64,000 nucleotides of DNA from Leptolyngbya sp. SIO1E4. GTDB taxonomy: Bacteria; Cyanobacteriota; Cyanobacteriia; Phormidesmidales; Phormidesmidaceae. The translations under genes and the position numbers were made by a program. Under the pieces are notes generated by a model, which saw only the letters and a program-made list of their open reading frames with translations, had not been told where the DNA came from and did not search any database. The stretch lies in the NCBI GenBank assembly GCA_010672825.2, contig JAAHFU020000004.1, forward strand, positions 124,001 to 188,000, written 5' to 3'. This document shows positions 1 to 64,000 of this stretch, one piece after another (within the stretch, counting starts at the first letter, position 1; each line of letters starts with the position of its first letter).

Positions 1-3000
1 CGATGCCTCTAAAGGCAGGGGCTCAAAACGTACTGGATCAAACGTTTGCACCCAGCGGTTATGCCCCCGGTAAGCAACTACCCGCTCAGAAATCGGGCGC
101 TCCAGCTCGGTCAGGAGTTGATCAATCAGTTTCGCTTGCTGCCAGCTGCCGCCTGCAGGAAGCACCACATCAATACTGCAGCAACTGATAGAGGGGTATT
201 CTTGGGGGATGACTTTGACAGGGCCTAAGAGCGTCGCCTTAGCTGGTACCAGGCTTTCTTCGCCCGTCACCGACTGCAAGCCGTTCGAGACCACCGTCAG
301 CTCTAACCCTTCATTCAGATTCTGCTTTCCCAAGGCTTGAGCCAGAAACAACAAACTGTAGAATCCGGTTGCTTGCGCTTCCTGCGTGCCAGTTAGTCCG
401 GTTTCAGCCTCACTGGCAGTCGTGATATTCCACAAATGGATAATCTTGGCTGGCTGATGATGGGTTAGTAGGTCCTTGAGTAAGACGTCATAGTCATCCT
501 TTTGGCCCGGATTGAGGGTATATAAATTCTCACTCGGGTGAGCAAACTCGGCCCCTCTTTTGACCGTAATCACAGGTTGGATTTGCGCTCGTAGCTTCTT
601 GACCAACTGTTCCCCGACGCCACAGTCATCCAGAAACACCACTGTAGAAGACAGAGACGAATTCGATGCAGCTGATGGCATGGGGCTGGAAAGAACCGAT
701 TGTTTCCAGCCAGGCACATAGAACCAATCCGCAATATCCGAATGCTTTTTCAAGGAAACGGGGGTGAAGCGATCTGCACCTTCTCCTGGTTTAGGTGGAT
801 CAATCCAATAACGCTGGCGCTCAAAGGGATAGGTGGGCAACGGCAAACGATGACGTTGCTCGTGCGCGTAAAAACCCGACCAATCCACTTCGCCCCCCGC
901 TAACCATAACTGACCCAACGCCTTCAGCAAAAAGGCCACATCCGAACCCGGTTCCTTGGGATGTCGTACCGAAGACTGCACGACCTGCTCCGCCGCTTTC
1001 GCGGGGTGCCGTTTCGCTAAGGTCGTTAAGCTCCGTCCCGGGCCGACCTCCAACAGAATCTGCGTCGGGTCTTGCAACAACACCGCCAACCCCGACGCCC
1101 AACGCACCGGGTGCCGGAGATGTCTCGCCCAATATACCGGGTCAGTGGCCTCCTTCGAGGTAATCCAAGTGCCTGTGACATTGGAGAGGTAGGGAATTTG
1201 AGGCGCACTCAGGCACACTTGCTTCACCCTTTGGATGAACGTATCGAGTATCGGTTCCATCATCGGGGAATGGAACGCATGGGAGGTGTGTAAACGGCGA
1301 CTATCAATCCCTTGGGCTGCCAACTGACGCTCGAAAGACTCAATGGCGGTCGTTTCTCCCGACACCACACAAGCGGCAGGACCGTTGATGACCGCCAGCG
1401 AGAGGCTGTTGGGGAGTAGTGGAGTCACCTCGGCTTCGGGCAGGGGCACTGCGAGCATGCTCCCAGAGGGCAATCCCTGCATCAGCTGGCCGCGAGCCGC
1501 GACCAGTGCTAAGGCATCTTCTAAAGACAAGACACCCGCTAGCGTCGCGGCGACATATTCGCCAATGCTGTGACCCATCATGGCACGCGGACGCACCCCC
1601 CATGCCTGCCAGAGTTGGGCCAAGGCATACTCAATGACAAACAGCGCCGGTTGGGTTATCGCTGTCTGCTGCAGCTGCTCAGTAGCCGCTTCTACCTGCT
1701 CTGCAGGAGGATAGAGGACTGTGGTGCGCAGATCGTAGCCTAGGTGCGGTTCGAGGAGGTCACAGCAGCGATCAACTGATTCAGCAAAGGTGGCCTCACA
1801 GCGATAGAGCTCTTGGGCCATGTTTACGTACTGAACTCCCTGCCCCGAGAATAAAAACACTACGGGCCGTTCCCCAGGCTCTTGAAAGTGCGTCCCCACC
1901 TGCTCTGGTTCCAAGTTCTTCAGCGCCTCAGTCGCTGAATCAATGTCCTGGCAAACCACTATGCGACGATGGTCGAAGGCACGCCGCCCCATGCTCAAGG
2001 TGTACGCCACATCCGCCAATTGCAGCTCACTATGCAAGTATTGGGCCAAATTCGCCGTAGCCGTCTCAAGGGCTGAGCTGGTTTTGGCCGAGAGCAGAAG
2101 TAGTTGCCAGGGACGAGAGGGGCCAGAAGGCTCGATTGCCGGGGCTTCTTCGAGGATCACATGGGCATTGGTGCCACCGATACCAAAAGAACTCACCCCA
2201 GCCCGACGCGGCGTCCCGTTAGCCTCCCAGGGTGAAAGCTGAGTATTGACGTAAAAGGGACTGTTGGAAAAATCGATTTTGGGATTAGGCGATTCAAAGT
2301 GGAGACTAGGGGGGATTTGTTGGTGCTTCAACGCCAGCACAGTTTTGATTAGACCAGCAACACCAGCTGCGGTATCAAGATGTCCCACATTAGTTTTGAC
2401 CGAACCAATGGCACAAAACTCCTTTTTCTGAGTACTGGCAGAAAAAGCTTCTTTGAGGGCGGCAGCTTCAATCGGATCGCCCAGTGGTGTTCCCGTGCCA
2501 TGAGCTTCGATATAAGTAATGGTTTCAGAGTCTATACCCGCTAAGGCTTGAGCCTCCAAAATCACAGCGGCTTGACCATCAATGCTGGGAGCTGTATAGC
2601 CCACTTTCAAAGCACCATCGTTATTGATAGCTGAGCCTTTAATGACGGCTTCAATATGATCGCCATCGGCTAGGGCATCTTCTAATCGTTTGAGCACTAC
2701 AATGCCTAACCCATTACCGCCAATTGTTCCTTGGGATTGAGCGTCAAAGGCACGACAATGACCATCAGGAGACATAATCATACCCTCCTGATATAAATAT
2801 CCAGCCTTCTGCGGTAGGTGGATTGACACACCCCCCGCCAGAGCTATGTCACATTCACCATTCAGCAAACTCTGACAAGCCAGGTGAACAGCAACTAATG
2901 AAGTAGAACAGGCCGTTTGAACCGTGAGACTTGGCCCTTTTAAATCCAGTTTGTAAGAAATGCGGGTAGACAAGAAATCCTTATCGTTACCAAGCATCAG

Positions 3001-3462
3001 TTGGTAGCCAATGATGGCAGCTTCAGAAGCAAGAGTTGGATAGATATTATTAGGTAAATACGTGTTCATGCCAACACCTGCATAAACACCGATAGAACCC
3101 TCATAGGTTTCAGAGTTATAACCGGCCTTTTCAACGACTTCCCATGCATGCTCTAAGAAAAGACGTTGTTGCGGATCAGTCATTTCTGCTTCGCTAGCAC
3201 TGAGGTCGAAAAAGGCAGCATCAAACCGATCAATGCCTGTAAGAACACTGTGGGCCTTGACGTAATGAGGATCCTTGATCAAACCAGGGGCTACCCCTGC
3301 AGCGAGAAGCTCACTATCTTCGAAGAAGCTAATTGACTCTACACCATTGCGCAAATTCCGCCAAAACACCTCGATATTTTCTGCCCCTGGGAAACGGCAA
3401 GACATACCAATAATGGCTACTTCTATATCATTTAGAGGATTTGACGAATGCGGCTTGCTCAT
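1..3462 (-). CDS. Type I PKS module, KS-AT-(KR...), truncated by window edge
   Basis: The reading frame opens at ATG 3462 and runs without a stop for 1154 codons to the window edge, so the C-terminus is missing. A KS lies at about residues 12-435, with the active-site Cys in a TACSTSL motif near residue 181 and the HGTGT and NVGHL histidine motifs. An AT follows, with GHSIGEY near residue 630 and HAFHS, the pattern for malonyl-CoA. The WFYVPGWK segment after the AT opens the structural half of a KR; the catalytic half lies outside. An AAAGG Shine-Dalgarno sits 8 nt before the start, and the start overlaps the upstream NRPS stop as ATGA, implying translational coupling. It should extend the chain delivered by the 3459-7136 NRPS with malonate. 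Later domains and release cannot be judged. Confidence 0.95.
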   Translation of the reverse strand, partial: MSKPHSSNPLNDIEVAIIGMSCRFPGAENIEVFWRNLRNGVESISFFEDSELLAAGVAPGLIKDPHYVKAHSVLTGIDRFDAAFFDLSASEAEMTDPQQRLFLEHAWEVVEKAGYNSETYEGSIGVYAGVGMNTYLPNNIYPTLASEAAIIGYQLMLGNDKDFLSTRISYKLDLKGPSLTVQTACSTSLVAVHLACQSLLNGECDIALAGGVSIHLPQKAGYLYQEGMIMSPDGHCRAFDAQSQGTIGGNGLGIVVLKRLEDALADGDHIEAVIKGSAINNDGALKVGYTAPSIDGQAAVILEAQALAGIDSETITYIEAHGTGTPLGDPIEAAALKEAFSASTQKKEFCAIGSVKTNVGHLDTAAGVAGLIKTVLALKHQQIPPSLHFESPNPKIDFSNSPFYVNTQLSPWEANGTPRRAGVSSFGIGGTNAHVILEEAPAIEPSGPSRPWQLLLLSAKTSSALETATANLAQYLHSELQLADVAYTLSMGRRAFDHRRIVVCQDIDSATEALKNLEPEQVGTHFQEPGERPVVFLFSGQGVQYVNMAQELYRCEATFAESVDRCCDLLEPHLGYDLRTTVLYPPAEQVEAATEQLQQTAITQPALFVIEYALAQLWQAWGVRPRAMMGHSIGEYVAATLAGVLSLEDALALVAARGQLMQGLPSGSMLAVPLPEAEVTPLLPNSLSLAVINGPAACVVSGETTAIESFERQLAAQGIDSRRLHTSHAFHSPMMEPILDTFIQRVKQVCLSAPQIPYLSNVTGTWITSKEATDPVYWARHLRHPVRWASGLAVLLQDPTQILLEVGPGRSLTTLAKRHPAKAAEQVVQSSVRHPKEPGSDVAFLLKALGQLWLAGGEVDWSGFYAHEQRHRLPLPTYPFERQRYWIDPPKPGEGADRFTPVSLKKHSDIADWFYVPGWKQSVLSSPMPSAASNSSLSSTVVFLDDCGVGEQLVKKLRAQIQPVITVKRGAEFAHPSENLYTLNPGQKDDYDVLLKDLLTHHQPAKIIHLWNITTASEAETGLTGTQEAQATGFYSLLFLAQALGKQNLNEGLELTVVSNGLQSVTGEESLVPAKATLLGPVKVIPQEYPSISCCSIDVVLPAGGSWQQAKLIDQLLTELERPISERVVAYRGHNRWVQTFDPVRFEPLPLEAS

Positions 3463-6400
3463 TTAGCTTTACCTTTGCTTTTATGTGTTGATCGATATTG
3501 TTGTCTGAATTGCCTTTTTTTCATCAAGGAAGCGTTACGAACATTACGAGCTTCAGCACGAGCTAAACCTTTCTGAGCATAAGGTTGTTCATTTTGCTGC
3601 TGACTCAAATGTTTAGCCAAGGATCGTACAGTTGGATATTTGAAAAATTCAACAATTGATAGTTCTTGTTCAAAGATATCGTTTAATCTTGCCTGAATCT
3701 TGACCAGAAGTAATGAATGACCTCCAACGTTAAAGAAATTGTCATTAATACCGACTTTTTCTAATTGCAGTATCTCTTGCCAAACAGCAGCAATAATTCT
3801 TTCTGTTTCTGTTTGAGGTAGGACATAAGTTTCTGCTAATTGTGGACGACTTTCTGGTGCGGGTAGGGCCCCTCGGTCTACTTTGCCATTGGGTGTTAGG
3901 GGAATCGCATCCAACACCACAAAAGCTGAAGGAACCATATAGTTAGGTAGCTTCTCCCGAACAAAGCCTTGTAATTGATTGATGGTAGGAACCTGTTCTT
4001 GGTTGAAAACCAAATATGCAACGATTCGCTGATCGCCTGGATGATCTTCCCGAACAAAAACAATGACCTCATGTATTGCCGGGTGTTGAAGCAAAGCGGC
4101 TTCAATCTCTTCTAATTCAATACGAAAACCACGAATCTTGACCTGATGATCAATCCGCCCTAAGAATTTGATGTCTCCGTTAGGTAAATAGCAACACAAG
4201 TCTCCCGTTTTGTAGAGAATTGCTTGTTCGTTATTGGTTATTAGTTGTTTGTTCTTGGTTCTTGGGTGTTGCTTCTTTATTCTTCGTTCTTCGTTCTTCG
4301 TTCTACCCTGTGGGAAGGGCATAGCTCTATATTCTTCGTTCTTGGTTTCGTCAGCTCCTATCTCCTGACTCCTATCTTCTATCTCCTGCTTTCCGACTTC
4401 CGAACTCCGAATTCCGACTTCTGACTTCCGAATTCCGACTTCGACAAACGGATTTGGCACAAACCGCTCTGCCGTCAGATCAGGTCGATTTAGATAGCCT
4501 CGTGCTAGCCCCACACTGCCGATATGTAATTCACCGGGTACACCGATAGGAACTAGCTGTCCGGCAGCATCAAGGAGATAGATTTGGGTATTCGCAATAG
4601 GGCGGCCAATCGGTGGTTTTTGACTCGCATCTGTGCATTCATAAACGGTGGCACAAACAGTCGCTTCAGTCGGTCCGTAGGCATTGAAGAAACGACGATG
4701 CTGAGACCATGCTGCTATTAGTTCTGGGGCACAAGCTTCGCCGGCAACAATGATAGTGCGTAAGGCTGGTAATTCTTCTGCAGGCAGAACAGCAAGGGCT
4801 GTCGGAGGCAGTGTGACATGCGTTATCGCTTGGTCACGCAACAACTTCATTAAAGCCTGGCCTGGGAGGAAGGACGCTGATGTTCCCAAACACAGGGTCG
4901 CCCCCGAACCAAGCGCCATAACAATCTCCCAAATTGAGGCGTCAAAGCTGAGGGAAGCGAATTGGAGCACTCGACTGCCGGGTTGGACATGAAAGCGTCG
5001 AATTTGCTCCTTGGCTAAGTTGCATAATCCTCGATGAGCGACTAAAACACCCTTCGGTTTGCCTGTAGACCCAGAAGTATAAATGACATAAGCCAGGTTC
5101 TCGGGTTTACACTCAACAGCAAGGTTTTCTTTACTTTGTGAAAGAATCAGTTCCCAGTCGCTATCCAACTCAACCCTATTGGCTTGATGGTTAGGTAGCT
5201 GTTGACCTAACTTCTTACTCGTCAATAGCACCGACATTTGTGAATCGGCCAACATGTACGCTAGGCGCTCTGGGGGATAGGCGGGGTCTAAGGGAACATA
5301 GGCTCCACCGGCCTTGAGAACCCCCAGCACAGCAATCATCATCGCGATCGCTCGCTCCAGACAGATGCCCACCAATGTCTCTGGTTGGACATTTCGCTGG
5401 CGCAGATAATGGGCTAACTGATTAGCTTGTTGATTGAGTTCCCGATAGGTGAGCTGCTGCTTTTCAAATACGATCGCCACAGCATCAGGCGTCTTCTCTA
5501 CCTGAGCCTCAAACAATTGATGGATACAAACATCCTGAGGATACGGTGTCTGCGTTTGATTCCATTCCCGCAATAGCTGATGTCGTTCAGCTTCAGTTAG
5601 CAGGGGTAATTGATCGATTCGCTGTTGGGGATCAACCGCGATCGCCTCCAGCAAGGTTTGGAAGTGCCCCTTCATCCGGCGAACCCTGGCCGCATCAAAC
5701 AAGTCGGTATTGTATTCCCAGGAACCCTCCAATCCCACATCCGTTTCCACAATGTCCAACCGCAAATCAAGCACCGCTCTTGTGCTTTCAACCGGAAACG
5801 GTGTCAGGGTTAATTCCGGCAATTCAAATCGTTGTGCTTGCGGTATATTTTGCAGGGCAAACGACACTTGGAAGAGTGGGTTATGGTTGATACTCCGTTC
5901 CGGCTGCAGTTCCTCCACAAGTTTTTCAAAGGGTAGATCCTGATTCGCATAGGCTCCTATCGTTCCTTCCCGGACTCGACCGAGGAGCTCCTCAAAGGTC
6001 GGGTTGCCAGCAAGATCTGTGCGCAGGACTAAGGTGTTGACAAAAAAGCCAATCAGTCCTTCAACTTCAGCCTGTGTACGGTTAGCAATAGGGGAGCCAA
6101 CAATGATATCGGTTTGCCCAGCGTAGCGGTAGAGCAAAACCTTAAAGGCTGCCAACAAGGTCATAAACAGCGTCGCCTCAGCTTTATGACTCAATGCTTT
6201 CAGAGCTTGAGTCAAGTGCTTGGACAACCGGAAGGATTGTCCTGCCCCTCGGTAAGTCGGAACAGCAGGGCGAGGATGATCGGTCGGGAGTTGCAGCAGA
6301 GGCGGCGCATTAGCCAACTGCCGTTTCCAGTAAGCCAATTGCGACTTGAGGTTTTCTCCTTGCAATTCTTGCCGTTGCCAAACCGCGAAATCAGCATATT

Positions 6401-7136
6401 GGATGGGTAGCTCCGGCAGCGATGAAGATTTGCCGGTCAAGAAGGCTTGGTAAAGGTCAGACAGCTCACGAATGATGACACCCAGTGACCAGGTATCGTA
6501 GACCGTATGGTGAATGGTAAATAGCAGGACATGATTGTCTTGACTCAGCCGCAGCAGCGTCCAGCGCAATAAGGGACCTTGAACCAAGTCAAAGGGGCGT
6601 TGATTCTGCTCAGTTGCCAGTCGGTAAGCCTCTTTTTGCTGCTCTGCTTCTGACAGTTCGCTTAGGTCTACCAGGGGGATTGCCAAAGTCAGCTGAGGGG
6701 CAATGATCTGTACAGGTTGCCCATCCAGCACCTTGAAAGTCGTCCGCAGAACTTCATGACGCTGCACTATTTGGTTAACACTTTGCTCCAGTGCCACCAC
6801 GTTCAGAGTGCCTGTTAGCTGTACAGCTAGATGTTCATTATAAAAAGGGTTATCAGGTTCCAACTGTTGGAGAAACCACAACCGCTGCTGCGCAAATGAG
6901 AGGGGTAAATGGGTATGACGTGGAATCAGCAGAATCAATTCAGCCCTAGAACGAGAAGCAAAATCTGCTCTTTGCAGAAATTCGATGATTTCTGGTTTGC
7001 GCTCAGCTATCTGATTCCGTAGGTTGGAGGTCAATATATTTTTAGGCACATGACACCGCAAACTACCGTTCTCGATCCGCAACTTTACACCCAGTTCGCT
7101 AATTTCGAATAAAAATTCATCAACAGATTGTTTCAT
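3459..7136 (-). CDS. NRPS module TubC-C-A-PCP, predicted Phe
   Basis: This is a 1225-residue single-module NRPS. Residues 1-55 form a TubC-type N-terminal docking domain. A condensation domain follows (about 78-510), with HHTVYDT at 209-215; the last Gly of HHxxxDG is Thr, while His210 and Asp214 are kept. The A domain carries YTSGSTGKPKG, FDASIW, TLPPT, IIVAGE, NAYGPTE and NGKVDR, giving the pocket code DAWTIAAVCK, which differs by one residue from the GrsA Phe code. A 76-residue repeat-derived insertion interrupts the A domain between core motifs A6 and A7. The PCP has its phosphopantetheine Ser near 1141 (GGHSL). The C-terminal tail is very basic (ends KGKAK). The start overlaps the upstream PKS stop as ATGA, with GAGG 7 nt before it. 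Confidence 0.95.
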   Translation of the reverse strand: MKQSVDEFLFEISELGVKLRIENGSLRCHVPKNILTSNLRNQIAERKPEIIEFLQRADFASRSRAELILLIPRHTHLPLSFAQQRLWFLQQLEPDNPFYNEHLAVQLTGTLNVVALEQSVNQIVQRHEVLRTTFKVLDGQPVQIIAPQLTLAIPLVDLSELSEAEQQKEAYRLATEQNQRPFDLVQGPLLRWTLLRLSQDNHVLLFTIHHTVYDTWSLGVIIRELSDLYQAFLTGKSSSLPELPIQYADFAVWQRQELQGENLKSQLAYWKRQLANAPPLLQLPTDHPRPAVPTYRGAGQSFRLSKHLTQALKALSHKAEATLFMTLLAAFKVLLYRYAGQTDIIVGSPIANRTQAEVEGLIGFFVNTLVLRTDLAGNPTFEELLGRVREGTIGAYANQDLPFEKLVEELQPERSINHNPLFQVSFALQNIPQAQRFELPELTLTPFPVESTRAVLDLRLDIVETDVGLEGSWEYNTDLFDAARVRRMKGHFQTLLEAIAVDPQQRIDQLPLLTEAERHQLLREWNQTQTPYPQDVCIHQLFEAQVEKTPDAVAIVFEKQQLTYRELNQQANQLAHYLRQRNVQPETLVGICLERAIAMMIAVLGVLKAGGAYVPLDPAYPPERLAYMLADSQMSVLLTSKKLGQQLPNHQANRVELDSDWELILSQSKENLAVECKPENLAYVIYTSGSTGKPKGVLVAHRGLCNLAKEQIRRFHVQPGSRVLQFASLSFDASIWEIVMALGSGATLCLGTSASFLPGQALMKLLRDQAITHVTLPPTALAVLPAEELPALRTIIVAGEACAPELIAAWSQHRRFFNAYGPTEATVCATVYECTDASQKPPIGRPIANTQIYLLDAAGQLVPIGVPGELHIGSVGLARGYLNRPDLTAERFVPNPFVEVGIRKSEVGIRSSEVGKQEIEDRSQEIGADETKNEEYRAMPFPQGRTKNEERRIKKQHPRTKNKQLITNNEQAILYKTGDLCCYLPNGDIKFLGRIDHQVKIRGFRIELEEIEAALLQHPAIHEVIVFVREDHPGDQRIVAYLVFNQEQVPTINQLQGFVREKLPNYMVPSAFVVLDAIPLTPNGKVDRGALPAPESRPQLAETYVLPQTETERIIAAVWQEILQLEKVGINDNFFNVGGHSLLLVKIQARLNDIFEQELSIVEFFKYPTVRSLAKHLSQQQNEQPYAQKGLARAEARNVRNASLMKKRQFRQQYRSTHKSKGKAK
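4218..4445. repeat. Short direct-repeat tract inserted in frame in an NRPS A domain
   Basis: These 228 nt are built from several families of short tandem repeats: ttcttcg units, ctcctatcttct-like units, and ttccgac/ttccgaa units. They encode 76 polar residues between PNPF and LYKTGD of the A domain. The paralogous A domain at 16445-19900 has only seven residues there. The frame stays open. The tract resembles the short tandem repeats that litter cyanobacterial intergenic DNA, so its presence inside a megasynthase gene is unusual. Confidence 0.85.
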
Positions 7137-10100
7137 AATTCAACCTCTATCGTCTCTTCCAGATCGAGGCCAATAGGCGCTTGTAGTTGCTGAACTGTAT
7201 AAAGAATCTTCTCAATGTACTGTGCGATTTCAGCCACAGTACCTTTGCTAAATAGGCTATCCATGGACAACTCTACATGAAATGCCTTGCGCACTTGAGA
7301 TATGAGCTGCATCATCACTAGCGAATCACCGCCGAGTTCAAAGAAATTATCGTGGATTCCTACCTGCTTAATTCCAAGCATTTCCTGCCAGATGTCAGCA
7401 AGCTTTTGCTCGATTTCATTCCTAGGGGCCAAATAAGCACTCTGTAAGTCTGGTCTTTGATAAAGTGAGGCTCTTGAATCAATAGCTTTATCTCTTAGGG
7501 ATCTAGGGGAAGTCCACTTCTTGAGCCTGAGCTGCAGGTCTCCAGTCGAGACCACTATCTGATGATAAAACTCTCCTCTGGATAGAATGCGTTGAAATGC
7601 ATCGACTCCTTCTTCTGGCGTAACAATAAATTTAGTCAAACCGGTCTGGTTAAACTCAACTCGCTTCCTTTCCTCTTCCACTTGCCACGTATCCCAATTC
7701 AAACTGAACCAAGGAACAGGATTCGCCTTATTCTGTTGGGCAGTGAATGCATCCATGAAGAGATTGGCTGCTCCATAAGCAACATAACCTAGACCACCTA
7801 AAACCGAGGATAAAGAAGACATCAATACACAAAAATCTAGCGCTTGACCTTGCAAAACCTCTTCCAAAACTAAAAGTCCATAGACTTTGGATTGAAACTG
7901 CTGCTCACACTCAATTTTATTGAGCTGTGCAATCGTGCTAAATGAGTTTCCTTCAACAATCCCAGCAGCGTGGATAACCCCATGAAGCTGACCAAACTGC
8001 TGTTGTGTCAGCTTCATAGCCTCTCTCATTTGGGCTGAATCTCCCACATCTGCACTCAGCACTAATACCTCCGCACCTAGTGCTTCAAGGTTTCGGACTT
8101 TGCCAATCTTCTGGCTGACACTATTTGTCTCCTCATGAGTTGCTATCCAGCTATCCCACTCCTCCCGTACCGGAAAGACCGAACGCCCAGTCAGCACTAA
8201 TTTCGCTTGAACTTCTTCAGCCAAATATTTCGCCAAGACTAGGCCCAGCCCACCCAGCCCGCCTGTAATTAGATAAACCCCCTCCTCTCTTAATCGTGGG
8301 GTCTCTTCAACGGATTCATCCAACCGCACTGATTCAAACGTTTGCACCCAGCGATTATGGCCTCGATAAGCAATCAGCTGCCCAGAAATCGGACGTCTTA
8401 GTTCAGCGAGAAGGTGGTCTATCAACTTCTCCTGTTGCCAACTTCCTGCAGAGGAAAGCACCACATCAATGCTGCGGCAACTGATAGTTTGATACTCTTG
8501 GGAGATGACTTTTACAGGCCCTAACAACGTCGCTTTCTCCGGAGAAAGGGGTTCTTCTCCCGTCACCAACTGCAGTCCGTTAGAAACCACTGTAAGGGTC
8601 AACTCCTCACTCAGATTTTGCTTGCTCAGCACTTTGGCCAGAGACAGCAGGCTGTAGAATCCTATCTCCTGGGCTTTCTTAGCCGCTTTAACTCCTAAAC
8701 CAGACTCACTCAACGCCGTGACATTCCACATATGAATAATTTGTTCTGGAAACTGTTGCTGCGCTAGAAGGTCTTGGAGAAGGGTGTCATAATCATCACT
8801 TCTTCCTGGATTAAGTGTGTATTGCCCCTCACTCAGTTGGGCAAACTCTGGTCCGACTTTGACTGTAATCACGCGCTGATTTTGCGCTTGGAGCCTCTCT
8901 ATCAAACGAGCTCCCAAGCCACGATCATCCACAAACACCAACGTGAAAGACTTGGGTGATGTGGATGCTGCTAGCTGGATGGGGATGGGAGAGACCGATT
9001 GCTTCCAAGTAGGCACATAGAACCAATTAGAAATATCCGAATTCTTTGCCAACGACACTGAAACTGAGCGATCTCCTTCTATTGATTTTGGCGGGTCAAT
9101 CCAATAACGCTGGCGCTCAAAGGGGTAGGTGGGTAAAGGTAATCGATGACGTTGCTCGTGAGCGTAGAATCCTGGCCAACTGATGTCCACTCCAGCTAGC
9201 CACAAACGACCTAAGGTTTGCAGCAAAAACCTCACATCCGATTGCGGCTCTTTGGCATGATGCAAGGAACTTAGGGCTTGTTGTTTGGCTTGGGGCTGCA
9301 AATGCTGGGTAGTAAGTGTGCTTAAAGTTCGACCTGGACCAACCTCTAAGAACACCCCTGTACACTCCTCTAACAGACGCAATATCCCAGTAGAAAATCG
9401 CACCGTTTGCCGCAGATGTTGCCCCCAGTAATTAGGACTGATCGCTTGCTCAGCAGTAATCCAATCACCCGTCATATTGGAAATAAAGCGAAGGCGGGGC
9501 GGATTGAGTTTGACTTGTTTGAGTGCTTCGACAAAAGGAGCCACGATAGGTTCCATCATCTCGGAGTGGAAGGCATGCGAAGTCTGTAACAGCCGACATT
9601 TAATTCCTTGAGCCGATAGTTGCTCTTGTAGTGAGGAGATCGCCTCCTGAGGGCCGGACACGACGCAAGCACAGGGACCGTTAATAGCGGCGAGTTGACA
9701 AGAGATGCCCTTCTGGTCCAATTGCTCCAACCAAGATTGCACCTGCTCTTCTGGTAGCGGAATCGCCAACATATTTCCAGGCGGTAACTGTTGCATCAGT
9801 TTTGCCCGCGTTGCCACTACGATTAACGCATCTTCAAGCGAGAACACCCCGGCAATTGTTGCAGCAACATATTCCCCAATGCTGTGACCAATCATGGCCT
9901 CAGGACAAACTCCCCATTCCTGCCATAATTGAGCCAAAGCATATTCAATCACAAACAGAGCTGGTTGAGTAATCTCAGTCCGTTGCAGGTGTTGTGAGGC
10001 TGTTTCAATCTGACCTTCCTGGGGGAAGAGTATCTGGCGAATATCAAGCTTAAGCTGAGGGTGTAGAATCTGAGCGCAAGCATCAACCTGTTGCTTGAAG

Positions 10101-11770
10101 ATAGGCTCAACCTCATAGAGTTGCCGCGCCATATTCACATATTGCACCCCTTGCCCAGAAAACATGAAGACGACCGGCTGTTCTCTATGCTCCTGATACA
10201 CGGTAAAAATTCGTTTCTGATCCCGTTTTTCCAGGACATTTAATCCATTTTTACTACTCTGGCAAACTAACATGCGCCGATAGTTAAAGGCTCTACGACC
10301 CACCTGCAAAGTGTATGCAATATCAGCAAGATTGACTTCTAGATTTTGCTTTAAATATGCAGCTAAATTAGCCGTTGCAGTTTCAAGTGCCGAAATGGTT
10401 TTGGCTGATAATAACAGCAATTGCCAAGGCCTAGATTCTTCAAAGTACTGGACTTCAGGTGCCTCTTCAAGAATAACATGGGCATTCGTTCCACCGAATC
10501 CTAAGGAACTAACACCAGCCCGGCGTGGAATACTATTAGTTTCCCATTCAGTAAGTTTAGTATTAACGTAAAAAGGACTATTAGCAAAATCAATTTGAGG
10601 ATTGGGAGTTTCGAAATGCAAGCTTGGCGGTATTTTTTGATGTTTCAATGCCAAGACAGTCTTAATAAGACTTGCTATACCCGCTGCCGCATCTAGATGT
10701 CCAATGTTTGTTTTAACTGAACCAATTGGGCAGAAACTATTTTTCTTTGTAAAGGTCTGAAAAGCCTTAGTAAGGGCAGCAATTTCCACTGGATCGCCAG
10801 CAGCGGTTCCAGTGCCATGGGCTTCTATGTATGAGATGTCCTCAGCATCTATTCCAGCATTTGCCAGCGCCTCTACAATGACTTCTGCTTGACCATCTAC
10901 ACTAGGTGCCGCATAGCTAACTTTCAAGGAACCATCATTATTAATAGCTGAACCTTTAATAACTGCATGAATGCAATCTCTGTCGCTAATAGCATCTTTC
11001 AATCTCTTTAAAAGGACGATTCCAAGGCCACTACCAAAAACTGTACCTTGTGCTTTAGCATCAAATGCACGGCAGTGGCCATCAGGTGATGATATCCCGT
11101 CTTCTCGGTACAAATAACCTGATTTGTGTGGAACTTGAATAGCAACTCCACCTGCCAAAGCCATATCACACTCTTCATCCAATAGACTTTTGCAGGCCAG
11201 ATGTACAGCAACTAATGAAGTCGAGCAATAAGTCTGGACACTTAAGCTAGGCCCTTTCAGGTTTAATTTATATGATATTCCTGTCGCCAAAAAGTCCTTA
11301 TCGATAGCATATGTATTTGAAATATCTATCAGATCAATGTTTTTATAAATGTTGTTTAAGAAATAAGTGTTTGTACTGATGCCTCCGTAAACTCCAATTA
11401 AACCTTCATGAGTTTCTGGGTCATATCCAGCTTCCTCAAAAGCTTCCCAGGCACACTCCATAAAGAGGCGGTTCTGAGGATCCATAAATTCAGCCTCTTT
11501 AGGGCTAAAACCAAAGAAACTAGCATCAAAACTCTCAATATCCTCCAATACAGGTGCCGCTTTTACATACTGAGAGCTTTCTAAAATACTTCTATCAAGG
11601 TTTAAACCTACCAAGTCTTGATTAGAGAGGAACGAAATTGATTCGATCTTATTCTGAAGATTCTGCCAAAAAGTATGTACATTATTCGCACCAGGAAAAC
11701 GGCCAGACATTCCAATAATCGCTATATCTAAATCTGACATTTGTTCAAACTCTGTATTGATATTCACCAT
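7133..11770 (-). CDS. Type I PKS module KS-AT-KR-ACP (beta-hydroxy)
   Basis: This is a 1545-residue single module. The KS (about 15-440) has its active Cys near residue 180 in an unusual TYCSTSL context, with Tyr where Ala is normal; the EAHGTGT and NIGHLD motifs are intact. The AT has GHSIGEY near 628 and HAFHS, so malonyl-CoA is expected. A structural KR half (from WFYVPTWK) leads into the catalytic KR with TGGLGGLG near 1165, SKVYG, MSSLSS and YVAYGAAN. No DH or ER is present, so a beta-hydroxyl should remain. The ACP Ser is near 1483 (GGDSL). The tail is acidic (DLEETIEVEL), matching the TubC docking domain of the next protein. The start lies 32 bp below the previous gene. Confidence 0.95.
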   Translation of the reverse strand: MVNINTEFEQMSDLDIAIIGMSGRFPGANNVHTFWQNLQNKIESISFLSNQDLVGLNLDRSILESSQYVKAAPVLEDIESFDASFFGFSPKEAEFMDPQNRLFMECAWEAFEEAGYDPETHEGLIGVYGGISTNTYFLNNIYKNIDLIDISNTYAIDKDFLATGISYKLNLKGPSLSVQTYCSTSLVAVHLACKSLLDEECDMALAGGVAIQVPHKSGYLYREDGISSPDGHCRAFDAKAQGTVFGSGLGIVLLKRLKDAISDRDCIHAVIKGSAINNDGSLKVSYAAPSVDGQAEVIVEALANAGIDAEDISYIEAHGTGTAAGDPVEIAALTKAFQTFTKKNSFCPIGSVKTNIGHLDAAAGIASLIKTVLALKHQKIPPSLHFETPNPQIDFANSPFYVNTKLTEWETNSIPRRAGVSSLGFGGTNAHVILEEAPEVQYFEESRPWQLLLLSAKTISALETATANLAAYLKQNLEVNLADIAYTLQVGRRAFNYRRMLVCQSSKNGLNVLEKRDQKRIFTVYQEHREQPVVFMFSGQGVQYVNMARQLYEVEPIFKQQVDACAQILHPQLKLDIRQILFPQEGQIETASQHLQRTEITQPALFVIEYALAQLWQEWGVCPEAMIGHSIGEYVAATIAGVFSLEDALIVVATRAKLMQQLPPGNMLAIPLPEEQVQSWLEQLDQKGISCQLAAINGPCACVVSGPQEAISSLQEQLSAQGIKCRLLQTSHAFHSEMMEPIVAPFVEALKQVKLNPPRLRFISNMTGDWITAEQAISPNYWGQHLRQTVRFSTGILRLLEECTGVFLEVGPGRTLSTLTTQHLQPQAKQQALSSLHHAKEPQSDVRFLLQTLGRLWLAGVDISWPGFYAHEQRHRLPLPTYPFERQRYWIDPPKSIEGDRSVSVSLAKNSDISNWFYVPTWKQSVSPIPIQLAASTSPKSFTLVFVDDRGLGARLIERLQAQNQRVITVKVGPEFAQLSEGQYTLNPGRSDDYDTLLQDLLAQQQFPEQIIHMWNVTALSESGLGVKAAKKAQEIGFYSLLSLAKVLSKQNLSEELTLTVVSNGLQLVTGEEPLSPEKATLLGPVKVISQEYQTISCRSIDVVLSSAGSWQQEKLIDHLLAELRRPISGQLIAYRGHNRWVQTFESVRLDESVEETPRLREEGVYLITGGLGGLGLVLAKYLAEEVQAKLVLTGRSVFPVREEWDSWIATHEETNSVSQKIGKVRNLEALGAEVLVLSADVGDSAQMREAMKLTQQQFGQLHGVIHAAGIVEGNSFSTIAQLNKIECEQQFQSKVYGLLVLEEVLQGQALDFCVLMSSLSSVLGGLGYVAYGAANLFMDAFTAQQNKANPVPWFSLNWDTWQVEEERKRVEFNQTGLTKFIVTPEEGVDAFQRILSRGEFYHQIVVSTGDLQLRLKKWTSPRSLRDKAIDSRASLYQRPDLQSAYLAPRNEIEQKLADIWQEMLGIKQVGIHDNFFELGGDSLVMMQLISQVRKAFHVELSMDSLFSKGTVAEIAQYIEKILYTVQQLQAPIGLDLEETIEVEL

Positions 11771-11802
11771 TTCCTTTCATCAACTCCTCAGCTAGTCTTC
11801 AT

Positions 11803-14800
11803 TCACTTAAGCCTTTTCCTATGCCTTCTTCTTTGCCCACGAGCTAGTCGCCTCTCAAGAGTAACAGTCTTTTCAGGTTCTTCAGGAAGTAAAGCTTTTG
11901 CCATAGAATTTATATTTGGACTTTCATAAATTTTAGTGGCAGAAAAATTCAAATTAAACACTTTGTTCAATTCAGAAATGATTCGAACTCCCAAGAGTGA
12001 ATCACCACCAAGTTCAAAAAAGTTATCGTTAATTCCTATATGTTCTATACCAAGAAGATTCTGCCAAACATCAGCAAGTTTTTGCTCAGTCTCATTTCTA
12101 GGGGCTATGTAGTCATTACTTAGCTGTGGTCGCGGATACTTCTGTACTTCTATAGTCTTCTGAAATAACATCTCTACAGCCTGAGACATGACTTTTATAG
12201 TCTGATCCAAATCTTGAGTCGATATAATAACTCTACTAAGCAAAGGGGAAGAAGTATCTAGAACACGCTGCAGAATTTCGATTCCCTTGGGCGGAGAGAT
12301 AGAAGAAACTGTAGACATATGTTCCTGATAAACACTGTACTTTTCCTTGCTTTTCAGATTAACTGACATACCGACTTCTTCCCAGTCATCCCAGTTGATA
12401 GTGACCGTAAATTTACTACGTCTTGAGATTCGTTGTTTATAATAAACGAACGAGTCTAAAAATTCGTTGGCAGCATTATATCCCACTTGTCCAAACTTTA
12501 TCTGATATAAAATATTTCCGAGCGAAGAAAATAGAATAAAGAAATCGAGTTCAAAATCATCTAATAAACGATCAAGAACTAAAGTGCCTTTAACTTTTGG
12601 TGACAAGACACCTTCCGTCATTTCTTTAGTTCTATTCTGAATAATTCCTTCGTAATCTACCATCCCAGCTGCATGGAAAACACCATCTATATCACCGAAG
12701 TACTCTTGAACATTGGTCAGAGCCGTTTGCACTTGTTGGTAATCTGACACATCCGCACTAATTACTAAAACCTCTGCTCCTAATTCTTCAAGAGATTGAA
12801 CTTTTCTGATCTTGTTGAAAATTAGATCCTCTTCATCATGATTGGCCAGCCAGGTTTCCCAATTTTTTCTGGGGAGGAACTTAGAGCGCCCCAGCAAAAC
12901 TATTTTTGCTTTTATACTTTCGGCTAAATATTGAGCTATGGTAAAGCCTATTCCACCAAAACCACCTGTGATCAAATAAACACCATTCGCTTTTAAGCGA
13001 GGTGTTATTTTCGAAGATTTATCTAGTTGAATCTGCTCAAATGTTTGCTTCCAACGATGGGCTCCACGATAGGCAATAACGTTATCAGAAGGTTCGACCA
13101 TCAATTCACTTAGAAGTTGCTCTATTACTTTGCTATTACCCTTTATAGAGGGATTGATTTCGCCATCAGAGATAATTACATCAACACTACGACAATGTAC
13201 GTTGGAATACTCTAGAGGAATAGTTTTTACAGCTCCGAGTAAGGTAGCCTTCTCCGGAGAAACCACTTCATCTCCCATAACATCTTGCAAGTTGTTTGAA
13301 ACAACAACAACTTGAAGTTTATTGACTAAGTTATACTTGCCTAATGCTTGAGCCAGAAAAATAAGGCTGTGGAGCCCTAAATCTTGAGAGTTGTCGAGTT
13401 TTTCTAATGTTAATTCCATACAACTATCTAACGTAACATTCCATAAATGAATAATAGTATTTGGGAAATATCCGGCTGCATCAAGCTTATTAAATAGAGT
13501 CTTGTATTCATCAGAATTTTGAGGATTCAAAGTATAAACCCCTTCACTCTGCTCCATAAACGAATCCCCAACCTTTACACAAATTACTTTTTGACTTAAT
13601 TTTGCCAATTCGATTGCTAAATTTTTTCCCAAGTCACACTCATCTACAAATAACAAAATATTATCCAGTGTTTTTCCTGGTGGTATAGCTGGCAAGGGAA
13701 GGCGCTTCCAGGAAGGCATATAAAACCATTTAGAAATATCTGAGAGTTTACTAATTTCTTTAGCCTTTGATCTTACTGTTTCCTCTAATTTTGGCGGGCT
13801 AATCCAGTATCTTTGTCGCTCAAAGGGATAGGTGGGCAACGGCAGTCGATGACGCTGCTCGTGAGCATAATAGCGGCACCAATCAATGTCGACTCCTGCT
13901 AGCCACAATTGCCCCAATGTCTTCAACAAAAACGCCACATCTGAGCCAGATTCTTGCGGATGTTTCACGGAAGACAGCACGACCTGCTCTGCTTGCTTAT
14001 CTGGATGCCGTTTGGCTAAGCTCATTAAGCTGCGACCTGGCCCGATCTCCAACAGAACCTGCGACGACTCCTGCAATAACGCTTCCAATCCAGAGGCCCA
14101 ACGCACCGGCTGCCGTAAATGCTTGGCCCAATAAGCAGGTGACGTGGCCTCCTCAGGGGTAATCCATGTCCCTGTCACATTAGAGAGGTAGGGAATTTGA
14201 GGTGCACTGAGACGGACTTGCTTCACCCTCTCGGTGAATGCCTCTACTATCGGCTCCATCATCGGCGAATGGAACCCATGGGAAGTATGCAAACGACGAC
14301 CCTCAATCCCTTGCGACGCTAACTGACTCTCCAATGCCTCTACCGCCTCAGTTGTTCCCGATACCACACAGGCAAAAGGACCATTAATCACTGCTACCGA
14401 GAGTTCCTTGCTGAGAAGCGGAAACACCTCTTCCTCAGCAAGGGGTACTGCTAGCATGCTCCCCGACGGTAATCCCTGCATTAACTTTCCGCGTGCTGCC
14501 ACTAGGGCTAAGGCATCTTCCAATGACCACACTTCGGCTAGCGTGGCCGCCACATATTCCCCAATGCTGTGGCCCAGCATAACTTTCGGACACACTCCCC
14601 AGGCTTGCCACAACTGAGCTAAGGCATACTCAATGACAAATAGCACGGGTTGGGTTATTGCCGTCTGCTGTAGTTGTTCATTTGCTAACGCTAATTGCTC
14701 AGGAGTCGGATACAGAACCTGACGTAGGTCGAATCCCAGATGCGGTTTCAGCAGCTCACAGCAGATATCCACCTGTTCGGTAAAGGTCGCTTCACAGAGG

Positions 14801-16452
14801 TAAAGCTCTTGAGCCATATTCACATATTGTGCTCCCTGACCCGAGAACATAAAAACCACTGGGCACGCCCCAGATTCTTGCAAGTGACTCAACACTTGCC
14901 CAGAATCATCGCGACTGAGAGCGGTTTTGGCTTCTTCGATCCCCTGGCTCACCACAAACCGGCGATGGTTGAAGGCTCGGCGACCTACGCTGAGAGTGTA
15001 CGCCACATCCGCTAGGTTCAACTCACCATGCAAGTGATGCACCAAATTCTCCGTGGCAGTCTCTAACGCTGAGCTGGTTTTGGCTGAAAGCAGCAACAAT
15101 TGCCATGGGCGCGATGGGCCAGATGCCTCAACCGGCGGGGCTTCTTCTAACACTACATGGGCATTGGTGCCGCCGACACCAAAAGAACTCACTCCAGCCC
15201 GACGTGGCGTTCCGTTCGTTTCCCAGGGCTTCAGTTTGGTATTCACATAAAACGGACTGCTGGCAAAATCGATCTTGGGGTTGGGTTCCTGAAAATGCAA
15301 GCTCGGCGGAATCTTTCTATTTTTTAAGGCCAGGACGGTCTTGATTAAACCTGTTACACCAGCTGCGGCATCGAGATGCCCTACATTGGTTTTGACTGAG
15401 CCAATGCCACAGAAGCCCTTCTTTTGAGTACTAGTAGAGAAAGCTTGTGTCAGCGCCGCAATCTCAATCGGGTCTCCAAGAGAAGTTCCGGTACCATGCG
15501 CTTCTACATAAGTAATAGTTTCCGGATCGATGCCAGCTAGGGCTTGAGCCTCTAAAATTACTTCAGCTTGGCCATCTATACTAGGGGCGGTGTACCCTAC
15601 TTTAGCAGCACCGTCATTATTAATCGCTGAGCCTTTGATGATCGCATGAATACAGTCGCCATCTGCCAGGGCATCTTCTAATCGCTTGAGCACCACAATG
15701 CCCACACCGCTGCCGCCAATCGTTCCTTGGGCTTGAGCATCAAAGGCTCGGCAATGACCATCCGGAGACAGAATCATGCCCTCTTGATACAAATATCCTG
15801 CCTTTTGTGGTGAGCGGACTGAAACGCCTCCCGCCAAAACCATATCAGACTGATAATTGAGTAAGCTTTGGCAACCCATCTGAACCGCCACTAGAGAGGT
15901 GGAGCAGGCAGTGCTAACATTCACGCTTGGTCCAGTGAGGTTTAGATGGAAAGAAACCCTTGTGGCTACAAAATCTTTATCATTACCAATTAGCAGTCGA
16001 TAAATATCTGCAAAATTTGAGGTTTCAGGACTTGAATTCAGGTTATGAAGCAAATAGCTGTTGAGGCCAGCACCAGCGTAAACACCAATTCGACCTTCAT
16101 ACGTTTCAGAGTTGTAACCAGCACTCTCTAGAGCTCCCCAGGCATATTCTAGGAAAAGGCGATGCTGAGGGTCAGTAATTTCAGCTTCATAAGGAGGAAA
16201 GTTAAAGAATGAGGCATCAAACAGATCAACATCTGACAAAACACTTGCTGCTTTGACATAATTAGAATCATTTAAATTAGCTGAGTCTATGCCTTCAGCC
16301 ACTAATTCTTCGTCAGCGAAGAAGGAGACAGATTCCACACTATTATGGAGATTATGCCAGAACTCATCAACATTTTCAGCTCCTGGAAAACGACCAACCA
16401 TGCCAATGATGGCTACAGACCCTAAAGAATCTTCTTTTTCCCATTTATTCAT
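11803..16452 (-). CDS. Type I PKS module KS-AT-KR-ACP (beta-hydroxy)
   Basis: This is a 1549-residue single module that extends the Phe-bearing chain from the upstream NRPS. The KS has the TACSTSL Cys near residue 182. The AT has GHSIGEY near 626, but its substrate motif is HGFH instead of HAFH; malonyl-CoA is still most likely. The KR has TGGFGGIG near 1163, SPKVKG, FSSLGN and VGYNAAN, so ketoreduction is expected. There is no DH, ER or methyltransferase. The ACP Ser is near 1485. The tail is strongly basic (ends RRRHRKRLK), as in the other proteins whose downstream partner begins with a KS. The start lies inside the end of the upstream NRPS gene (8-bp ATGAATAA overlap), with GAGG 7 nt before it. 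Confidence 0.95.
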   Translation of the reverse strand: MNKWEKEDSLGSVAIIGMVGRFPGAENVDEFWHNLHNSVESVSFFADEELVAEGIDSANLNDSNYVKAASVLSDVDLFDASFFNFPPYEAEITDPQHRLFLEYAWGALESAGYNSETYEGRIGVYAGAGLNSYLLHNLNSSPETSNFADIYRLLIGNDKDFVATRVSFHLNLTGPSVNVSTACSTSLVAVQMGCQSLLNYQSDMVLAGGVSVRSPQKAGYLYQEGMILSPDGHCRAFDAQAQGTIGGSGVGIVVLKRLEDALADGDCIHAIIKGSAINNDGAAKVGYTAPSIDGQAEVILEAQALAGIDPETITYVEAHGTGTSLGDPIEIAALTQAFSTSTQKKGFCGIGSVKTNVGHLDAAAGVTGLIKTVLALKNRKIPPSLHFQEPNPKIDFASSPFYVNTKLKPWETNGTPRRAGVSSFGVGGTNAHVVLEEAPPVEASGPSRPWQLLLLSAKTSSALETATENLVHHLHGELNLADVAYTLSVGRRAFNHRRFVVSQGIEEAKTALSRDDSGQVLSHLQESGACPVVFMFSGQGAQYVNMAQELYLCEATFTEQVDICCELLKPHLGFDLRQVLYPTPEQLALANEQLQQTAITQPVLFVIEYALAQLWQAWGVCPKVMLGHSIGEYVAATLAEVWSLEDALALVAARGKLMQGLPSGSMLAVPLAEEEVFPLLSKELSVAVINGPFACVVSGTTEAVEALESQLASQGIEGRRLHTSHGFHSPMMEPIVEAFTERVKQVRLSAPQIPYLSNVTGTWITPEEATSPAYWAKHLRQPVRWASGLEALLQESSQVLLEIGPGRSLMSLAKRHPDKQAEQVVLSSVKHPQESGSDVAFLLKTLGQLWLAGVDIDWCRYYAHEQRHRLPLPTYPFERQRYWISPPKLEETVRSKAKEISKLSDISKWFYMPSWKRLPLPAIPPGKTLDNILLFVDECDLGKNLAIELAKLSQKVICVKVGDSFMEQSEGVYTLNPQNSDEYKTLFNKLDAAGYFPNTIIHLWNVTLDSCMELTLEKLDNSQDLGLHSLIFLAQALGKYNLVNKLQVVVVSNNLQDVMGDEVVSPEKATLLGAVKTIPLEYSNVHCRSVDVIISDGEINPSIKGNSKVIEQLLSELMVEPSDNVIAYRGAHRWKQTFEQIQLDKSSKITPRLKANGVYLITGGFGGIGFTIAQYLAESIKAKIVLLGRSKFLPRKNWETWLANHDEEDLIFNKIRKVQSLEELGAEVLVISADVSDYQQVQTALTNVQEYFGDIDGVFHAAGMVDYEGIIQNRTKEMTEGVLSPKVKGTLVLDRLLDDFELDFFILFSSLGNILYQIKFGQVGYNAANEFLDSFVYYKQRISRRSKFTVTINWDDWEEVGMSVNLKSKEKYSVYQEHMSTVSSISPPKGIEILQRVLDTSSPLLSRVIISTQDLDQTIKVMSQAVEMLFQKTIEVQKYPRPQLSNDYIAPRNETEQKLADVWQNLLGIEHIGINDNFFELGGDSLLGVRIISELNKVFNLNFSATKIYESPNINSMAKALLPEEPEKTVTLERRLARGQRRRHRKRLK

Positions 16453-19400
16453 TGACTTTCCTCATTTGTCTTCTGACTAGTTGCTTATGTCTCTTTATGG
16501 CCTCTTTCTGTCTATAAGCACGATCGTATATAAGTTCAGAGGAAGCGCTTTCAGTCTTCTCAAAATCGGATTTATTAGTTATATATTGCGCTAATTCTTT
16601 TATAGTGGGATATTTGAAGAATTCAATTATTAATAGTTCTTTCCTAAAAACTTCATTCAATTTTGCTTGAATTTTAATGAGAAGCAAAGAGTTCCCTCCT
16701 ATACTAAAGAAATTGTCGTTAATCCCGACTTTTTCTATTTGCAGCATCTCTTTCCAAACAGTAGCAATGAATTTTTCTACCTCAGTTTGAGGCATTACAT
16801 AAGCTTCTTCCAACTGTGGGCGACTTTCTGGTGGAGGTAGAATGCCTCGATCTACTTTGCCATTGGGTGTCAAGGGGATGGTATCCAACACCACAAAAGC
16901 CGAAGGTATCATGTAATTAGGTAACTTCTTCTTAAGGAAGTTTTGCAATTGATTGACAGTGGGAATCTGTTCTTGATTACAAACCAAATATGCTACTATC
17001 CGCTTATCATCTGGATGATCTTCCCGAACAATAACTAATGCCTCATTTATCTCAGGATATTGGAGCAAAGCGGCTTCAATCTCTTCTAGTTCAATGCGAA
17101 AGCCACGAACCTTTACTTGATGATCAATACGTCCTAAAAATTTGACATTCCCATCAGGGAGATAACAGCACAAGTCTCCAGTCTTATAGAGGCAGTTTCC
17201 AGGTTCATTACTAAAAGGATTAGCGACGAATTTTTGAGCGGTTAGCTCCGGGCGGTTTAGGTAACCACGAGCAAGACCCTTACCACCAATGTGTAGTTCA
17301 CCTGGTACACCAATTGGAGTTGGCAACCCTTCACAATCTAGGATGTAGATTTGGGTATTAGCAATAGGACGACCAATAAGTGGCTTTTGGCTAGCATCTA
17401 TACACTCATAAACAGTAGCACAAACAGTAGATTCAGTAGGTCCATAGGCATTGAAGAAGCGGCGATTTTTAGACCATTCTGCTATCAACTCTGTTGAACA
17501 TACTTCTCCTGCAACAATGATAGTGCATAAAGCTGGTAATTCTTTAGTAGGCAGTACGGCAAGTGCCGTTGGAGGAAGCGTGACATGGGTTATCTCTTGA
17601 TCACGCAACAATTCCATTAAAGCTTGCCCCGGGAGTAAGGAAGTCGATGTTCCCAAACAGAGTGTCGCCCCAGAACCAAGCGCCATAACAACCTCCCAAA
17701 TCGAGGCGTCAAAGCTCAAGGAAGCGAATTGAAGAATTCGACTGCCTGGTTGGACATTGAAGAGTTGAATTTGCTCTTTTGCCAAGTTGCATAATCCCTG
17801 GTGAGCAACTAAAACCCCCTTAGGTTTGCCTGTAGATCCGGAAGTATAAATCACGTAAGCTAAACTCTCGGACTTGCTCTCAGCTACAAAATTTTCCTCA
17901 CTTCCTTGAAAAATGAACTCCCAATTCGTATCTAACTCAACCACATATGCTTGATGTTTAGGCAGATGTTTACTCAGCTGCTTCGTCGTCAATAGCACCG
18001 ATATCTGGGAATCTGTCAACATGAATGCTAAGCGCTCTTGGGGATAGGCTGGGTCTAGAGGAACATAAGCCCCACCGGCCTTTAGAATCCCCAGCACAAC
18101 TATCATCACCTCTAGCGATCGCTCCATACAGATCCCAACTAACGTCTCTGGTTTGACTGCCAGTTTGCTCAGGTAGTGAGCTAACTGATTTGCTCGTTGG
18201 TTGAGTTCTCGATAGGTGAGCTGTTGCTCTTCAAATACTATCGCCACAGCATCAGGAGTCTTCTCTACCTGAGCTTCAAACAACTGATGAATACAGATAT
18301 TTTTCGGATAATCTATTTGAGTTTGGTTCCATTCCATTAATAGTTGATGCTGCTCTGTTTCCGACAGTAAAGGCAATTGAGAGATTCGCTGTTGTGGATT
18401 CGCTGAGATCGCCTCAAGCAAGGTTTGGAAGTGCCCACTCATCCGACTTATTCTGGCGGCATCGAACAAATCAGTGCTGTATTCCCAGAAACACTCTAGC
18501 CCCGCATCAGTCTCTGTAATATCCAAATGCAAATCAAACAAGGCCCGAGTTGACTCTATCTCAAAAGGAGTTATAGTCAACTCGGGAAGTTCAACTTTCA
18601 ACTTCAGGGTATTTTGTAAGACAAATGATACCTGAAACAGTTGGTTGTAGTTGGCGTTTCGCTCTGGTTGTAGCTCCTCTACGACCTTTTCAAAAGGTAA
18701 ATCCTGGTGAGTATATGCCCCTATCATCACCTTTCGAACCCGACCTAAAAGTTCCTCAAAAGTAGGATTGCCCGAGACACTCGTGCGTAATACAAGAGTG
18801 TTAACAAAAAAACCAATCAGTCTTTCAATTTCAGCCCGGTTACGGTTGGCGATAGCTGAACCGACAATGATATCTTCTTGTCCAGTGTATCGGTAGAGAA
18901 GGATTTTGAACGCTGCCAGCAACGTCATAAACAGGGTTGACTCTGCTTTCAGAGCGACAGCCTTAAGTGTCTTGGTCAAATCCTTGGTTAACTGGAATGC
19001 TTGTCTTGCTCCTTGGTAAGTCTGAGTTAAAGGTCTTGGCCGATCTGAGGGAAGTTGCAGCAGAGGCGGAGCATTGCTTAACTGCTGCTTCCAGTAAGAA
19101 AGTTGTGACTCTAGTTTTTCTCCCTTCAAATGCTGTCGCTGCCAAACAGCAAAATCTGCATATTGGATTGGCAGCTCAGGCAGAAGCACCGGTTTTCCAG
19201 TGGAGAATGCTTGGTAAAAAGTTAACAATTCACAAGGGAATACACTAGCAAGCGACCAGCCATCAATAGCAATGTGATGCACAGCGATTAGCAACACATG
19301 CTTGTGCTCATTTAGCTTTAGCAGCATCCAGCGTATTAAGGAATCTTGAGCTAGATCAAAGGGGTTTTGGTGCTGCTCAGTTGCTAGTCGCTGCAGCTCA

Positions 19401-19900
19401 ATCTTCTTTTCAGTTTCTGACAAATTCTGCAGGTCGATCAGTAATAAGTCGATGACTAATTCGGGAGCAATAATTTGCACTGCTTGCCCTGCCACTGCCC
19501 TGAAATTAGTACGCAGGGATTCATGACGTTGCACAATTGCATTGAGGCTTTGCTCCAACGTTCCTACATCAAGAGATCCTGTCAGCTGTACAGCAAAATT
19601 TTCGTTGTAAAAAGGGTTTCTGGGTTCTAACTGTTGGAGAAACCATAGACGCTGCTGAGCAAAGGATAGGGGTAGATTTACATCTCTCGCGATGGGCAGA
19701 ATTGACTTAGTAATAGAACTTGAAGCAATATCATTTCTCTGCAGAAACTCAATTATTTCTGATTTGCGTTCTCTTAGCTGAGATTTCAAAGCTGGTGTCA
19801 GCATTCCTCGAGAGGCACTGTAATGTAGCTGCTCACCATCAATCCAGAGCCTGACACCTAAACTTTGAAAGTAGGATAGAAATTCGTTGATGGGTTTCAC
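16445..19900 (-). CDS. NRPS module TubC-C-A-PCP, predicted Phe
   Basis: This is a 1151-residue module. A TubC-type docking domain occupies residues 1-55. The condensation domain (about 75-510) has a canonical HHIAIDG motif at 208-214. The A domain reads FDASIW, TLPPT, TIIVAGE, NAYGPTE, STVCAT and NGKVDR, giving DAWTIAAVCK, so Phe is predicted. The PCP Ser is near 1071 (GGNSL). It is a close paralogue of the 3459-7136 NRPS but lacks that protein's A-domain insertion. The tail is basic (ends RRQMRKVNE), matching a downstream KS partner. It starts at GTG 19900, overlapping the upstream PKS stop as GTGA, with a GGAGGGAG Shine-Dalgarno just before. Confidence 0.95.
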   Translation of the reverse strand: MKPINEFLSYFQSLGVRLWIDGEQLHYSASRGMLTPALKSQLRERKSEIIEFLQRNDIASSSITKSILPIARDVNLPLSFAQQRLWFLQQLEPRNPFYNENFAVQLTGSLDVGTLEQSLNAIVQRHESLRTNFRAVAGQAVQIIAPELVIDLLLIDLQNLSETEKKIELQRLATEQHQNPFDLAQDSLIRWMLLKLNEHKHVLLIAVHHIAIDGWSLASVFPCELLTFYQAFSTGKPVLLPELPIQYADFAVWQRQHLKGEKLESQLSYWKQQLSNAPPLLQLPSDRPRPLTQTYQGARQAFQLTKDLTKTLKAVALKAESTLFMTLLAAFKILLYRYTGQEDIIVGSAIANRNRAEIERLIGFFVNTLVLRTSVSGNPTFEELLGRVRKVMIGAYTHQDLPFEKVVEELQPERNANYNQLFQVSFVLQNTLKLKVELPELTITPFEIESTRALFDLHLDITETDAGLECFWEYSTDLFDAARISRMSGHFQTLLEAISANPQQRISQLPLLSETEQHQLLMEWNQTQIDYPKNICIHQLFEAQVEKTPDAVAIVFEEQQLTYRELNQRANQLAHYLSKLAVKPETLVGICMERSLEVMIVVLGILKAGGAYVPLDPAYPQERLAFMLTDSQISVLLTTKQLSKHLPKHQAYVVELDTNWEFIFQGSEENFVAESKSESLAYVIYTSGSTGKPKGVLVAHQGLCNLAKEQIQLFNVQPGSRILQFASLSFDASIWEVVMALGSGATLCLGTSTSLLPGQALMELLRDQEITHVTLPPTALAVLPTKELPALCTIIVAGEVCSTELIAEWSKNRRFFNAYGPTESTVCATVYECIDASQKPLIGRPIANTQIYILDCEGLPTPIGVPGELHIGGKGLARGYLNRPELTAQKFVANPFSNEPGNCLYKTGDLCCYLPDGNVKFLGRIDHQVKVRGFRIELEEIEAALLQYPEINEALVIVREDHPDDKRIVAYLVCNQEQIPTVNQLQNFLKKKLPNYMIPSAFVVLDTIPLTPNGKVDRGILPPPESRPQLEEAYVMPQTEVEKFIATVWKEMLQIEKVGINDNFFSIGGNSLLLIKIQAKLNEVFRKELLIIEFFKYPTIKELAQYITNKSDFEKTESASSELIYDRAYRQKEAIKRHKQLVRRQMRKVNE

Positions 19901-22900
19901 AGTACTCCCTCCTCCAGTTCATCTAGAGCAGCAGCTTTAGAAGTTTGAGATCCTTGAGTAATCAACCCAATATTTTTAACTTGCTCGAATATACATGCCA
20001 CAGTGGGAGCCTCAAACATGTTACTGGCGGATAAATCTGTATGCAGGGCTCTGTTTACCTGAGATATAACCTGTGTCGCCAGGAGGGAATCTCCTCCTAA
20101 TTCAAAAAAGTTGTCGTGGATGCCGATCTGCTTGATGCCTAGAACCTCTTGCCAGACTTGGGCAATCACTTGCTCAATCTCATTGTCAGGGGCCACATAG
20201 GCATTCTCTAAATCCGGGCGTGAATGGGTTGCTTGCATTGGCTGCAAGATGTTCTCTGCAAGCTTCAGGGAACTCAACATCTCATGGGGACTGTCCTGCT
20301 CACCGCGAGTCAGGAAGTCGCTGGTCGAAACCAACACCTGGGCAAAGCGACTGCCTGCCATAATTCGCTCGAAGACGTCTACTCCCTCTGATGGAGACAA
20401 CCAACCAGCTCGAACCTCTACGGGCGAGGGGGTAGCTGTCGCAGTCCTTTGCTGAAGCGCCCACCCCGCAGAACCTGTAGAGAAAGGCATAATCTCTGCG
20501 GTTTCCTCAGGCGCTTCCGCTAGAGCCATCAATACTTGCTCTAAGGCTGCTTTGTCCGCAAACGACAACACAATTTTGCCGATGTGCTTGCCCTGACTCA
20601 TATAGTTAAACGCACTCGAAACTTCCCCAATGGGAAAGACCTTATGGGGCATGGGCCGGAAATCCTGTTGTTGGAAATGTTGCACCACCGCTTGCCAAAA
20701 GGTACTGAAGCCTGGCAACTCTGACTCTGCTTGAATGACAAAAAAGGATAAGCGTTTCTCAAGCGCCCCTAGACCCAGGGGTGTATTGTTCACAATATCG
20801 CGCAGACCTAATTCCAAGAAGCGGCCATAGCGTCCTAACACCGAAAGACTCTTCGGGATAAATTCGCCCCCCAACGAGTTCAACACCACATCCACTCCAG
20901 CGCCCTCAGTTACGCTGATCACCTCATCGGCAAACGCCAGTGAGCGCGAATCCATCACATGCTTAATCCCTAATGAGCGCAAAAACTCGCGTTTCTCAGG
21001 GGTACCCGCCGTGGCAAAGATTTCGGCTCCGACCCACTGCGCGATTTGCACTGCTGCCATTCCAACCCCCCCCGCCGCAGAGTGAATCAGCACCTTCTCC
21101 CCTGGCTGCAGTCTGCCAAAATGCATCAAGGCAATGTAGGCCGTGACAAAAGCAATGGGAATGGTGGCGGCTTCTTCTAAACTCAAATGCTCCGGTTTGC
21201 GAGCTACTAACTGAACCGGTGTAGTCATAAAACGGCTAAAGCAGCTAGTGCCAAAAGCAATCACTTCATCCCCCACCGCAAAGCCTTCGACCCCTTCCCC
21301 TAAAGCACTGACTCTGCCAGCGCATTCAAACCCAAAGCTAAAGGTCATATCAGAAGGAATCGGCAATAACCCTAAGGCGAATAAGACTTCCTTAAAGTTC
21401 AGCCCCGTTGCCTCGACCTCGATTTCTACCTCACCAGGGCCAGGATGTTGACGCGCTGCTGGCTGGAATCTCAGGGTATCCAATCGACCTGGACGAGAGA
21501 TCTTCAGCGAAAAGTTCTCGCTGGGGATTGCCGATTGTTGCGTTGTATCTTTATCCACCGTACCCTTATCAGCCTGCCCTTGACTGATTCGCCTCAGGGT
21601 ATATTCTTCAATCTCAACAAGCTTCCTTCCCGCTTCATTGAAAATCGTGATGTTAAACTTCAGGGTCTCTCCTGACACTTCGCTCTCTTCCAACACCTGG
21701 ATATAGCTATAGATCCGTTGCGGTAGCTCCCCTCTGACTTGCAACCGTTTATAGCAAAACGGTAGATAAACGCTTGTTTCGTCCTGAAACCCTAGATTGA
21801 AAAACGCCGTGGCAATATCCAGTAAGGCCGGGTGCAACTGATATCCCTTGAGGTCGTTGGCATACGCCTCTGGTAACTCTAAGAGAGCTAAAGCTTGATG
21901 GTCACCCTGTTTTATCCACTGCAAATTATTCCATCTTTCTCCAAACTTCAAGACGTCGGATGGTATCTGCAGCTTCTGTCCGGCAAAGGTCAGGGTTTGC
22001 CGGTTACAGTGGGCTGCCAGCTCATCTATGGCTACCGGTGCCGACGGTTCTGATTCCAGGCTGGAGATCGTACCGCGAGCATGTTCAACCCATCCCGAGG
22101 CAGATTGACTCATGACTACAAACTCCACCCTGTTGCCTCGGTCTTGCAGAAGCGTCCGAACTTCCTTATCTTCCCCCTCTTCTACCGTTAAAGGCTTCAG
22201 GAAGTAGATTTCACGGATTTCTAGCAGGGTTTGCTGAGTGTAATCTGCCCCTGCCGCTCTCACCATTTCTAAGTAGGCGGTTCCCGGCAAGGTCGCCTGA
22301 TCCATCAGCCTATGTTCATCCAAAACCCAGTGCTGATCCACTTTCAGCTTGGAGACATAGATGGCCTGCGCTTGTCCCTCAACTAAACATTCCTCAAACA
22401 ACGGATGCGTCACGACTTTCCGTTGCAGTTTAGGCGAATCTGAGGTGGGCTCTAACTGCTTGAGTGCCTCTACCGCCATGCCAACGTCTTGCCAAGCATC
22501 CCAATTGATCGATACGGTGCAGCAGCCGTCATTGGTTGAATTCTTATAGCGAGCGAAGGCATCCAAAAACTGATTTGCACCGCAGTAGTCTACCTGGCCA
22601 AATCCCCCAAGCATAGAAGCTACTGAAGAACACAACACGAAGAAATCTAACTCAACCTGCTGGAAGACGGCATCCAGAACAAGGGTTCCGTTCACCTTCG
22701 GATTCAGTATCTTTTGAGCTTCTTCAGGCGTTTTGCGTTGAATGACGCCGCCACCCGGAACGCCCGCAGCATGAATGACGCCATTGATAGCACCAAACTG
22801 CTCCTGAGCTTGAGTAACAACTGCCTGCATTGTTTCCAGATCCGCCACATCAGCCCTCAGCACCAGCACCTTGGCACCTAACGCTTCAAGGTCTTGAATT

Positions 22901-25900
22901 TTCCGAATCTTCCGGCTAATCCTATCGGTCTCTTCATGGGTTGCCAACCATTGCTCCCACTCTTCCCTTACCGGAAAAGCCGAACGCCCAATCAGAAACA
23001 ATTTCGCTTGCACCTTCTCAGCTAAGTACTGGGCCAAGACCAGCCCAATCCCGCCGAGTCCCCCGGTAATGAGATAAACGCCCCCTTTCCTTAATCGTGG
23101 GGCCTCTGCCACCAACTTCTCCAGTCGTACCGGTTCAAACGTCTGCACCCAGCGATTATGACCCCGGTACGCAATTAACTGCTCAGCAACGGGACGTCTC
23201 AGTTCTGCTAACAGTTGGCCTATCAGTTTCTCCTGTTGCCAACTCCCCTCAGAAGGAAGCACCACATCAATATTGCAACAACTGATCTGTGCATACTCTT
23301 GAGGGATGACTTTGATCGCTCCCAGTAGCGTCGCCTTCTCCGGAGAAAGTCTTTCTTCCCCTGTTACCGACTGCAGTCCGTTAGAAACCACTATAAGCTG
23401 CAACGCTTTGCTGAGAGTCTGCTTCCCTAAAGCTTGAGCCAAAAACAGTAGGCTATAGAAACCAGTTTCTTGAGCTTTTTTAGCTCCTGCAAGTCCGGAT
23501 TCAGTCTTACTAACAGCAGTGATATTCCATAAATGAATAATCTTTTCTGGGAGCTTCTGCCTTATTAGCAGGTCTTTGAATAAAGTGTCATAATCATCAC
23601 TTTTGCCAGGATTAAGCACATATAAATTCTCACTCAGATGAGTAAATTCCGCTCCGATTTTGACTGTGATCATCGTCTGACTTTCGGTTCGGAGTCTTGC
23701 AACCAACTGAGACCCTACGCCACACTCATCTATGAACACTACCGTGCAAGCCTGGGGTGAAGTTGATTCCTCCCCTTGGTTGGGTAGTGAAGGGACAGAC
23801 TGTTTCCAAGCAGGTACATAGAACCAATCGGCAATATCCGACTTCTTCTCCAGTGAAACAGAATCTGAAGGGGAACGATCTCCTTCTTCTACTTTTGGCG
23901 GGTCAATCCAGTAACGCTGGCGCTCAAAGGGATAGGTGGGCAACGGCAGTCGATGACGTCGCTGGTGTGCGTAAAAGCCAGACCAATCAATATCGACTCC
24001 CGCCAGCCACGACTGGCCCACAGTCTTCAACAAAAACGCGACATCTGAATCCGCCTCTTGCGGATGTCTGATACAGGACAACACGACCTGCTCAGGCACC
24101 TTCTCAGGATGTCGCTTCGCTAGGGTTGTTAAGGTGCGGCCTGGCCCGATCTCTAATAAAATCTGCGACGGCTCTTGCAATAACGCTTCCAACCCAGAGG
24201 CCCACTGCACCGGTTGCCGTAAATGCTTCGCCCAATAGGCTGGACTCGTTGCTTCTTCAGCCCTAATCCAGGTTCCCGTCACATTGGAGAGATAGGGGAT
24301 TTGGGGCGCACTGAGGCGGACTTGCTTCACCTTTTGCGTGAAGCTCTCTAATATCGGCTCCATCATCGGCGAATGGAACGCGTGGGAGGTATGGAGACGG
24401 CGACCTTCTATCCCTTGACTGGCTAACTGGCGCTCTAATACCTCTACTGCCCCGGTTACCCCTGAAACGACACAAGCTGCAGGTCCATTAATCACCGCTA
24501 TGGACAGTTCCTTGCCTAACAGAGGTATCACCTCTTGCTCTGCTAGGGGCACCGCTAGCATGCTCCCGGACGGCAACCTCTGCATCAACTTTCCGCGTGC
24601 CGCCACCAGGGCTAAAGCATCCTCCAACGACAGCACGCTCGCCAGGGTGGCCGCGACATATTCCCCAATGCTGTGGCCCATCATAGCCTGCGGACGCACG
24701 CCCCATTCCTGCCACAGGTGGGCTAAGGCATACTCAATCACAAACAGGGCCGGTTGAGCTATCGCCGTCTGACGCAGTTGCTCACTCGCGGACGCGAACT
24801 GCTCAGCAGCCGGATACAGGATTTGGCGCAGGTCTAGCCCCAGGTGCGGTTTCAGCAGCTCACAGCAGATATCCACTTGTTCGGTAAAGGTGGCTTCACT
24901 TTGGTAGAGTTCCTGGGCCATGTTCACGTATTGGGCTCCCTGCCCTGAGAACATAAACACCACGGGCCGCTCCCCAGGTGCTTGCAGGTGCGTCCCAACC
25001 CGGCCAGGCTCCAGGCTACTGAGGGCACTTTGGGCGGTCTCAATCCCTTGGCTCACCACAAAACGGCGATGGTTGAAGGCTCTGCGACCCACACTGAGGG
25101 TATACGCCACATCCGCCAAATTCAGCTCACCATCCAGGTATTGCGCCAAGTTGGTGGTGGCGGCTTCTAACGCGGAACTGGTTTTGGCTGAGAGCAGCAG
25201 CAACTGCCACGGGCGCGATGGCCCAGACGCCTCAACCGACGGCGCTTCTTCCAACACCACATGGGCATTGGTGCCACCGACCCCAAACGAACTCACCCCC
25301 GCCCGACGCGGTGTCCCGTTCGTTTCCCAGGGTGTTAGCTGGGTATTGACGTAAAATGGGCTGTTGGCAAAATCAATCTTGGGATTGGGTTCTTCAAAAT
25401 GCAAACTTGGCGGGATCAAGCGGTTTTTGAGACCCAAGACCGTCTTAATTAGACTGGTTACGCCAGCAGCTGTCGTGAGATGCCCAACATTGGTCTTAAC
25501 CGAACCGATCGCACAGAATTCTTTTTTATCAGTACTTCTACGAAATACTTGCGTCAGCGCCGCAATTTCAATCGGGTCTCCTAATGCGGTACCGGTTCCA
25601 TGGGTTTCAATATAGGTAATTGTTTCGGGATCAATTTCGGCAACGGCCTGAGCTTCCGAAATCACCGCTGATTGGCCATCTCGACTAGGAGCCGTATAGC
25701 CGGCTTTCAAAGCCCCATCATTGTTAATCGCTGAGCCTTTAATAATTGCATGAATACAGTCGCCATCCGCTAAAGCATCCGTTAGTCTCTTTAAGACAAC
25801 AACGCCTACACCTTCGCCAAAAATGGTTCCCTGGGCCTCAGCATCAAAGGCCCGACAGTGACCATCCGGAGAAGCAATTCCGCCTTCCTGGTAGGAATAT

Positions 25901-26550
25901 CCAACTTTTTGGGGCACCGTGAGTGAAATACCGCCGGCTAAGGATACATCACATTCACCACTCAGCAAACTCTGGCAAGCCATATGGACAGATACTAGAG
26001 AAGTCGAACAAGCAGTCTGAATAGTGACAGAAGGCCCCTTCAAATTCAGCTTGTAAGATACTCGGGTGGAGAGATAATCCGTCGCGTTACCAATAAGGGT
26101 TTGTAAGTCTAGGACATTTCCAAAGCTTGGATAAACGTTATTGAGTAAGTAACTGTTGATGTCTACACCCGCATAAACACCAATCGGGCTCTCATAAGTT
26201 GCAGGATCATAACCAGCATTTTCAAGCGCCTCCCAAGCATGTTCCAAGAAGAGACGATGTTGCGGATCCATCATCTCAGCTTCTTTAGGACTAAAGCCAA
26301 AGAATTCAGCATCAAACAGTTCAATGCCTGAAAGAATAGGCTTTGCTTTGACATAATCAGGATCATTCAGCAGGGTAGGAGATACACCTGAAGAAGTGAG
26401 TTCTGAATCAGAGAAAAATGAGGTCGATTCTATACCATCTTGCAGATTTTGCCAAAACGCATCAATATCCTTAGCTCCTGGGAATCGGCCAGACATACCG
26501 ACAATAGCTATCTCTGAGCCATTCATATTATGCAAATGCGATCCTTTCAT
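19897..26550 (-). CDS. Type I PKS module KS-AT-KR-DH-ER-ACP, non-canonical order
   Basis: This is a 2217-residue module. The KS Cys lies near 179 (TACSTSL). The AT has GHSIGEY near 625 and HAFHS (malonyl). Structural and catalytic KR follow directly (TGGLGGIG near 1161, NPKVNG, CSSVAS, VDYCGAN). Only then come the DH (His near 1413, DEHRLMDQATLPG, with Asp where HxxxGxxxxP has Gly) and the ER (NADPH loop SAAGGVGMAAV near 1823). A stretch that normally closes a KR (SPSEGVDVFERI ... VLVST) appears after the ER, at about 20330-20425. The ACP Ser is near 2155. The tail is acidic (LDELEEGVL) and faces the TubC domain of the next NRPS. If all domains work, a methylene results. There is no methyltransferase. 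Its AT is identical in DNA to that of the 26637-34580 gene. Confidence 0.95.
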   Translation of the reverse strand: MKGSHLHNMNGSEIAIVGMSGRFPGAKDIDAFWQNLQDGIESTSFFSDSELTSSGVSPTLLNDPDYVKAKPILSGIELFDAEFFGFSPKEAEMMDPQHRLFLEHAWEALENAGYDPATYESPIGVYAGVDINSYLLNNVYPSFGNVLDLQTLIGNATDYLSTRVSYKLNLKGPSVTIQTACSTSLVSVHMACQSLLSGECDVSLAGGISLTVPQKVGYSYQEGGIASPDGHCRAFDAEAQGTIFGEGVGVVVLKRLTDALADGDCIHAIIKGSAINNDGALKAGYTAPSRDGQSAVISEAQAVAEIDPETITYIETHGTGTALGDPIEIAALTQVFRRSTDKKEFCAIGSVKTNVGHLTTAAGVTSLIKTVLGLKNRLIPPSLHFEEPNPKIDFANSPFYVNTQLTPWETNGTPRRAGVSSFGVGGTNAHVVLEEAPSVEASGPSRPWQLLLLSAKTSSALEAATTNLAQYLDGELNLADVAYTLSVGRRAFNHRRFVVSQGIETAQSALSSLEPGRVGTHLQAPGERPVVFMFSGQGAQYVNMAQELYQSEATFTEQVDICCELLKPHLGLDLRQILYPAAEQFASASEQLRQTAIAQPALFVIEYALAHLWQEWGVRPQAMMGHSIGEYVAATLASVLSLEDALALVAARGKLMQRLPSGSMLAVPLAEQEVIPLLGKELSIAVINGPAACVVSGVTGAVEVLERQLASQGIEGRRLHTSHAFHSPMMEPILESFTQKVKQVRLSAPQIPYLSNVTGTWIRAEEATSPAYWAKHLRQPVQWASGLEALLQEPSQILLEIGPGRTLTTLAKRHPEKVPEQVVLSCIRHPQEADSDVAFLLKTVGQSWLAGVDIDWSGFYAHQRRHRLPLPTYPFERQRYWIDPPKVEEGDRSPSDSVSLEKKSDIADWFYVPAWKQSVPSLPNQGEESTSPQACTVVFIDECGVGSQLVARLRTESQTMITVKIGAEFTHLSENLYVLNPGKSDDYDTLFKDLLIRQKLPEKIIHLWNITAVSKTESGLAGAKKAQETGFYSLLFLAQALGKQTLSKALQLIVVSNGLQSVTGEERLSPEKATLLGAIKVIPQEYAQISCCNIDVVLPSEGSWQQEKLIGQLLAELRRPVAEQLIAYRGHNRWVQTFEPVRLEKLVAEAPRLRKGGVYLITGGLGGIGLVLAQYLAEKVQAKLFLIGRSAFPVREEWEQWLATHEETDRISRKIRKIQDLEALGAKVLVLRADVADLETMQAVVTQAQEQFGAINGVIHAAGVPGGGVIQRKTPEEAQKILNPKVNGTLVLDAVFQQVELDFFVLCSSVASMLGGFGQVDYCGANQFLDAFARYKNSTNDGCCTVSINWDAWQDVGMAVEALKQLEPTSDSPKLQRKVVTHPLFEECLVEGQAQAIYVSKLKVDQHWVLDEHRLMDQATLPGTAYLEMVRAAGADYTQQTLLEIREIYFLKPLTVEEGEDKEVRTLLQDRGNRVEFVVMSQSASGWVEHARGTISSLESEPSAPVAIDELAAHCNRQTLTFAGQKLQIPSDVLKFGERWNNLQWIKQGDHQALALLELPEAYANDLKGYQLHPALLDIATAFFNLGFQDETSVYLPFCYKRLQVRGELPQRIYSYIQVLEESEVSGETLKFNITIFNEAGRKLVEIEEYTLRRISQGQADKGTVDKDTTQQSAIPSENFSLKISRPGRLDTLRFQPAARQHPGPGEVEIEVEATGLNFKEVLFALGLLPIPSDMTFSFGFECAGRVSALGEGVEGFAVGDEVIAFGTSCFSRFMTTPVQLVARKPEHLSLEEAATIPIAFVTAYIALMHFGRLQPGEKVLIHSAAGGVGMAAVQIAQWVGAEIFATAGTPEKREFLRSLGIKHVMDSRSLAFADEVISVTEGAGVDVVLNSLGGEFIPKSLSVLGRYGRFLELGLRDIVNNTPLGLGALEKRLSFFVIQAESELPGFSTFWQAVVQHFQQQDFRPMPHKVFPIGEVSSAFNYMSQGKHIGKIVLSFADKAALEQVLMALAEAPEETAEIMPFSTGSAGWALQQRTATATPSPVEVRAGWLSPSEGVDVFERIMAGSRFAQVLVSTSDFLTRGEQDSPHEMLSSLKLAENILQPMQATHSRPDLENAYVAPDNEIEQVIAQVWQEVLGIKQIGIHDNFFELGGDSLLATQVISQVNRALHTDLSASNMFEAPTVACIFEQVKNIGLITQGSQTSKAAALDELEEGVL
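22214..22365. repeat. Identical 152-bp tract in DH-coding region, copy 1
   Basis: This stretch is identical to 29062-29213 (offset 6848). It covers the start of the DH, including the catalytic His and the Gly-to-Asp change in HxxxGxxxxP. Flanking bases differ between copies, which fits a short gene-conversion tract or strong local conservation. Confidence 0.75.
23921..25374. repeat. Identical ~1454-bp AT-coding tract, copy 1
   Basis: Position by position this matches 31945-33398 (constant offset 8024). It covers the KS C-terminal edge, the KS-AT linker, the whole AT and the post-AT linker up to YPFERQRYWI. Spot comparison of several lines and the full protein translations showed no differences, while bases just outside both ends differ. 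The likely cause is recent gene conversion. Confidence 0.85.
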
Positions 26551-26636
26551 CTAAAGCTAAAACCTCTCAATTTTTAGGATCAGATCTCGACAATCAAATT
26601 GAAATTGAAATTGAAGCTTATAAAGGGGTGGTTAAC

Positions 26637-29600
26637 TCATGACAGTTTGTTCTTTAAACGATGCTGCTGTCTAGATTGTTTCTGCTTTTCTCTTACAACT
26701 TGTCGAGCGTTACGAGACTTCGCGCGCTCACCCCCCTGTTCTACAGGGGCTTCTGGAGTGTGTTCTTGACTTAAATACCGAGCAAAAGAATGGATAGTTG
26801 AATAATTGAATATTTCAACCACCGCTTTCTCTAACAAATGACTGGGTAGATTAATGGGAAATTTCTCTAACTTAGAGACGACTTGTGTAGCCAGGAGGGA
26901 GTCTCCTCCCAAGTCAAAGAAGTTGTCGTGGATGCCGATCTGATTGATGCCTAAAACCTCTTGCCAGATTTGGGCAATCACTTGCTCAATTTCATTGTTA
27001 GGGGCCACATAATCATTCTCTAACTCCGGACGTGCGTGGGTTGCCTGTATGGGCTGCAAGACGTTCTCCACACGCTTCAGACTGAGCATCTCATAGGGAC
27101 TGTTCGGCTCACCGCGAGTCAGGAAGTCACTGGTCGAAACTAACACCTGGGCAAAGTGACTACCTGCCATAATTCGCTCGAAGACGTCTACCCCCTCTGA
27201 TGGGGACAACCAACCGGCACGAATATCTACGGGCAAGGGGTTCGTTTGCTGACGCGCCCGCCCCTCAGAACTCACCCCAGAGGAAACTGTAGAGAAGGGA
27301 ATCGCAAAAGCTCCTAGCGCTGCGGGTTCCTCAGTCTCTTCTGCTTGAGCCATCAAGACTTGCTCTAACGCCGCTTTGTCCTCAAAAGACAACACGATTT
27401 TGCCGATGTGCTTGCCCTGACTCATATATTCAAAAGCACTCGAGACTTCCCCAATGGGAAATACTTTGTGGGGCATGGTTCGGAAATCTTGTTGTTGGAA
27501 ATGCTTTACCACTTCTTGCCAAAAGGTGCTGAAGCCTGGCAGCTCTGGCTCCGCATGCACAGCAAAAAAGGATAGGCGTTTCTCAAAAACACCTAGACCC
27601 AGAGGCGTGTCATTGACAATATCACGCAACCCCAATTCCAGGAAGCGGCCATAGCGCCCCAGCACCGAAAGACTCTTCGGGATGAATTCGCCCCCCAACG
27701 AGTTCAATACCACATCCACCCCAGCCCCCCCAGTGAGGTTCATCACCTCATCGGCAAACGTGAGGGAGTGAGAATCCATCACATGCTCAATCCCCAATGA
27801 ATGCAAGAACGCTCGTTTCTCAGGGGTTCCTGCTGTGGCAAAGATGTCTGCCCCAACCCATTGCGCGATTTGCACTGCCGCCATACCCACACCCCCAGCT
27901 GCAGAGTGAATCAGCACCTTCTCGCCCTGTTGCAGCCTGCCAAAATGAATTAGGGCAATATAGGCCGTGACAAAGGCAATGGGAATGGTGGCAGCTTCTT
28001 CGAGACTCAAATGATCTGGTTTGGGGGCCACTAACTGAGACGATGTTGTCATAAAACGGCTAAAGCAGGACGTCCCCAAGGCAATCACTTCATCACCCAC
28101 TTCAAAACCTTCTACCCCTTCGCCTAAGGCACTGACTCTGCCAGCACATTCGAGTCCAAAGCTAAAGGCCATGTCAGCGGGGATTGGCAACAACCCTAGG
28201 GCAACCAGCACTTCCATGAAGTTCAGCCCCGTTGCCGCAACTTCTATTTCAACCTCACCAGGACCGGGGCGCTGACGCTCTGTTGGTTGGAATCTGAGCG
28301 TATGCAACCGACCAGGACGAGAGATATTCAGCGTACAGTTCTCACTTTGGACACTCAATTGTTGAGTCGGGCTCTGGTCAGCACTATCCTTATCTGCTTT
28401 ACCCTTATCGACTTTGCCTGGATTGACCCGCCTCAGGGTATATTCTTCAATCTCAACGAGCTTCCTTCCTGCTTCATTGAAAATCGTGATGTTAAACTTC
28501 AGGGTCTCTCCTGACACTTCACTACCTTCCAACACTTGGATATAGCTATAGATCCGTTGCGGTAGCTCCCCTCTGACTTGTAATCGCTTATAGCAAAACG
28601 GCAGATAAACGCTTATTTCCTCCGGAAACCTCAGATTGAAAAACGCAGTGGCAATATCGAGCAACGCCGGATGCAGTGGATACAAGTTGAGGTCATTGGC
28701 ATATGCTTCAGACAACTCTAAGAGAGCCAGTGCTTGATGGTCACCCTGTTTTATCCACTGCAAATTATTCCATCTTGCCCCAAGTTTCAAAACGTCCGAT
28801 GGTAACTGCAACTGTTGCTCACAAAAGGAGATGGTCTGCTGGTTACACTGAGCTTCCAGCTCATCGATTGCCACGGGTTCCGACTGCTCTGATTCCAGGC
28901 TACCAATCTTACCGCGAGCATGTTCAACCCATCCCTTTGACTCTGAGGGGGATTGACTCATCACCACAAACTCGACCACATCTCCTCGATCTTGCAGAAT
29001 CGTCCGAACTTCTTTTTCCTCGCTCTCTTCTACCGTTAAGGGCTTCAGGAAGTAGATTTCTCGGATTTCTAGCAGGGTTTGCTGAGTGTAATCTGCCCCT
29101 GCCGCTCTCACCATTTCTAAGTAGGCGGTTCCCGGCAAGGTCGCCTGATCCATCAGCCTATGTTCATCCAAAACCCAGTGCTGATCCACTTTCAGCTTGG
29201 AGACATAGATGGCGTGCGCTTGTCCCTCGACTAAACATTCCTCGAACAACGGGTGCGTTAGGGCTTTCCGTTGCAGTTTGGGCAACGCCAGAGCCTGCTC
29301 CAACCGCTTCACCCCTTCTACTCCCATCCCACCTGCTTGCCAACCATCCCAATTGATGGATACGGTCAAGCCACCATTGATGGAATTTCTGTAGTGAGCA
29401 AAGGCATCCAAAAAGTTGTTGGCTGAGGAATAGCTAATCTGACCAAATAAAGGTTTGATGGAAGCCAGCGATGAACACAGAACCATAAAGTCCAGCTCAA
29501 CATCCTGCAAGACGGCCTCAAGAACCAGGGTGCCCCTTACCTTAGGGGACAAGGCACTTTCGATCGCTTCACACGTTTTGCGCGCAATCATGCTGTCGCC

Positions 29601-32600
29601 CAGAACACCTGCCGAATGGATGACTCCATTAATCGGGCCAAAGCGTGCTTGCGCTTGAACAACCACTTGTCGCATCTGTTCGTAATTAGCCACATCCGCA
29701 CTGACGACCAAAACCTCGGCTCCCAATGCTTCCAGTGCCTGTAACTGAAGAATCTTGCGACTGATGTCAGTATCCGGCCCGTGGTTCGACAGCCACTGTT
29801 CCCACGCATCTTTGGCTGGAAAAGCCGAGCGCCCTACCAGGATCAATTTGGCCCGTACCGCTTTGGCCAGATATGCCGCCAAGGTCAACCCGATGGCTCC
29901 TAGACCCCCTGTGATGAGATAAACACCCGCTTCCCTTAACCGTGGCGTTGCCTCGATTGGGTTTTCCAAAGGCACGGGCTCAAAGGATTGCAACCAGCGA
30001 TGCACCCCCCGATAGGCAATCACTGGCTCAGCTGCATTCACCTTGAGTTCAGCGCACAAACGCTCTGCCAGTTTTTCCGCTTGCCCATTGCCTGTGTCAG
30101 GCAGCAACACGTCAATGCTCCGACAGCTCAGGTTGGGATATTCCAGGGGAATCACCCGGATAGCTCCCAGCAAAGGAGCTTTCTCTATCGATAGAGTTTC
30201 CTCTCCGGTCACTGACTGGAGATGGCTGGAAATCACATCGATTTGCAAGTCACTCGTCAAAGTCTGTTGTCCCAGTGCTTGTACGAGGAACAGCAGCGAA
30301 TAGAGTCCTTTCTCTTGAGCCAACTCGATCGCGTCCAGTTCTAATGACGTGTGGCTAGGGGGGGTGACATTCCATAGATGGACGATCTTCGTGGGGGTCA
30401 AATTCAGAGTGATCAAGTCTTGGAGCAGGGCATCATAATCCTCTCGGCATTGAGGATTGACCGTGTATTCCCTGGGGCTGGTAGCAGAAGGGTCTGGGCT
30501 CTTAAATTGCTCCCCAGCTCTGACTGTAATCACATCATGGCCTTCAAGCTCCAGTTGCTGCAGGATCTTTGCGCCCAAACCACACTCATCGATAAACATT
30601 AACCAGCAGCCAGACTCAGTTCTCTGAATCGTGGGTGGCAGGGCAGAGCGCTTCCATGAAGGGACATAAAACCAATCAGTCATATCCGGCTTTTTGCCGG
30701 ATGAGACTTGAGTAACTTTCTCAACAGCTTGCGGTTCCAGGGTTTGGGTAAAGGCTGCAGACACCGGTAGCGCTGCTGCTGGTGCCCGGGCCATCAAGAC
30801 ATGCTGTCCCAACGTGTCAGTAGCCGGGAACGCGCTCACTTCCGCAAACCCATGCTCCAAAAGGGCGGCTCGCCACTGCTGCCGCGATAAAAACGGATTG
30901 CCTTGACTGCGCCCTCCATCCGCCACTGGATTCATCAATAAGCCCCAGGTAGTATCAAAGTAGGGTGACGCTTGGGTTAGCTCACAAATTAGCAGTAAGC
31001 CATTCGGAGCAAGCAAAGAGCGGATATGTTGGAGCGTTTCTCCGATATTTTGGGTCGCATGCAGCACATTGACGGCGATCGCCATATCAAAACTGTGCTC
31101 TTCATACCCTTGTTCTGTGGGAGGTTGCTCAATGTCCAGGAGACGATAGTCGATGAAGGGATAAGCACTAAACCGCTTTTTACCACTGTTGAGGAAGGCA
31201 GCCCCGATATCAGTAAAGGTATAGTGAATACGATGGTGCGGCAGCACGGGTAACACCTCCCGCGTGGCCAGACCTTGCCCTCCACCGACTTCGAGAATTC
31301 TCAGATGGGTTAACGACGGTAAGGTGTCTACGACTTGCTTTGAGATCGCCTGCAAGATGCCGTTGTAATAAGCATTTAAGGGGAATTGCTGGTTGATATC
31401 TTCTGTCTCATCAAAGTCGTATATAAAATCCTGAAAGAACTTCAACGGTTCTTGTTCGCCCGTCAGAACAGAGGCCAGATTTTCACCACAGTTTTGGACT
31501 AAATCGACGATTTTTGGCCGATCTACCCACTTGCCTCTAACCTCCTCTAGGAGCACCTTTACAGAATCTGTTGAACAGGATGCTAAATGACTGAATAACG
31601 ACCCTTCTTGCTTGAGTTGCCCCTGCTCTACTAAGACTTGCAGCCATCGAGAGACTAGTTGCCGATAGTGCGGAACTATCCGACACTGTGCCAAAAGCGC
31701 TTCCATTGAATCCTGCTGAGCCGGGCTCTCAAAAACCCCTAACTGCCTCAGTCCACGATTCATATAAGCCAGACACAGAGACTCTAAACTAGCTTGGTTC
31801 TCTAAATAGCCCTCTGCGTCGAAATCTGAGGTGCCGACATCGGCCTGGTATTGACCCGCCTGCACTAAAGATCGCCAAAGGTTAGAGGTCGAGGGTAACT
31901 GTCCACTGACGGCGGCTTTGGGTGCCTCAATCCAATATCTTTGCCGCTCAAAGGGATAGGTGGGCAACGGCAGTCGATGACGTCGCTGGTGTGCGTAAAA
32001 GCCAGACCAATCAATATCGACTCCCGCCAGCCACGACTGGCCCACAGTCTTCAACAAAAACGCGACATCTGAATCCGCCTCTTGCGGATGTCTGATACAG
32101 GACAACACGACCTGCTCAGGCACCTTCTCAGGATGTCGCTTCGCTAGGGTTGTTAAGGTGCGGCCTGGCCCGATCTCTAATAAAATCTGCGACGGCTCTT
32201 GCAATAACGCTTCCAACCCAGAGGCCCACTGCACCGGTTGCCGTAAATGCTTCGCCCAATAGGCTGGACTCGTTGCTTCTTCAGCCCTAATCCAGGTTCC
32301 CGTCACATTGGAGAGATAGGGGATTTGGGGCGCACTGAGGCGGACTTGCTTCACCTTTTGCGTGAAGCTCTCTAATATCGGCTCCATCATCGGCGAATGG
32401 AACGCGTGGGAGGTATGGAGACGGCGACCTTCTATCCCTTGACTGGCTAACTGGCGCTCTAATACCTCTACTGCCCCGGTTACCCCTGAAACGACACAAG
32501 CTGCAGGTCCATTAATCACCGCTATGGACAGTTCCTTGCCTAACAGAGGTATCACCTCTTGCTCTGCTAGGGGCACCGCTAGCATGCTCCCGGACGGCAA

Positions 32601-34580
32601 CCTCTGCATCAACTTTCCGCGTGCCGCCACCAGGGCTAAAGCATCCTCCAACGACAGCACGCTCGCCAGGGTGGCCGCGACATATTCCCCAATGCTGTGG
32701 CCCATCATAGCCTGCGGACGCACGCCCCATTCCTGCCACAGGTGGGCTAAGGCATACTCAATCACAAACAGGGCCGGTTGAGCTATCGCCGTCTGACGCA
32801 GTTGCTCACTCGCGGACGCGAACTGCTCAGCAGCCGGATACAGGATTTGGCGCAGGTCTAGCCCCAGGTGCGGTTTCAGCAGCTCACAGCAGATATCCAC
32901 TTGTTCGGTAAAGGTGGCTTCACTTTGGTAGAGTTCCTGGGCCATGTTCACGTATTGGGCTCCCTGCCCTGAGAACATAAACACCACGGGCCGCTCCCCA
33001 GGTGCTTGCAGGTGCGTCCCAACCCGGCCAGGCTCCAGGCTACTGAGGGCACTTTGGGCGGTCTCAATCCCTTGGCTCACCACAAAACGGCGATGGTTGA
33101 AGGCTCTGCGACCCACACTGAGGGTATACGCCACATCCGCCAAATTCAGCTCACCATCCAGGTATTGCGCCAAGTTGGTGGTGGCGGCTTCTAACGCGGA
33201 ACTGGTTTTGGCTGAGAGCAGCAGCAACTGCCACGGGCGCGATGGCCCAGACGCCTCAACCGACGGCGCTTCTTCCAACACCACATGGGCATTGGTGCCA
33301 CCGACCCCAAACGAACTCACCCCCGCCCGACGCGGTGTCCCGTTCGTTTCCCAGGGTGTTAGCTGGGTATTGACGTAAAATGGGCTGTTGGCAAAATCGA
33401 TCTCAGGATTTGGGGCTTCAAAGTGCAGACTCGGAGGAATCTGTTGATGCTTCAACGCCAGGACGGTCTTGATTAACCCCGTTACCCCAGAGGCTGAATT
33501 GAGATGCCCAACATTGGTTTTGACTGAGCCAATGCCACAGAAGCCCTTCTTCTGAGTGCTGGCACGAAAGACTTGTGTCAGCGCTGCAATTTCAATCGGG
33601 TCTCCCAAAGCGGTGCCGGTTCCGTGGGCTTCAATGTAGGTAATGGTTTCGGGATTAAAACCCGCGATCGCCTGACTCTCAGCAATGGCCTCGGCTTGCC
33701 CCTCAACACTAGGGGCCGTATAGCCCACCTTCGAGGAACCGTCATTGTTAATTGCGGAACCTTTAATCACGGCATGAATACAGTCGCCATCGGCCAGGGC
33801 ATCCTCCAATCGCTTCAGCACCACAATGCCCACCCCATTACCAAAAATGGTTCCCTGGGCGTCAGCATCAAAGGCCCGACAGTGACCATCCGGCGAAGAA
33901 AACCCGCCTAACTGATACAGATACCCCGATTCTTGCGGCACCTGGATGGCAATACCACCTGCCAACGCTGCATCGCACTCGTAACTCAGCAATCCTCGGC
34001 AGGCCAAATGAACCGCAACCAATGATGTGGAGCAAGCCGTGCTGACGTTAAAGCTGGGTCCCTGCAAATTCAACTTATAGGAAGCTCGGGTCGCGATATA
34101 GTCCTTATCATTACCAATCAAGACCGTTTCCCCGACCATGGACTTGAGCGGCTCATGGGTTGCAGTCAGATTGTTTAATAGATAGCTGCTGAGGTTACCG
34201 CCCGCATAAACGCCGACCAGCCCTGACTCCGTTTCAGGGTCATAGCCTGCGTCTTCTAGCGCCTCCCAAGCACATTCCAAAAACAGGCGATGCTGCGGAT
34301 CCATCATTTCAGCTTCACGGGCTGAAAAACCGAAGAATCGAGCGTCAAACCTCTCAATGTCGTCTAACACCGCCCCAGCTTTGACATAGCTAGCATCATT
34401 GAGCAGCGCTGAATCTGCCCCTGCAGCCACCAACTCCTCATCTGTGAAGAAGGAAATGGATTCGACCCCCTCACAAAGGTTCTGCCAAAACTGATCGATC
34501 CCTTTTGCCCCAGGGAAACGGCCCGCCATGCCCACAATCGCGATGCCTTTCAGAGGATTAGGCGTTGTTTGATTATCCAC
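26637..34580 (-). CDS. Type I PKS module KS-AT-cMT-KR-DH-ER-ACP
   Basis: This is a 2647-residue module. The KS Cys lies near 183 (TACSTSL). The AT has GHSIGEY near 626 and HAFHS (malonyl). A C-methyltransferase follows (about 920-1260), with SAM motif I EVGGGQG near 1098. The KR (TGGLGAIG near 1556, SPKVRG, CSSLAS, ISYSSAN) precedes the DH (DEHRLMD, His near 1806, Gly-to-Asp variant) and the ER (SAAGGVGMAAV near 2227). The usual KR C-terminal segment appears after the ER (about 27130-27232). The ACP Ser is near 2561. The tail is basic (ends HRLKNKLS). Expected outcome is an alpha-methylated, reduced two-carbon unit. It starts at GTG 34580, overlapping the upstream stop by 8 bp, with GGAGG 8-9 nt before it. 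An 86-bp gap separates it from the next gene. Confidence 0.95.
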   Translation of the reverse strand: MDNQTTPNPLKGIAIVGMAGRFPGAKGIDQFWQNLCEGVESISFFTDEELVAAGADSALLNDASYVKAGAVLDDIERFDARFFGFSAREAEMMDPQHRLFLECAWEALEDAGYDPETESGLVGVYAGGNLSSYLLNNLTATHEPLKSMVGETVLIGNDKDYIATRASYKLNLQGPSFNVSTACSTSLVAVHLACRGLLSYECDAALAGGIAIQVPQESGYLYQLGGFSSPDGHCRAFDADAQGTIFGNGVGIVVLKRLEDALADGDCIHAVIKGSAINNDGSSKVGYTAPSVEGQAEAIAESQAIAGFNPETITYIEAHGTGTALGDPIEIAALTQVFRASTQKKGFCGIGSVKTNVGHLNSASGVTGLIKTVLALKHQQIPPSLHFEAPNPEIDFANSPFYVNTQLTPWETNGTPRRAGVSSFGVGGTNAHVVLEEAPSVEASGPSRPWQLLLLSAKTSSALEAATTNLAQYLDGELNLADVAYTLSVGRRAFNHRRFVVSQGIETAQSALSSLEPGRVGTHLQAPGERPVVFMFSGQGAQYVNMAQELYQSEATFTEQVDICCELLKPHLGLDLRQILYPAAEQFASASEQLRQTAIAQPALFVIEYALAHLWQEWGVRPQAMMGHSIGEYVAATLASVLSLEDALALVAARGKLMQRLPSGSMLAVPLAEQEVIPLLGKELSIAVINGPAACVVSGVTGAVEVLERQLASQGIEGRRLHTSHAFHSPMMEPILESFTQKVKQVRLSAPQIPYLSNVTGTWIRAEEATSPAYWAKHLRQPVQWASGLEALLQEPSQILLEIGPGRTLTTLAKRHPEKVPEQVVLSCIRHPQEADSDVAFLLKTVGQSWLAGVDIDWSGFYAHQRRHRLPLPTYPFERQRYWIEAPKAAVSGQLPSTSNLWRSLVQAGQYQADVGTSDFDAEGYLENQASLESLCLAYMNRGLRQLGVFESPAQQDSMEALLAQCRIVPHYRQLVSRWLQVLVEQGQLKQEGSLFSHLASCSTDSVKVLLEEVRGKWVDRPKIVDLVQNCGENLASVLTGEQEPLKFFQDFIYDFDETEDINQQFPLNAYYNGILQAISKQVVDTLPSLTHLRILEVGGGQGLATREVLPVLPHHRIHYTFTDIGAAFLNSGKKRFSAYPFIDYRLLDIEQPPTEQGYEEHSFDMAIAVNVLHATQNIGETLQHIRSLLAPNGLLLICELTQASPYFDTTWGLLMNPVADGGRSQGNPFLSRQQWRAALLEHGFAEVSAFPATDTLGQHVLMARAPAAALPVSAAFTQTLEPQAVEKVTQVSSGKKPDMTDWFYVPSWKRSALPPTIQRTESGCWLMFIDECGLGAKILQQLELEGHDVITVRAGEQFKSPDPSATSPREYTVNPQCREDYDALLQDLITLNLTPTKIVHLWNVTPPSHTSLELDAIELAQEKGLYSLLFLVQALGQQTLTSDLQIDVISSHLQSVTGEETLSIEKAPLLGAIRVIPLEYPNLSCRSIDVLLPDTGNGQAEKLAERLCAELKVNAAEPVIAYRGVHRWLQSFEPVPLENPIEATPRLREAGVYLITGGLGAIGLTLAAYLAKAVRAKLILVGRSAFPAKDAWEQWLSNHGPDTDISRKILQLQALEALGAEVLVVSADVANYEQMRQVVVQAQARFGPINGVIHSAGVLGDSMIARKTCEAIESALSPKVRGTLVLEAVLQDVELDFMVLCSSLASIKPLFGQISYSSANNFLDAFAHYRNSINGGLTVSINWDGWQAGGMGVEGVKRLEQALALPKLQRKALTHPLFEECLVEGQAHAIYVSKLKVDQHWVLDEHRLMDQATLPGTAYLEMVRAAGADYTQQTLLEIREIYFLKPLTVEESEEKEVRTILQDRGDVVEFVVMSQSPSESKGWVEHARGKIGSLESEQSEPVAIDELEAQCNQQTISFCEQQLQLPSDVLKLGARWNNLQWIKQGDHQALALLELSEAYANDLNLYPLHPALLDIATAFFNLRFPEEISVYLPFCYKRLQVRGELPQRIYSYIQVLEGSEVSGETLKFNITIFNEAGRKLVEIEEYTLRRVNPGKVDKGKADKDSADQSPTQQLSVQSENCTLNISRPGRLHTLRFQPTERQRPGPGEVEIEVAATGLNFMEVLVALGLLPIPADMAFSFGLECAGRVSALGEGVEGFEVGDEVIALGTSCFSRFMTTSSQLVAPKPDHLSLEEAATIPIAFVTAYIALIHFGRLQQGEKVLIHSAAGGVGMAAVQIAQWVGADIFATAGTPEKRAFLHSLGIEHVMDSHSLTFADEVMNLTGGAGVDVVLNSLGGEFIPKSLSVLGRYGRFLELGLRDIVNDTPLGLGVFEKRLSFFAVHAEPELPGFSTFWQEVVKHFQQQDFRTMPHKVFPIGEVSSAFEYMSQGKHIGKIVLSFEDKAALEQVLMAQAEETEEPAALGAFAIPFSTVSSGVSSEGRARQQTNPLPVDIRAGWLSPSEGVDVFERIMAGSHFAQVLVSTSDFLTRGEPNSPYEMLSLKRVENVLQPIQATHARPELENDYVAPNNEIEQVIAQIWQEVLGINQIGIHDNFFDLGGDSLLATQVVSKLEKFPINLPSHLLEKAVVEIFNYSTIHSFARYLSQEHTPEAPVEQGGERAKSRNARQVVREKQKQSRQQHRLKNKLS
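29062..29213. repeat. Identical 152-bp tract in DH-coding region, copy 2
   Basis: This is the partner of 22214-22365. The two copies lie at the same place in the DH of neighbouring modules and share the Asp variant in the active-site motif. The third DH of the cluster (near 37100) is clearly different here and keeps the canonical Gly. Confidence 0.75.
31945..33398. repeat. Identical ~1454-bp AT-coding tract, copy 2
   Basis: This is the partner of 23921-25374. The left boundary is CGCTCAAAGGG, where the preceding base differs between copies (g versus c). The right boundary is GGCAAAATC, followed by a versus g. The surrounding module differs in having a methyltransferase directly after the tract, so this is not a simple whole-module duplication. 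Confidence 0.85.
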
Positions 34581-37500
34581 GTCCTTTCCTCCTTCGCTTC
34601 ATCAGTTGGAGTTCTTCAGCCATCGCATCTTGCTGCCGCTTGGCCCGGGTGTGAGCTTGCTGAAAAGTCGGTTGCTCAACTTCTTGGCTGATATATTTTG
34701 TCAAATCGCTGATGGTCGGATATTGAAATAAATCAGTGGTGGAAAAATCTTTCTGGAATGTTTCTTGGAGCTTGCTCCGTACCTGAACGATCAGGAGTGA
34801 ATCGCCACCCAGCTCAAAAAAGTTATCACCAATCCCGACCTGCTTGATTCCAAGCACCTCTTGCCAGATAGTGGCAAGCTTTTTCTCGACCTCATTTTTG
34901 GGAGCAACGTAATCATTATTGAGCTGAGGTCTTGCATGGGTTGGTGGAGCCAGTACGCCTCGTTTGGGCTGATCTATCACCTCTGGAGAAGTAAGTATAT
35001 GACCCATCGGTTGGTGATGAGTGCCAGCCAATAGATCCGTGGTCGAGACCAAAATTTGAGGGACTGCACTCCCTAAAACCCGTTTAAATACCTCAATGCC
35101 TTCTGAGGGTAGTAATCCATCCTTGAGAAAATCCACTTGGAATTCACTAGTAGTCATCGGCTTTTTAAAGGCATTAGACCCGATGGAAGCCCTGCTGGAA
35201 GACCGACGCGATCGCACAGCCAGGGAGGGTAGCGCTTCTCTGGCGGGCTGACTCACGCCAGGTTTCGCCAGCACCAGGTTTCTGATGGGGGCTTTATCTT
35301 CCAAAGAAACGACAATCTTGCCGATATGCTTGGCCTCGGCCATATATTGAAAGGCCACGGCCACGGCCGTAATAGGAAATACTTTATGAGAAATAGGAGT
35401 AAAGTCACCCGCTTTAAAGTGAAGGGCTAGTTCACGCCACAGAGCATTAAAGTTAGGTAATTCTGGATCGACTTGAATCGCAAAGAACGATAGGCGTTTC
35501 TCGAAGGCCCCGAGATCCAATTGGCTATGGTTGAGGATATCTCGCAGCCCCAGTTCTAGGAAGCGTCCATAGCGCGCCAGCACCGAGAGCCCCTTCGAGA
35601 CAAACTCTCCCCCCAATGAATTCAAAACAACATCTACCCCGCTGCCGCGAGTCTGTTGCATCACTTCATCGGCAAACGCCACAGACCGAGAATCCATGAC
35701 ATGTTCAATGCCCAATGAGTGCAAGAACTGCCGCTTTTCAGGGTTGCCAGCGGTCGCAAAAATTTCTGCCCCCACCCACTGGGCGATCTGTACGGCTGCC
35801 ATCCCTACACCGCCAGCCGCCGCATGAATCAATACCTTCTCCCCTTGACTAAGCTGTCCCATCTTGATGAGGGCATGGTAGGCCGTGGTGAAGGCGATCG
35901 GCAGGGTGGCGGCTTCCTGCATACTCAGATGCGCTGGCTTTGGAGCCACTAACCGAGCGGGCGTTGTGATAAACCGGCTGAAGCACGAAGAGCCAAAGGC
36001 CATCACCTCATCGCCGATCGCAAAGTCTTCAATCGCTTCTCCCACAGCAACAATCTGGCCCGCACATTCGAGTCCGAATTTAAAGCCAGGTGCAGTAGGC
36101 GGCATTAACCCCGCGGCAAACAGCACTTCTTTGAAGTTGAGACCCGTCGCACTGACTTCAATTTCCACCTCCTCTGGCCCAGGCTTTTTACGGGTGTCGG
36201 GGCGAAAGGTTAGGGTATTGAGGCTGCCCGGAGATGAAATGTCTAAATAGAAATTCTCGCTGCTGGGGATGCTATCTTCGGCCAGCGACGCTGCTCCGTT
36301 TTGAGGCGTAGATGGTGGAGCTGTAGTCGTGTCAGGTTCGCTGAAGTCTCCTTTTCCGAGATCTAAACGCCTTAGGGTATAGTCTTCAACCTTAACCAGC
36401 TCCGTTCCCTGGTCGTCCATGATCGTGACGTTGAAACTCAGCGTCTCGGCTTGGGGCTGGAAATTCTCAACGGCTGTGACGTAGCTATACACTTTGGACG
36501 GCAGCGCCCCGTTTATCCTGAGCTTCTTATAGGAAAACGGCAGGTAAAAACTGTCCGCTTGGAATTTGAGAATGGGGAAGCCAAGGGCGCAGTCTAATAG
36601 AGATGGATGAAGCTTGTATACCTTCAGGTCATCCCTAAATGCCTCCGGCAACGCCAGAACGGCAAACCCCTGATTTTTCCCCAGCTTGACTTGCTCAACG
36701 CAGCGCCATCTTTCCCCTAGCGCTAACAGTTCGGTTGGCGGCCCATATTGCTGTTTCGCAGGCATGACCTCGCCCGGCTGAAAGCTAGCCTCAATGGCTT
36801 GAAGGTTGTGCTTTTCAATCAACGTTGATTCGGTAAAGCCGATTTTCCCCGTAGCATGTTCAATCCAGTCCTCAGACTCTGGATGTGATTGGCTCACAAT
36901 CCGGAATTCAAAGCCATCCCCCTGCTTGTGTAAACAGGTTCGCACTTCCTTCTCCTGATGCTCTTCTAAGACCAGTGGGGTCAGAAAAGTCATGTCTTGG
37001 ATTTCCAGGGTTCCTTTCCGGGAATGGCTTTCACCTGCCGCTAAAACCATCTCCAGGTAGGCCGTGCCGGGAAGGGTTGCCTGGCCTCTAACCCGATGCT
37101 CATCTAGAAACCAATACTTCTGGGCGCTCAAGCTAGAAATATAGGTTGCGTCGGAGCCTTCAACCAGCACTCGGTCGAATAAAGGATGGGTCACTGAGCG
37201 GGATTGAGGTTGCGCAATGCTTCGGTTTTGCACTAATTTTTTCGCGGCCTCTACCGCCATGCCACTGCCTTGCCAGGTCGCCCAATTGAGTGAGATCACA
37301 GGCGTTCCATCTGCGGCAGTTTTGTAGTGAGCAAAGGCATCGAGAAAGTTATTGGCTGCGGAATAGCTAATCTGCCCAGATATCGGAGTGACTGCCGTAC
37401 CGGATGAGCAAAGGACAATAAAATCCAGCTCACTATCGTTGAAGAGGGTATCGAGAACAAGTGTTCCCCTCACCTTAGGCGCGAAGACACTTTCAACGTC

Positions 37501-40500
37501 CTCACGGGTTTTGAGCCCAATCAGACCTTCCCCCAAAACGCCAGCCGCGTGGATGACACCATTAATCTGACCAAACTGCGCCTGAGCTTGAGCAATAACG
37601 GGTTGCATTGCTTCCAGGTTGGCGACATCTGCCTGCGCTATGAAAACTTCAGCCCCTAGTTCTTCCAGAGCTTTTAGTTGGCCAATCTTATGGCTGACAT
37701 CATTATCGCGATCGTGACTGCTTAACCACTCGTCCCACTCGTCCTTTGCCGGAAACGCTGAACGTCCGGTCAGGATGAGCTTGGCGCGTACCGCCTTCGT
37801 GAGGTATGAAGCCAGGGTAAGTCCAATCGTTCCGAGTCCACCGGTAATCAGATAGACACCCGCTTGTCTTAACCTGGATGTGCCCTCAAAGGCTTCAGTC
37901 AATCGAACTGGCTCAAGGGCTGGCACCCAGCGATGAAGATCACGATAAGCAATAACATCGTCGGCAGACTTGCCTTTGAGTTCCGCCCACAAAGTCTCTA
38001 ACAGCGTTTTTTCCTGCCAGCTGTCAGCTTCGGGAAGCGAGATATCGATACTGCGGCAGCAGATGTGGGAATATTCTAGCGGAATGGCTCTCACAGCTCC
38101 CAGCAAGGTGGCCTTCTCTGGAGAAAGCAGTTCTTTCCCGGTGACTGGCTGTATGTCGTTGGAAATAACGGTAACTTGCAATTCATCCGTCAGAGTCTGT
38201 TTTCCCAATGCCTGGACTAAAAACAGCAGTGAGTAGAATCCTTTTTCTTGAGTCAGGTCAGTTGCTTCTAGTCCTGATGCGGTGCCTTTCTGCAGTGCCA
38301 CATTCCACAGATGTAAAATCTTGGTGGGTTTCACCTGGCAGGCCAGCAGGTCTTTGAGCAGAGCGTCGTAGTCATCCTTTTGTTGAGGGTTAAGGGTATA
38401 CGCCCGTTGGCCTGGGATTAATTGCTCATTCGCGCTAAATTGTGCCCCCGTTCTGACCGTAATTACATCGTGACCTTCACGCTCCAGTCGCTGCAGGATT
38501 TGCGTCCCCAGCGCCCATTCATCAACAAACACTAGCCAGCATGCCGACTCAGCCGCCTGTTGCTTGGGTTGAAACGGGGACGGCGGTAGCGAGCGTTTCC
38601 ATGAAGGGAGATAGAACCACTCAGCCATATCTGGCTTTTTGCCGCATGAGACTGGCGGAGCAAGCTCCGCCTCTTTGGGCTCAAGGGGTGTCGTAAATGC
38701 GGCTGGAGCCGATAGCGTGGCTGGCATAGATGCCTGCGCGACGAGGATATGCTGTCCCAACGCATCCGTTTCAGGGAAAGCTTCCACTTCCACAAACCCA
38801 TGGCGTAAAAGGGCTTCCTGCCACTGTTGTTTGGCTAAAAATGGATTCCCTCGGCTGCGTTCCTCATCCTCCAGCGGGTTCATCAACAACCCCCAGGTGA
38901 TGTCGAAGTCTAAGGCGGCTTCGGTGATCTCCCACATCAACAGCAGACCATTCGGCGCGAGTAGAGAGCGCACATGTTGGAGGGTTTCGCCCATGTTTTT
39001 GGTCACATGCAGCACATTGACGGCTACCACCAAGTCAAAACTGTGGCTTTCATACCCCTGTTCCGTAGGCGATCGCTCAATGTCCAGGAAGCGATAGTCA
39101 ATAAACGGGTAGTCACTAAATTGCTTTTTGCATCTGTTTAAGGCCGCTGCCCCCACATCCGTAAAGGTATAGCTCGTCTGCTCGGATGGCAACACCGGGA
39201 GCAGTTCGCGCGTCGCTAACCCTTGGCCACCACCGATTTCAAGCACTCTCAGGTGCGTTGACCGGGGCAATGAGTCAACAACTTGTTGGGCGATCGCCCG
39301 CAAGATGCTGTTGTAGTAGGTATGCCAGGGGAATTCGATATTGTCATCTTCGGCTTCATCAAAGTCGTACAGCAGACCTTGGAAAAGTTCCAACGGTTCT
39401 TTTTCGCCCCTCAGGACGGAGACAAGGCTTTCACCACACCGCTCGACTAAATCGATCGCTTTTGGTTTATCTGCCCACCTGACTCTGGCCTCCCTTAAGC
39501 GATCCATGACGGCGTCAGTTGAACAGGGCACCAGCTGGCTAAATCGCTTTCCATCTTGCTGTAGGTGCCCCCGTTCGACCAAGACTTGCAGCCAGCGAGA
39601 CAACAGTTGCCGATAGCGAGCACTGATCGGAAACTGCTCCAAAAGCCCCTCTATTGAATACGGTTGAGAGTTCTTGGCAAACGCGCCCAACTGCCTTAGT
39701 GCCCTGTTCATATAGGCCAGGCACAACGATTCCAAGATGGGTCGGTTCTCTAAATAAGCCTGCTCGTCGAATTCAGCGGTTCCCACCGTTGCCTGATGTT
39801 GACCAGCCTGCATGAGAGATTTCCACAGGTCTGATGCGGTGGGCAAGGACGGATATTCTCCAGTTTCCAACTTGGGCGGATCAATCCAGTAACGCTCACG
39901 CTCAAAAGGATAGGTAGGCAAGGGGAGACGATGGCGCTGCTCATGGGCGTAAAATCCTGACCAATCTACCCGCACACCCGTTAGCCAGAGCTGCCCCAAG
40001 GTGTTCAACAAAAACGCCACATCTGATTGTTTCTCTTGGGGGTGGCGGAGTGACGTTAAGATGACCTGCTCAGGTTGCTTCGCTGGGTGCTGTTTTGCTA
40101 ATGTGCTTAACGTTCTCCCAGGCCCCACCTCTAACAACACTTGAGTCGGTTGCTTCAACAATACTTGCAAGCCTTCAGCAAAGCGCACTGTTTGCCGCAG
40201 ATGAGACGTCCAATAAGCCGGAGAGGTTGCCTCCTGGGTCGTAATCCAGGTACCGGTAAGGTTAGAAATATAGGAAATTTGTGGAGAGGTTAAATTAACT
40301 TGCTGAACCCGTTCTTGGAAAGCCTCTAGAATAGGCTCCATCATCGGCGAATGGAAGGCATGGGAAGTGTGCAGACGCCGACTTTCTATGCCAGCGGAAG
40401 ATAACTGATGTTGGAGCGCTGCGATCGCCTCTGTTGCCCCCGAAATGACACAGGAAGCTTCCCCATTAATGGTTGCCAGAGAGAGCGTTTCACCCAACCA

Positions 40501-42522
40501 GGGTTGCACCTCTTTTTCTGACAAAGGAACTGCCAGCATACTCCCTGAGGGTAATTGCTGCATCAGTTGGCCGCGCACTGTCACCAGCGCTAATGCATCT
40601 TCAAGGGAAAATACCCCTGCAAGACAGGCTGCCACATATTCACCGATGCTGTGACCAATCATCGCCACCGGATGCACGCCCCAAGACATGCACAATTGGG
40701 CCAAAGCGTACTCAATGACAAATAGAGCCGGTTGCGTAATTGCCGTCTGCTGCAATTGCTGTGCCGCATTTTCAGCCCCTGTGTCGGTGGGATATAGCAG
40801 TTGTCGCAAATCTAACCCGAGTTGAGGTTGGAGCAAGTCACAACAGCGATCGCACACTTGGCGGAATACCGGCTCACTTTGGTATATTTCCTGCGCCATG
40901 TTCACATACTGCGCACCTTGACCGGTGAACATGAACGCAACAGAGCGCTCAGTTAACTCGTGAAATTGGGTCAAACTCCGTGGCGGACTTGCGGCTAGGG
41001 CGTCTAGGGCATCGTCAACATCTTCTGCCAAGATCATGCGGCGATGACTAAACCCCTGACGGCCCATTTGGAGCGTGTAAGCGACATCGGCTAAGTTTAG
41101 GGCTGGATGGTGCTTTAAGTGTGTCGCTAAGTTAGCCGTCATCGTTTCTAAAGCCGAACTGGTTTTAGCGGAAAGCAGAATAAGTTGCTTAGCCCTGGAA
41201 GCACTGGGCATTTCCAATACAGGGGCTTCTTCCAGAATGACATGGGCATTGGTGCCGCCAAACCCGAAGGAGCTAACGCCAGCGCGGCGCGGGGTACCAT
41301 TGGCTTTCCACTCCGACAGCTCAGTGTTCACGTAAAACGGGCTATTTTCAAAATCAATTTGGGGATTGGGCGTCTCAAAGTTGAGCGTCGGTGGCAGCAG
41401 TTTGCGGTCGAGCGCCAAAACTGTCTTAATTAAACCGGCAATTCCAGCGGCTGCATCCAGATGCCCGACATTCGTTTTCACCGAGCCCAGGGCACAGTAG
41501 TCTTTCTTATCCGTACTGGCTCGAAACGCCCGTTTCAATGCTGCGACTTCGATAGGATCTCCTAAGGTCGTTCCGGTGCCGTGGGCTTCGATATATGTGA
41601 TGGTTTCTGGCTCTACCTCAGCCATGATTTGAGCCGCTCTAATAGCCCTGGCTTGACCTTCCTCACTGGGAGCTGTGTAGCCGACCTTAACCGCGCCGTC
41701 ATTATTAACTGCGGACCCTTTGATCACCGCATAAACATGATCTCTATCGGCGATCGCATCTTCCAACCGCTTGAGGACGACAACGCCGATGCCGTTGCCA
41801 CCCGTTGTGCCATTCGCCTTGGCATCAAATGCTCGGCAATGTCCATCTGGAGACGCGATTTCGCCTGGAGACAGGGTTAATTCAGTTTGGGGAACCTTGA
41901 CAGCAACCCCCGTAGCCAGGGCCATGTCACATTCACCACTCAACAAACTTTGACAGGCTAAATGAACTGCCACGAGTGAACTGGAACATGCTGTGCCGAC
42001 GCTCAAGCTCGGTCCTTTAAGATTTAATTTGTAAGAGACCCGCGTGGGCAGATAATCTTTATCAACACCCACCAGGGTGGGCAAAAACCCTCTTGACTCT
42101 ATTAAGTTGCGGTTTGGGCTCAGGTTATAGAGCAAGTAAGTACCCATGCCCACACCGGCATACACGCCTATCGGCCTTTCTTCTATTTCGGAGTTATAGC
42201 CCGCGTTTTCTAGCGCCTCCCAAGCACACTCTAAAAACAAGCGATGTTGCGGATCCATTGTCTCCACTTCTCTGGGATTAAACCCAAAAAATGAAGCATC
42301 AAACAGTTCAATATCATCAAGAATAGCGCCTGTTTTGACTGGCTTACTAAGCTGCTTGTCAGAATCTATACCTTCAGAGTCTGAATCAGAAAAAATCGAG
42401 GTCAACTCGATGCCATTTATCAGATTTTCCCAAAAACTCTCAACGTCTTTACTCTTTGGAAAACGTCCTGAAATGCCAATTACGGCGACTTCTAAGCCAG
42501 TTGATTCAGACATCATGACCAC
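34573..42522 (-). CDS. Type I PKS module KS-AT-cMT-KR-DH-ER-ACP, first after the thiazoline module
   Basis: This is a 2649-residue module. The KS has TACSSSL near 181. The AT has GHSIGEY near 622 and HAFHS (malonyl). The cMT has EIGGGQG near 1096. The KR has TGGLGTIG near 1560 and ISYSAAN. The DH has an intact DEHRVRGQATLPG motif (His near 1806) and the ER has HAAAGGVGMAAV near 2232. A KR-like closing segment (LLPSEGIEVFKRVL ... ILVSTTDL) follows the ER, near 35030-35140. The ACP Ser is near 2575. The tail is basic (ends MKRRRKGRG). The module should add malonate to the 2-hydroxyphenyl-thiazoline starter, C-methylate and fully reduce it. The longest start is GTG 42522; ATG codons at 42516 and 42513 are equally plausible, with no strong Shine-Dalgarno. 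Confidence 0.95.
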   Translation of the reverse strand: MVMMSESTGLEVAVIGISGRFPKSKDVESFWENLINGIELTSIFSDSDSEGIDSDKQLSKPVKTGAILDDIELFDASFFGFNPREVETMDPQHRLFLECAWEALENAGYNSEIEERPIGVYAGVGMGTYLLYNLSPNRNLIESRGFLPTLVGVDKDYLPTRVSYKLNLKGPSLSVGTACSSSLVAVHLACQSLLSGECDMALATGVAVKVPQTELTLSPGEIASPDGHCRAFDAKANGTTGGNGIGVVVLKRLEDAIADRDHVYAVIKGSAVNNDGAVKVGYTAPSEEGQARAIRAAQIMAEVEPETITYIEAHGTGTTLGDPIEVAALKRAFRASTDKKDYCALGSVKTNVGHLDAAAGIAGLIKTVLALDRKLLPPTLNFETPNPQIDFENSPFYVNTELSEWKANGTPRRAGVSSFGFGGTNAHVILEEAPVLEMPSASRAKQLILLSAKTSSALETMTANLATHLKHHPALNLADVAYTLQMGRQGFSHRRMILAEDVDDALDALAASPPRSLTQFHELTERSVAFMFTGQGAQYVNMAQEIYQSEPVFRQVCDRCCDLLQPQLGLDLRQLLYPTDTGAENAAQQLQQTAITQPALFVIEYALAQLCMSWGVHPVAMIGHSIGEYVAACLAGVFSLEDALALVTVRGQLMQQLPSGSMLAVPLSEKEVQPWLGETLSLATINGEASCVISGATEAIAALQHQLSSAGIESRRLHTSHAFHSPMMEPILEAFQERVQQVNLTSPQISYISNLTGTWITTQEATSPAYWTSHLRQTVRFAEGLQVLLKQPTQVLLEVGPGRTLSTLAKQHPAKQPEQVILTSLRHPQEKQSDVAFLLNTLGQLWLTGVRVDWSGFYAHEQRHRLPLPTYPFERERYWIDPPKLETGEYPSLPTASDLWKSLMQAGQHQATVGTAEFDEQAYLENRPILESLCLAYMNRALRQLGAFAKNSQPYSIEGLLEQFPISARYRQLLSRWLQVLVERGHLQQDGKRFSQLVPCSTDAVMDRLREARVRWADKPKAIDLVERCGESLVSVLRGEKEPLELFQGLLYDFDEAEDDNIEFPWHTYYNSILRAIAQQVVDSLPRSTHLRVLEIGGGQGLATRELLPVLPSEQTSYTFTDVGAAALNRCKKQFSDYPFIDYRFLDIERSPTEQGYESHSFDLVVAVNVLHVTKNMGETLQHVRSLLAPNGLLLMWEITEAALDFDITWGLLMNPLEDEERSRGNPFLAKQQWQEALLRHGFVEVEAFPETDALGQHILVAQASMPATLSAPAAFTTPLEPKEAELAPPVSCGKKPDMAEWFYLPSWKRSLPPSPFQPKQQAAESACWLVFVDEWALGTQILQRLEREGHDVITVRTGAQFSANEQLIPGQRAYTLNPQQKDDYDALLKDLLACQVKPTKILHLWNVALQKGTASGLEATDLTQEKGFYSLLFLVQALGKQTLTDELQVTVISNDIQPVTGKELLSPEKATLLGAVRAIPLEYSHICCRSIDISLPEADSWQEKTLLETLWAELKGKSADDVIAYRDLHRWVPALEPVRLTEAFEGTSRLRQAGVYLITGGLGTIGLTLASYLTKAVRAKLILTGRSAFPAKDEWDEWLSSHDRDNDVSHKIGQLKALEELGAEVFIAQADVANLEAMQPVIAQAQAQFGQINGVIHAAGVLGEGLIGLKTREDVESVFAPKVRGTLVLDTLFNDSELDFIVLCSSGTAVTPISGQISYSAANNFLDAFAHYKTAADGTPVISLNWATWQGSGMAVEAAKKLVQNRSIAQPQSRSVTHPLFDRVLVEGSDATYISSLSAQKYWFLDEHRVRGQATLPGTAYLEMVLAAGESHSRKGTLEIQDMTFLTPLVLEEHQEKEVRTCLHKQGDGFEFRIVSQSHPESEDWIEHATGKIGFTESTLIEKHNLQAIEASFQPGEVMPAKQQYGPPTELLALGERWRCVEQVKLGKNQGFAVLALPEAFRDDLKVYKLHPSLLDCALGFPILKFQADSFYLPFSYKKLRINGALPSKVYSYVTAVENFQPQAETLSFNVTIMDDQGTELVKVEDYTLRRLDLGKGDFSEPDTTTAPPSTPQNGAASLAEDSIPSSENFYLDISSPGSLNTLTFRPDTRKKPGPEEVEIEVSATGLNFKEVLFAAGLMPPTAPGFKFGLECAGQIVAVGEAIEDFAIGDEVMAFGSSCFSRFITTPARLVAPKPAHLSMQEAATLPIAFTTAYHALIKMGQLSQGEKVLIHAAAGGVGMAAVQIAQWVGAEIFATAGNPEKRQFLHSLGIEHVMDSRSVAFADEVMQQTRGSGVDVVLNSLGGEFVSKGLSVLARYGRFLELGLRDILNHSQLDLGAFEKRLSFFAIQVDPELPNFNALWRELALHFKAGDFTPISHKVFPITAVAVAFQYMAEAKHIGKIVVSLEDKAPIRNLVLAKPGVSQPAREALPSLAVRSRRSSSRASIGSNAFKKPMTTSEFQVDFLKDGLLPSEGIEVFKRVLGSAVPQILVSTTDLLAGTHHQPMGHILTSPEVIDQPKRGVLAPPTHARPQLNNDYVAPKNEVEKKLATIWQEVLGIKQVGIGDNFFELGGDSLLIVQVRSKLQETFQKDFSTTDLFQYPTISDLTKYISQEVEQPTFQQAHTRAKRQQDAMAEELQLMKRRRKGRG

Positions 42523-42638
42523 ATATCATCACAAAATTGTGAACCTTACATTCAACAGTATTTTTTGTTCCAGAGTTTTTGTTCTAGATTAGTCACTCAA
42601 CGAGGCTTACAGTTACTAATCACTGCTGTAGACAAGAA

Positions 42639-45600
42639 CTAGACTTGTAGATTCGCGTCTCTTGATTTCTTCAATCTTTGCTTTAGGCGAACCTTGCCAA
42701 CTGATAATTGCTTACCCAACTCTAAATTTTCCAGCTCTGGCGACGCTATCTGTTGGGGTTGGTTTAGATGCTTAGCGAGAGAGCAAATTGTTGAGTACTT
42801 AAATAAATCCACCAACGAGATATACTCTACCATATTGGGTAAAACATCTTTGAGCTGGCTGTAAACTTTCGTAATCAGCAGTGAATTCCCACCTATCTCA
42901 AAAAAGTTACTATTTACACCTACTTTTTCTAATTTAAGGACAGCTTGCCAAATAGCTGCGATCGTTTGTTCAATATCGTTTTGGGGTGCAACAAAATCAA
43001 CGTCTAGTTCCCCCACAGAACGATCTGGAACAGGAAGCGCACGGCGATCTACTTTGCCATTTGCCGACAGCGGTAAATTTTCCAGAAACATGAAAGCTGA
43101 TGGCAGCATATACTCCGGCAATTGATCACGCAGAAAGCATCGCAGTTCATCAATGGAGATCTCTTGTTTGGAAACCACATAGCCAACTAGCCGCTTTTCA
43201 TTTAGTTGGTTTCCCACTACCGTTACAACTGCTTTACTCACAGCGGGATGCCGCACTAGCACCGCCTCAATTTCTCCTAATTCAATGCGATACCCACCAA
43301 TTTTGACCTGGAAGTCTTCCCGTCCTAAAAACTCAATATTCCCATCGGGGAGATAACGCCCTAGATCCCCGGTTCGATATAATCTTTCACCGGTCTGAGG
43401 ATGCGTAATAAAACTCGCTTTCGTTTTGACTTCCTCACGCCAGTACCCCATCGCCAGGCCAATTCCGCTGATGTAAAGCTGCCCCGGAACCCATACAGGA
43501 CAGGGGGCTAGCGACTCATTGAGCACCTGGAAACCCTGATTGTCCATGGGTCGACCATAGGGAATACTTCTCCAAGCTGGATTAACGTCCTGAACCGGGT
43601 AAAGAATAGACCAAATAGAGGCCTCAGTAGCACCTCCCAAGCTAATGACTTGAACATCTTCAACCAAATCTTTAATCTGAGTTGGCAAGGTTAATGGCAG
43701 CCAGTCTCCACTCAGCAAGATCAATCGTAGGTTTCCTAGGGCCTCAGATTCATTCACTGCGCAATCAACCATCATCTGCATTAAAGCTGGCACTGAGTTC
43801 CAAAGGGTGACCCTGTGCTGGGATATCAGCTGAATCCAGTGAGCTGGCTCACGCTCACATGAGGCATTGGGAATCACAATTGCCCCTCCAGCAGCCAAAG
43901 CGCCAAAGATGTCATAGACTGACAGGTCAAAACTCAGAGAAGATAACGCGAAGACTCGATCAGATGAGCTAACGTTAAAGCGCCGGTTGATATCAAGGAT
44001 TGTATTAACCGCACCACGGTGATTAATCATCACCCCTTTAGGAACCCCTGTAGATCCAGAAGTATAGATGAGGTAAGCAAGGTCATCGGGTTTTTGAACG
44101 GTCTCCAATGGCTCTCTGCTTTCATCTTCTAAATCTTGACTGCCTATACACAGTTGCAGAACATCTTCTGGCCAAGAAAGGTTCTCCTTAAGCCAAGATT
44201 GAGTTAAAACAATATCAATCCCACTATTTTTCAGTAAGTATTCTCTTCGCTCCTGAGGCAGTCCAGGATCAATGGGGACGTAGGCGGCACCGGACGCGAG
44301 GATGCCGATAACTGCTACAATCTGCTCCCATCCTTTCTCCATAACCACAGCGACTAACTGGTTAGGAGCCACCCCTAATGCTCGCAGCCTATGACCAACC
44401 TGATTTGAAAGTTCGTAGAGTTCTTGATAAGAGAGGGTGCGCTGAGGTGAAATGACGGCAGACTCATTTTTCCTGGCTTGCATTTGTGCTGCAAATAAAG
44501 TGTGCAGCATCTCATCAGAGATCGGGGCAACCGTGGCATTGACAAGGCATCGCTGGGCTAACTGGGCAGGCGGGATTAATTGTCGGTTAGGTTCAAGCCA
44601 GGCAGTCTCCGAAGTCGCCAGCCGCTTAAGAAAAAGGCGATAAGCCTCAAACATGTCCTGGATGCAACCGTCAGGGAACAGCTCCTCAACCACATCCCAG
44701 TTGAAGGTCAACGCTCCCTTCTCCTCCCAAACTTGGACATCCATCCACGCTTGAGAAGCTTGACTAATCCCATAGACTAATTCGCCAAAGTGACTGAAGG
44801 TCGACGTTTCCTGACCCAGTGAGCTTAAACCGAGGGTGCTAGTAAAGACAATGGGAATAGCGCTAGGAGCTGTGCCTTGTCTGCGAGCGAGTTCCCGGGT
44901 CACACGGACTCCACTGAAGTATCGGTGCTCTAGATCTCGCCATAATTGTTGCTGTAGGCGGATAGCACGGTCAGTAAATGATTCAGAACCTGCATTGTCT
45001 ATCGTCAACAGTGTCGCGGAGATGAAGTCTCCCAAGATGTCATTTACTTGCGGATGCAGTGGCAGACGATTAAATAGGGCGAGGCTAATGGTAAACCGAG
45101 GATTCCTGTTCCAGACTGTCAAGATCTCGGCAAAAGCGGCTAGTAAAACACCAGACGGGGTTAAACCAGCCTGAGCAGCTCGCTGCTTCAATAGCGGCCA
45201 GTCCGCGCTGTCTAGTTGCGCGTCATAGCGCTTGGTCCGATACTGCTTGAGTTCTCTAGGATTTTTTGCTAGCGGCAAGGTTGGGGCTGGGGGCAGATCA
45301 TCCAGACGGCTCAGCCAATATTGTTGCGATCGCTGATACAACTCCGTTCCTTGTAAAGCTTGCTCGGCTAGGACGTAATCTCGAAAGGCAAGTTCTAAGG
45401 GAACTAACTTAACCTCAGGATCCTGGTAAAGTTGAAACCACTCATCAAACAAGCGGAACAAACTCCACGCATCAAAAATCTGCAGATCGTAGCTGATATG
45501 CAATCGCACAAGCCCGTCATCCAATCGCGTTGCTCTGAATTCAAACAAGGGCCATTTATCAGCTGGCAACACCTGATGAGACATTTGCTGACGCATTGCC

Positions 45601-46112
45601 TCGATCCCTGCAGCAACCTCGTGATCTTCTCGTCCTCTCAGATCTAAAACTTCAATTTGATAAAGCGGCACCTGTTTGAGAACCTGCTGCTGGCCATCCG
45701 GTAACACCACAGCCCTCAACATATCGTGACGCTCAATTACTTTCTGCAGTGCCCAATTGAGTCGTCCCAGATCTAAATCCTGTCCTTCAATCTCGTAATA
45801 ACCATGATTAGCCACAGTTCCTAACTCTAATACCCCGCTGCGCCCCACCCAGAAGGCATGCTGCATATCCGTCAGGGGAAAAGGCTCATAGCGAGACTCT
45901 GGTGCAGGCACAATGGCGGGTAGGGAAGTATCACTGGTACTTATGCTGTTCTGGTGCAACAACATGAGAATCTCTGCTTTATGTTCGACTAACGACTCCT
46001 GCAGCTCTGGCGTCATCACCCCTTTGGGGGCATCAACGAATAGTAAACCTTTATTAGTAGAAAGCTTTACACCTTTGTGAGCAAGATTATCCAGTAGTAA
46101 ATGCAAATTCAT
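42639..46112 (-). CDS. NRPS module TubC-Cy-A-PCP, cysteine heterocyclisation
   Basis: This is a 1157-residue module. Residues 1-55 are a TubC-type docking domain. The next domain is a heterocyclisation (Cy) domain, shown by FPLTDMQ near 78, the DxxxxD motif D209-D214 in place of HHxxxDG, IVFTSTLG near 421, and the QAWMDVQ region. The A domain has YTSGSTGVPKG, FDLSVY (729-733), LWNS, LILLSG, SLGGATE, ASIW and NGKVDR. The code reads DLYNLSLIWK, the established Cys code. The PCP Ser is near 1077 (GGNSL). Together with the neighbouring salicylate genes this predicts condensation of a salicyl thioester with Cys and cyclisation to 2-hydroxyphenyl-thiazoline. No epimerase, reductase or N-methyltransferase is seen. 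The tail is basic, matching a KS partner. A 228-bp gap precedes it, without a clear promoter. Confidence 0.95.
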   Translation of the reverse strand: MNLHLLLDNLAHKGVKLSTNKGLLFVDAPKGVMTPELQESLVEHKAEILMLLHQNSISTSDTSLPAIVPAPESRYEPFPLTDMQHAFWVGRSGVLELGTVANHGYYEIEGQDLDLGRLNWALQKVIERHDMLRAVVLPDGQQQVLKQVPLYQIEVLDLRGREDHEVAAGIEAMRQQMSHQVLPADKWPLFEFRATRLDDGLVRLHISYDLQIFDAWSLFRLFDEWFQLYQDPEVKLVPLELAFRDYVLAEQALQGTELYQRSQQYWLSRLDDLPPAPTLPLAKNPRELKQYRTKRYDAQLDSADWPLLKQRAAQAGLTPSGVLLAAFAEILTVWNRNPRFTISLALFNRLPLHPQVNDILGDFISATLLTIDNAGSESFTDRAIRLQQQLWRDLEHRYFSGVRVTRELARRQGTAPSAIPIVFTSTLGLSSLGQETSTFSHFGELVYGISQASQAWMDVQVWEEKGALTFNWDVVEELFPDGCIQDMFEAYRLFLKRLATSETAWLEPNRQLIPPAQLAQRCLVNATVAPISDEMLHTLFAAQMQARKNESAVISPQRTLSYQELYELSNQVGHRLRALGVAPNQLVAVVMEKGWEQIVAVIGILASGAAYVPIDPGLPQERREYLLKNSGIDIVLTQSWLKENLSWPEDVLQLCIGSQDLEDESREPLETVQKPDDLAYLIYTSGSTGVPKGVMINHRGAVNTILDINRRFNVSSSDRVFALSSLSFDLSVYDIFGALAAGGAIVIPNASCEREPAHWIQLISQHRVTLWNSVPALMQMMVDCAVNESEALGNLRLILLSGDWLPLTLPTQIKDLVEDVQVISLGGATEASIWSILYPVQDVNPAWRSIPYGRPMDNQGFQVLNESLAPCPVWVPGQLYISGIGLAMGYWREEVKTKASFITHPQTGERLYRTGDLGRYLPDGNIEFLGREDFQVKIGGYRIELGEIEAVLVRHPAVSKAVVTVVGNQLNEKRLVGYVVSKQEISIDELRCFLRDQLPEYMLPSAFMFLENLPLSANGKVDRRALPVPDRSVGELDVDFVAPQNDIEQTIAAIWQAVLKLEKVGVNSNFFEIGGNSLLITKVYSQLKDVLPNMVEYISLVDLFKYSTICSLAKHLNQPQQIASPELENLELGKQLSVGKVRLKQRLKKSRDANLQV

Positions 46113-46340
46113 GACTTCTAGACAGATAATTGTATTTCCTTGCCACCAACCTATCTCTTGATCGTCACCGCTAAATATTCTATGTCGTGGTCAAAATACT
46201 CGTTAAAACTTGGTTCTGGTAACCTCTTGCCCCTTAACTCAGCCAGTGCGAAGCTAGAGTAGACATATGTGAAAATTGCTTAGTTGTGTTGTAAATTAAA
46301 ACTCATTTTCTTCATTTAATCAAACGATTTTCCAGGCGAG

Positions 46341-47864
46341 TTAAAGACTCAATTTTTCCCGTTCTTCAGCTTCACCAACATCGGCATCAGAAACCACCTC
46401 TGATGAAATTAGGTTCGCCAATGCCAATCGATTTAGCAAAAGATCAGCTAATTCAGCTACTGTACCCTTCTCAAAAAAGTTTCCGATGGGCATTCGCACC
46501 TGTAAATCGGTTTCAATCCGGCTTTTGAGCATCATGGCGAGCAATGAGTCCAGCCATGGAGCAAGGGGGTCTTGAGCATCGAGGTTTGCTGAAGGGCACT
46601 GCAGTAACCCCGCTAAACATTTCAACAGATAGGTTTCTAGCATTGGCTGCCGTTCTGTTGGTTCAGACGCCAGGATCTGTTCTCTTGATATTGTTTCTGC
46701 AGTTGGGCTCTTTTCTGTTGCACCTTCTTCTGGGATCTGGATCTTTTCTTGCTCTGGAGTAACACTAATTGGAGGTGCAGGAACGGGCCCCAACGCCACA
46801 TCGCCCCAGCGCATCACTGTAGCGGCAGCGGTTGCAGCAGCACCGTTAGTGTAAACAAGAACCAAGTCGTTCTCGCGAAGCCGCCCCGATTGAGCAGCAT
46901 GGTACAGGGAGGCAATCGCAGATACAGGCCCAATATTAGTGTATCGAGGGTAGAGATTGAGGGTGCGCTCTGGATCAATACCCAGAGCCCGCGTACAAAC
47001 ACTCGCATACCAGGCAGTCGGAGTACTGAATGCAAAAAAGTCAATTTGATCGAGGGTAACGCCAGCACTCGCGATCGCCCCCTCGCAGCAAGTACGCGCG
47101 AAATCTACAGCCGTTTCAGCCAGCATACTCGCATTGTCCCCCGTTCGAGTTCGTATCCGAGGCATGCCCTGCGCATCTGCCACCAGTTCGTGAGCATAAG
47201 CGCCACAGGTAGTGGTAGTCGGAACTACTTTGCTGCCCAGGATTCCTTGATTGGGTTGAAGCGAATCCACCACAAAGGCTCCTGCCGCATCACCCACCGA
47301 CCAAGAGAGCGTGTCTTCATCATCTGTGGAATTAGATCCCATGTGGGAAACAATCACTAGTACATTGCGATACTCTCCAGCCTGCACCAATGCTCGGGCA
47401 TTCTGAAGTGCAATTAAGGCGCTTGAGCAGGTAGATTCTAGGCTCCAGGCAGGGCAGTGCAGTGCAAGTTGACGAGCCAGGTAAGCGGCATTCCCAGGTC
47501 CAATTTGCTCAGAGAAGAGCGAAGCAACGATGGCTAAACCAATTTCTTCAGAAGACAGTTTCGCGGCTTCAAGGGCATCTTGTGCCGCCTGGCACTCCAT
47601 CGTCAGCGCTGATTCATCTACACCCAGCACCCGCCGCTCAACAGACCCATGGAATGGATCTGACAGATAAGGAGCCACTGCTTGTGACCAAATATCTAAT
47701 CCAGAGTTATCAGCTGTATAGTTAAGCGGTTTAGAGACTCTAACGCGCTTTGGTTTACTCTGCTTTACCAAATTTGGATACTTTTGAGACCAATAATCAT
47801 TGGTTCGAATTTGCCTAGGAAAACTAATTGCAAGTGAGCGAATACCTACATGACAATTGCTCAT
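46341..47864 (-). CDS. KASIII-like acyltransferase/ketosynthase fused to an ACP
   Basis: This is a FabH-like thiolase-fold domain followed by a PP-binding domain. Numbering here is from the longest possible start at 47954. Cys176 (STCSSAL) aligns with the FabH catalytic Cys. An ungapped alignment puts Ser310 (FAFSTPT) where FabH has His of PHQAN, and Asn340 (YTNIG) at the FabH Asn. The ACP Ser is near 470 (PWLDSLL). The C-terminus is acidic (DADVGEAEEREKLSL), which suits docking to the TubC domain of the following Cy-A-PCP protein. I infer it moves the salicyl group onto its own ACP instead of making a carbon-carbon bond. Start: ATG 47864 has AAGGAA 7 nt upstream and fits the family's N-terminus. 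ATG 47954, which overlaps the previous stop as TGATG, adds 30 residues but has no Shine-Dalgarno. Confidence 0.85.
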   Translation of the reverse strand: MSNCHVGIRSLAISFPRQIRTNDYWSQKYPNLVKQSKPKRVRVSKPLNYTADNSGLDIWSQAVAPYLSDPFHGSVERRVLGVDESALTMECQAAQDALEAAKLSSEEIGLAIVASLFSEQIGPGNAAYLARQLALHCPAWSLESTCSSALIALQNARALVQAGEYRNVLVIVSHMGSNSTDDEDTLSWSVGDAAGAFVVDSLQPNQGILGSKVVPTTTTCGAYAHELVADAQGMPRIRTRTGDNASMLAETAVDFARTCCEGAIASAGVTLDQIDFFAFSTPTAWYASVCTRALGIDPERTLNLYPRYTNIGPVSAIASLYHAAQSGRLRENDLVLVYTNGAAATAAATVMRWGDVALGPVPAPPISVTPEQEKIQIPEEGATEKSPTAETISREQILASEPTERQPMLETYLLKCLAGLLQCPSANLDAQDPLAPWLDSLLAMMLKSRIETDLQVRMPIGNFFEKGTVAELADLLLNRLALANLISSEVVSDADVGEAEEREKLSL

Positions 47865-47871
47865 AGCAAAA

Positions 47872-47877
47872 TTCCTT
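47872..47877 (-). promoter_or_regulatory. Shine-Dalgarno deciding the KASIII-ACP start
   Basis: AAGGAA on the minus strand, 7 nt before ATG 47864. The alternative start at 47954 lacks any purine-rich site, so this one favours the shorter protein. Confidence 0.6.
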
Positions 47878-47953
47878 TTCACAGTGATAGGCATCGAGGC
47901 AAGCTGGATGGTAGCAAGAGAACTTAAGGAGGGGGTCACCTGAACGGGAGTCA

Positions 47954-48439
47954 TCAGGATTTTTGACTACACTGCCCCAGAGCGATCGCACTCGCAGCAG
48001 CGTAGGAGGATTCATGGCTAATGCTCAGGAGCCATTTCGTAACCCCTAAATCCATCGCGATCTGTAGACAGTTGTCATAGAGCACGACTGAAGGTTCACC
48101 TGTAGACAACCGTTTAATTTCAATATCGAGCCAGGAAGCGCCTTCATTCAGTGCTTCACCTAGTGCTTTGAGCACCGCTTGCTTCGCAGCCAAACGACCC
48201 GCGAAGTATTCGATACGCTTAGAACCCAATTCACAGACGTTGCGTTCATTAGCGGTGAAACATCCCATTTCCGGAGCCTCACTTAATTGCGCTATGAGTT
48301 TTTGGACACCTTTTGTTTCGACGATGTCAATGCCATGACCGATAACCTCGAGATAGTTAGACGTAGAACTGAGCAAATCCTGAGGGGGGTTGTCATTACC
48401 GCCTAAATATCCAGCCTTCATCCTCAACATGTTGCCCAT
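47954..48439 (-). CDS. AcpS-type phosphopantetheinyl transferase homologue, variant active site
   Basis: This is a 161-residue protein with the AcpS signature: GHGIDIV (Asp38, a Mg ligand), FTANERNVCE, then FAGRLAAKQAVLKALG. The Glu of the usual AAKEA motif, also a Mg ligand in AcpS, is Gln (Q87) here. Activation of carrier proteins from CoA is the family role; the Gln may weaken or change it. About 30 extra residues precede the usual AcpS start. It lies 5 bp below the salicylate synthase stop and its stop overlaps the next possible start by 1 bp, so it is co-translated with the starter genes. It may be dedicated to the ACP of the neighbouring KASIII-ACP; that is inference from position. Confidence 0.85.
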   Translation of the reverse strand: MGNMLRMKAGYLGGNDNPPQDLLSSTSNYLEVIGHGIDIVETKGVQKLIAQLSEAPEMGCFTANERNVCELGSKRIEYFAGRLAAKQAVLKALGEALNEGASWLDIEIKRLSTGEPSVVLYDNCLQIAMDLGVTKWLLSISHESSYAAASAIALGQCSQKS

Positions 48440-48444
48440 CGTGC

Positions 48445-49767
48445 TTATGACTTCAAAACTAGATTGGTCAACATCGTGTTCATCTTGTTAACTGACTCCA
48501 TATACTCTTTTTGAGGCACAGATTCAGCGACGATCCCAGCACCAGCATTGAGATAGACATTATTGCCATATTGATATACAGAGCGAAGGGAGATTGCCAA
48601 ATCTGCTGTACCGTTGCTATCTATCCAGCCAATACAGCCAGCATACATTCCCCTCGGTTCCGCTTCGAGGCGATCGATCCACTCTAAGGCTTGTTGCTTA
48701 TCAATGCCAGAAACAGTAATCCCTGGGAACAATGCTTTCAGAGCATCCCAAGCGGTATTGCCCGGCTTAAGAACCCCCCCAACCCTTGAAGATAGATGTT
48801 GGACAGTCCGATATTTCTTGACCTCCATGAAGTTAAAAACCTGAACGGTTCCTGGTAAACAAATTGAGTCAACCTCGCTTTGTGCCGATAAAACGGAAAG
48901 CGCATGTTCTTTGACCTCTTTAGCATCAGTAAACAGTTCACCCCTTAAGCGCTTATCTTCTTGTTGCTTTTCATCACGAGGTCTGGTTCCTGCTAGCGGA
49001 TTAGTCACAACAGAACGATCTTGGTATACTTCCACAAGGGTTTCGGGACTAAATCCCACGGTACGGACATCTCCGAAGTCCAGACAGTAGGAGCGAGCCG
49101 CATTATTGACTTTTGCCCCAACCACATAGGTTCCCAAGAGATCTAAGTCGCCAGAGAGTCTAAAAGGACGGGAAATAATTGCCTTATGCAATTCACCTTT
49201 TTGGATTGCCTCAATTAAAGTCTTGATGTGGTTCTGATACTTTTCGCGATCAGTAAAATCAACCTCTACAGGAGTTGACACATAATGTGGCAGCTGACTA
49301 TCTTTCAATAAAAGGCTGCGGATTTGGTCTAAAGACCTCGCACTCCTGATATAAACGCCCTCTTGTGTGAAGCGAAGTTCAGTCTCTGGAATCAAAAAAT
49401 AGAGTAACTCTTGCTGGATTGCTTTGGAGTATGAAGAATAAAACCCAGCTACGTCAAACCCAACATAGCCATAGGCTGTCCAATTCTCAATGGGTAAAGA
49501 TCCGAGTAACTCTCCAACTTGCCTAAAGGGATCACTAACTGGCTCGGAGTAAAACTCATCTACACTCGTGAGCGAAACGGTATCTTGGCTTACTGATACC
49601 TTAGCCAGCTCATTACCAGCGATGCGAACCTCATTTTTTTGTTCATACATCACATACTTAGAAAAAATACCTGCTCGCAGGAGATTCTGCAAGACAACAG
49701 TGGGCTCCCTTTGGCTTGATACAAAAGTTTCGTCATACTTTATTGCCGTCTTTAGCTCCATTACCAC
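48445..49767 (-). CDS. Salicylate synthase (chorismate-utilising, MbtI/Irp9/YbtS family)
   Basis: This is a 440-residue member of the chorismate-binding enzymes and best fits bifunctional salicylate synthases, which convert chorismate through isochorismate to salicylate and pyruvate. Landmarks are AYGYVGFDVAGF near 98, LHKAIISR with Lys195 at the position of the MbtI general base, GFSPETLV with Glu242, PLAGTR near 257, KEH with Glu287, FPGITVSGI near 347, and the C-terminal metal-binding Glu421 and Glu424. Length matches MbtI and Irp9, and no pyruvate-lyase partner gene is nearby. It sits between the aryl ligase and an AcpS homologue. Start: GTG 49767 has AAGGAG 7 nt upstream; ATG 49761 is an alternative. 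It supplies the aromatic starter. Confidence 0.9.
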   Translation of the reverse strand: MVMELKTAIKYDETFVSSQREPTVVLQNLLRAGIFSKYVMYEQKNEVRIAGNELAKVSVSQDTVSLTSVDEFYSEPVSDPFRQVGELLGSLPIENWTAYGYVGFDVAGFYSSYSKAIQQELLYFLIPETELRFTQEGVYIRSARSLDQIRSLLLKDSQLPHYVSTPVEVDFTDREKYQNHIKTLIEAIQKGELHKAIISRPFRLSGDLDLLGTYVVGAKVNNAARSYCLDFGDVRTVGFSPETLVEVYQDRSVVTNPLAGTRPRDEKQQEDKRLRGELFTDAKEVKEHALSVLSAQSEVDSICLPGTVQVFNFMEVKKYRTVQHLSSRVGGVLKPGNTAWDALKALFPGITVSGIDKQQALEWIDRLEAEPRGMYAGCIGWIDSNGTADLAISLRSVYQYGNNVYLNAGAGIVAESVPQKEYMESVNKMNTMLTNLVLKS

Positions 49768-49792
49768 TGATCAGCTCCTTATGGATGATTAG

Positions 49793-51331
49793 TCAGTACT
49801 TGCGTAATAATTTACGGTGAACTTTTCCAGTTGAGGTTCGCGGTAGGTTTTCTAAAAAGTGAACCTTTTTCGGTGCCTTAAAATGAGGCAACTGCTGTTT
49901 AGCAAATTTACGAATGCCAGCCTCTAGCTCAGATGATGGTTCTTGCCCTGGTTTAAGGCTTACATAAGCAACAACCTGAGTTAACTGCTCACCACTATTA
50001 GATTCAGGTGCGACTGCAACTTCAGAAATCTGGGGATGCTGATATAAGATATCCTCAATCTCCATAGGCGATATCCACTGACCATTTACCTTAAAGAGGT
50101 CATCAGCTCGTCCCATAAACCTAAAATAACCATCAGAATCGCGCAGATACTTATCTCCGGTTCGCATACAGCTCCCATAGATAGCCTTCCGCGTTTCCTG
50201 GAGTCGATTCCAGTATCCCAGCATCAGACTCTCTCCACTCACCTGTAAATCGCCAATCTCACCAGGAGGACACAGAGAACCCTTTTCATCAACAACTTGA
50301 ACCTCATACCCAGGAACAGGACAACCTGAGTAGCCTGGTTTACATTCTTCTAATCGGTTTGAGAGAAAAATATGCAAAAACTCAGTTGTTCCAATCCCCT
50401 CACAAATTTCTTGGTCGTAACGCTTCAACCACTTTTGCCAGATACTTTTAGGCATTTGCTCGGCTGCAGACACACATAAGCGTAGAGAAGATGCATCTAG
50501 AGGAGAGATATCATCTAAAGCAAGAATATCTGCATAGGCGCTGGGAATGCCAAATAAAACCGTTGGCCGATAGCGCTGGATGTCGGCAATAATATCAAAA
50601 GCATTGCTAGCATCAGACAATACAGCAGCTGCGCCAACCGCCATGGGCATGTAGAGGGTATTCCCTAAACCATAGGCAAAAGCCATTTTAGCAACCGAAT
50701 AGGTGATGTCACCCTTATGCAAGCCAAGCGTAGATCGCCCATAGTACTCCGCACAAGCGACCATACTTTGATGAAGATGAATCACGCCTTTGGGTCGGCC
50801 TGTGCTGCCAGAAGTGTAAAGCCAAAAAGCCGGTTCGTCGCGATAGGTGTCAGCGCAAGATAGCCGTTCGCTAGTTTGCTGGGTGAGTCGAGACACAAAT
50901 GGATGCTTTCCATCTGTAATCACTACATGGCGCAGAAACTGAGACTGGATAGGGGCCAGTTTCTCCTGCCACTCCTGGGTAGTCAGAAAAATTTTAGCTC
51001 GCGAGTCTTGCAGAATATATTGAATATCATCAATGGTGCAAGCCGTATTGATCGGAACCGGTACAGCCCCTAGCCACACAGCACCCCAGAAGGCAAAAAC
51101 AAATTCCGGAGAATCCGGCAAAAGAATAGCAATTCGATTCTCCCGTTCCAGACCAAAATCGGACAGCAATCCAGCAGTGCGTCGAACAAAGCTGTTCACC
51201 TGGGCATAGGTGTAGGTTTCTTCTTGATGGTAAAAGGCCGCTTTCTCGCTGCGTTCCTGCGCCAGATCACCTTCTATGAAGTAAGCTGCAGCATTAAAGA
51301 CACTAGGCAACCGTTCAGAAATACTGTCCAT
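49793..51331 (-). CDS. Aryl-acid AMP/CoA ligase, benzoate-CoA ligase family
   Basis: This is a 512-residue acyl-adenylate-forming enzyme with the N-terminal NAAAYFIEGD pattern of benzoate-CoA ligases, the P-loop YTSGSTGRPKG, EGIGTTE, RTGDKY and the C-terminal catalytic Lys in TSTGKVHRK. It has no attached carrier domain. With salicylate synthase 25 bp downstream and a free ACP upstream, the likely substrate is salicylate, loaded on the ACP (51876-52124) or released as salicyl-CoA. Salicylate-activating enzymes in known phenolate metallophore pathways are usually of the DhbE/YbtE type, so recruitment from the benzoate-CoA ligase branch is of note. The start has AAAGGA 7 nt upstream. Confidence 0.85.
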   Translation of the reverse strand: MDSISERLPSVFNAAAYFIEGDLAQERSEKAAFYHQEETYTYAQVNSFVRRTAGLLSDFGLERENRIAILLPDSPEFVFAFWGAVWLGAVPVPINTACTIDDIQYILQDSRAKIFLTTQEWQEKLAPIQSQFLRHVVITDGKHPFVSRLTQQTSERLSCADTYRDEPAFWLYTSGSTGRPKGVIHLHQSMVACAEYYGRSTLGLHKGDITYSVAKMAFAYGLGNTLYMPMAVGAAAVLSDASNAFDIIADIQRYRPTVLFGIPSAYADILALDDISPLDASSLRLCVSAAEQMPKSIWQKWLKRYDQEICEGIGTTEFLHIFLSNRLEECKPGYSGCPVPGYEVQVVDEKGSLCPPGEIGDLQVSGESLMLGYWNRLQETRKAIYGSCMRTGDKYLRDSDGYFRFMGRADDLFKVNGQWISPMEIEDILYQHPQISEVAVAPESNSGEQLTQVVAYVSLKPGQEPSSELEAGIRKFAKQQLPHFKAPKKVHFLENLPRTSTGKVHRKLLRKY

Positions 51332-51355
51332 CTAACTGTCCTTTAACCTCACGGT

Positions 51356-51814
51356 TTACTGAGCAAGAACATGAACTAACACATGCCCATCCCAATGAAA
51401 CCAATTCGCTAGCCATTCTTGGACACCAAGCGCTTTTGCTTGAATCTTTGCTTCCCCATGGAGAGAAACGGACAATTCGTCGTGTGCAAGATTTGCTTCA
51501 ATCTGATTCCAACCAATTCCAGCGAGTCCAGTGCCTAGGGCCTTCCCCACGGCTTCCTTAGCTGCAAAACAAATTGCATAAAACTGGTAAGAATCATTAG
51601 CGAATTGACAAATCTCTATCTCCTTGGGAGTAAACAACAGGTTCAACGTTTCGGGATCATATCGATCAACTAAGCTAGCAATTCTATAAACAGGTGTGAT
51701 ATCAATACCGACAGCCTTGATCCCGGCTGTCCACCTATGCTCGGAAAACGAAATTTCAGCGCTTCGTTTTATAAAAGCTGCTATCTCATTTAGGTGCTGC
51801 TGATCAAATTGCAT
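51356..51814 (-). CDS. AcpS-type phosphopantetheinyl transferase
   Basis: This is a 152-residue AcpS-fold protein with both Mg-ligand motifs intact: AVGIDIT (Asp38) and FAAKEAVGKALGTG (Glu87). FTPKEIEIC corresponds to the AcpS segment between them. About 30 residues precede the conserved start and show no recognised domain. It lies directly between the free carrier protein and the aryl ligase, and is probably co-transcribed. It is the second AcpS homologue in 4 kb, although a general Sfp-type enzyme is encoded at 58171. A dedicated role in activating the free ACP is plausible but inferred. Confidence 0.85.
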   Translation of the reverse strand: MQFDQQHLNEIAAFIKRSAEISFSEHRWTAGIKAVGIDITPVYRIASLVDRYDPETLNLLFTPKEIEICQFANDSYQFYAICFAAKEAVGKALGTGLAGIGWNQIEANLAHDELSVSLHGEAKIQAKALGVQEWLANWFHWDGHVLVHVLAQ

Positions 51815-51875
51815 TCCTGTCCTCTTCGACTTGCAACTCCCCTAAGAGATCTTCCCCTCAGAGATCTCAAACTTC

Positions 51876-52124
51876 TCATTGAGAACTGGTAGCCACCGCC
51901 GCTTCAATCAAACCACAGACTTGAATCAGCGTCATATCTTGCCGAGATTCAAGCTTTACACTGACCCCTAGCCTACGCTTCAGCCCTAGCGAAACCTCTA
52001 CTGTCTCCGTAGAGTCAAGCTGCAAATCTTTGTAAAGCAGAGTCTCTTCATGAAGAGACTCTGCTGAAATTCCTAAATCAACAAGTATTGCCTTTAGAAC
52101 ATCCATCACCTCTTGAATATCCAT
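51876..52124 (-). CDS. Free-standing acyl/aryl carrier protein
   Basis: This is an 82-residue acidic helical protein with the carrier motif LQLDSTETVE; Ser38 would carry phosphopantetheine. It heads a tight run of five same-strand genes (carrier, AcpS, ligase, salicylate synthase, AcpS-like), so it is the likely first acceptor of activated salicylate. No Shine-Dalgarno is evident before ATG 52124; ATG 52106 is an alternative. A candidate promoter lies about 70 nt upstream. Confidence 0.85.
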   Translation of the reverse strand: MDIQEVMDVLKAILVDLGISAESLHEETLLYKDLQLDSTETVEVSLGLKRRLGVSVKLESRQDMTLIQVCGLIEAAVATSSQ

Positions 52125-52193
52125 AAATCAAAACGTATTAACAGCCTTTGCATCTGAGCAATGATCAGACATCTTTAAAGCAAATAGCGACTA

Positions 52194-52222
52194 ATTTTGA
52201 ATGTTGACGAGTAGCTTGACAA
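52194..52222 (-). promoter_or_regulatory. Candidate sigma70-type promoter for the starter operon
   Basis: On the minus strand TTGTCA (52222-52217) and CAAAAT (52199-52194) are 17 bp apart. The matches to consensus are 5 of 6 and 4 of 6. The -10 element lies about 70 nt above ATG 52124. No experimental support is available and such matches are common in AT-rich gaps. Confidence 0.3.
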
Positions 52223-52601
52223 AACTCACGCAGCATCTCAGACAGCTCAAATCCGTAGACAAATGCCCTTAATACCAGTGAAAAATACTTCAAGCGCCTT
52301 AGATATCAACTTCTAAAACTAATTCAGACCTTTGAAATTCCTGGCGAACAATGCCTCGATCACATTTGAATTTCTATTGCGAGAGCCTTTAAACCTGAAC
52401 TCACTAAGAGAGTAGTATAGATTGCTCCAGGTTGGCAAGCCTTAAATCGCCTATTTTGCTCAAATTGATGTCAATATGCTCAAAAGCCAGTGGTATAAGA
52501 CCTCAAAGATAAACTCTCTAGATGCGAATTCCTCTCAACAGGCCTCTGAGCAAAGGTCTCTGAGCAAAGCATGTCAGTCAAAATTTATTATGACGCTTCT
52601 C

Positions 52602-52626
52602 GAGTTTTGAAAAATTTTCAAAACTC
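52602..52626. promoter_or_regulatory. Perfect 25-bp palindrome, possible operator
   Basis: GAGTTTTGAAAA, one central base, then its exact reverse complement TTTTCAAAACTC. A one-base centre is poor for a hairpin, so binding of a dimeric regulator is the likelier role. It lies about 480 bp above the carrier gene and 140 bp below the thioesterase gene. Confidence 0.5.
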
Positions 52627-52641
52627 ACTATGTTTATAGTG
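52626..52641. repeat. Adjacent 6-bp inverted repeat (CACTAT / ATAGTG)
   Basis: A six-base stem with a four-base GTTT loop directly abuts the 25-bp palindrome. It has no T-run on either strand, so it is not a convincing intrinsic terminator. Confidence 0.4.
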
Positions 52642-52766
52642 CCTTACCATACCTGCACATGTGAGTGCACCTAGCATCGGCCATAAGCCTGGGCGGAGAT
52701 GGCGTTACTTACCAGCAGCAAGAACTGTTATCCAGGCTCAGCACCCCTATTATAGAGCCAATGTCT

Positions 52767-53534
52767 TCACAACTGCTGGCTAGTGATTCTATTCAAGGTT
52801 TGGTCTAGGGACTGCAGCAGCAGCGATCGCGCAGTATGGATGAAAAAGTGATCGCCAAGAAACATTTGCGTTGAGAAAGCGGCATTAGTTTGCTCTTGCC
52901 AGGCTTCCAACATTGCACAACTTACATCTGGATCCTGCAAACCCCCAAAAGTCGTTATGGGGCAATTTAACGGTGACTCTGACTGATAGGTGTAGGTTTC
53001 AAGGATTTCAAAGTCTGCTCTAAGGGCTGGTAAGAGCAATTGCATCAACTCTTTATTAGCAAGCACTGCCTCCGGTGTCCCATTCAGGCGTCGCAATTCC
53101 TCTATAAACTCAGAATCCGGCAAGGTGTGAATAGGAGGACCTGCATCGGGTATTTGAGGGGCACGGCGACCAGAGACAAACAGGTGCATCGGACTACGAG
53201 CATGGATTCGACGGAGGAAACGAGCGACCTCAAAGCTAGTCAGTCCACCCATACTATGCCCAAAGAAAACAAAGGGTTTGTTGAGATAGGGAATGAGAGA
53301 CTGTGCAATCCCCTCAGCTAGCTGAGCTAGCTGAGTATAGGGAGGCTCATTGAGTCGCATCCCTCTTCCAGGAAGTTCAATGGGGCAGACCTCTATCGTA
53401 GAAGGTAATTGTTTGGACCAGTCGCGAAAGCTCAGAGCGCCACCGCCAGCGTAGGGAAAGCAAAATAGTCGCAGACTAGCCTGAGGATTAGGTCTAGGGC
53501 AGGTTACCCAGGAATTAGAAGGGGCAAGAATCAT
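52767..53534 (-). CDS. Type II thioesterase (editing alpha/beta-hydrolase)
   Basis: This is a 255-residue stand-alone thioesterase of the NRPS/PKS proofreading family. The opening LFCFPYAGGGA and ELPGRG segments are typical. The nucleophile is Ser94 in GHSMGG, the acid is Asp201 or Asp203 (GGLQDPD), and the base is His229 (GDHFFIH). It is expected to free stalled or mis-primed carrier proteins in the cytoplasm. It lies 80 bp below the MbtH gene on the same strand. It is not the terminal release enzyme of the assembly line, which must lie outside the window. Confidence 0.93.
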   Translation of the reverse strand: MILAPSNSWVTCPRPNPQASLRLFCFPYAGGGALSFRDWSKQLPSTIEVCPIELPGRGMRLNEPPYTQLAQLAEGIAQSLIPYLNKPFVFFGHSMGGLTSFEVARFLRRIHARSPMHLFVSGRRAPQIPDAGPPIHTLPDSEFIEELRRLNGTPEAVLANKELMQLLLPALRADFEILETYTYQSESPLNCPITTFGGLQDPDVSCAMLEAWQEQTNAAFSTQMFLGDHFFIHTARSLLLQSLDQTLNRITSQQL

Positions 53535-53614
53535 GGTTGTCTATCCGATCAACTATGCACAGATAAATATCCTCTTAGCTAGAGGTCACAGCCACCTACC
53601 TATCAAGCATTGAG

Positions 53615-53845
53615 TCATGAATCACTGCGATAAGCAGTTTCTTCCATTTTCTTTCGGAGGCTTAGAGGACGCATATCAGTCCAAACTTCTTTGACATATT
53701 CCAGACATTCTGGCTTTAGGCCAGTTTTACCTGTATCACGCCAGCCTAGAGGGTTCTCAAGATATACGGGCCAGATAGAATACTGCTCTTCCTGATTGAT
53801 GACAACTTTATAAACTGTGTTGTCATCATGATCATCTCGAGCCAT
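53615..53845 (-). CDS. MbtH-like protein
   Basis: This is a 76-residue protein with the MbtH signature: [23 protein letters not shown] and VWTDMRP, keeping the three Trp residues of the family. MbtH-like proteins bind A domains and are often needed for their solubility or activity. It is the only one in the window, so it may serve the Cys and both Phe A domains. The C-terminal extension after RP is slightly longer than usual. Confidence 0.95.
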
Positions 53846-53942
53846 AATTGCTTCTCCAGCGAGTAAGTTAATGAACTAGGGTGAAAGTTGAAAGCTAAGA
53901 TGGCATCGGCGCCAGCCCATCCCTTACCACAACGCCAAAGTT

Positions 53943-54296
53943 TTACCGTGCTAGGGTATCGGCGGGAGATAATTCTGCTAAGGGCTCAAGATGTCCCTTA
54001 CCTTTCAGAGTTGCCAAATCAATGTCAGCAATGCATCGTACCTTAACGTAGTTTAGAATCAGTTCACCAACGAGGTGAACCATGCCGCTCTGTCGATCAA
54101 AATCAGCCTTACTAAGATCACATGCTTCATGATCAAGACCAACACTCAATTCAGAGCCGCCCTGGGTATCGGTAAACTTGATATGTACATATCCTAAGTC
54201 AATCCGTTCCTTCAAAACCGCAGCCTTCTTTTCCGGTCGCAAGCTAGCTTCGACAGAATGTTCCCCTTGTGATAAGCGTTGAACCAGTTCGTTCAT
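53943..54296 (-). CDS. Uncharacterised small protein upstream of MbtH
   Basis: The family is not recognised. The protein is 117 residues, acidic, without signal peptide or membrane segment. It has a charged N-terminus (MNELVQRLSQGE) followed by a region that looks rich in beta strands (GYVHIKFTD, ELSVGLD, VRCIADIDL). The chosen start, ATG 54296, has GAGGGA 7 nt upstream; a longer frame from 54332 lacks such a site. It lies 97 bp above the MbtH gene on the same strand and is probably part of the cluster. It could be an accessory or immunity factor, but nothing in the sequence shows it. Confidence 0.7.
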   Translation of the reverse strand: MNELVQRLSQGEHSVEASLRPEKKAAVLKERIDLGYVHIKFTDTQGGSELSVGLDHEACDLSKADFDRQSGMVHLVGELILNYVKVRCIADIDLATLKGKGHLEPLAELSPADTLAR

Positions 54297-54303
54297 GATA
54301 ACT

Positions 54304-54309
54304 TCCCTC
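54304..54309 (-). promoter_or_regulatory. Shine-Dalgarno deciding the 53943-54296 start
   Basis: GAGGGA on the minus strand, 7 nt before ATG 54296. It favours the 117-residue product over the 129-residue one. Confidence 0.55.
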
Positions 54310-54459
54310 AATGGTTTGAAGCATGTCAGCAACTAGCTAACTCATCTATGCACCCAGAGCACGTTTTCAGAAGTATCAACTTAAGCTGCGACAGTAAAGC
54401 CTAATTAGCGATCTCTCCCAGCTACTTTATGCTCAGACTAGCTGAGGCTCAAGAATAAA

Positions 54460-54849
54460 TTACTGTTGATTATCTGAGCCTGTTGAAGCATCAGCCTTAA
54501 TAGGTTCACTGACTTTTACAGGTTCGTAAACTGGAACCTCAAACTCCAAGACATCCCGACAGAAGTCCTTCCACTCGGGTGTAACGTTGTCAAAAACGAT
54601 ATTCTCGTCCAAAAAAATACCATCAGTGACAACGTAGTTTTCCTGGAGGTAAAGGAAATCACTCTCAGTGAATTGCCGAGCAATTTCGACTTCTACACCA
54701 TCAATCTCGTTCTTTTCCTTTCGTGCATTCTCACTGTACTCAGTCCACTGGTTGAATTCACGCAATCGGCTAATCGGATAAGCCTTGCAGTATTTCCCCA
54801 TTGTTGCCATTAGCACACCCCAACTCAAAGTTGCTGTAGCCTTGAACAT
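54460..54849 (-). CDS. Uncharacterised small acidic protein, first gene of the cluster strand
   Basis: The family is not recognised. It has 129 residues from ATG 54849, which has AAAGGA about 9 nt upstream. ATG 54801, giving MGKYCKAYPIS, would match the first conserved-looking segment. The protein is rich in acidic and aromatic residues (LREFNQWTEY, DFLYLQENYV, WKDFCRDVLEFEVP) and ends in a polar, disordered-looking tail. There is no membrane segment. It is the rightmost gene on the cluster strand and its upstream gap of 1.3 kb may hold the promoter. Cluster membership is inferred from orientation and spacing only. Confidence 0.65.
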   Translation of the reverse strand: MFKATATLSWGVLMATMGKYCKAYPISRLREFNQWTEYSENARKEKNEIDGVEVEIARQFTESDFLYLQENYVVTDGIFLDENIVFDNVTPEWKDFCRDVLEFEVPVYEPVKVSEPIKADASTGSDNQQ

Positions 54850-56188
54850 CCATTATGTCCTTTAGAATCAGCACTCCTTCACATAATCAGTCAGCTACGC
54901 TAACGAAGTCTGAATCGCTGCTATTAATATTGCACCTCCTCTCCCTAATAAGGGAACTTGAAGACAGCAACAACTGAACATCCTATGATTGATGGACAAC
55001 CTTCAATTTAGTTGCATGAACTGTACTAGACAGCTTCATAATTCAGCATTCAAAAAGCTCTCTGAGACGCGCGAAAAGCTCACTTAATTATGCCTAGACA
55101 TGACCAGAAGCACCTCCAAATTCTATCAGGAAGTTTTCTCAGCCAGCCATCTTTGCTTTCTAGAGCTAATATTACAACAGGACTTGTGCATATAGCAAGA
55201 GATGTCTGTTCAGTGACTAGTCATCATTTATGGCCATAGTCCATGTTTTAGCCGGTGGTAGATGCTAGCCCTATTGAGTTCGCGGGAAACTGCAGGATCC
55301 GAGACCCTGACGTTCTTCTCAAAGGCTTTATTAATTGAGAGCCTCAATGAGGTTGCTAGTACGATAAGATAGTACGCTTGTTCATACTACATAGGTGACT
55401 TCCGACCTTAAAACGCCTTAAACGCAAGGATACAGGCAAACGGCTATGAACAGGACGCGAAAATGATGATTTTCTCAAAGCATTTGCCGATTAAGATGCA
55501 ATTGCCCTAGTATTGAATTGCCTGGAAATCTACTTGCAAATGACTCTCAATAGGGCTACTATCTTACCCATAGTTGATTGATAAGCTTGAATTAGGTGGT
55601 GAGTGCAATGTCCAGGTTCCTGCGGCGGCCTGCAATGACAACAACTTTAATTAGCTAGCGAGATAGAGATACGTGCAAAAAGTTGTGGCTCTAAGGCCTT
55701 GAAAGGTATATGGATACCTACTTCAGATACTGAAGATTTCGGGCTGGTTAGGGTTTCCGTTTGCAGTAGGGCGATGCTCTGAACGGCTTAGAGTCTAATT
55801 TTTTGAAACTCATATTTCTTCTGCTACCTTTCGATCAACTGTTAGCCGTCTGTGCTTTGTTCTCAGGAGAATGGTACAGACTGCATGAGAGTTCGGTGAG
55901 CATGCTTTCGATCACGCCTTCTGTTCTGCTCCTTTATCGTCTGATGGTCAAAGCTTGCTTCATGTTTTAAGCGCTGTCTATGCATTTTGACCAGCTAGGC
56001 ACAGCGTCTGATTTATATTTGGAACTTGTTTGGATAGTGTTTGTTTGGTTACAAGACGATGGGGGTTAGTATTTTCCAGATTGGTTCTTGAGCAATCGGT
56101 AACTAGAGCAACTTTTCAGACTTAGAGCAGCTGTTGCGAACTTACAAGTTGCATAATTCTTGATTAATCGGAGCTTAGTGAAAATACA
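54850..56188. other. 1.34-kb gene-poor stretch at cluster boundary
   Basis: No frame of convincing length or family content is seen on either strand. Near the cluster end the minus strand carries a purine-rich leader (GGGAGAGGAGG near 54940). A 13-bp inverted repeat lies at 55266-55278 and 55546-55558. The rest is unremarkable AT-rich sequence. It probably contains promoters for both flanking genes and perhaps a decayed mobile element. Confidence 0.5.
55266..55558. repeat. 293-bp segment bounded by 13-bp inverted repeats
   Basis: TAGCCCTATTGAG at 55266-55278 is repeated inverted at 55546-55558. Weaker matching extends outward, giving AGATnnTAGCCCTATTGAG in both arms. The interior has no coding frame. 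It could be a small non-autonomous element or a chance pair. No target-site duplication was identified. Confidence 0.35.
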
Positions 56189-56869
56189 ATGATAAGGAGA
56201 GCTACAGCCAGCGGTGTTAACGCTAGAAGCTACCATAATCTTAGCGGCGCAGATGCCTATTATGAGCGGGGCAATGCTCGCTTTGAGCTAGGCGATAAGC
56301 AGGGAGCCCTTGATGATTATAATCGGGCTCTTTGTTTCAGACCTAACGATGCGGATACTTACTACAATCGGGGCAATGCTCGCTTTGAGCTAGGCGATAA
56401 GCAGGGGGCCCTTGATGATTACACTCAGGCGCTTGCCTTGGAACCTAGTTTTGTCGAAGCTCATGTCAATCGGGGCAATGCTCACTTTGAGCTGGGGGAT
56501 AAGCAGGGGGCCCTTGATGATTACACTCAGGCTCTTTGTTTTAGACCTAACGATGCGGATACTTACTACAATCGGGGCAATGCTCGCTTTGAGCTAGGCG
56601 ATAAGCAGGGAGCCTTTGAAGACTATACTCGGGCGCTTGCCTTGGAACCTAGTTTTGTTGAAGCCTATGTCAATCGGGGCAATGCTTATTTTGAGTTGGG
56701 AGATAAGCAGGGAGCTCTTGAGGACTACAGCAAGGCTCTGTATTTCAGACCTAGTGATTCCGTTGCTTACTACAATCGAGCTAGTGTTTACTTTGAGTTG
56801 GGCTATGGAGAGAAATCCGTCTGGGATTTAAAGAGAGCAATTTCTCTGAAGTTTCACACTGCTCTGTAG
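56189..56869 (+). CDS. TPR protein of six near-identical 34-residue repeats
   Basis: This is a 226-residue protein made almost entirely of six tetratricopeptide repeats (YYNRGNARFELGDKQGALDD type) starting near residue 21. Repeats alternate between an FRPND and an LEPSF ending, so the true period is 68 residues (204 bp), and repeats 2 and 4 are nearly identical in DNA. No signal peptide or catalytic domain is present; the family mediates protein-protein contacts. The start is uncertain: ATG 56189 is the only in-frame ATG, yet an AAGGAG motif lies just after it. It converges on the DUF3102 gene with a 43-bp gap and no clear terminator. Confidence 0.8.
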   Translation: MIRRATASGVNARSYHNLSGADAYYERGNARFELGDKQGALDDYNRALCFRPNDADTYYNRGNARFELGDKQGALDDYTQALALEPSFVEAHVNRGNAHFELGDKQGALDDYTQALCFRPNDADTYYNRGNARFELGDKQGAFEDYTRALALEPSFVEAYVNRGNAYFELGDKQGALEDYSKALYFRPSDSVAYYNRASVYFELGYGEKSVWDLKRAISLKFHTAL

Positions 56870-56912
56870 AGAACCTTATTTTAAAATCAGATTTCTTCAT
56901 ACAATACCCATG

Positions 56913-57887
56913 CTACAGACTAAGCTTTTGAACTTCCAATCCTGCACATTCTATGACTCGAATACAACGCTCAGGATCAGAATCGCCCAAGTAAAGTTTT
57001 CTTTTAAGTCTGTGGCCAATAGTTAGGAGCTCTTTGACAGGCAAATAGGGAAAAACCACCGTTTCTCCAGGTTTAGAGAACATCAATAACAGTTGTTCTA
57101 AAGTTTTCTCATTGACAGCAGATTCTTCAAGAATCAAGATATTACTTGCTTGTTCAATTAACCAATCATGATCCCAGTCGTCAGAAGTAATCGCTAGAGC
57201 AAGGATAGCCGATGGCACATGTTTATAAAATTCTGATGAGGCTGTATCACCACAAAATAGATAATGCTGATCCTGTATAAGATACCAACCGGATTTAGCA
57301 TTGACAGATATGTTTTCAGGAAAAGCAACTGGCTGCTTCTCGTCTTTGGCCTCTTTAATTGGCTTAGCGCTTGATATCAAACTGATGATTTCAAGTTTTG
57401 GCTTAGATAGTTGCGATGATTCGCTTTGAGTAATAGTTTCAGTGTTCTTTTTCTTCGAATCTCTAATGGCTTTTTGAACATTCTTGTGAGTTATCTTTTC
57501 ACCAGATGAAGCTCGTTTCAAGAATGCGTCTCGAACATCTTGTGAAGTCGACGGTGCTGCTAACAAGTACAGGGCAGAGGCCGCTGCATCAATTTTTGAA
57601 AAACTTTCAAAGTCACGAAAAGTCTCATAGACATTGATAAAGTTGTATGCTGTACGTGGAGTCCAATCAAACTCGGCCTTCAACCAAGCAACAAACTGGC
57701 CGTACTGAAGGCATGAGCGCACGTTAACGAGTTGCTGACCGATTTTCCAGACGTCTTTTGCAACTCGTCGCAGACATACCTTGATAGTCTTAGCGCTTTC
57801 CTGAATAAGGATCCGACTATCGACATCCAAGGATTGATAATCAAAGCTAGTTTGTACCCGAGTCTTCGAAGCCAAGTCACTCATCAA
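56913..57887 (-). CDS. DUF3102 protein with decayed DNA-methyltransferase-like C-terminus
   Basis: This is a 324-residue protein. Residues of about 30-110 match the DUF3102 pattern (VWKIGQQLVNVRSCL ... FVAWLKAEFDWTPRTAYNFI). A charged linker (about 130-195) follows. The rest reads like a worn N6/N4 DNA methyltransferase: HYLFCGDTAS corresponds to the HRLLCGDST lead-in, and KPGETVVFPYLP ... GHRLKRKLYLGDSDPERC to the C-terminal motif KPGD-VLDPFxGSGTT ... GRxxxGIDxxPEYC. The DPPY motif and the FxGxG loop are missing (TSDDW and FPYLP instead), so methylation is unlikely. A DNA-binding or regulatory role is possible. It has no evident link to the biosynthetic cluster. Confidence 0.75.
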   Translation of the reverse strand: MMSDLASKTRVQTSFDYQSLDVDSRILIQESAKTIKVCLRRVAKDVWKIGQQLVNVRSCLQYGQFVAWLKAEFDWTPRTAYNFINVYETFRDFESFSKIDAAASALYLLAAPSTSQDVRDAFLKRASSGEKITHKNVQKAIRDSKKKNTETITQSESSQLSKPKLEIISLISSAKPIKEAKDEKQPVAFPENISVNAKSGWYLIQDQHYLFCGDTASSEFYKHVPSAILALAITSDDWDHDWLIEQASNILILEESAVNEKTLEQLLLMFSKPGETVVFPYLPVKELLTIGHRLKRKLYLGDSDPERCIRVIECAGLEVQKLSL

Positions 57888-58170
57888 TTTATACTATTCG
57901 ATATCCTATCTGCATAGCTTTGTTAACTTCAAGAAAGCGCCTGAAACTACTTACCCATCAAATATATCACAGTAACACTTCGTTTGTACGTTAGCAAAGT
58001 GGTTCAAACCAGTCAGGTGCAATACAAAGCGTTGAGTGAAAGCAGGAGAATCGAGTCAACTCTCCACTGAAGTAAGAGCTCATTGACAAAAGGCTTGTTG
58101 CAGAGCCAGACTCACCAGTGATAATGCTCTTGAGAAAGGATCTCATTAGATAATTCCCAAATACCCTACA

Positions 58171-58992
58171 TTAATCATCGCGCTGTACAACGCCTTGACT
58201 ATTGATGTAAGGAAAGGGCACTGTCCGGTACTCTAAGCCCGGGGTGGCCCAGCCAACCTGTATTCGTAGTGGGTCATCAAGGTATGCAGCCACAGCCAAG
58301 CAATGTTGCTGAGTTGAGTTAAGCAATGCAAACTTCCAAGCTTGCGCCGATTCTGGTTCGAATAGCGGATTAAACTGAATTGTCCCAATAGCGTTTAGAC
58401 TAAATCGAACCTGTCGAAGCGGCATCGACAAACCCTTACCTTGAGCTTTGACGTAGGCCTCCTTCAATGTCCAGAGGTTAAAGAAACGTTGGCTCCAAGC
58501 TCGCCCCGCCAACAGATTCAACTCTGCGAGTTCTTCGGGTGCGAAGCTCAACTCCGCGATCGCCGGCAAATCTCCTGTCCGAGCCATACATTCCACGTCT
58601 ACCCCTACCGCTGCTGACTGGGTAATCGCACAGACAACAAGCCCATCTGTGTGAGACAGATTAAATCGCAGTGGCGGTTGCCCACTCCCCTCTTGAATTT
58701 CAGGACGTCCGTAAGGGTTCGTTGAAAACATCCACTCTCCAGGCTCACATGCACCATAGCGAGACAGACTACTGCGCAGTAGGGCATGGGCAACTAAATA
58801 TTCGTGGCGATGTTGAGGAAAGCGGAAACGGTCATAACGCGATCTCTCCTGCTCATCTAACCAAGCTAAATAGGTACTCATGAGTTCAGGCTGACAGCAT
58901 CGGTTTGGCTGCGCCATCCACACATGAACGTCACCGACACGCAGTGAGTAAATTTGTGAATCTGCTGAAGCTGTATACTCCACGCTTTCCAA
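58171..58992 (-). CDS. Sfp-type 4'-phosphopantetheinyl transferase
   Basis: This is a 273-residue protein of the Sfp/HetI type, twice the size of AcpS. Motifs are FRFPQHRHEYLVAHALLR, NPYGRPEI, FNLSHTDG near 110, the Mg-binding VGVDVE (Asp132, Glu134), and WTLKEAYVKAQGKGL (Glu178). It activates ACP and PCP domains broadly. Cyanobacteria typically rely on one such enzyme for both primary and secondary metabolism, so this may be the housekeeping copy or one serving the megasynthases. It stands alone on its strand, with gaps of 283 bp below and 426 bp above. Confidence 0.92.
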   Translation of the reverse strand: MESVEYTASADSQIYSLRVGDVHVWMAQPNRCCQPELMSTYLAWLDEQERSRYDRFRFPQHRHEYLVAHALLRSSLSRYGACEPGEWMFSTNPYGRPEIQEGSGQPPLRFNLSHTDGLVVCAITQSAAVGVDVECMARTGDLPAIAELSFAPEELAELNLLAGRAWSQRFFNLWTLKEAYVKAQGKGLSMPLRQVRFSLNAIGTIQFNPLFEPESAQAWKFALLNSTQQHCLAVAAYLDDPLRIQVGWATPGLEYRTVPFPYINSQGVVQRDD

Positions 58993-59418
58993 GCCTTCTG
59001 AATAACCCAGAATAGGATGGGTTGTTACACCATGATTGGATACTGTCCAATAATATAATAGAGGACTGACGCTACATTATTTTGACAATCTCTCTTCGCA
59101 TTATGGATTAGCGAACCACTCGCGCTTTCAATGGAGCCGGGTTTCGAGCGATTGAGCACGTCGGTTCTGTCGCAAACATGAAGAGATAATACAGTCGTTT
59201 AAGGCATTTGCACTATCGAGATCTATCTCCCAGACTGAATGGATATTAAGTGGTTCAGACATGTGGCTCCTCTGATGGAATAATGAAGAGTGGCTTCAAT
59301 GCCTTAACCAAAATCATCGTCAGCATAGCGCGTGGTTTAATTGAAGGAATCAGCATTTTACTTGCTATCCTTTCACTTCTTTAAGCGCTTTCCAATTAGC
59401 TAGCTTTGAAAAACAACA
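58993..59418. other. 426-bp non-coding gap between divergent genes
   Basis: It separates the minus-strand PPTase gene from the plus-strand membrane-protein gene, so it should hold promoters for both. No clear -35/-10 pair, repeat or RNA gene is recognised. Confidence 0.4.
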
Positions 59419-60030
59419 ATGCTTGATTCGTTCCTGAGAACAATTTCTTCGATAAAGAATAAAAGAAGAGATATATTTAACGCTATTTTTTCACCCTTGT
59501 TTATATCTGGACTAATTATCCAAATAAATTATCTTGCATCCAGTTCTCCAATTTCCATTGAGCATGTCCCACCCATTTTAGACTCGATGATAAAGTTAAG
59601 GCTGGTAGAGGAAGTAAGCCCTGTAGAAGAAACCTTGATAAAGTTAAATAGGCTATCTATGATTGGGTTCTCCTTACTCATAACACTCCTACCGCTAGAT
59701 TTTATAAGTAGTGCAATTGATTCTAGAGAAGAAAGAAATAGAGGGAAATTGAGTTTTCTAGGTAAAGTCTTAGCAATTTTGTCTCCATGTCTTTTTTCTT
59801 GTGTATTAGGATATCTTGTGTCAGCAGCTTTTATTAAACATGTTTCAACTCCAACAGTTTTCCAGTATTTTGTTTATCCTCCTACGATAATAAAATTATT
59901 TCTCATTAGCATATCTTTAAGTATGCTTGTGATTCTTATTGGATTAAAGTTGATAAGTAGATCGAGTATTTATATTGGTGTTTTGAGGCTGTTTGTAGTC
60001 GTTTTCTGGAATCTTTTTGCATGGCTTTAG
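59419..60030 (+). CDS. Hypothetical multi-pass membrane protein
   Basis: The family is not recognised. It has 203 residues with about five hydrophobic segments (about 24-42, 75-95, 112-136, 150-175, 182-203) and short charged loops (SAIDSREERNRGK near 100). There is no signal peptide cleavage pattern or catalytic motif. The coding sequence is markedly richer in A and T than its neighbours, which hints at a different origin. A GAAAAACAACA stretch precedes ATG 59419 but there is no real Shine-Dalgarno. Function and partners cannot be inferred from the neighbours. Confidence 0.65.
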   Translation: MLDSFLRTISSIKNKRRDIFNAIFSPLFISGLIIQINYLASSSPISIEHVPPILDSMIKLRLVEEVSPVEETLIKLNRLSMIGFSLLITLLPLDFISSAIDSREERNRGKLSFLGKVLAILSPCLFSCVLGYLVSAAFIKHVSTPTVFQYFVYPPTIIKLFLISISLSMLVILIGLKLISRSSIYIGVLRLFVVVFWNLFAWL

Positions 60031-60365
60031 AATGGTTTTATTATTTGAAATAAAAATATCAAAATGTACCTCACTCAGCTACAAAAGACTGTGTATTCCT
60101 CTCTAAATAGTAGGAAATGGGATGGATATACAAATCAAGATAAATGAACGGTACTGCATAGAAACATATTAGTCATTCTCAAGGGATATAAGCAGTATGC
60201 ATTTGTGTTAGGACAGTCCAGATCACTAAACTGCCCGCTAATCAAGCCTTTCATGCATCCTTATGCTTTAGCGATCGCCCGCTAAATCTATCCCTTGCCA
60301 GTGAGATTATCGAACGCTCAGGGGAAGTTCCCAAGCGGGTTTATCAAATAGAGGGGGCTACCCTC
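60031..60365. other. 335-bp gap; 3' part is an open frame without a start
   Basis: The frame of the following TPR-CHAT gene stays open back to a stop at 60189, encoding a protein-like stretch (LASEIIERSGEVPKRVYQ) with no ATG, GTG or TTG in frame before 60366. This suggests the original gene began further upstream and has lost its 5' end. The first 150 bp show nothing recognisable. Confidence 0.45.
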
Positions 60366-63063
60366 ATGAGCGAAGGGGGTTGTACAAACCAGCAACTCCT
60401 AACCCTGATCCGTGAGAGCGGCGATCGCCCAACTGAGCTGACCGTCATCATTGCTTTAGCTGATACCTATAGTTCCTTAGGCCAATACCCCCAAGCCATT
60501 GACTTACTCGAACAAGCGTTAGAAATTGCCCAATCACCAGCAGCAAGCCAATGCCCTGAATCTTTTGGGTTGGACTCATTTTTTACAAAGTAACTATCGT
60601 CGAGCTATTGACTTTGCTGAGCAGGCGATCGCGCTGTATCGCGAAATCTCTGATCGGAGTGGAGAAGCGCGAGCATTGAATCATTTAGGCAGTGCCTATG
60701 TTTCTCTAGATCAATACGAGCAGGCGATTGATATCTACCAGCAATCTTTGGCTATCGTCCATGAACTGGGGGATCAGCAGACGGAAGTTTTTGTCTTGGG
60801 CAACTTAGGCGAGACCTATCGCAATGCCAGTCAGTATGAGCTGGCTATTGACTTTTATGAACAATCCCTGGCCATCGCCCGTGAGATTAATCACACCTCA
60901 GGAGAACTCAACGCCCTGGCCAACTTAGGCAGTACATACCTCAGCATTGGTCAATATCAGCAGGCCATCAATCTTTACGAGCAATCCTTAGCCCTCTCTC
61001 GCCAAGTCAGTGCGCGCGCCAAGGAAGGGATCTTGCTGAACAACCTCGGCGTGGTCTACCGTAACCTGGGCGAGCATAGGCGCGCCATTGGCTTTTATGA
61101 ACAATCTCTCGCCATCGCCCGTGAGGTTGGCAACCGTCAGGGAGAGTCCAATGCCTTGCATAACTTGGGGGGTGCTTACCAATCCCTAGGCCAGAATGAG
61201 CGGGCCATTGACTTCTATGAACAAGTCCTCACCATTACTCGTGAAATCGGCGATCGCGCTGGAGAAGGCAACGCATTGGGAAATTTGGGCCTTGCTTACA
61301 GTAAACAAGGTCAAGATGAGCGGGCGATTGATTTCTATGAACAACACTTGGGGATTGCTCGTGAAATCGGCGATCGCCCCGGTGAAGGCCGTACTTTAGC
61401 GAATTTAGGCAGGCTGCTTGCCGAAAAAGACCAGTCGGAGCTGGCGATAGTTTTCCTCAAAGCGGCTGTTGAGGTGCGTGAGTCTATACGCAGTGATATT
61501 CGTGGTCTCGACACTGACCTGCGCCAGTCCTTTACCAACACGATTGCTGATGATTATCGCTTTTTAGCTGACCTCCTCTTGGGACAAGGTCGTATCCCTG
61601 AGGCTCAGCAAGTCCTCGATTTACTCAAACTAGAAGAACTCCGCGAATTCACCGACATCACGCGCGCCACCTGGACGGGTAGCAAATTGCAATACACCGA
61701 CCCCGAACAGGACGTCATCGATGCCCACAGCAGCCTCATTGCTCTCGGGAGCGACGTGATCGTCTGCGAAGAAACCAACTGTGCCGAACTAAACAGTCTC
61801 TACGATCGCCTCAGCACCCTAACGGCCCAGTACAACCAGCAAGTCGAACAGTTTCAAGAAACCATCCGCAGGAACCGGAGTGAAGATGAGATCTTTCAAG
61901 ATCCGGATAGCCTCAGTGGGGAAGCTGAAAAACTCCTGAGTGCCTACGCCCAAAACGGGCAGCAGACAGTCCTGATTTATCCCTTTGTTTTAGAAGACAA
62001 ACTGTGGATAGTGTGGGCAGCGACAGGCAACGTCATTGGGAGTGTGGAAGTCCCGGTGTCTCAAGGAGAACTGGCAACAACCGTGCAGCGCTTTGGCGAA
62101 CTCCTCAATTCACCCAATCAACTCGCAGAACTTCAGGTCACCAGTCAACAACTGTATGACTGGATTATTCGCCCCCTGGAAACGGAACTCACTGCCAACA
62201 ACATTGACCATCTCATCTTCGTCAACGATCGCGTCACCCGCTATATCCCCATGGCTGCTCTCTACGATGGAGAACAGTACCTGCTGGAGCGCTATACCCT
62301 TTCCACGGTTCTAGCCCCTGGCCTCACCGATACTGAAGACCGACTGACAAACATTGATGAGTCTGAGGTGCTGGGGCTAGGGCTAACCCAAGCCGTGGCT
62401 GATTTCAGTCCGCTGCCCGCTGTTTCCGAAGAACTAGATGCCATTGTCCGCAGTGATGACGCCGATGCCACAGGGGTTTATCCAGGGCAGGTTTTCCTAG
62501 ATGATGACTTCACCCTGGATACGCTCAAGGAGAATGTGATTAACCACCGAGTATTGCACATGGCCACCCATGCTGCTTTTGTTCCTGGTCAGGCTGAAGA
62601 ATCATTCATCATGCTGGGGAATGGTGACCCGTTAAAAATTGCTGATATCGAGGCCATGGAACGACGTTTGCGCAATCTGCACATGGTCGTTCTCTCGGCT
62701 TGTCAAACAGCTTTGGGCGGTACCGCTGGGGATGGAACCGAGATTGCCGGTATCAGCTCTTACTTTCTTGAGGTCGGTCGTGCCGAAACGGTGATCGCCT
62801 CCCTGTGGGTGGTCGCTGATACCAGTACCAGCCTCCTTATGCAGCGTTTTTACGAACTTCTGGCTTCCGGCGAACTTACCAAAGCAGAAGCCCTGCGCCA
62901 GGCCCAGCTCAGCCTCCTCTACGATGAAGATACCGAAACTCGCCTTGCCGCCGCCCGCACCGCGATCGCCGTCACAGCCCGTGATGGCCGCCCCCCCACA
63001 ACAACGGGCTTTAACCATCCCTATCACTGGGCACCCTTCATCCTCATCGGCAACGGGCTATAG
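60366..63063 (+). pseudogene. TPR-CHAT protease-like gene, frameshifted near its 5' end
   Basis: The main frame (TTG 60526 to 63063, 845 codons) has about eight TPR-like repeats of 40 residues, a linker and a CHAT domain with the caspase-type dyad His682 (MATHAAF) and Cys726 (LSACQTA), ending HPYHWAPFILIGN. The first TPR (ADTYSSLGQYPQAIDLLEQALEIAQ) is in another frame, from ATG 60366 to 60593. The two frames join smoothly if one shift near 60525-60535 is allowed, since HQQQANALNLLG continues the repeat. Either the gene is damaged, or the read has an indel, or translation begins at TTG. CHAT proteins are caspase-like peptidases; those next to TPRs often act in cell-fate or defence roles. No partner target is seen. 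Confidence 0.75.
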
Positions 63064-63214
63064 ACCCGGATCTATCGTTGCAAAAACAATAAATTTCGAG
63101 CCCTATGATAGCCACCGTGAAACACTAACCCCTGAGTGAATAAGTTCGTCCCTGCCAGCCATATGGATAAGCACAGTCGCTCAACAGTCGCTCAACCGTT
63201 TCTCTTCACTTGCC

Positions 63215-64000
63215 ATGAAACTCAATCACCCCGCTAGTTATTCTCTATTGATTGCTCTCAGCGCAGCGTCTGCGCTGCTGACCACCTCTGCATTGACGGC
63301 CCGGGCCCACACCCCGATCGCCACTCTGCTGAGCCAGGTACAGCAAACCGCTGCTGAAAAAATTATTGCCTTTGGCCTCACCCCCAACCCAGAACCCTAC
63401 ATCCCCGAAGGGCTGAGTCAGTCTCGCAACCCTAATAACGATAGCCGCGGCACCATTGGCCTCGGCGACGATCGCATTCCCATGACCAGTCAAAACTATC
63501 CCTGGTCTGCGATCGGGCGGCTGCAGAACCCCGTGGATGACACCCGCATTGCTATCTGCACGGGCAGCTTGGTCACCCCTGATGTGGTGCTCACCAATGC
63601 CCACTGCGTCATCGATCCAGAAACCAACCAGGTGAAACCTGACATCACCTTTAAACCCAACCTGATCAATGGTCGGGTAGAGGATGAAGCCGATGTTGCT
63701 ACCGTCGTCGATGTCATTTATGGCACCGACTTCAGCGATAGCAACGCGGTTCCCCATCCTAATGATTGGGCCTTTGCCCAGCTAGATCGCCCCCTGGGCA
63801 ACAAATATGGCACCCTATCGTGGACGCAGCTGACCCTATCAGAGCTGCTAAATACCTATGAGGGTCAGCTGATTCTAGCGGGGTATTCCGGCGACTTTCC
63901 CGAAAACCTGCCCGGACGCACCGCTGGCGTTCACGATGGCTGCAGCATCCTCGGAGAAGCCGAAGGCAATGTGTTGCACGACTGCGATACCTTTGGCGGC
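63215..64000 (+). CDS. Secreted trypsin-like serine protease, truncated at window end
   Basis: The frame from ATG 63215 stays open for 262 codons to the window edge. An N-terminal signal peptide is clear (about 1-31, hydrophobic core LLIALSAASALLTTSALTA, then ARAHT), so export is expected. The catalytic His is His130 (TNAHCV) and the Asp is Asp184 (NDWAFAQLD). The Ser motif should follow HDCDTFGG, just beyond the edge. The general pattern resembles V8-like or trypsin-like endopeptidases of cyanobacteria. It lies 151 bp beyond the CHAT gene on the same strand. Confidence 0.85.
   Translation, partial: MKLNHPASYSLLIALSAASALLTTSALTARAHTPIATLLSQVQQTAAEKIIAFGLTPNPEPYIPEGLSQSRNPNNDSRGTIGLGDDRIPMTSQNYPWSAIGRLQNPVDDTRIAICTGSLVTPDVVLTNAHCVIDPETNQVKPDITFKPNLINGRVEDEADVATVVDVIYGTDFSDSNAVPHPNDWAFAQLDRPLGNKYGTLSWTQLTLSELLNTYEGQLILAGYSGDFPENLPGRTAGVHDGCSILGEAEGNVLHDCDTFGG

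What the first reader, a model, noticed from the sequence alone, without database searches (positions are those of the whole stretch)
46341..52124. Two-carrier salicylate starter relay feeding a cyclising NRPS
Salicylate synthase, an aryl ligase of the benzoate-CoA ligase family, a free ACP, two AcpS homologues and a KASIII-ACP didomain lie in one tight same-strand run directly before Cy-A(Cys)-PCP. Known phenolate pathways (yersiniabactin, pyochelin, mycobactin) load salicylate through a DhbE/YbtE-type enzyme straight onto an ArCP. Here the family facts and order suggest ligase to free ACP, to KASIII Cys, to KASIII-linked ACP, to the Cy domain. The relay order is inference.
Basis: partly seen in the sequence, partly recalled or inferred. 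Interest (0 to 1): 0.8.

Follow-up and report, generated by a model that had tools for sequence, protein, structure and literature searches.

The report
KASIII adaptor hands salicylate to NRPS
A known cyanobacterial metal-chelator gene cluster appears to load its salicylate starter on one small carrier protein and then pass it, through a repurposed fatty-acid enzyme fused to a second carrier, to the peptide assembly line; this gives a testable job to a gene whose role had been left open.

Summary
The genes are as described, and the cluster is already published: ORF lengths match fatuamide genes FatA-FatO. The paper has FatD load salicylate on FatB and gives FatG, the KASIII-ACP, no role; a KSIII-ACP was also drawn in the anachelin cluster in 2014. 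I found no description of the relay in what I searched and read.

Evidence by step. Ligase to free ACP: published in vitro for a probably homologous pair, no CoA listed. Free ACP to KASIII cysteine: inference; Cys invariant in 40 of 40 didomains, FabH histidine absent in 40 of 40. KASIII-linked ACP to Cy: strong. Two independent lineages fuse KASIII-ACP to Cy-A-PCP, one keeping the free ACP; FatG's tail and the next protein's docking hairpin change type together (30 and 6 pairs, none mixed; one to three events). Where the same cassette sits beside a type II PKS instead, FatG is absent (7 of 7 stretches); two genomes hold both kinds, with FatG only in the NRPS one.

So FatG is best read as an adaptor between a type II carrier and an assembly line. 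Side result: FatC and FatF look like complementary AcpS halves.

The parts
51876..52124 (-). FatB, free type II acyl carrier protein; Ser38 in a Q-L-D-S-T motif; no docking tail
51356..51814 (-). FatC, AcpS-like half: keeps the Asp and Glu motifs, has lost the SISH motif
49793..51331 (-). [quoted passage not shown]
48445..49767 (-). FatE, salicylate synthase
47954..48439 (-). FatF, AcpS-like half: keeps GxP and SISH motifs; the Glu of KEA is Gln here
46341..47864 (-). FatG, KASIII-ACP didomain (1524 nt as published; ORF open from 47954)
47427..47429 (-). codon of the KASIII nucleophile Cys176 (ORF numbering from 47954)
   Evidence: invariant 40 of 40
47025..47027 (-). codon of Ser310, at the position of the FabH catalytic His
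   Evidence: Asn in 39, Ser in 1, His in 0 of 40
46545..46547 (-). codon of Ser470, phosphopantetheine site of the KASIII-linked ACP
   Evidence: Ser 40 of 40
46344..46367 (-). C-terminal tail EEREKLSL, docking motif towards FatH
45951..46097 (-). TubC_N docking domain at the N terminus of FatH
   Evidence: PF18563, 56 bits, cut-off 26
42639..46112 (-). FatH, docking-Cy-A-PCP, first NRPS module
52767..53534 (-). FatA, thioesterase; possible editing enzyme
58171..58992 (-). Sfp-type phosphopantetheinyl transferase near the cluster

Best explanation
FatG is a carrier-to-carrier adaptor. FatE makes salicylate. FatD adenylates it and loads it on the free type II ACP FatB (shown in vitro for a probably homologous pair, not for this one). 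FatG's KASIII cysteine takes the salicyl group from FatB and passes it to FatG's own fused ACP without any Claisen condensation (inferred). That ACP docks on FatH through its acidic-hydrophobic tail and FatH's N-terminal TubC hairpin, so that the Cy domain can couple salicylate to cysteine and close the thiazoline (docking strongly supported, chemistry from the published product). FatB belongs to a carrier class that Sfp reads poorly and is probably activated by the FatC/FatF pair; the FatG-linked ACP has the hydrophobic residue after its serine that Sfp-readable carriers have. FatG thus joins a portable salicyl-ACP cassette to a modular line.
For: (1) Loading: gloSCL with ATP, Mg and salicylate, and no CoA in the listed mixture, gave salicyl-gloACP (PMC11744666 sections 11 and 25; the ACP was a Q31G/T35L double mutant). 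A matching locus, L155 (chromosome of 5,431,448 bases, probably Gloeocapsa PCC 7428, not named by the tool), has FatD and FatB homologues at 71% and 67% identity and gives Q31/S34/T35 by position if started at its first Met. (2) Non-condensing KASIII: Cys 40/40, Asn340 40/40, FabH His 0/40; in fatuamide A the salicyl carbonyl carbon is itself part of the thiazoline (PMC11877528). (3) Last hand-over: KASIII-ACP-Cy-A-PCP single chains in L039 and L141, independent on the tree, and L141 keeps free FatB, FatD and FatE; a FatH-like protein downstream in 36 of 40 and fused in 2; tails with RE pair with hairpins bearing [IV][DN]A in 30 of 30, tails without RE pair with L[RH]I[RL]A in 6 of 6; the window's FatB has no such tail. 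(4) Internal control in the window: tails before TubC_N proteins (FatG, FatK, FatN) are acidic and end hydrophobic, tails before KS-first proteins (H, I, J, L, M, O) are basic. (5) Context swap: 7 of 7 cassettes next to a KS/CLF-like pair lack FatG and FatH in the 19-20 kb read; five of these seven genomes have no FatG at all at E 1e-20, and the other two, G412 and G426, hold a second, NRPS-type cassette, and FatG is in that one. (6) Carrier classes: residue after the Ser is Leu in 40/40 FatG ACPs but Thr in FatB in 26 of 31 loci with FatC and 0 of 11 without it. (7) Precedent: ChlB3 moves 6-methylsalicylate from one carrier to another (PMC9573744 passages).
Against: No experiment on these proteins. 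Transfer from FatB to the FatG cysteine is not shown for any homologue. FatG lacks the FabH His and is not shown to have the His-Asp pair of ChlB3/CerJ, so what activates its cysteine is unknown. FatD sits in a family of CoA ligases. The stand-alone KASIII relatives of FatG lie beside CoA-ligase-like genes with no ACP seen, which would suit CoA as donor. The docking patterns were written after seeing the sequences; tail type changed at most three times on the tree and only one change is forced by well-supported branches. The FatB/FatC association rests on only 2-3 independent pairs, and five loci with FatC have no Thr. The seven type II PKS stretches have FatC but no FatF.
Confidence: 0.7

Rival explanations
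1. Published model: FatD loads salicylate on FatB and the pathway goes straight on to FatH; no role is given to FatG.
For: PMC11877528 section 7. FatB is next to FatD wherever both could be read whole.
Against: The window's FatB lacks a docking tail. In L141 the ACP next to Cy in the same chain is the KASIII-linked one, yet free FatB is kept. Cassettes beside a KS/CLF-like pair lack FatG.
Confidence: 0.1
2. FatD makes salicyl-CoA; the FatG cysteine takes salicylate from CoA, as PqsD does with anthranilate; FatB is secondary.
For: FatD is in the benzoate-CoA ligase family, best solved relative the anthranilate-CoA ligase 4wv3. PqsD has a solved covalent anthranilate complex, 3h77. Stand-alone FatG relatives lie beside ligases with no ACP seen.
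Against: FatB is kept wherever the cassette could be followed. The probably homologous gloSCL loads its ACP in a mixture with no CoA listed.
Confidence: 0.15
3. FatD loads the FatG-linked ACP directly; the KASIII fold is only a scaffold, and FatB serves something else.
For: Nothing found points to it; it is not excluded by any search.
Against: Invariant KASIII Cys in 40 of 40; FatB kept beside FatD; in the type II PKS loci no other ACP matched in the 19-20 kb read, though only FatB and the FatG ACP were used as queries.
Confidence: 0.05

Closest known systems
Fatuamide A gene cluster (fat), Leptolyngbya sp. ASX22JUL14-2, PMC11877528
   Same: Same genes, order and lengths; this is that cluster or a near-identical one
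   Different: The paper gives FatG no role in its main text and does not describe a two-carrier relay
Anachelin cluster, Anabaena cylindrica PCC 7122, PMC4247773
   Same: KSIII-ACP protein, salicylate synthase and ligase drawn as salicylate starter genes (2014)
   Different: No transfer route described in the section read; Ser-derived oxazoline instead of thiazoline
gloPKS of Gloeocapsa PCC 7428, PMC11744666
   Same: Homologous ligase and free ACP by my inference; salicyl-ACP formed in vitro
   Different: Feeds a KS/CLF type II PKS; no FatG in the matching locus L155 or its genome
ChlB3 of chlorothricin (and CerJ), PMC9573744
   Same: KSIII-like enzyme; ChlB3 moves 6-methylsalicylate between two carriers through a cysteine
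   Different: Donor is an iterative PKS, receiver a separate ACP, and the acyl group ends on a sugar-bearing product, not in an NRPS; Cys-His-Asp triad, not shown for FatG
Coumermycin/clorobiocin CouN1, N2, N5, N7
   Same: Two-carrier relay of an aryl acid (recalled, apart from a CouN7 passage in PMC8748450)
   Different: Late acylation of a sugar, not a starter for an NRPS; KASIII part recalled only
Yersiniabactin, pyochelin and mycobactin salicylate loading
   Same: Salicylate start (and Cy-A(Cys)-PCP logic in the first two); recalled
   Different: DhbE/YbtE-type ligase loads the ArCP that feeds Cy (recalled)

Membership tests
fatuamide A cluster | Gene order and lengths of FatA-FatO | tested here: met
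   13 of 15 ORF lengths equal Table 2 as listed; FatG equal from 47864, and FatI (7950 listed, 7944 published) equal from the Met two codons in. FatP is cut by the window edge. DNA was not compared.
KSIII-like acyltransferase (ChlB3/CerJ) | KASIII fold with a nucleophilic Cys | tested here: met
   Foldseek best hit FabH, TM by target 0.87; Cys 40/40
KSIII-like acyltransferase (ChlB3/CerJ) | Cys-His-Asp triad | tested here: inconclusive
   Asn kept 40/40 and FabH His absent 40/40; no residue-level alignment to ChlB3 was made
KSIII-like acyltransferase (ChlB3/CerJ) | Carrier-to-carrier acyl transfer | not testable with these tools
   needs protein assays
FabH condensing enzyme | Cys-His-Asn triad | tested here: not met
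   FabH His position is Asn in 39 and Ser in 1 of 40
DhbE/YbtE-type aryl loading | Ligase of the DHB/salicyl-AMP ligase family | tested here: not met
   TIGR02262 over cut-off; best solved relatives are anthranilate- and benzoate-CoA ligases
beta-hairpin docking pair | TubC_N domain on the acceptor, short charged C-terminal motif on the donor | tested here: met
   PF18563 on FatH; tails and hairpins in 36 pairs; binding itself not testable
AcpS | Asp and Glu of the Mg site together with the SISH motif in one protein | tested here: not met
   Distinct rows: FatC Asp 27 of 27 readable, Glu 29/29, SISH-like 0/29; FatF SISH-like 27/27, Glu 6/27, Asp 6/27, both in 3/27, so three FatF are complete by this test; the window's own pair is not

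The most novel reading that the evidence does not exclude
FatG founds a class of KASIII-ACP adaptors that lift an aryl starter from a type II ACP that Sfp cannot activate onto a modular NRPS line. The same portable salicyl-ACP cassette serves type II PKSs without the adaptor, and its carrier is activated by a FatC/FatF hetero-oligomeric AcpS in which one subunit supplies the metal site and the other the opposing face. This would also explain why the cognate PPTase alone failed on gloACP.
Probability: 0.5. Interest if true: 0.72.

Novelty: new variant of a known kind. Interest (0 to 1): 0.6.

Why it matters
It gives a concrete job to a conserved gene left unassigned in the fatuamide paper, and it shows how nature may plug a type II starter cassette into a modular line: a portable cassette, a KASIII adaptor and a matched docking pair. 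This is useful for assembly-line engineering. It also offers an explanation for the failed activation of gloACP by its own PPTase.

Tried and rejected
Rejected: FatG as a condensing KASIII (FabH His absent in 40/40; the published product has no extra two-carbon unit). Rejected: the two AcpS genes as part of the relay proper (both absent from 8 of 40 didomain stretches; three of these genomes, G129, G191 and G338, have no match to either gene at E 0.01). Apparent exceptions followed up: L038 has no FatH nearby, but a 71% match to the FatH N-terminal part lies at the start of another contig of that genome; L166 (G446) showed a cassette without FatG in the 16 kb read, but a 56% didomain-length match lies further along the same contig. 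Lone salicylate synthases without the cassette in the stretch read: L081 (G213) and L082 (second copy in G278), not explained. Led nowhere: leptochelin paper not held; CoA- or ACP-binding residues of FatG do not discriminate (the FabH Arg position is Trp in 40/40; mapping, role recalled); no coordinates of the model could be read, so active-site geometry was not examined. No paper was read whole. Named sections: PMC11877528 s.7, PMC12210259 s.7, PMC4247773 s.9, PMC11744666 s.6, 8, 11, 25 (each also as passages or outline). Passages only: PMC9573744, PMC12971057, PMC12664062, PMC5605751, PMC8748450, PMC9113145, PMC6562677. That I found no description of this relay rests on all ten paper searches and on those texts; supplements were not readable.

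One search counted FatC and FatF with L033 and L095 both in; the counts here are the distinct rows.
Full report
What is there. [quoted passage not shown] The own genome has 8.22 Mb in 12 contigs, and the window is C4:124001-188000.

It is a published cluster. Table 2 of the fatuamide A paper (PMC11877528, section 7 read) lists FatA 768, FatB 249, FatC 459, FatD 1539, FatE 1323, FatF 486, FatG 1524, FatH 3474, FatI 7944, FatJ 7944, FatK 6654, FatL 3456, FatM 4650, FatN 4638, FatO 3678 nt. Thirteen of the fifteen window ORFs have these lengths as listed; FatG does from 47864, and FatI does from the Met two codons after the listed start. DNA was not compared. The paper says FatD attaches salicylate to FatB and predicts FatH to add and cyclise cysteine; FatG occurs once in its main text, in the table. 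The anachelin paper (PMC4247773, section 9 read) already shows a 'KSIII acyl carrier protein' beside salicylate synthase and ligase. The lusichelin paper (PMC12210259, section 7 read) goes from ligase to the first NRPS and names no carrier relay.

Distribution. In 386 cyanobacterial genomes FatG-like KASIII occurs at 24 places in 19 genomes at E 1e-20. They fall into didomains inside phenolate clusters and stand-alone proteins. A scan of named genomes gave 60 loci, all but three (L135-L137, myxobacterial or deltaproteobacterial, no ACP domain matched) cyanobacterial by title. Of 39 stand-alone loci examined (L040 and L110, L041 and L127 are duplicates) 36 have a ThDP-enzyme homologue, 26 a ligase homologue and 23 an aromatic ammonia lyase homologue (Pfam checked in L041, L043 and L044 only). 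I built a set of 40 didomains: window, 8 unnamed, 31 named.

Free ACP and ligase stay with FatG. Free ACP, ligase and salicylate synthase all lie in the stretch in 32 of 40. For L035 the ACP lies just beyond it. For L092, L100, L107, L113 and L138 a ligase of 65-73% identity with an adjacent free ACP lies elsewhere in the genome. L039 and L104 are cut by contig ends, and L104's ligase reads in two frames.

The KASIII. Foldseek on the predicted model (mean pLDDT 80.8) finds FabH first and also PqsD, including its covalent anthranilate complex. Cys176 and Asn340 are 40/40; the FabH His position is Asn in 39 and Ser in the window. Over the first 24 homologues, stand-alone ones included, His stands there once, in L046. 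Acyl transfer without condensation is the natural reading, and the published product has no inserted two-carbon unit. ChlB3 does this for 6-methylsalicylate with Cys-His-Asp (PMC9573744, passages). FatG's own way of activating its Cys is not known.

The last hand-over. In L141 (Iningainema tapete) and L039 (unnamed) KASIII, ACP, Cy, A and PCP are one chain. The KASIII tree puts them in different well-supported groups, two changes. L141 still carries free ACP, ligase and salicylate synthase. In 36 others, the window included, a FatH-like protein follows, in 29 within 500 bases and in seven after a gap of about 1.8 kb. In that gap lies a flavin enzyme: Pfam Trp_halogenase in the three tested and homologues of it in the other four. 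L085 ends at a contig end; L038 has its FatH homologue on another contig. Tails containing RE pair with hairpins [IV][DN]A in 30 pairs; tails without it pair with L[RH]I[RL]A in 6; none is mixed. The patterns were written after seeing the sequences. The docking review (PMC9113145, passages) describes two salt bridges between tail and second hairpin strand, so an Arg/Asp to Glu/Arg exchange is what compensation would look like; I did not map the positions onto a solved pair. The tree needs three changes of tail type and only one is forced by well-supported branches, so this is one to three events, not 36. Inside the window the code is consistent: acidic, hydrophobic-ending tails before TubC_N proteins, basic tails before KS-first proteins, none on FatB.

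Context swap. Seven loci (L079, L080, L155, L156, L158, L160, L161) hold free ACP, FatC, ligase and salicylate synthase beside a KS/CLF-like pair (Pfam for L079; the others by 74-99% identity to it), with cupin, cyclase and SRPBCC homologues in six by comparison and similar neighbours visible in L080, and with no FatG or FatH in the 19-20 kb read. Five of these genomes (G005, G070, G413, G437, G448) have no FatG match at E 1e-20 anywhere. The other two, G412 and G426, hold a second cassette, L157 and L159, of the NRPS kind, and that one has FatG. The ligase tree nests L079 and L080 inside the FatG-linked ligases (quick method; the other five were not in that tree). The gloPKS paper (PMC11744666, sections 6, 8, 11, 25 read) reports salicyl priming of holo-gloACP by its ligase with no CoA in the listed mixture, and that wild-type gloACP was activated neither by Sfp nor by its own PPTase, whose folding the authors leave open. 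That L155 is that locus is my inference from chromosome length (recalled), gene content and residue numbering.

Two carrier classes and two half enzymes. The residue after the carrier serine is Leu in 40/40 FatG ACPs. In FatB it is Thr in 26 of 31 loci with FatC in the stretch and in 0 of 11 without (Fisher 1e-6, but only two to three independent pairs). By distinct rows FatC keeps Asp (27 of 27 readable) and Glu (29/29) and has no SISH-like motif (0/29); FatF has the motif and the GxP proline in 27/27, while Asp is kept in 6, Glu in 6 and both in 3 of 27. AcpS active sites lie between subunits (recalled), so a mixed oligomer is likely. Against this: three FatF look complete, and the seven type II PKS stretches have FatC without FatF. 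Elsewhere in two of those genomes another AcpS-family gene lies; L144 (G005) looks complete, L145 (G070) does not. G008, whose FatC has no FatF nearby, has a complete-looking one, L146, and G336, with neither, has L147.

Verdict. Observation confirmed. The relay is the best reading, with the middle step unproven. New variant of a known kind.

Noticed in passing
window 51356-51814 and 47954-48439; 29 distinct FatC and 27 distinct FatF rows: The two AcpS-like proteins look like complementary halves of one AcpS: one keeps the metal-site residues, the other the opposing GxP and SISH motifs.
   Followed up: partly
L079, L080, L155, L156, L158, L160, L161: Type II PKS-like clusters in cyanobacteria, probably salicylate-primed, share the FatB-FatC-FatD-FatE cassette.
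   Followed up: yes
L040-L052 and the stand-alone loci among L110-L142: Stand-alone KASIII relatives of FatG sit beside ThDP enzymes (36 of 39), ligases (26) and aromatic ammonia lyases (23), sometimes chorismate mutase and tyrosinase; an unexplained aromatic pathway.
   Followed up: partly
L088, L090, L096, L099, L101, L102, L103, L133: Homologues of a Trp_halogenase-family gene lie in these 8 of the 39 non-window didomain loci; in seven of them one lies between FatG and FatH, so the carrier-bound salicyl may be halogenated there; none matched in the window.
   Followed up: partly
L135, L136, L137: FatG relatives with a ThDP-enzyme homologue in myxobacterial or deltaproteobacterial records, two of them in long ORFs of 690 and 742 residues.
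   Followed up: no
L081, L082: Salicylate synthase homologues (54% and 62%) with none of the other cassette genes in the 16-20 kb read.
   Followed up: no
window 58171-58992: An Sfp-type PPTase close to the cluster could activate the assembly-line carriers.
   Followed up: no
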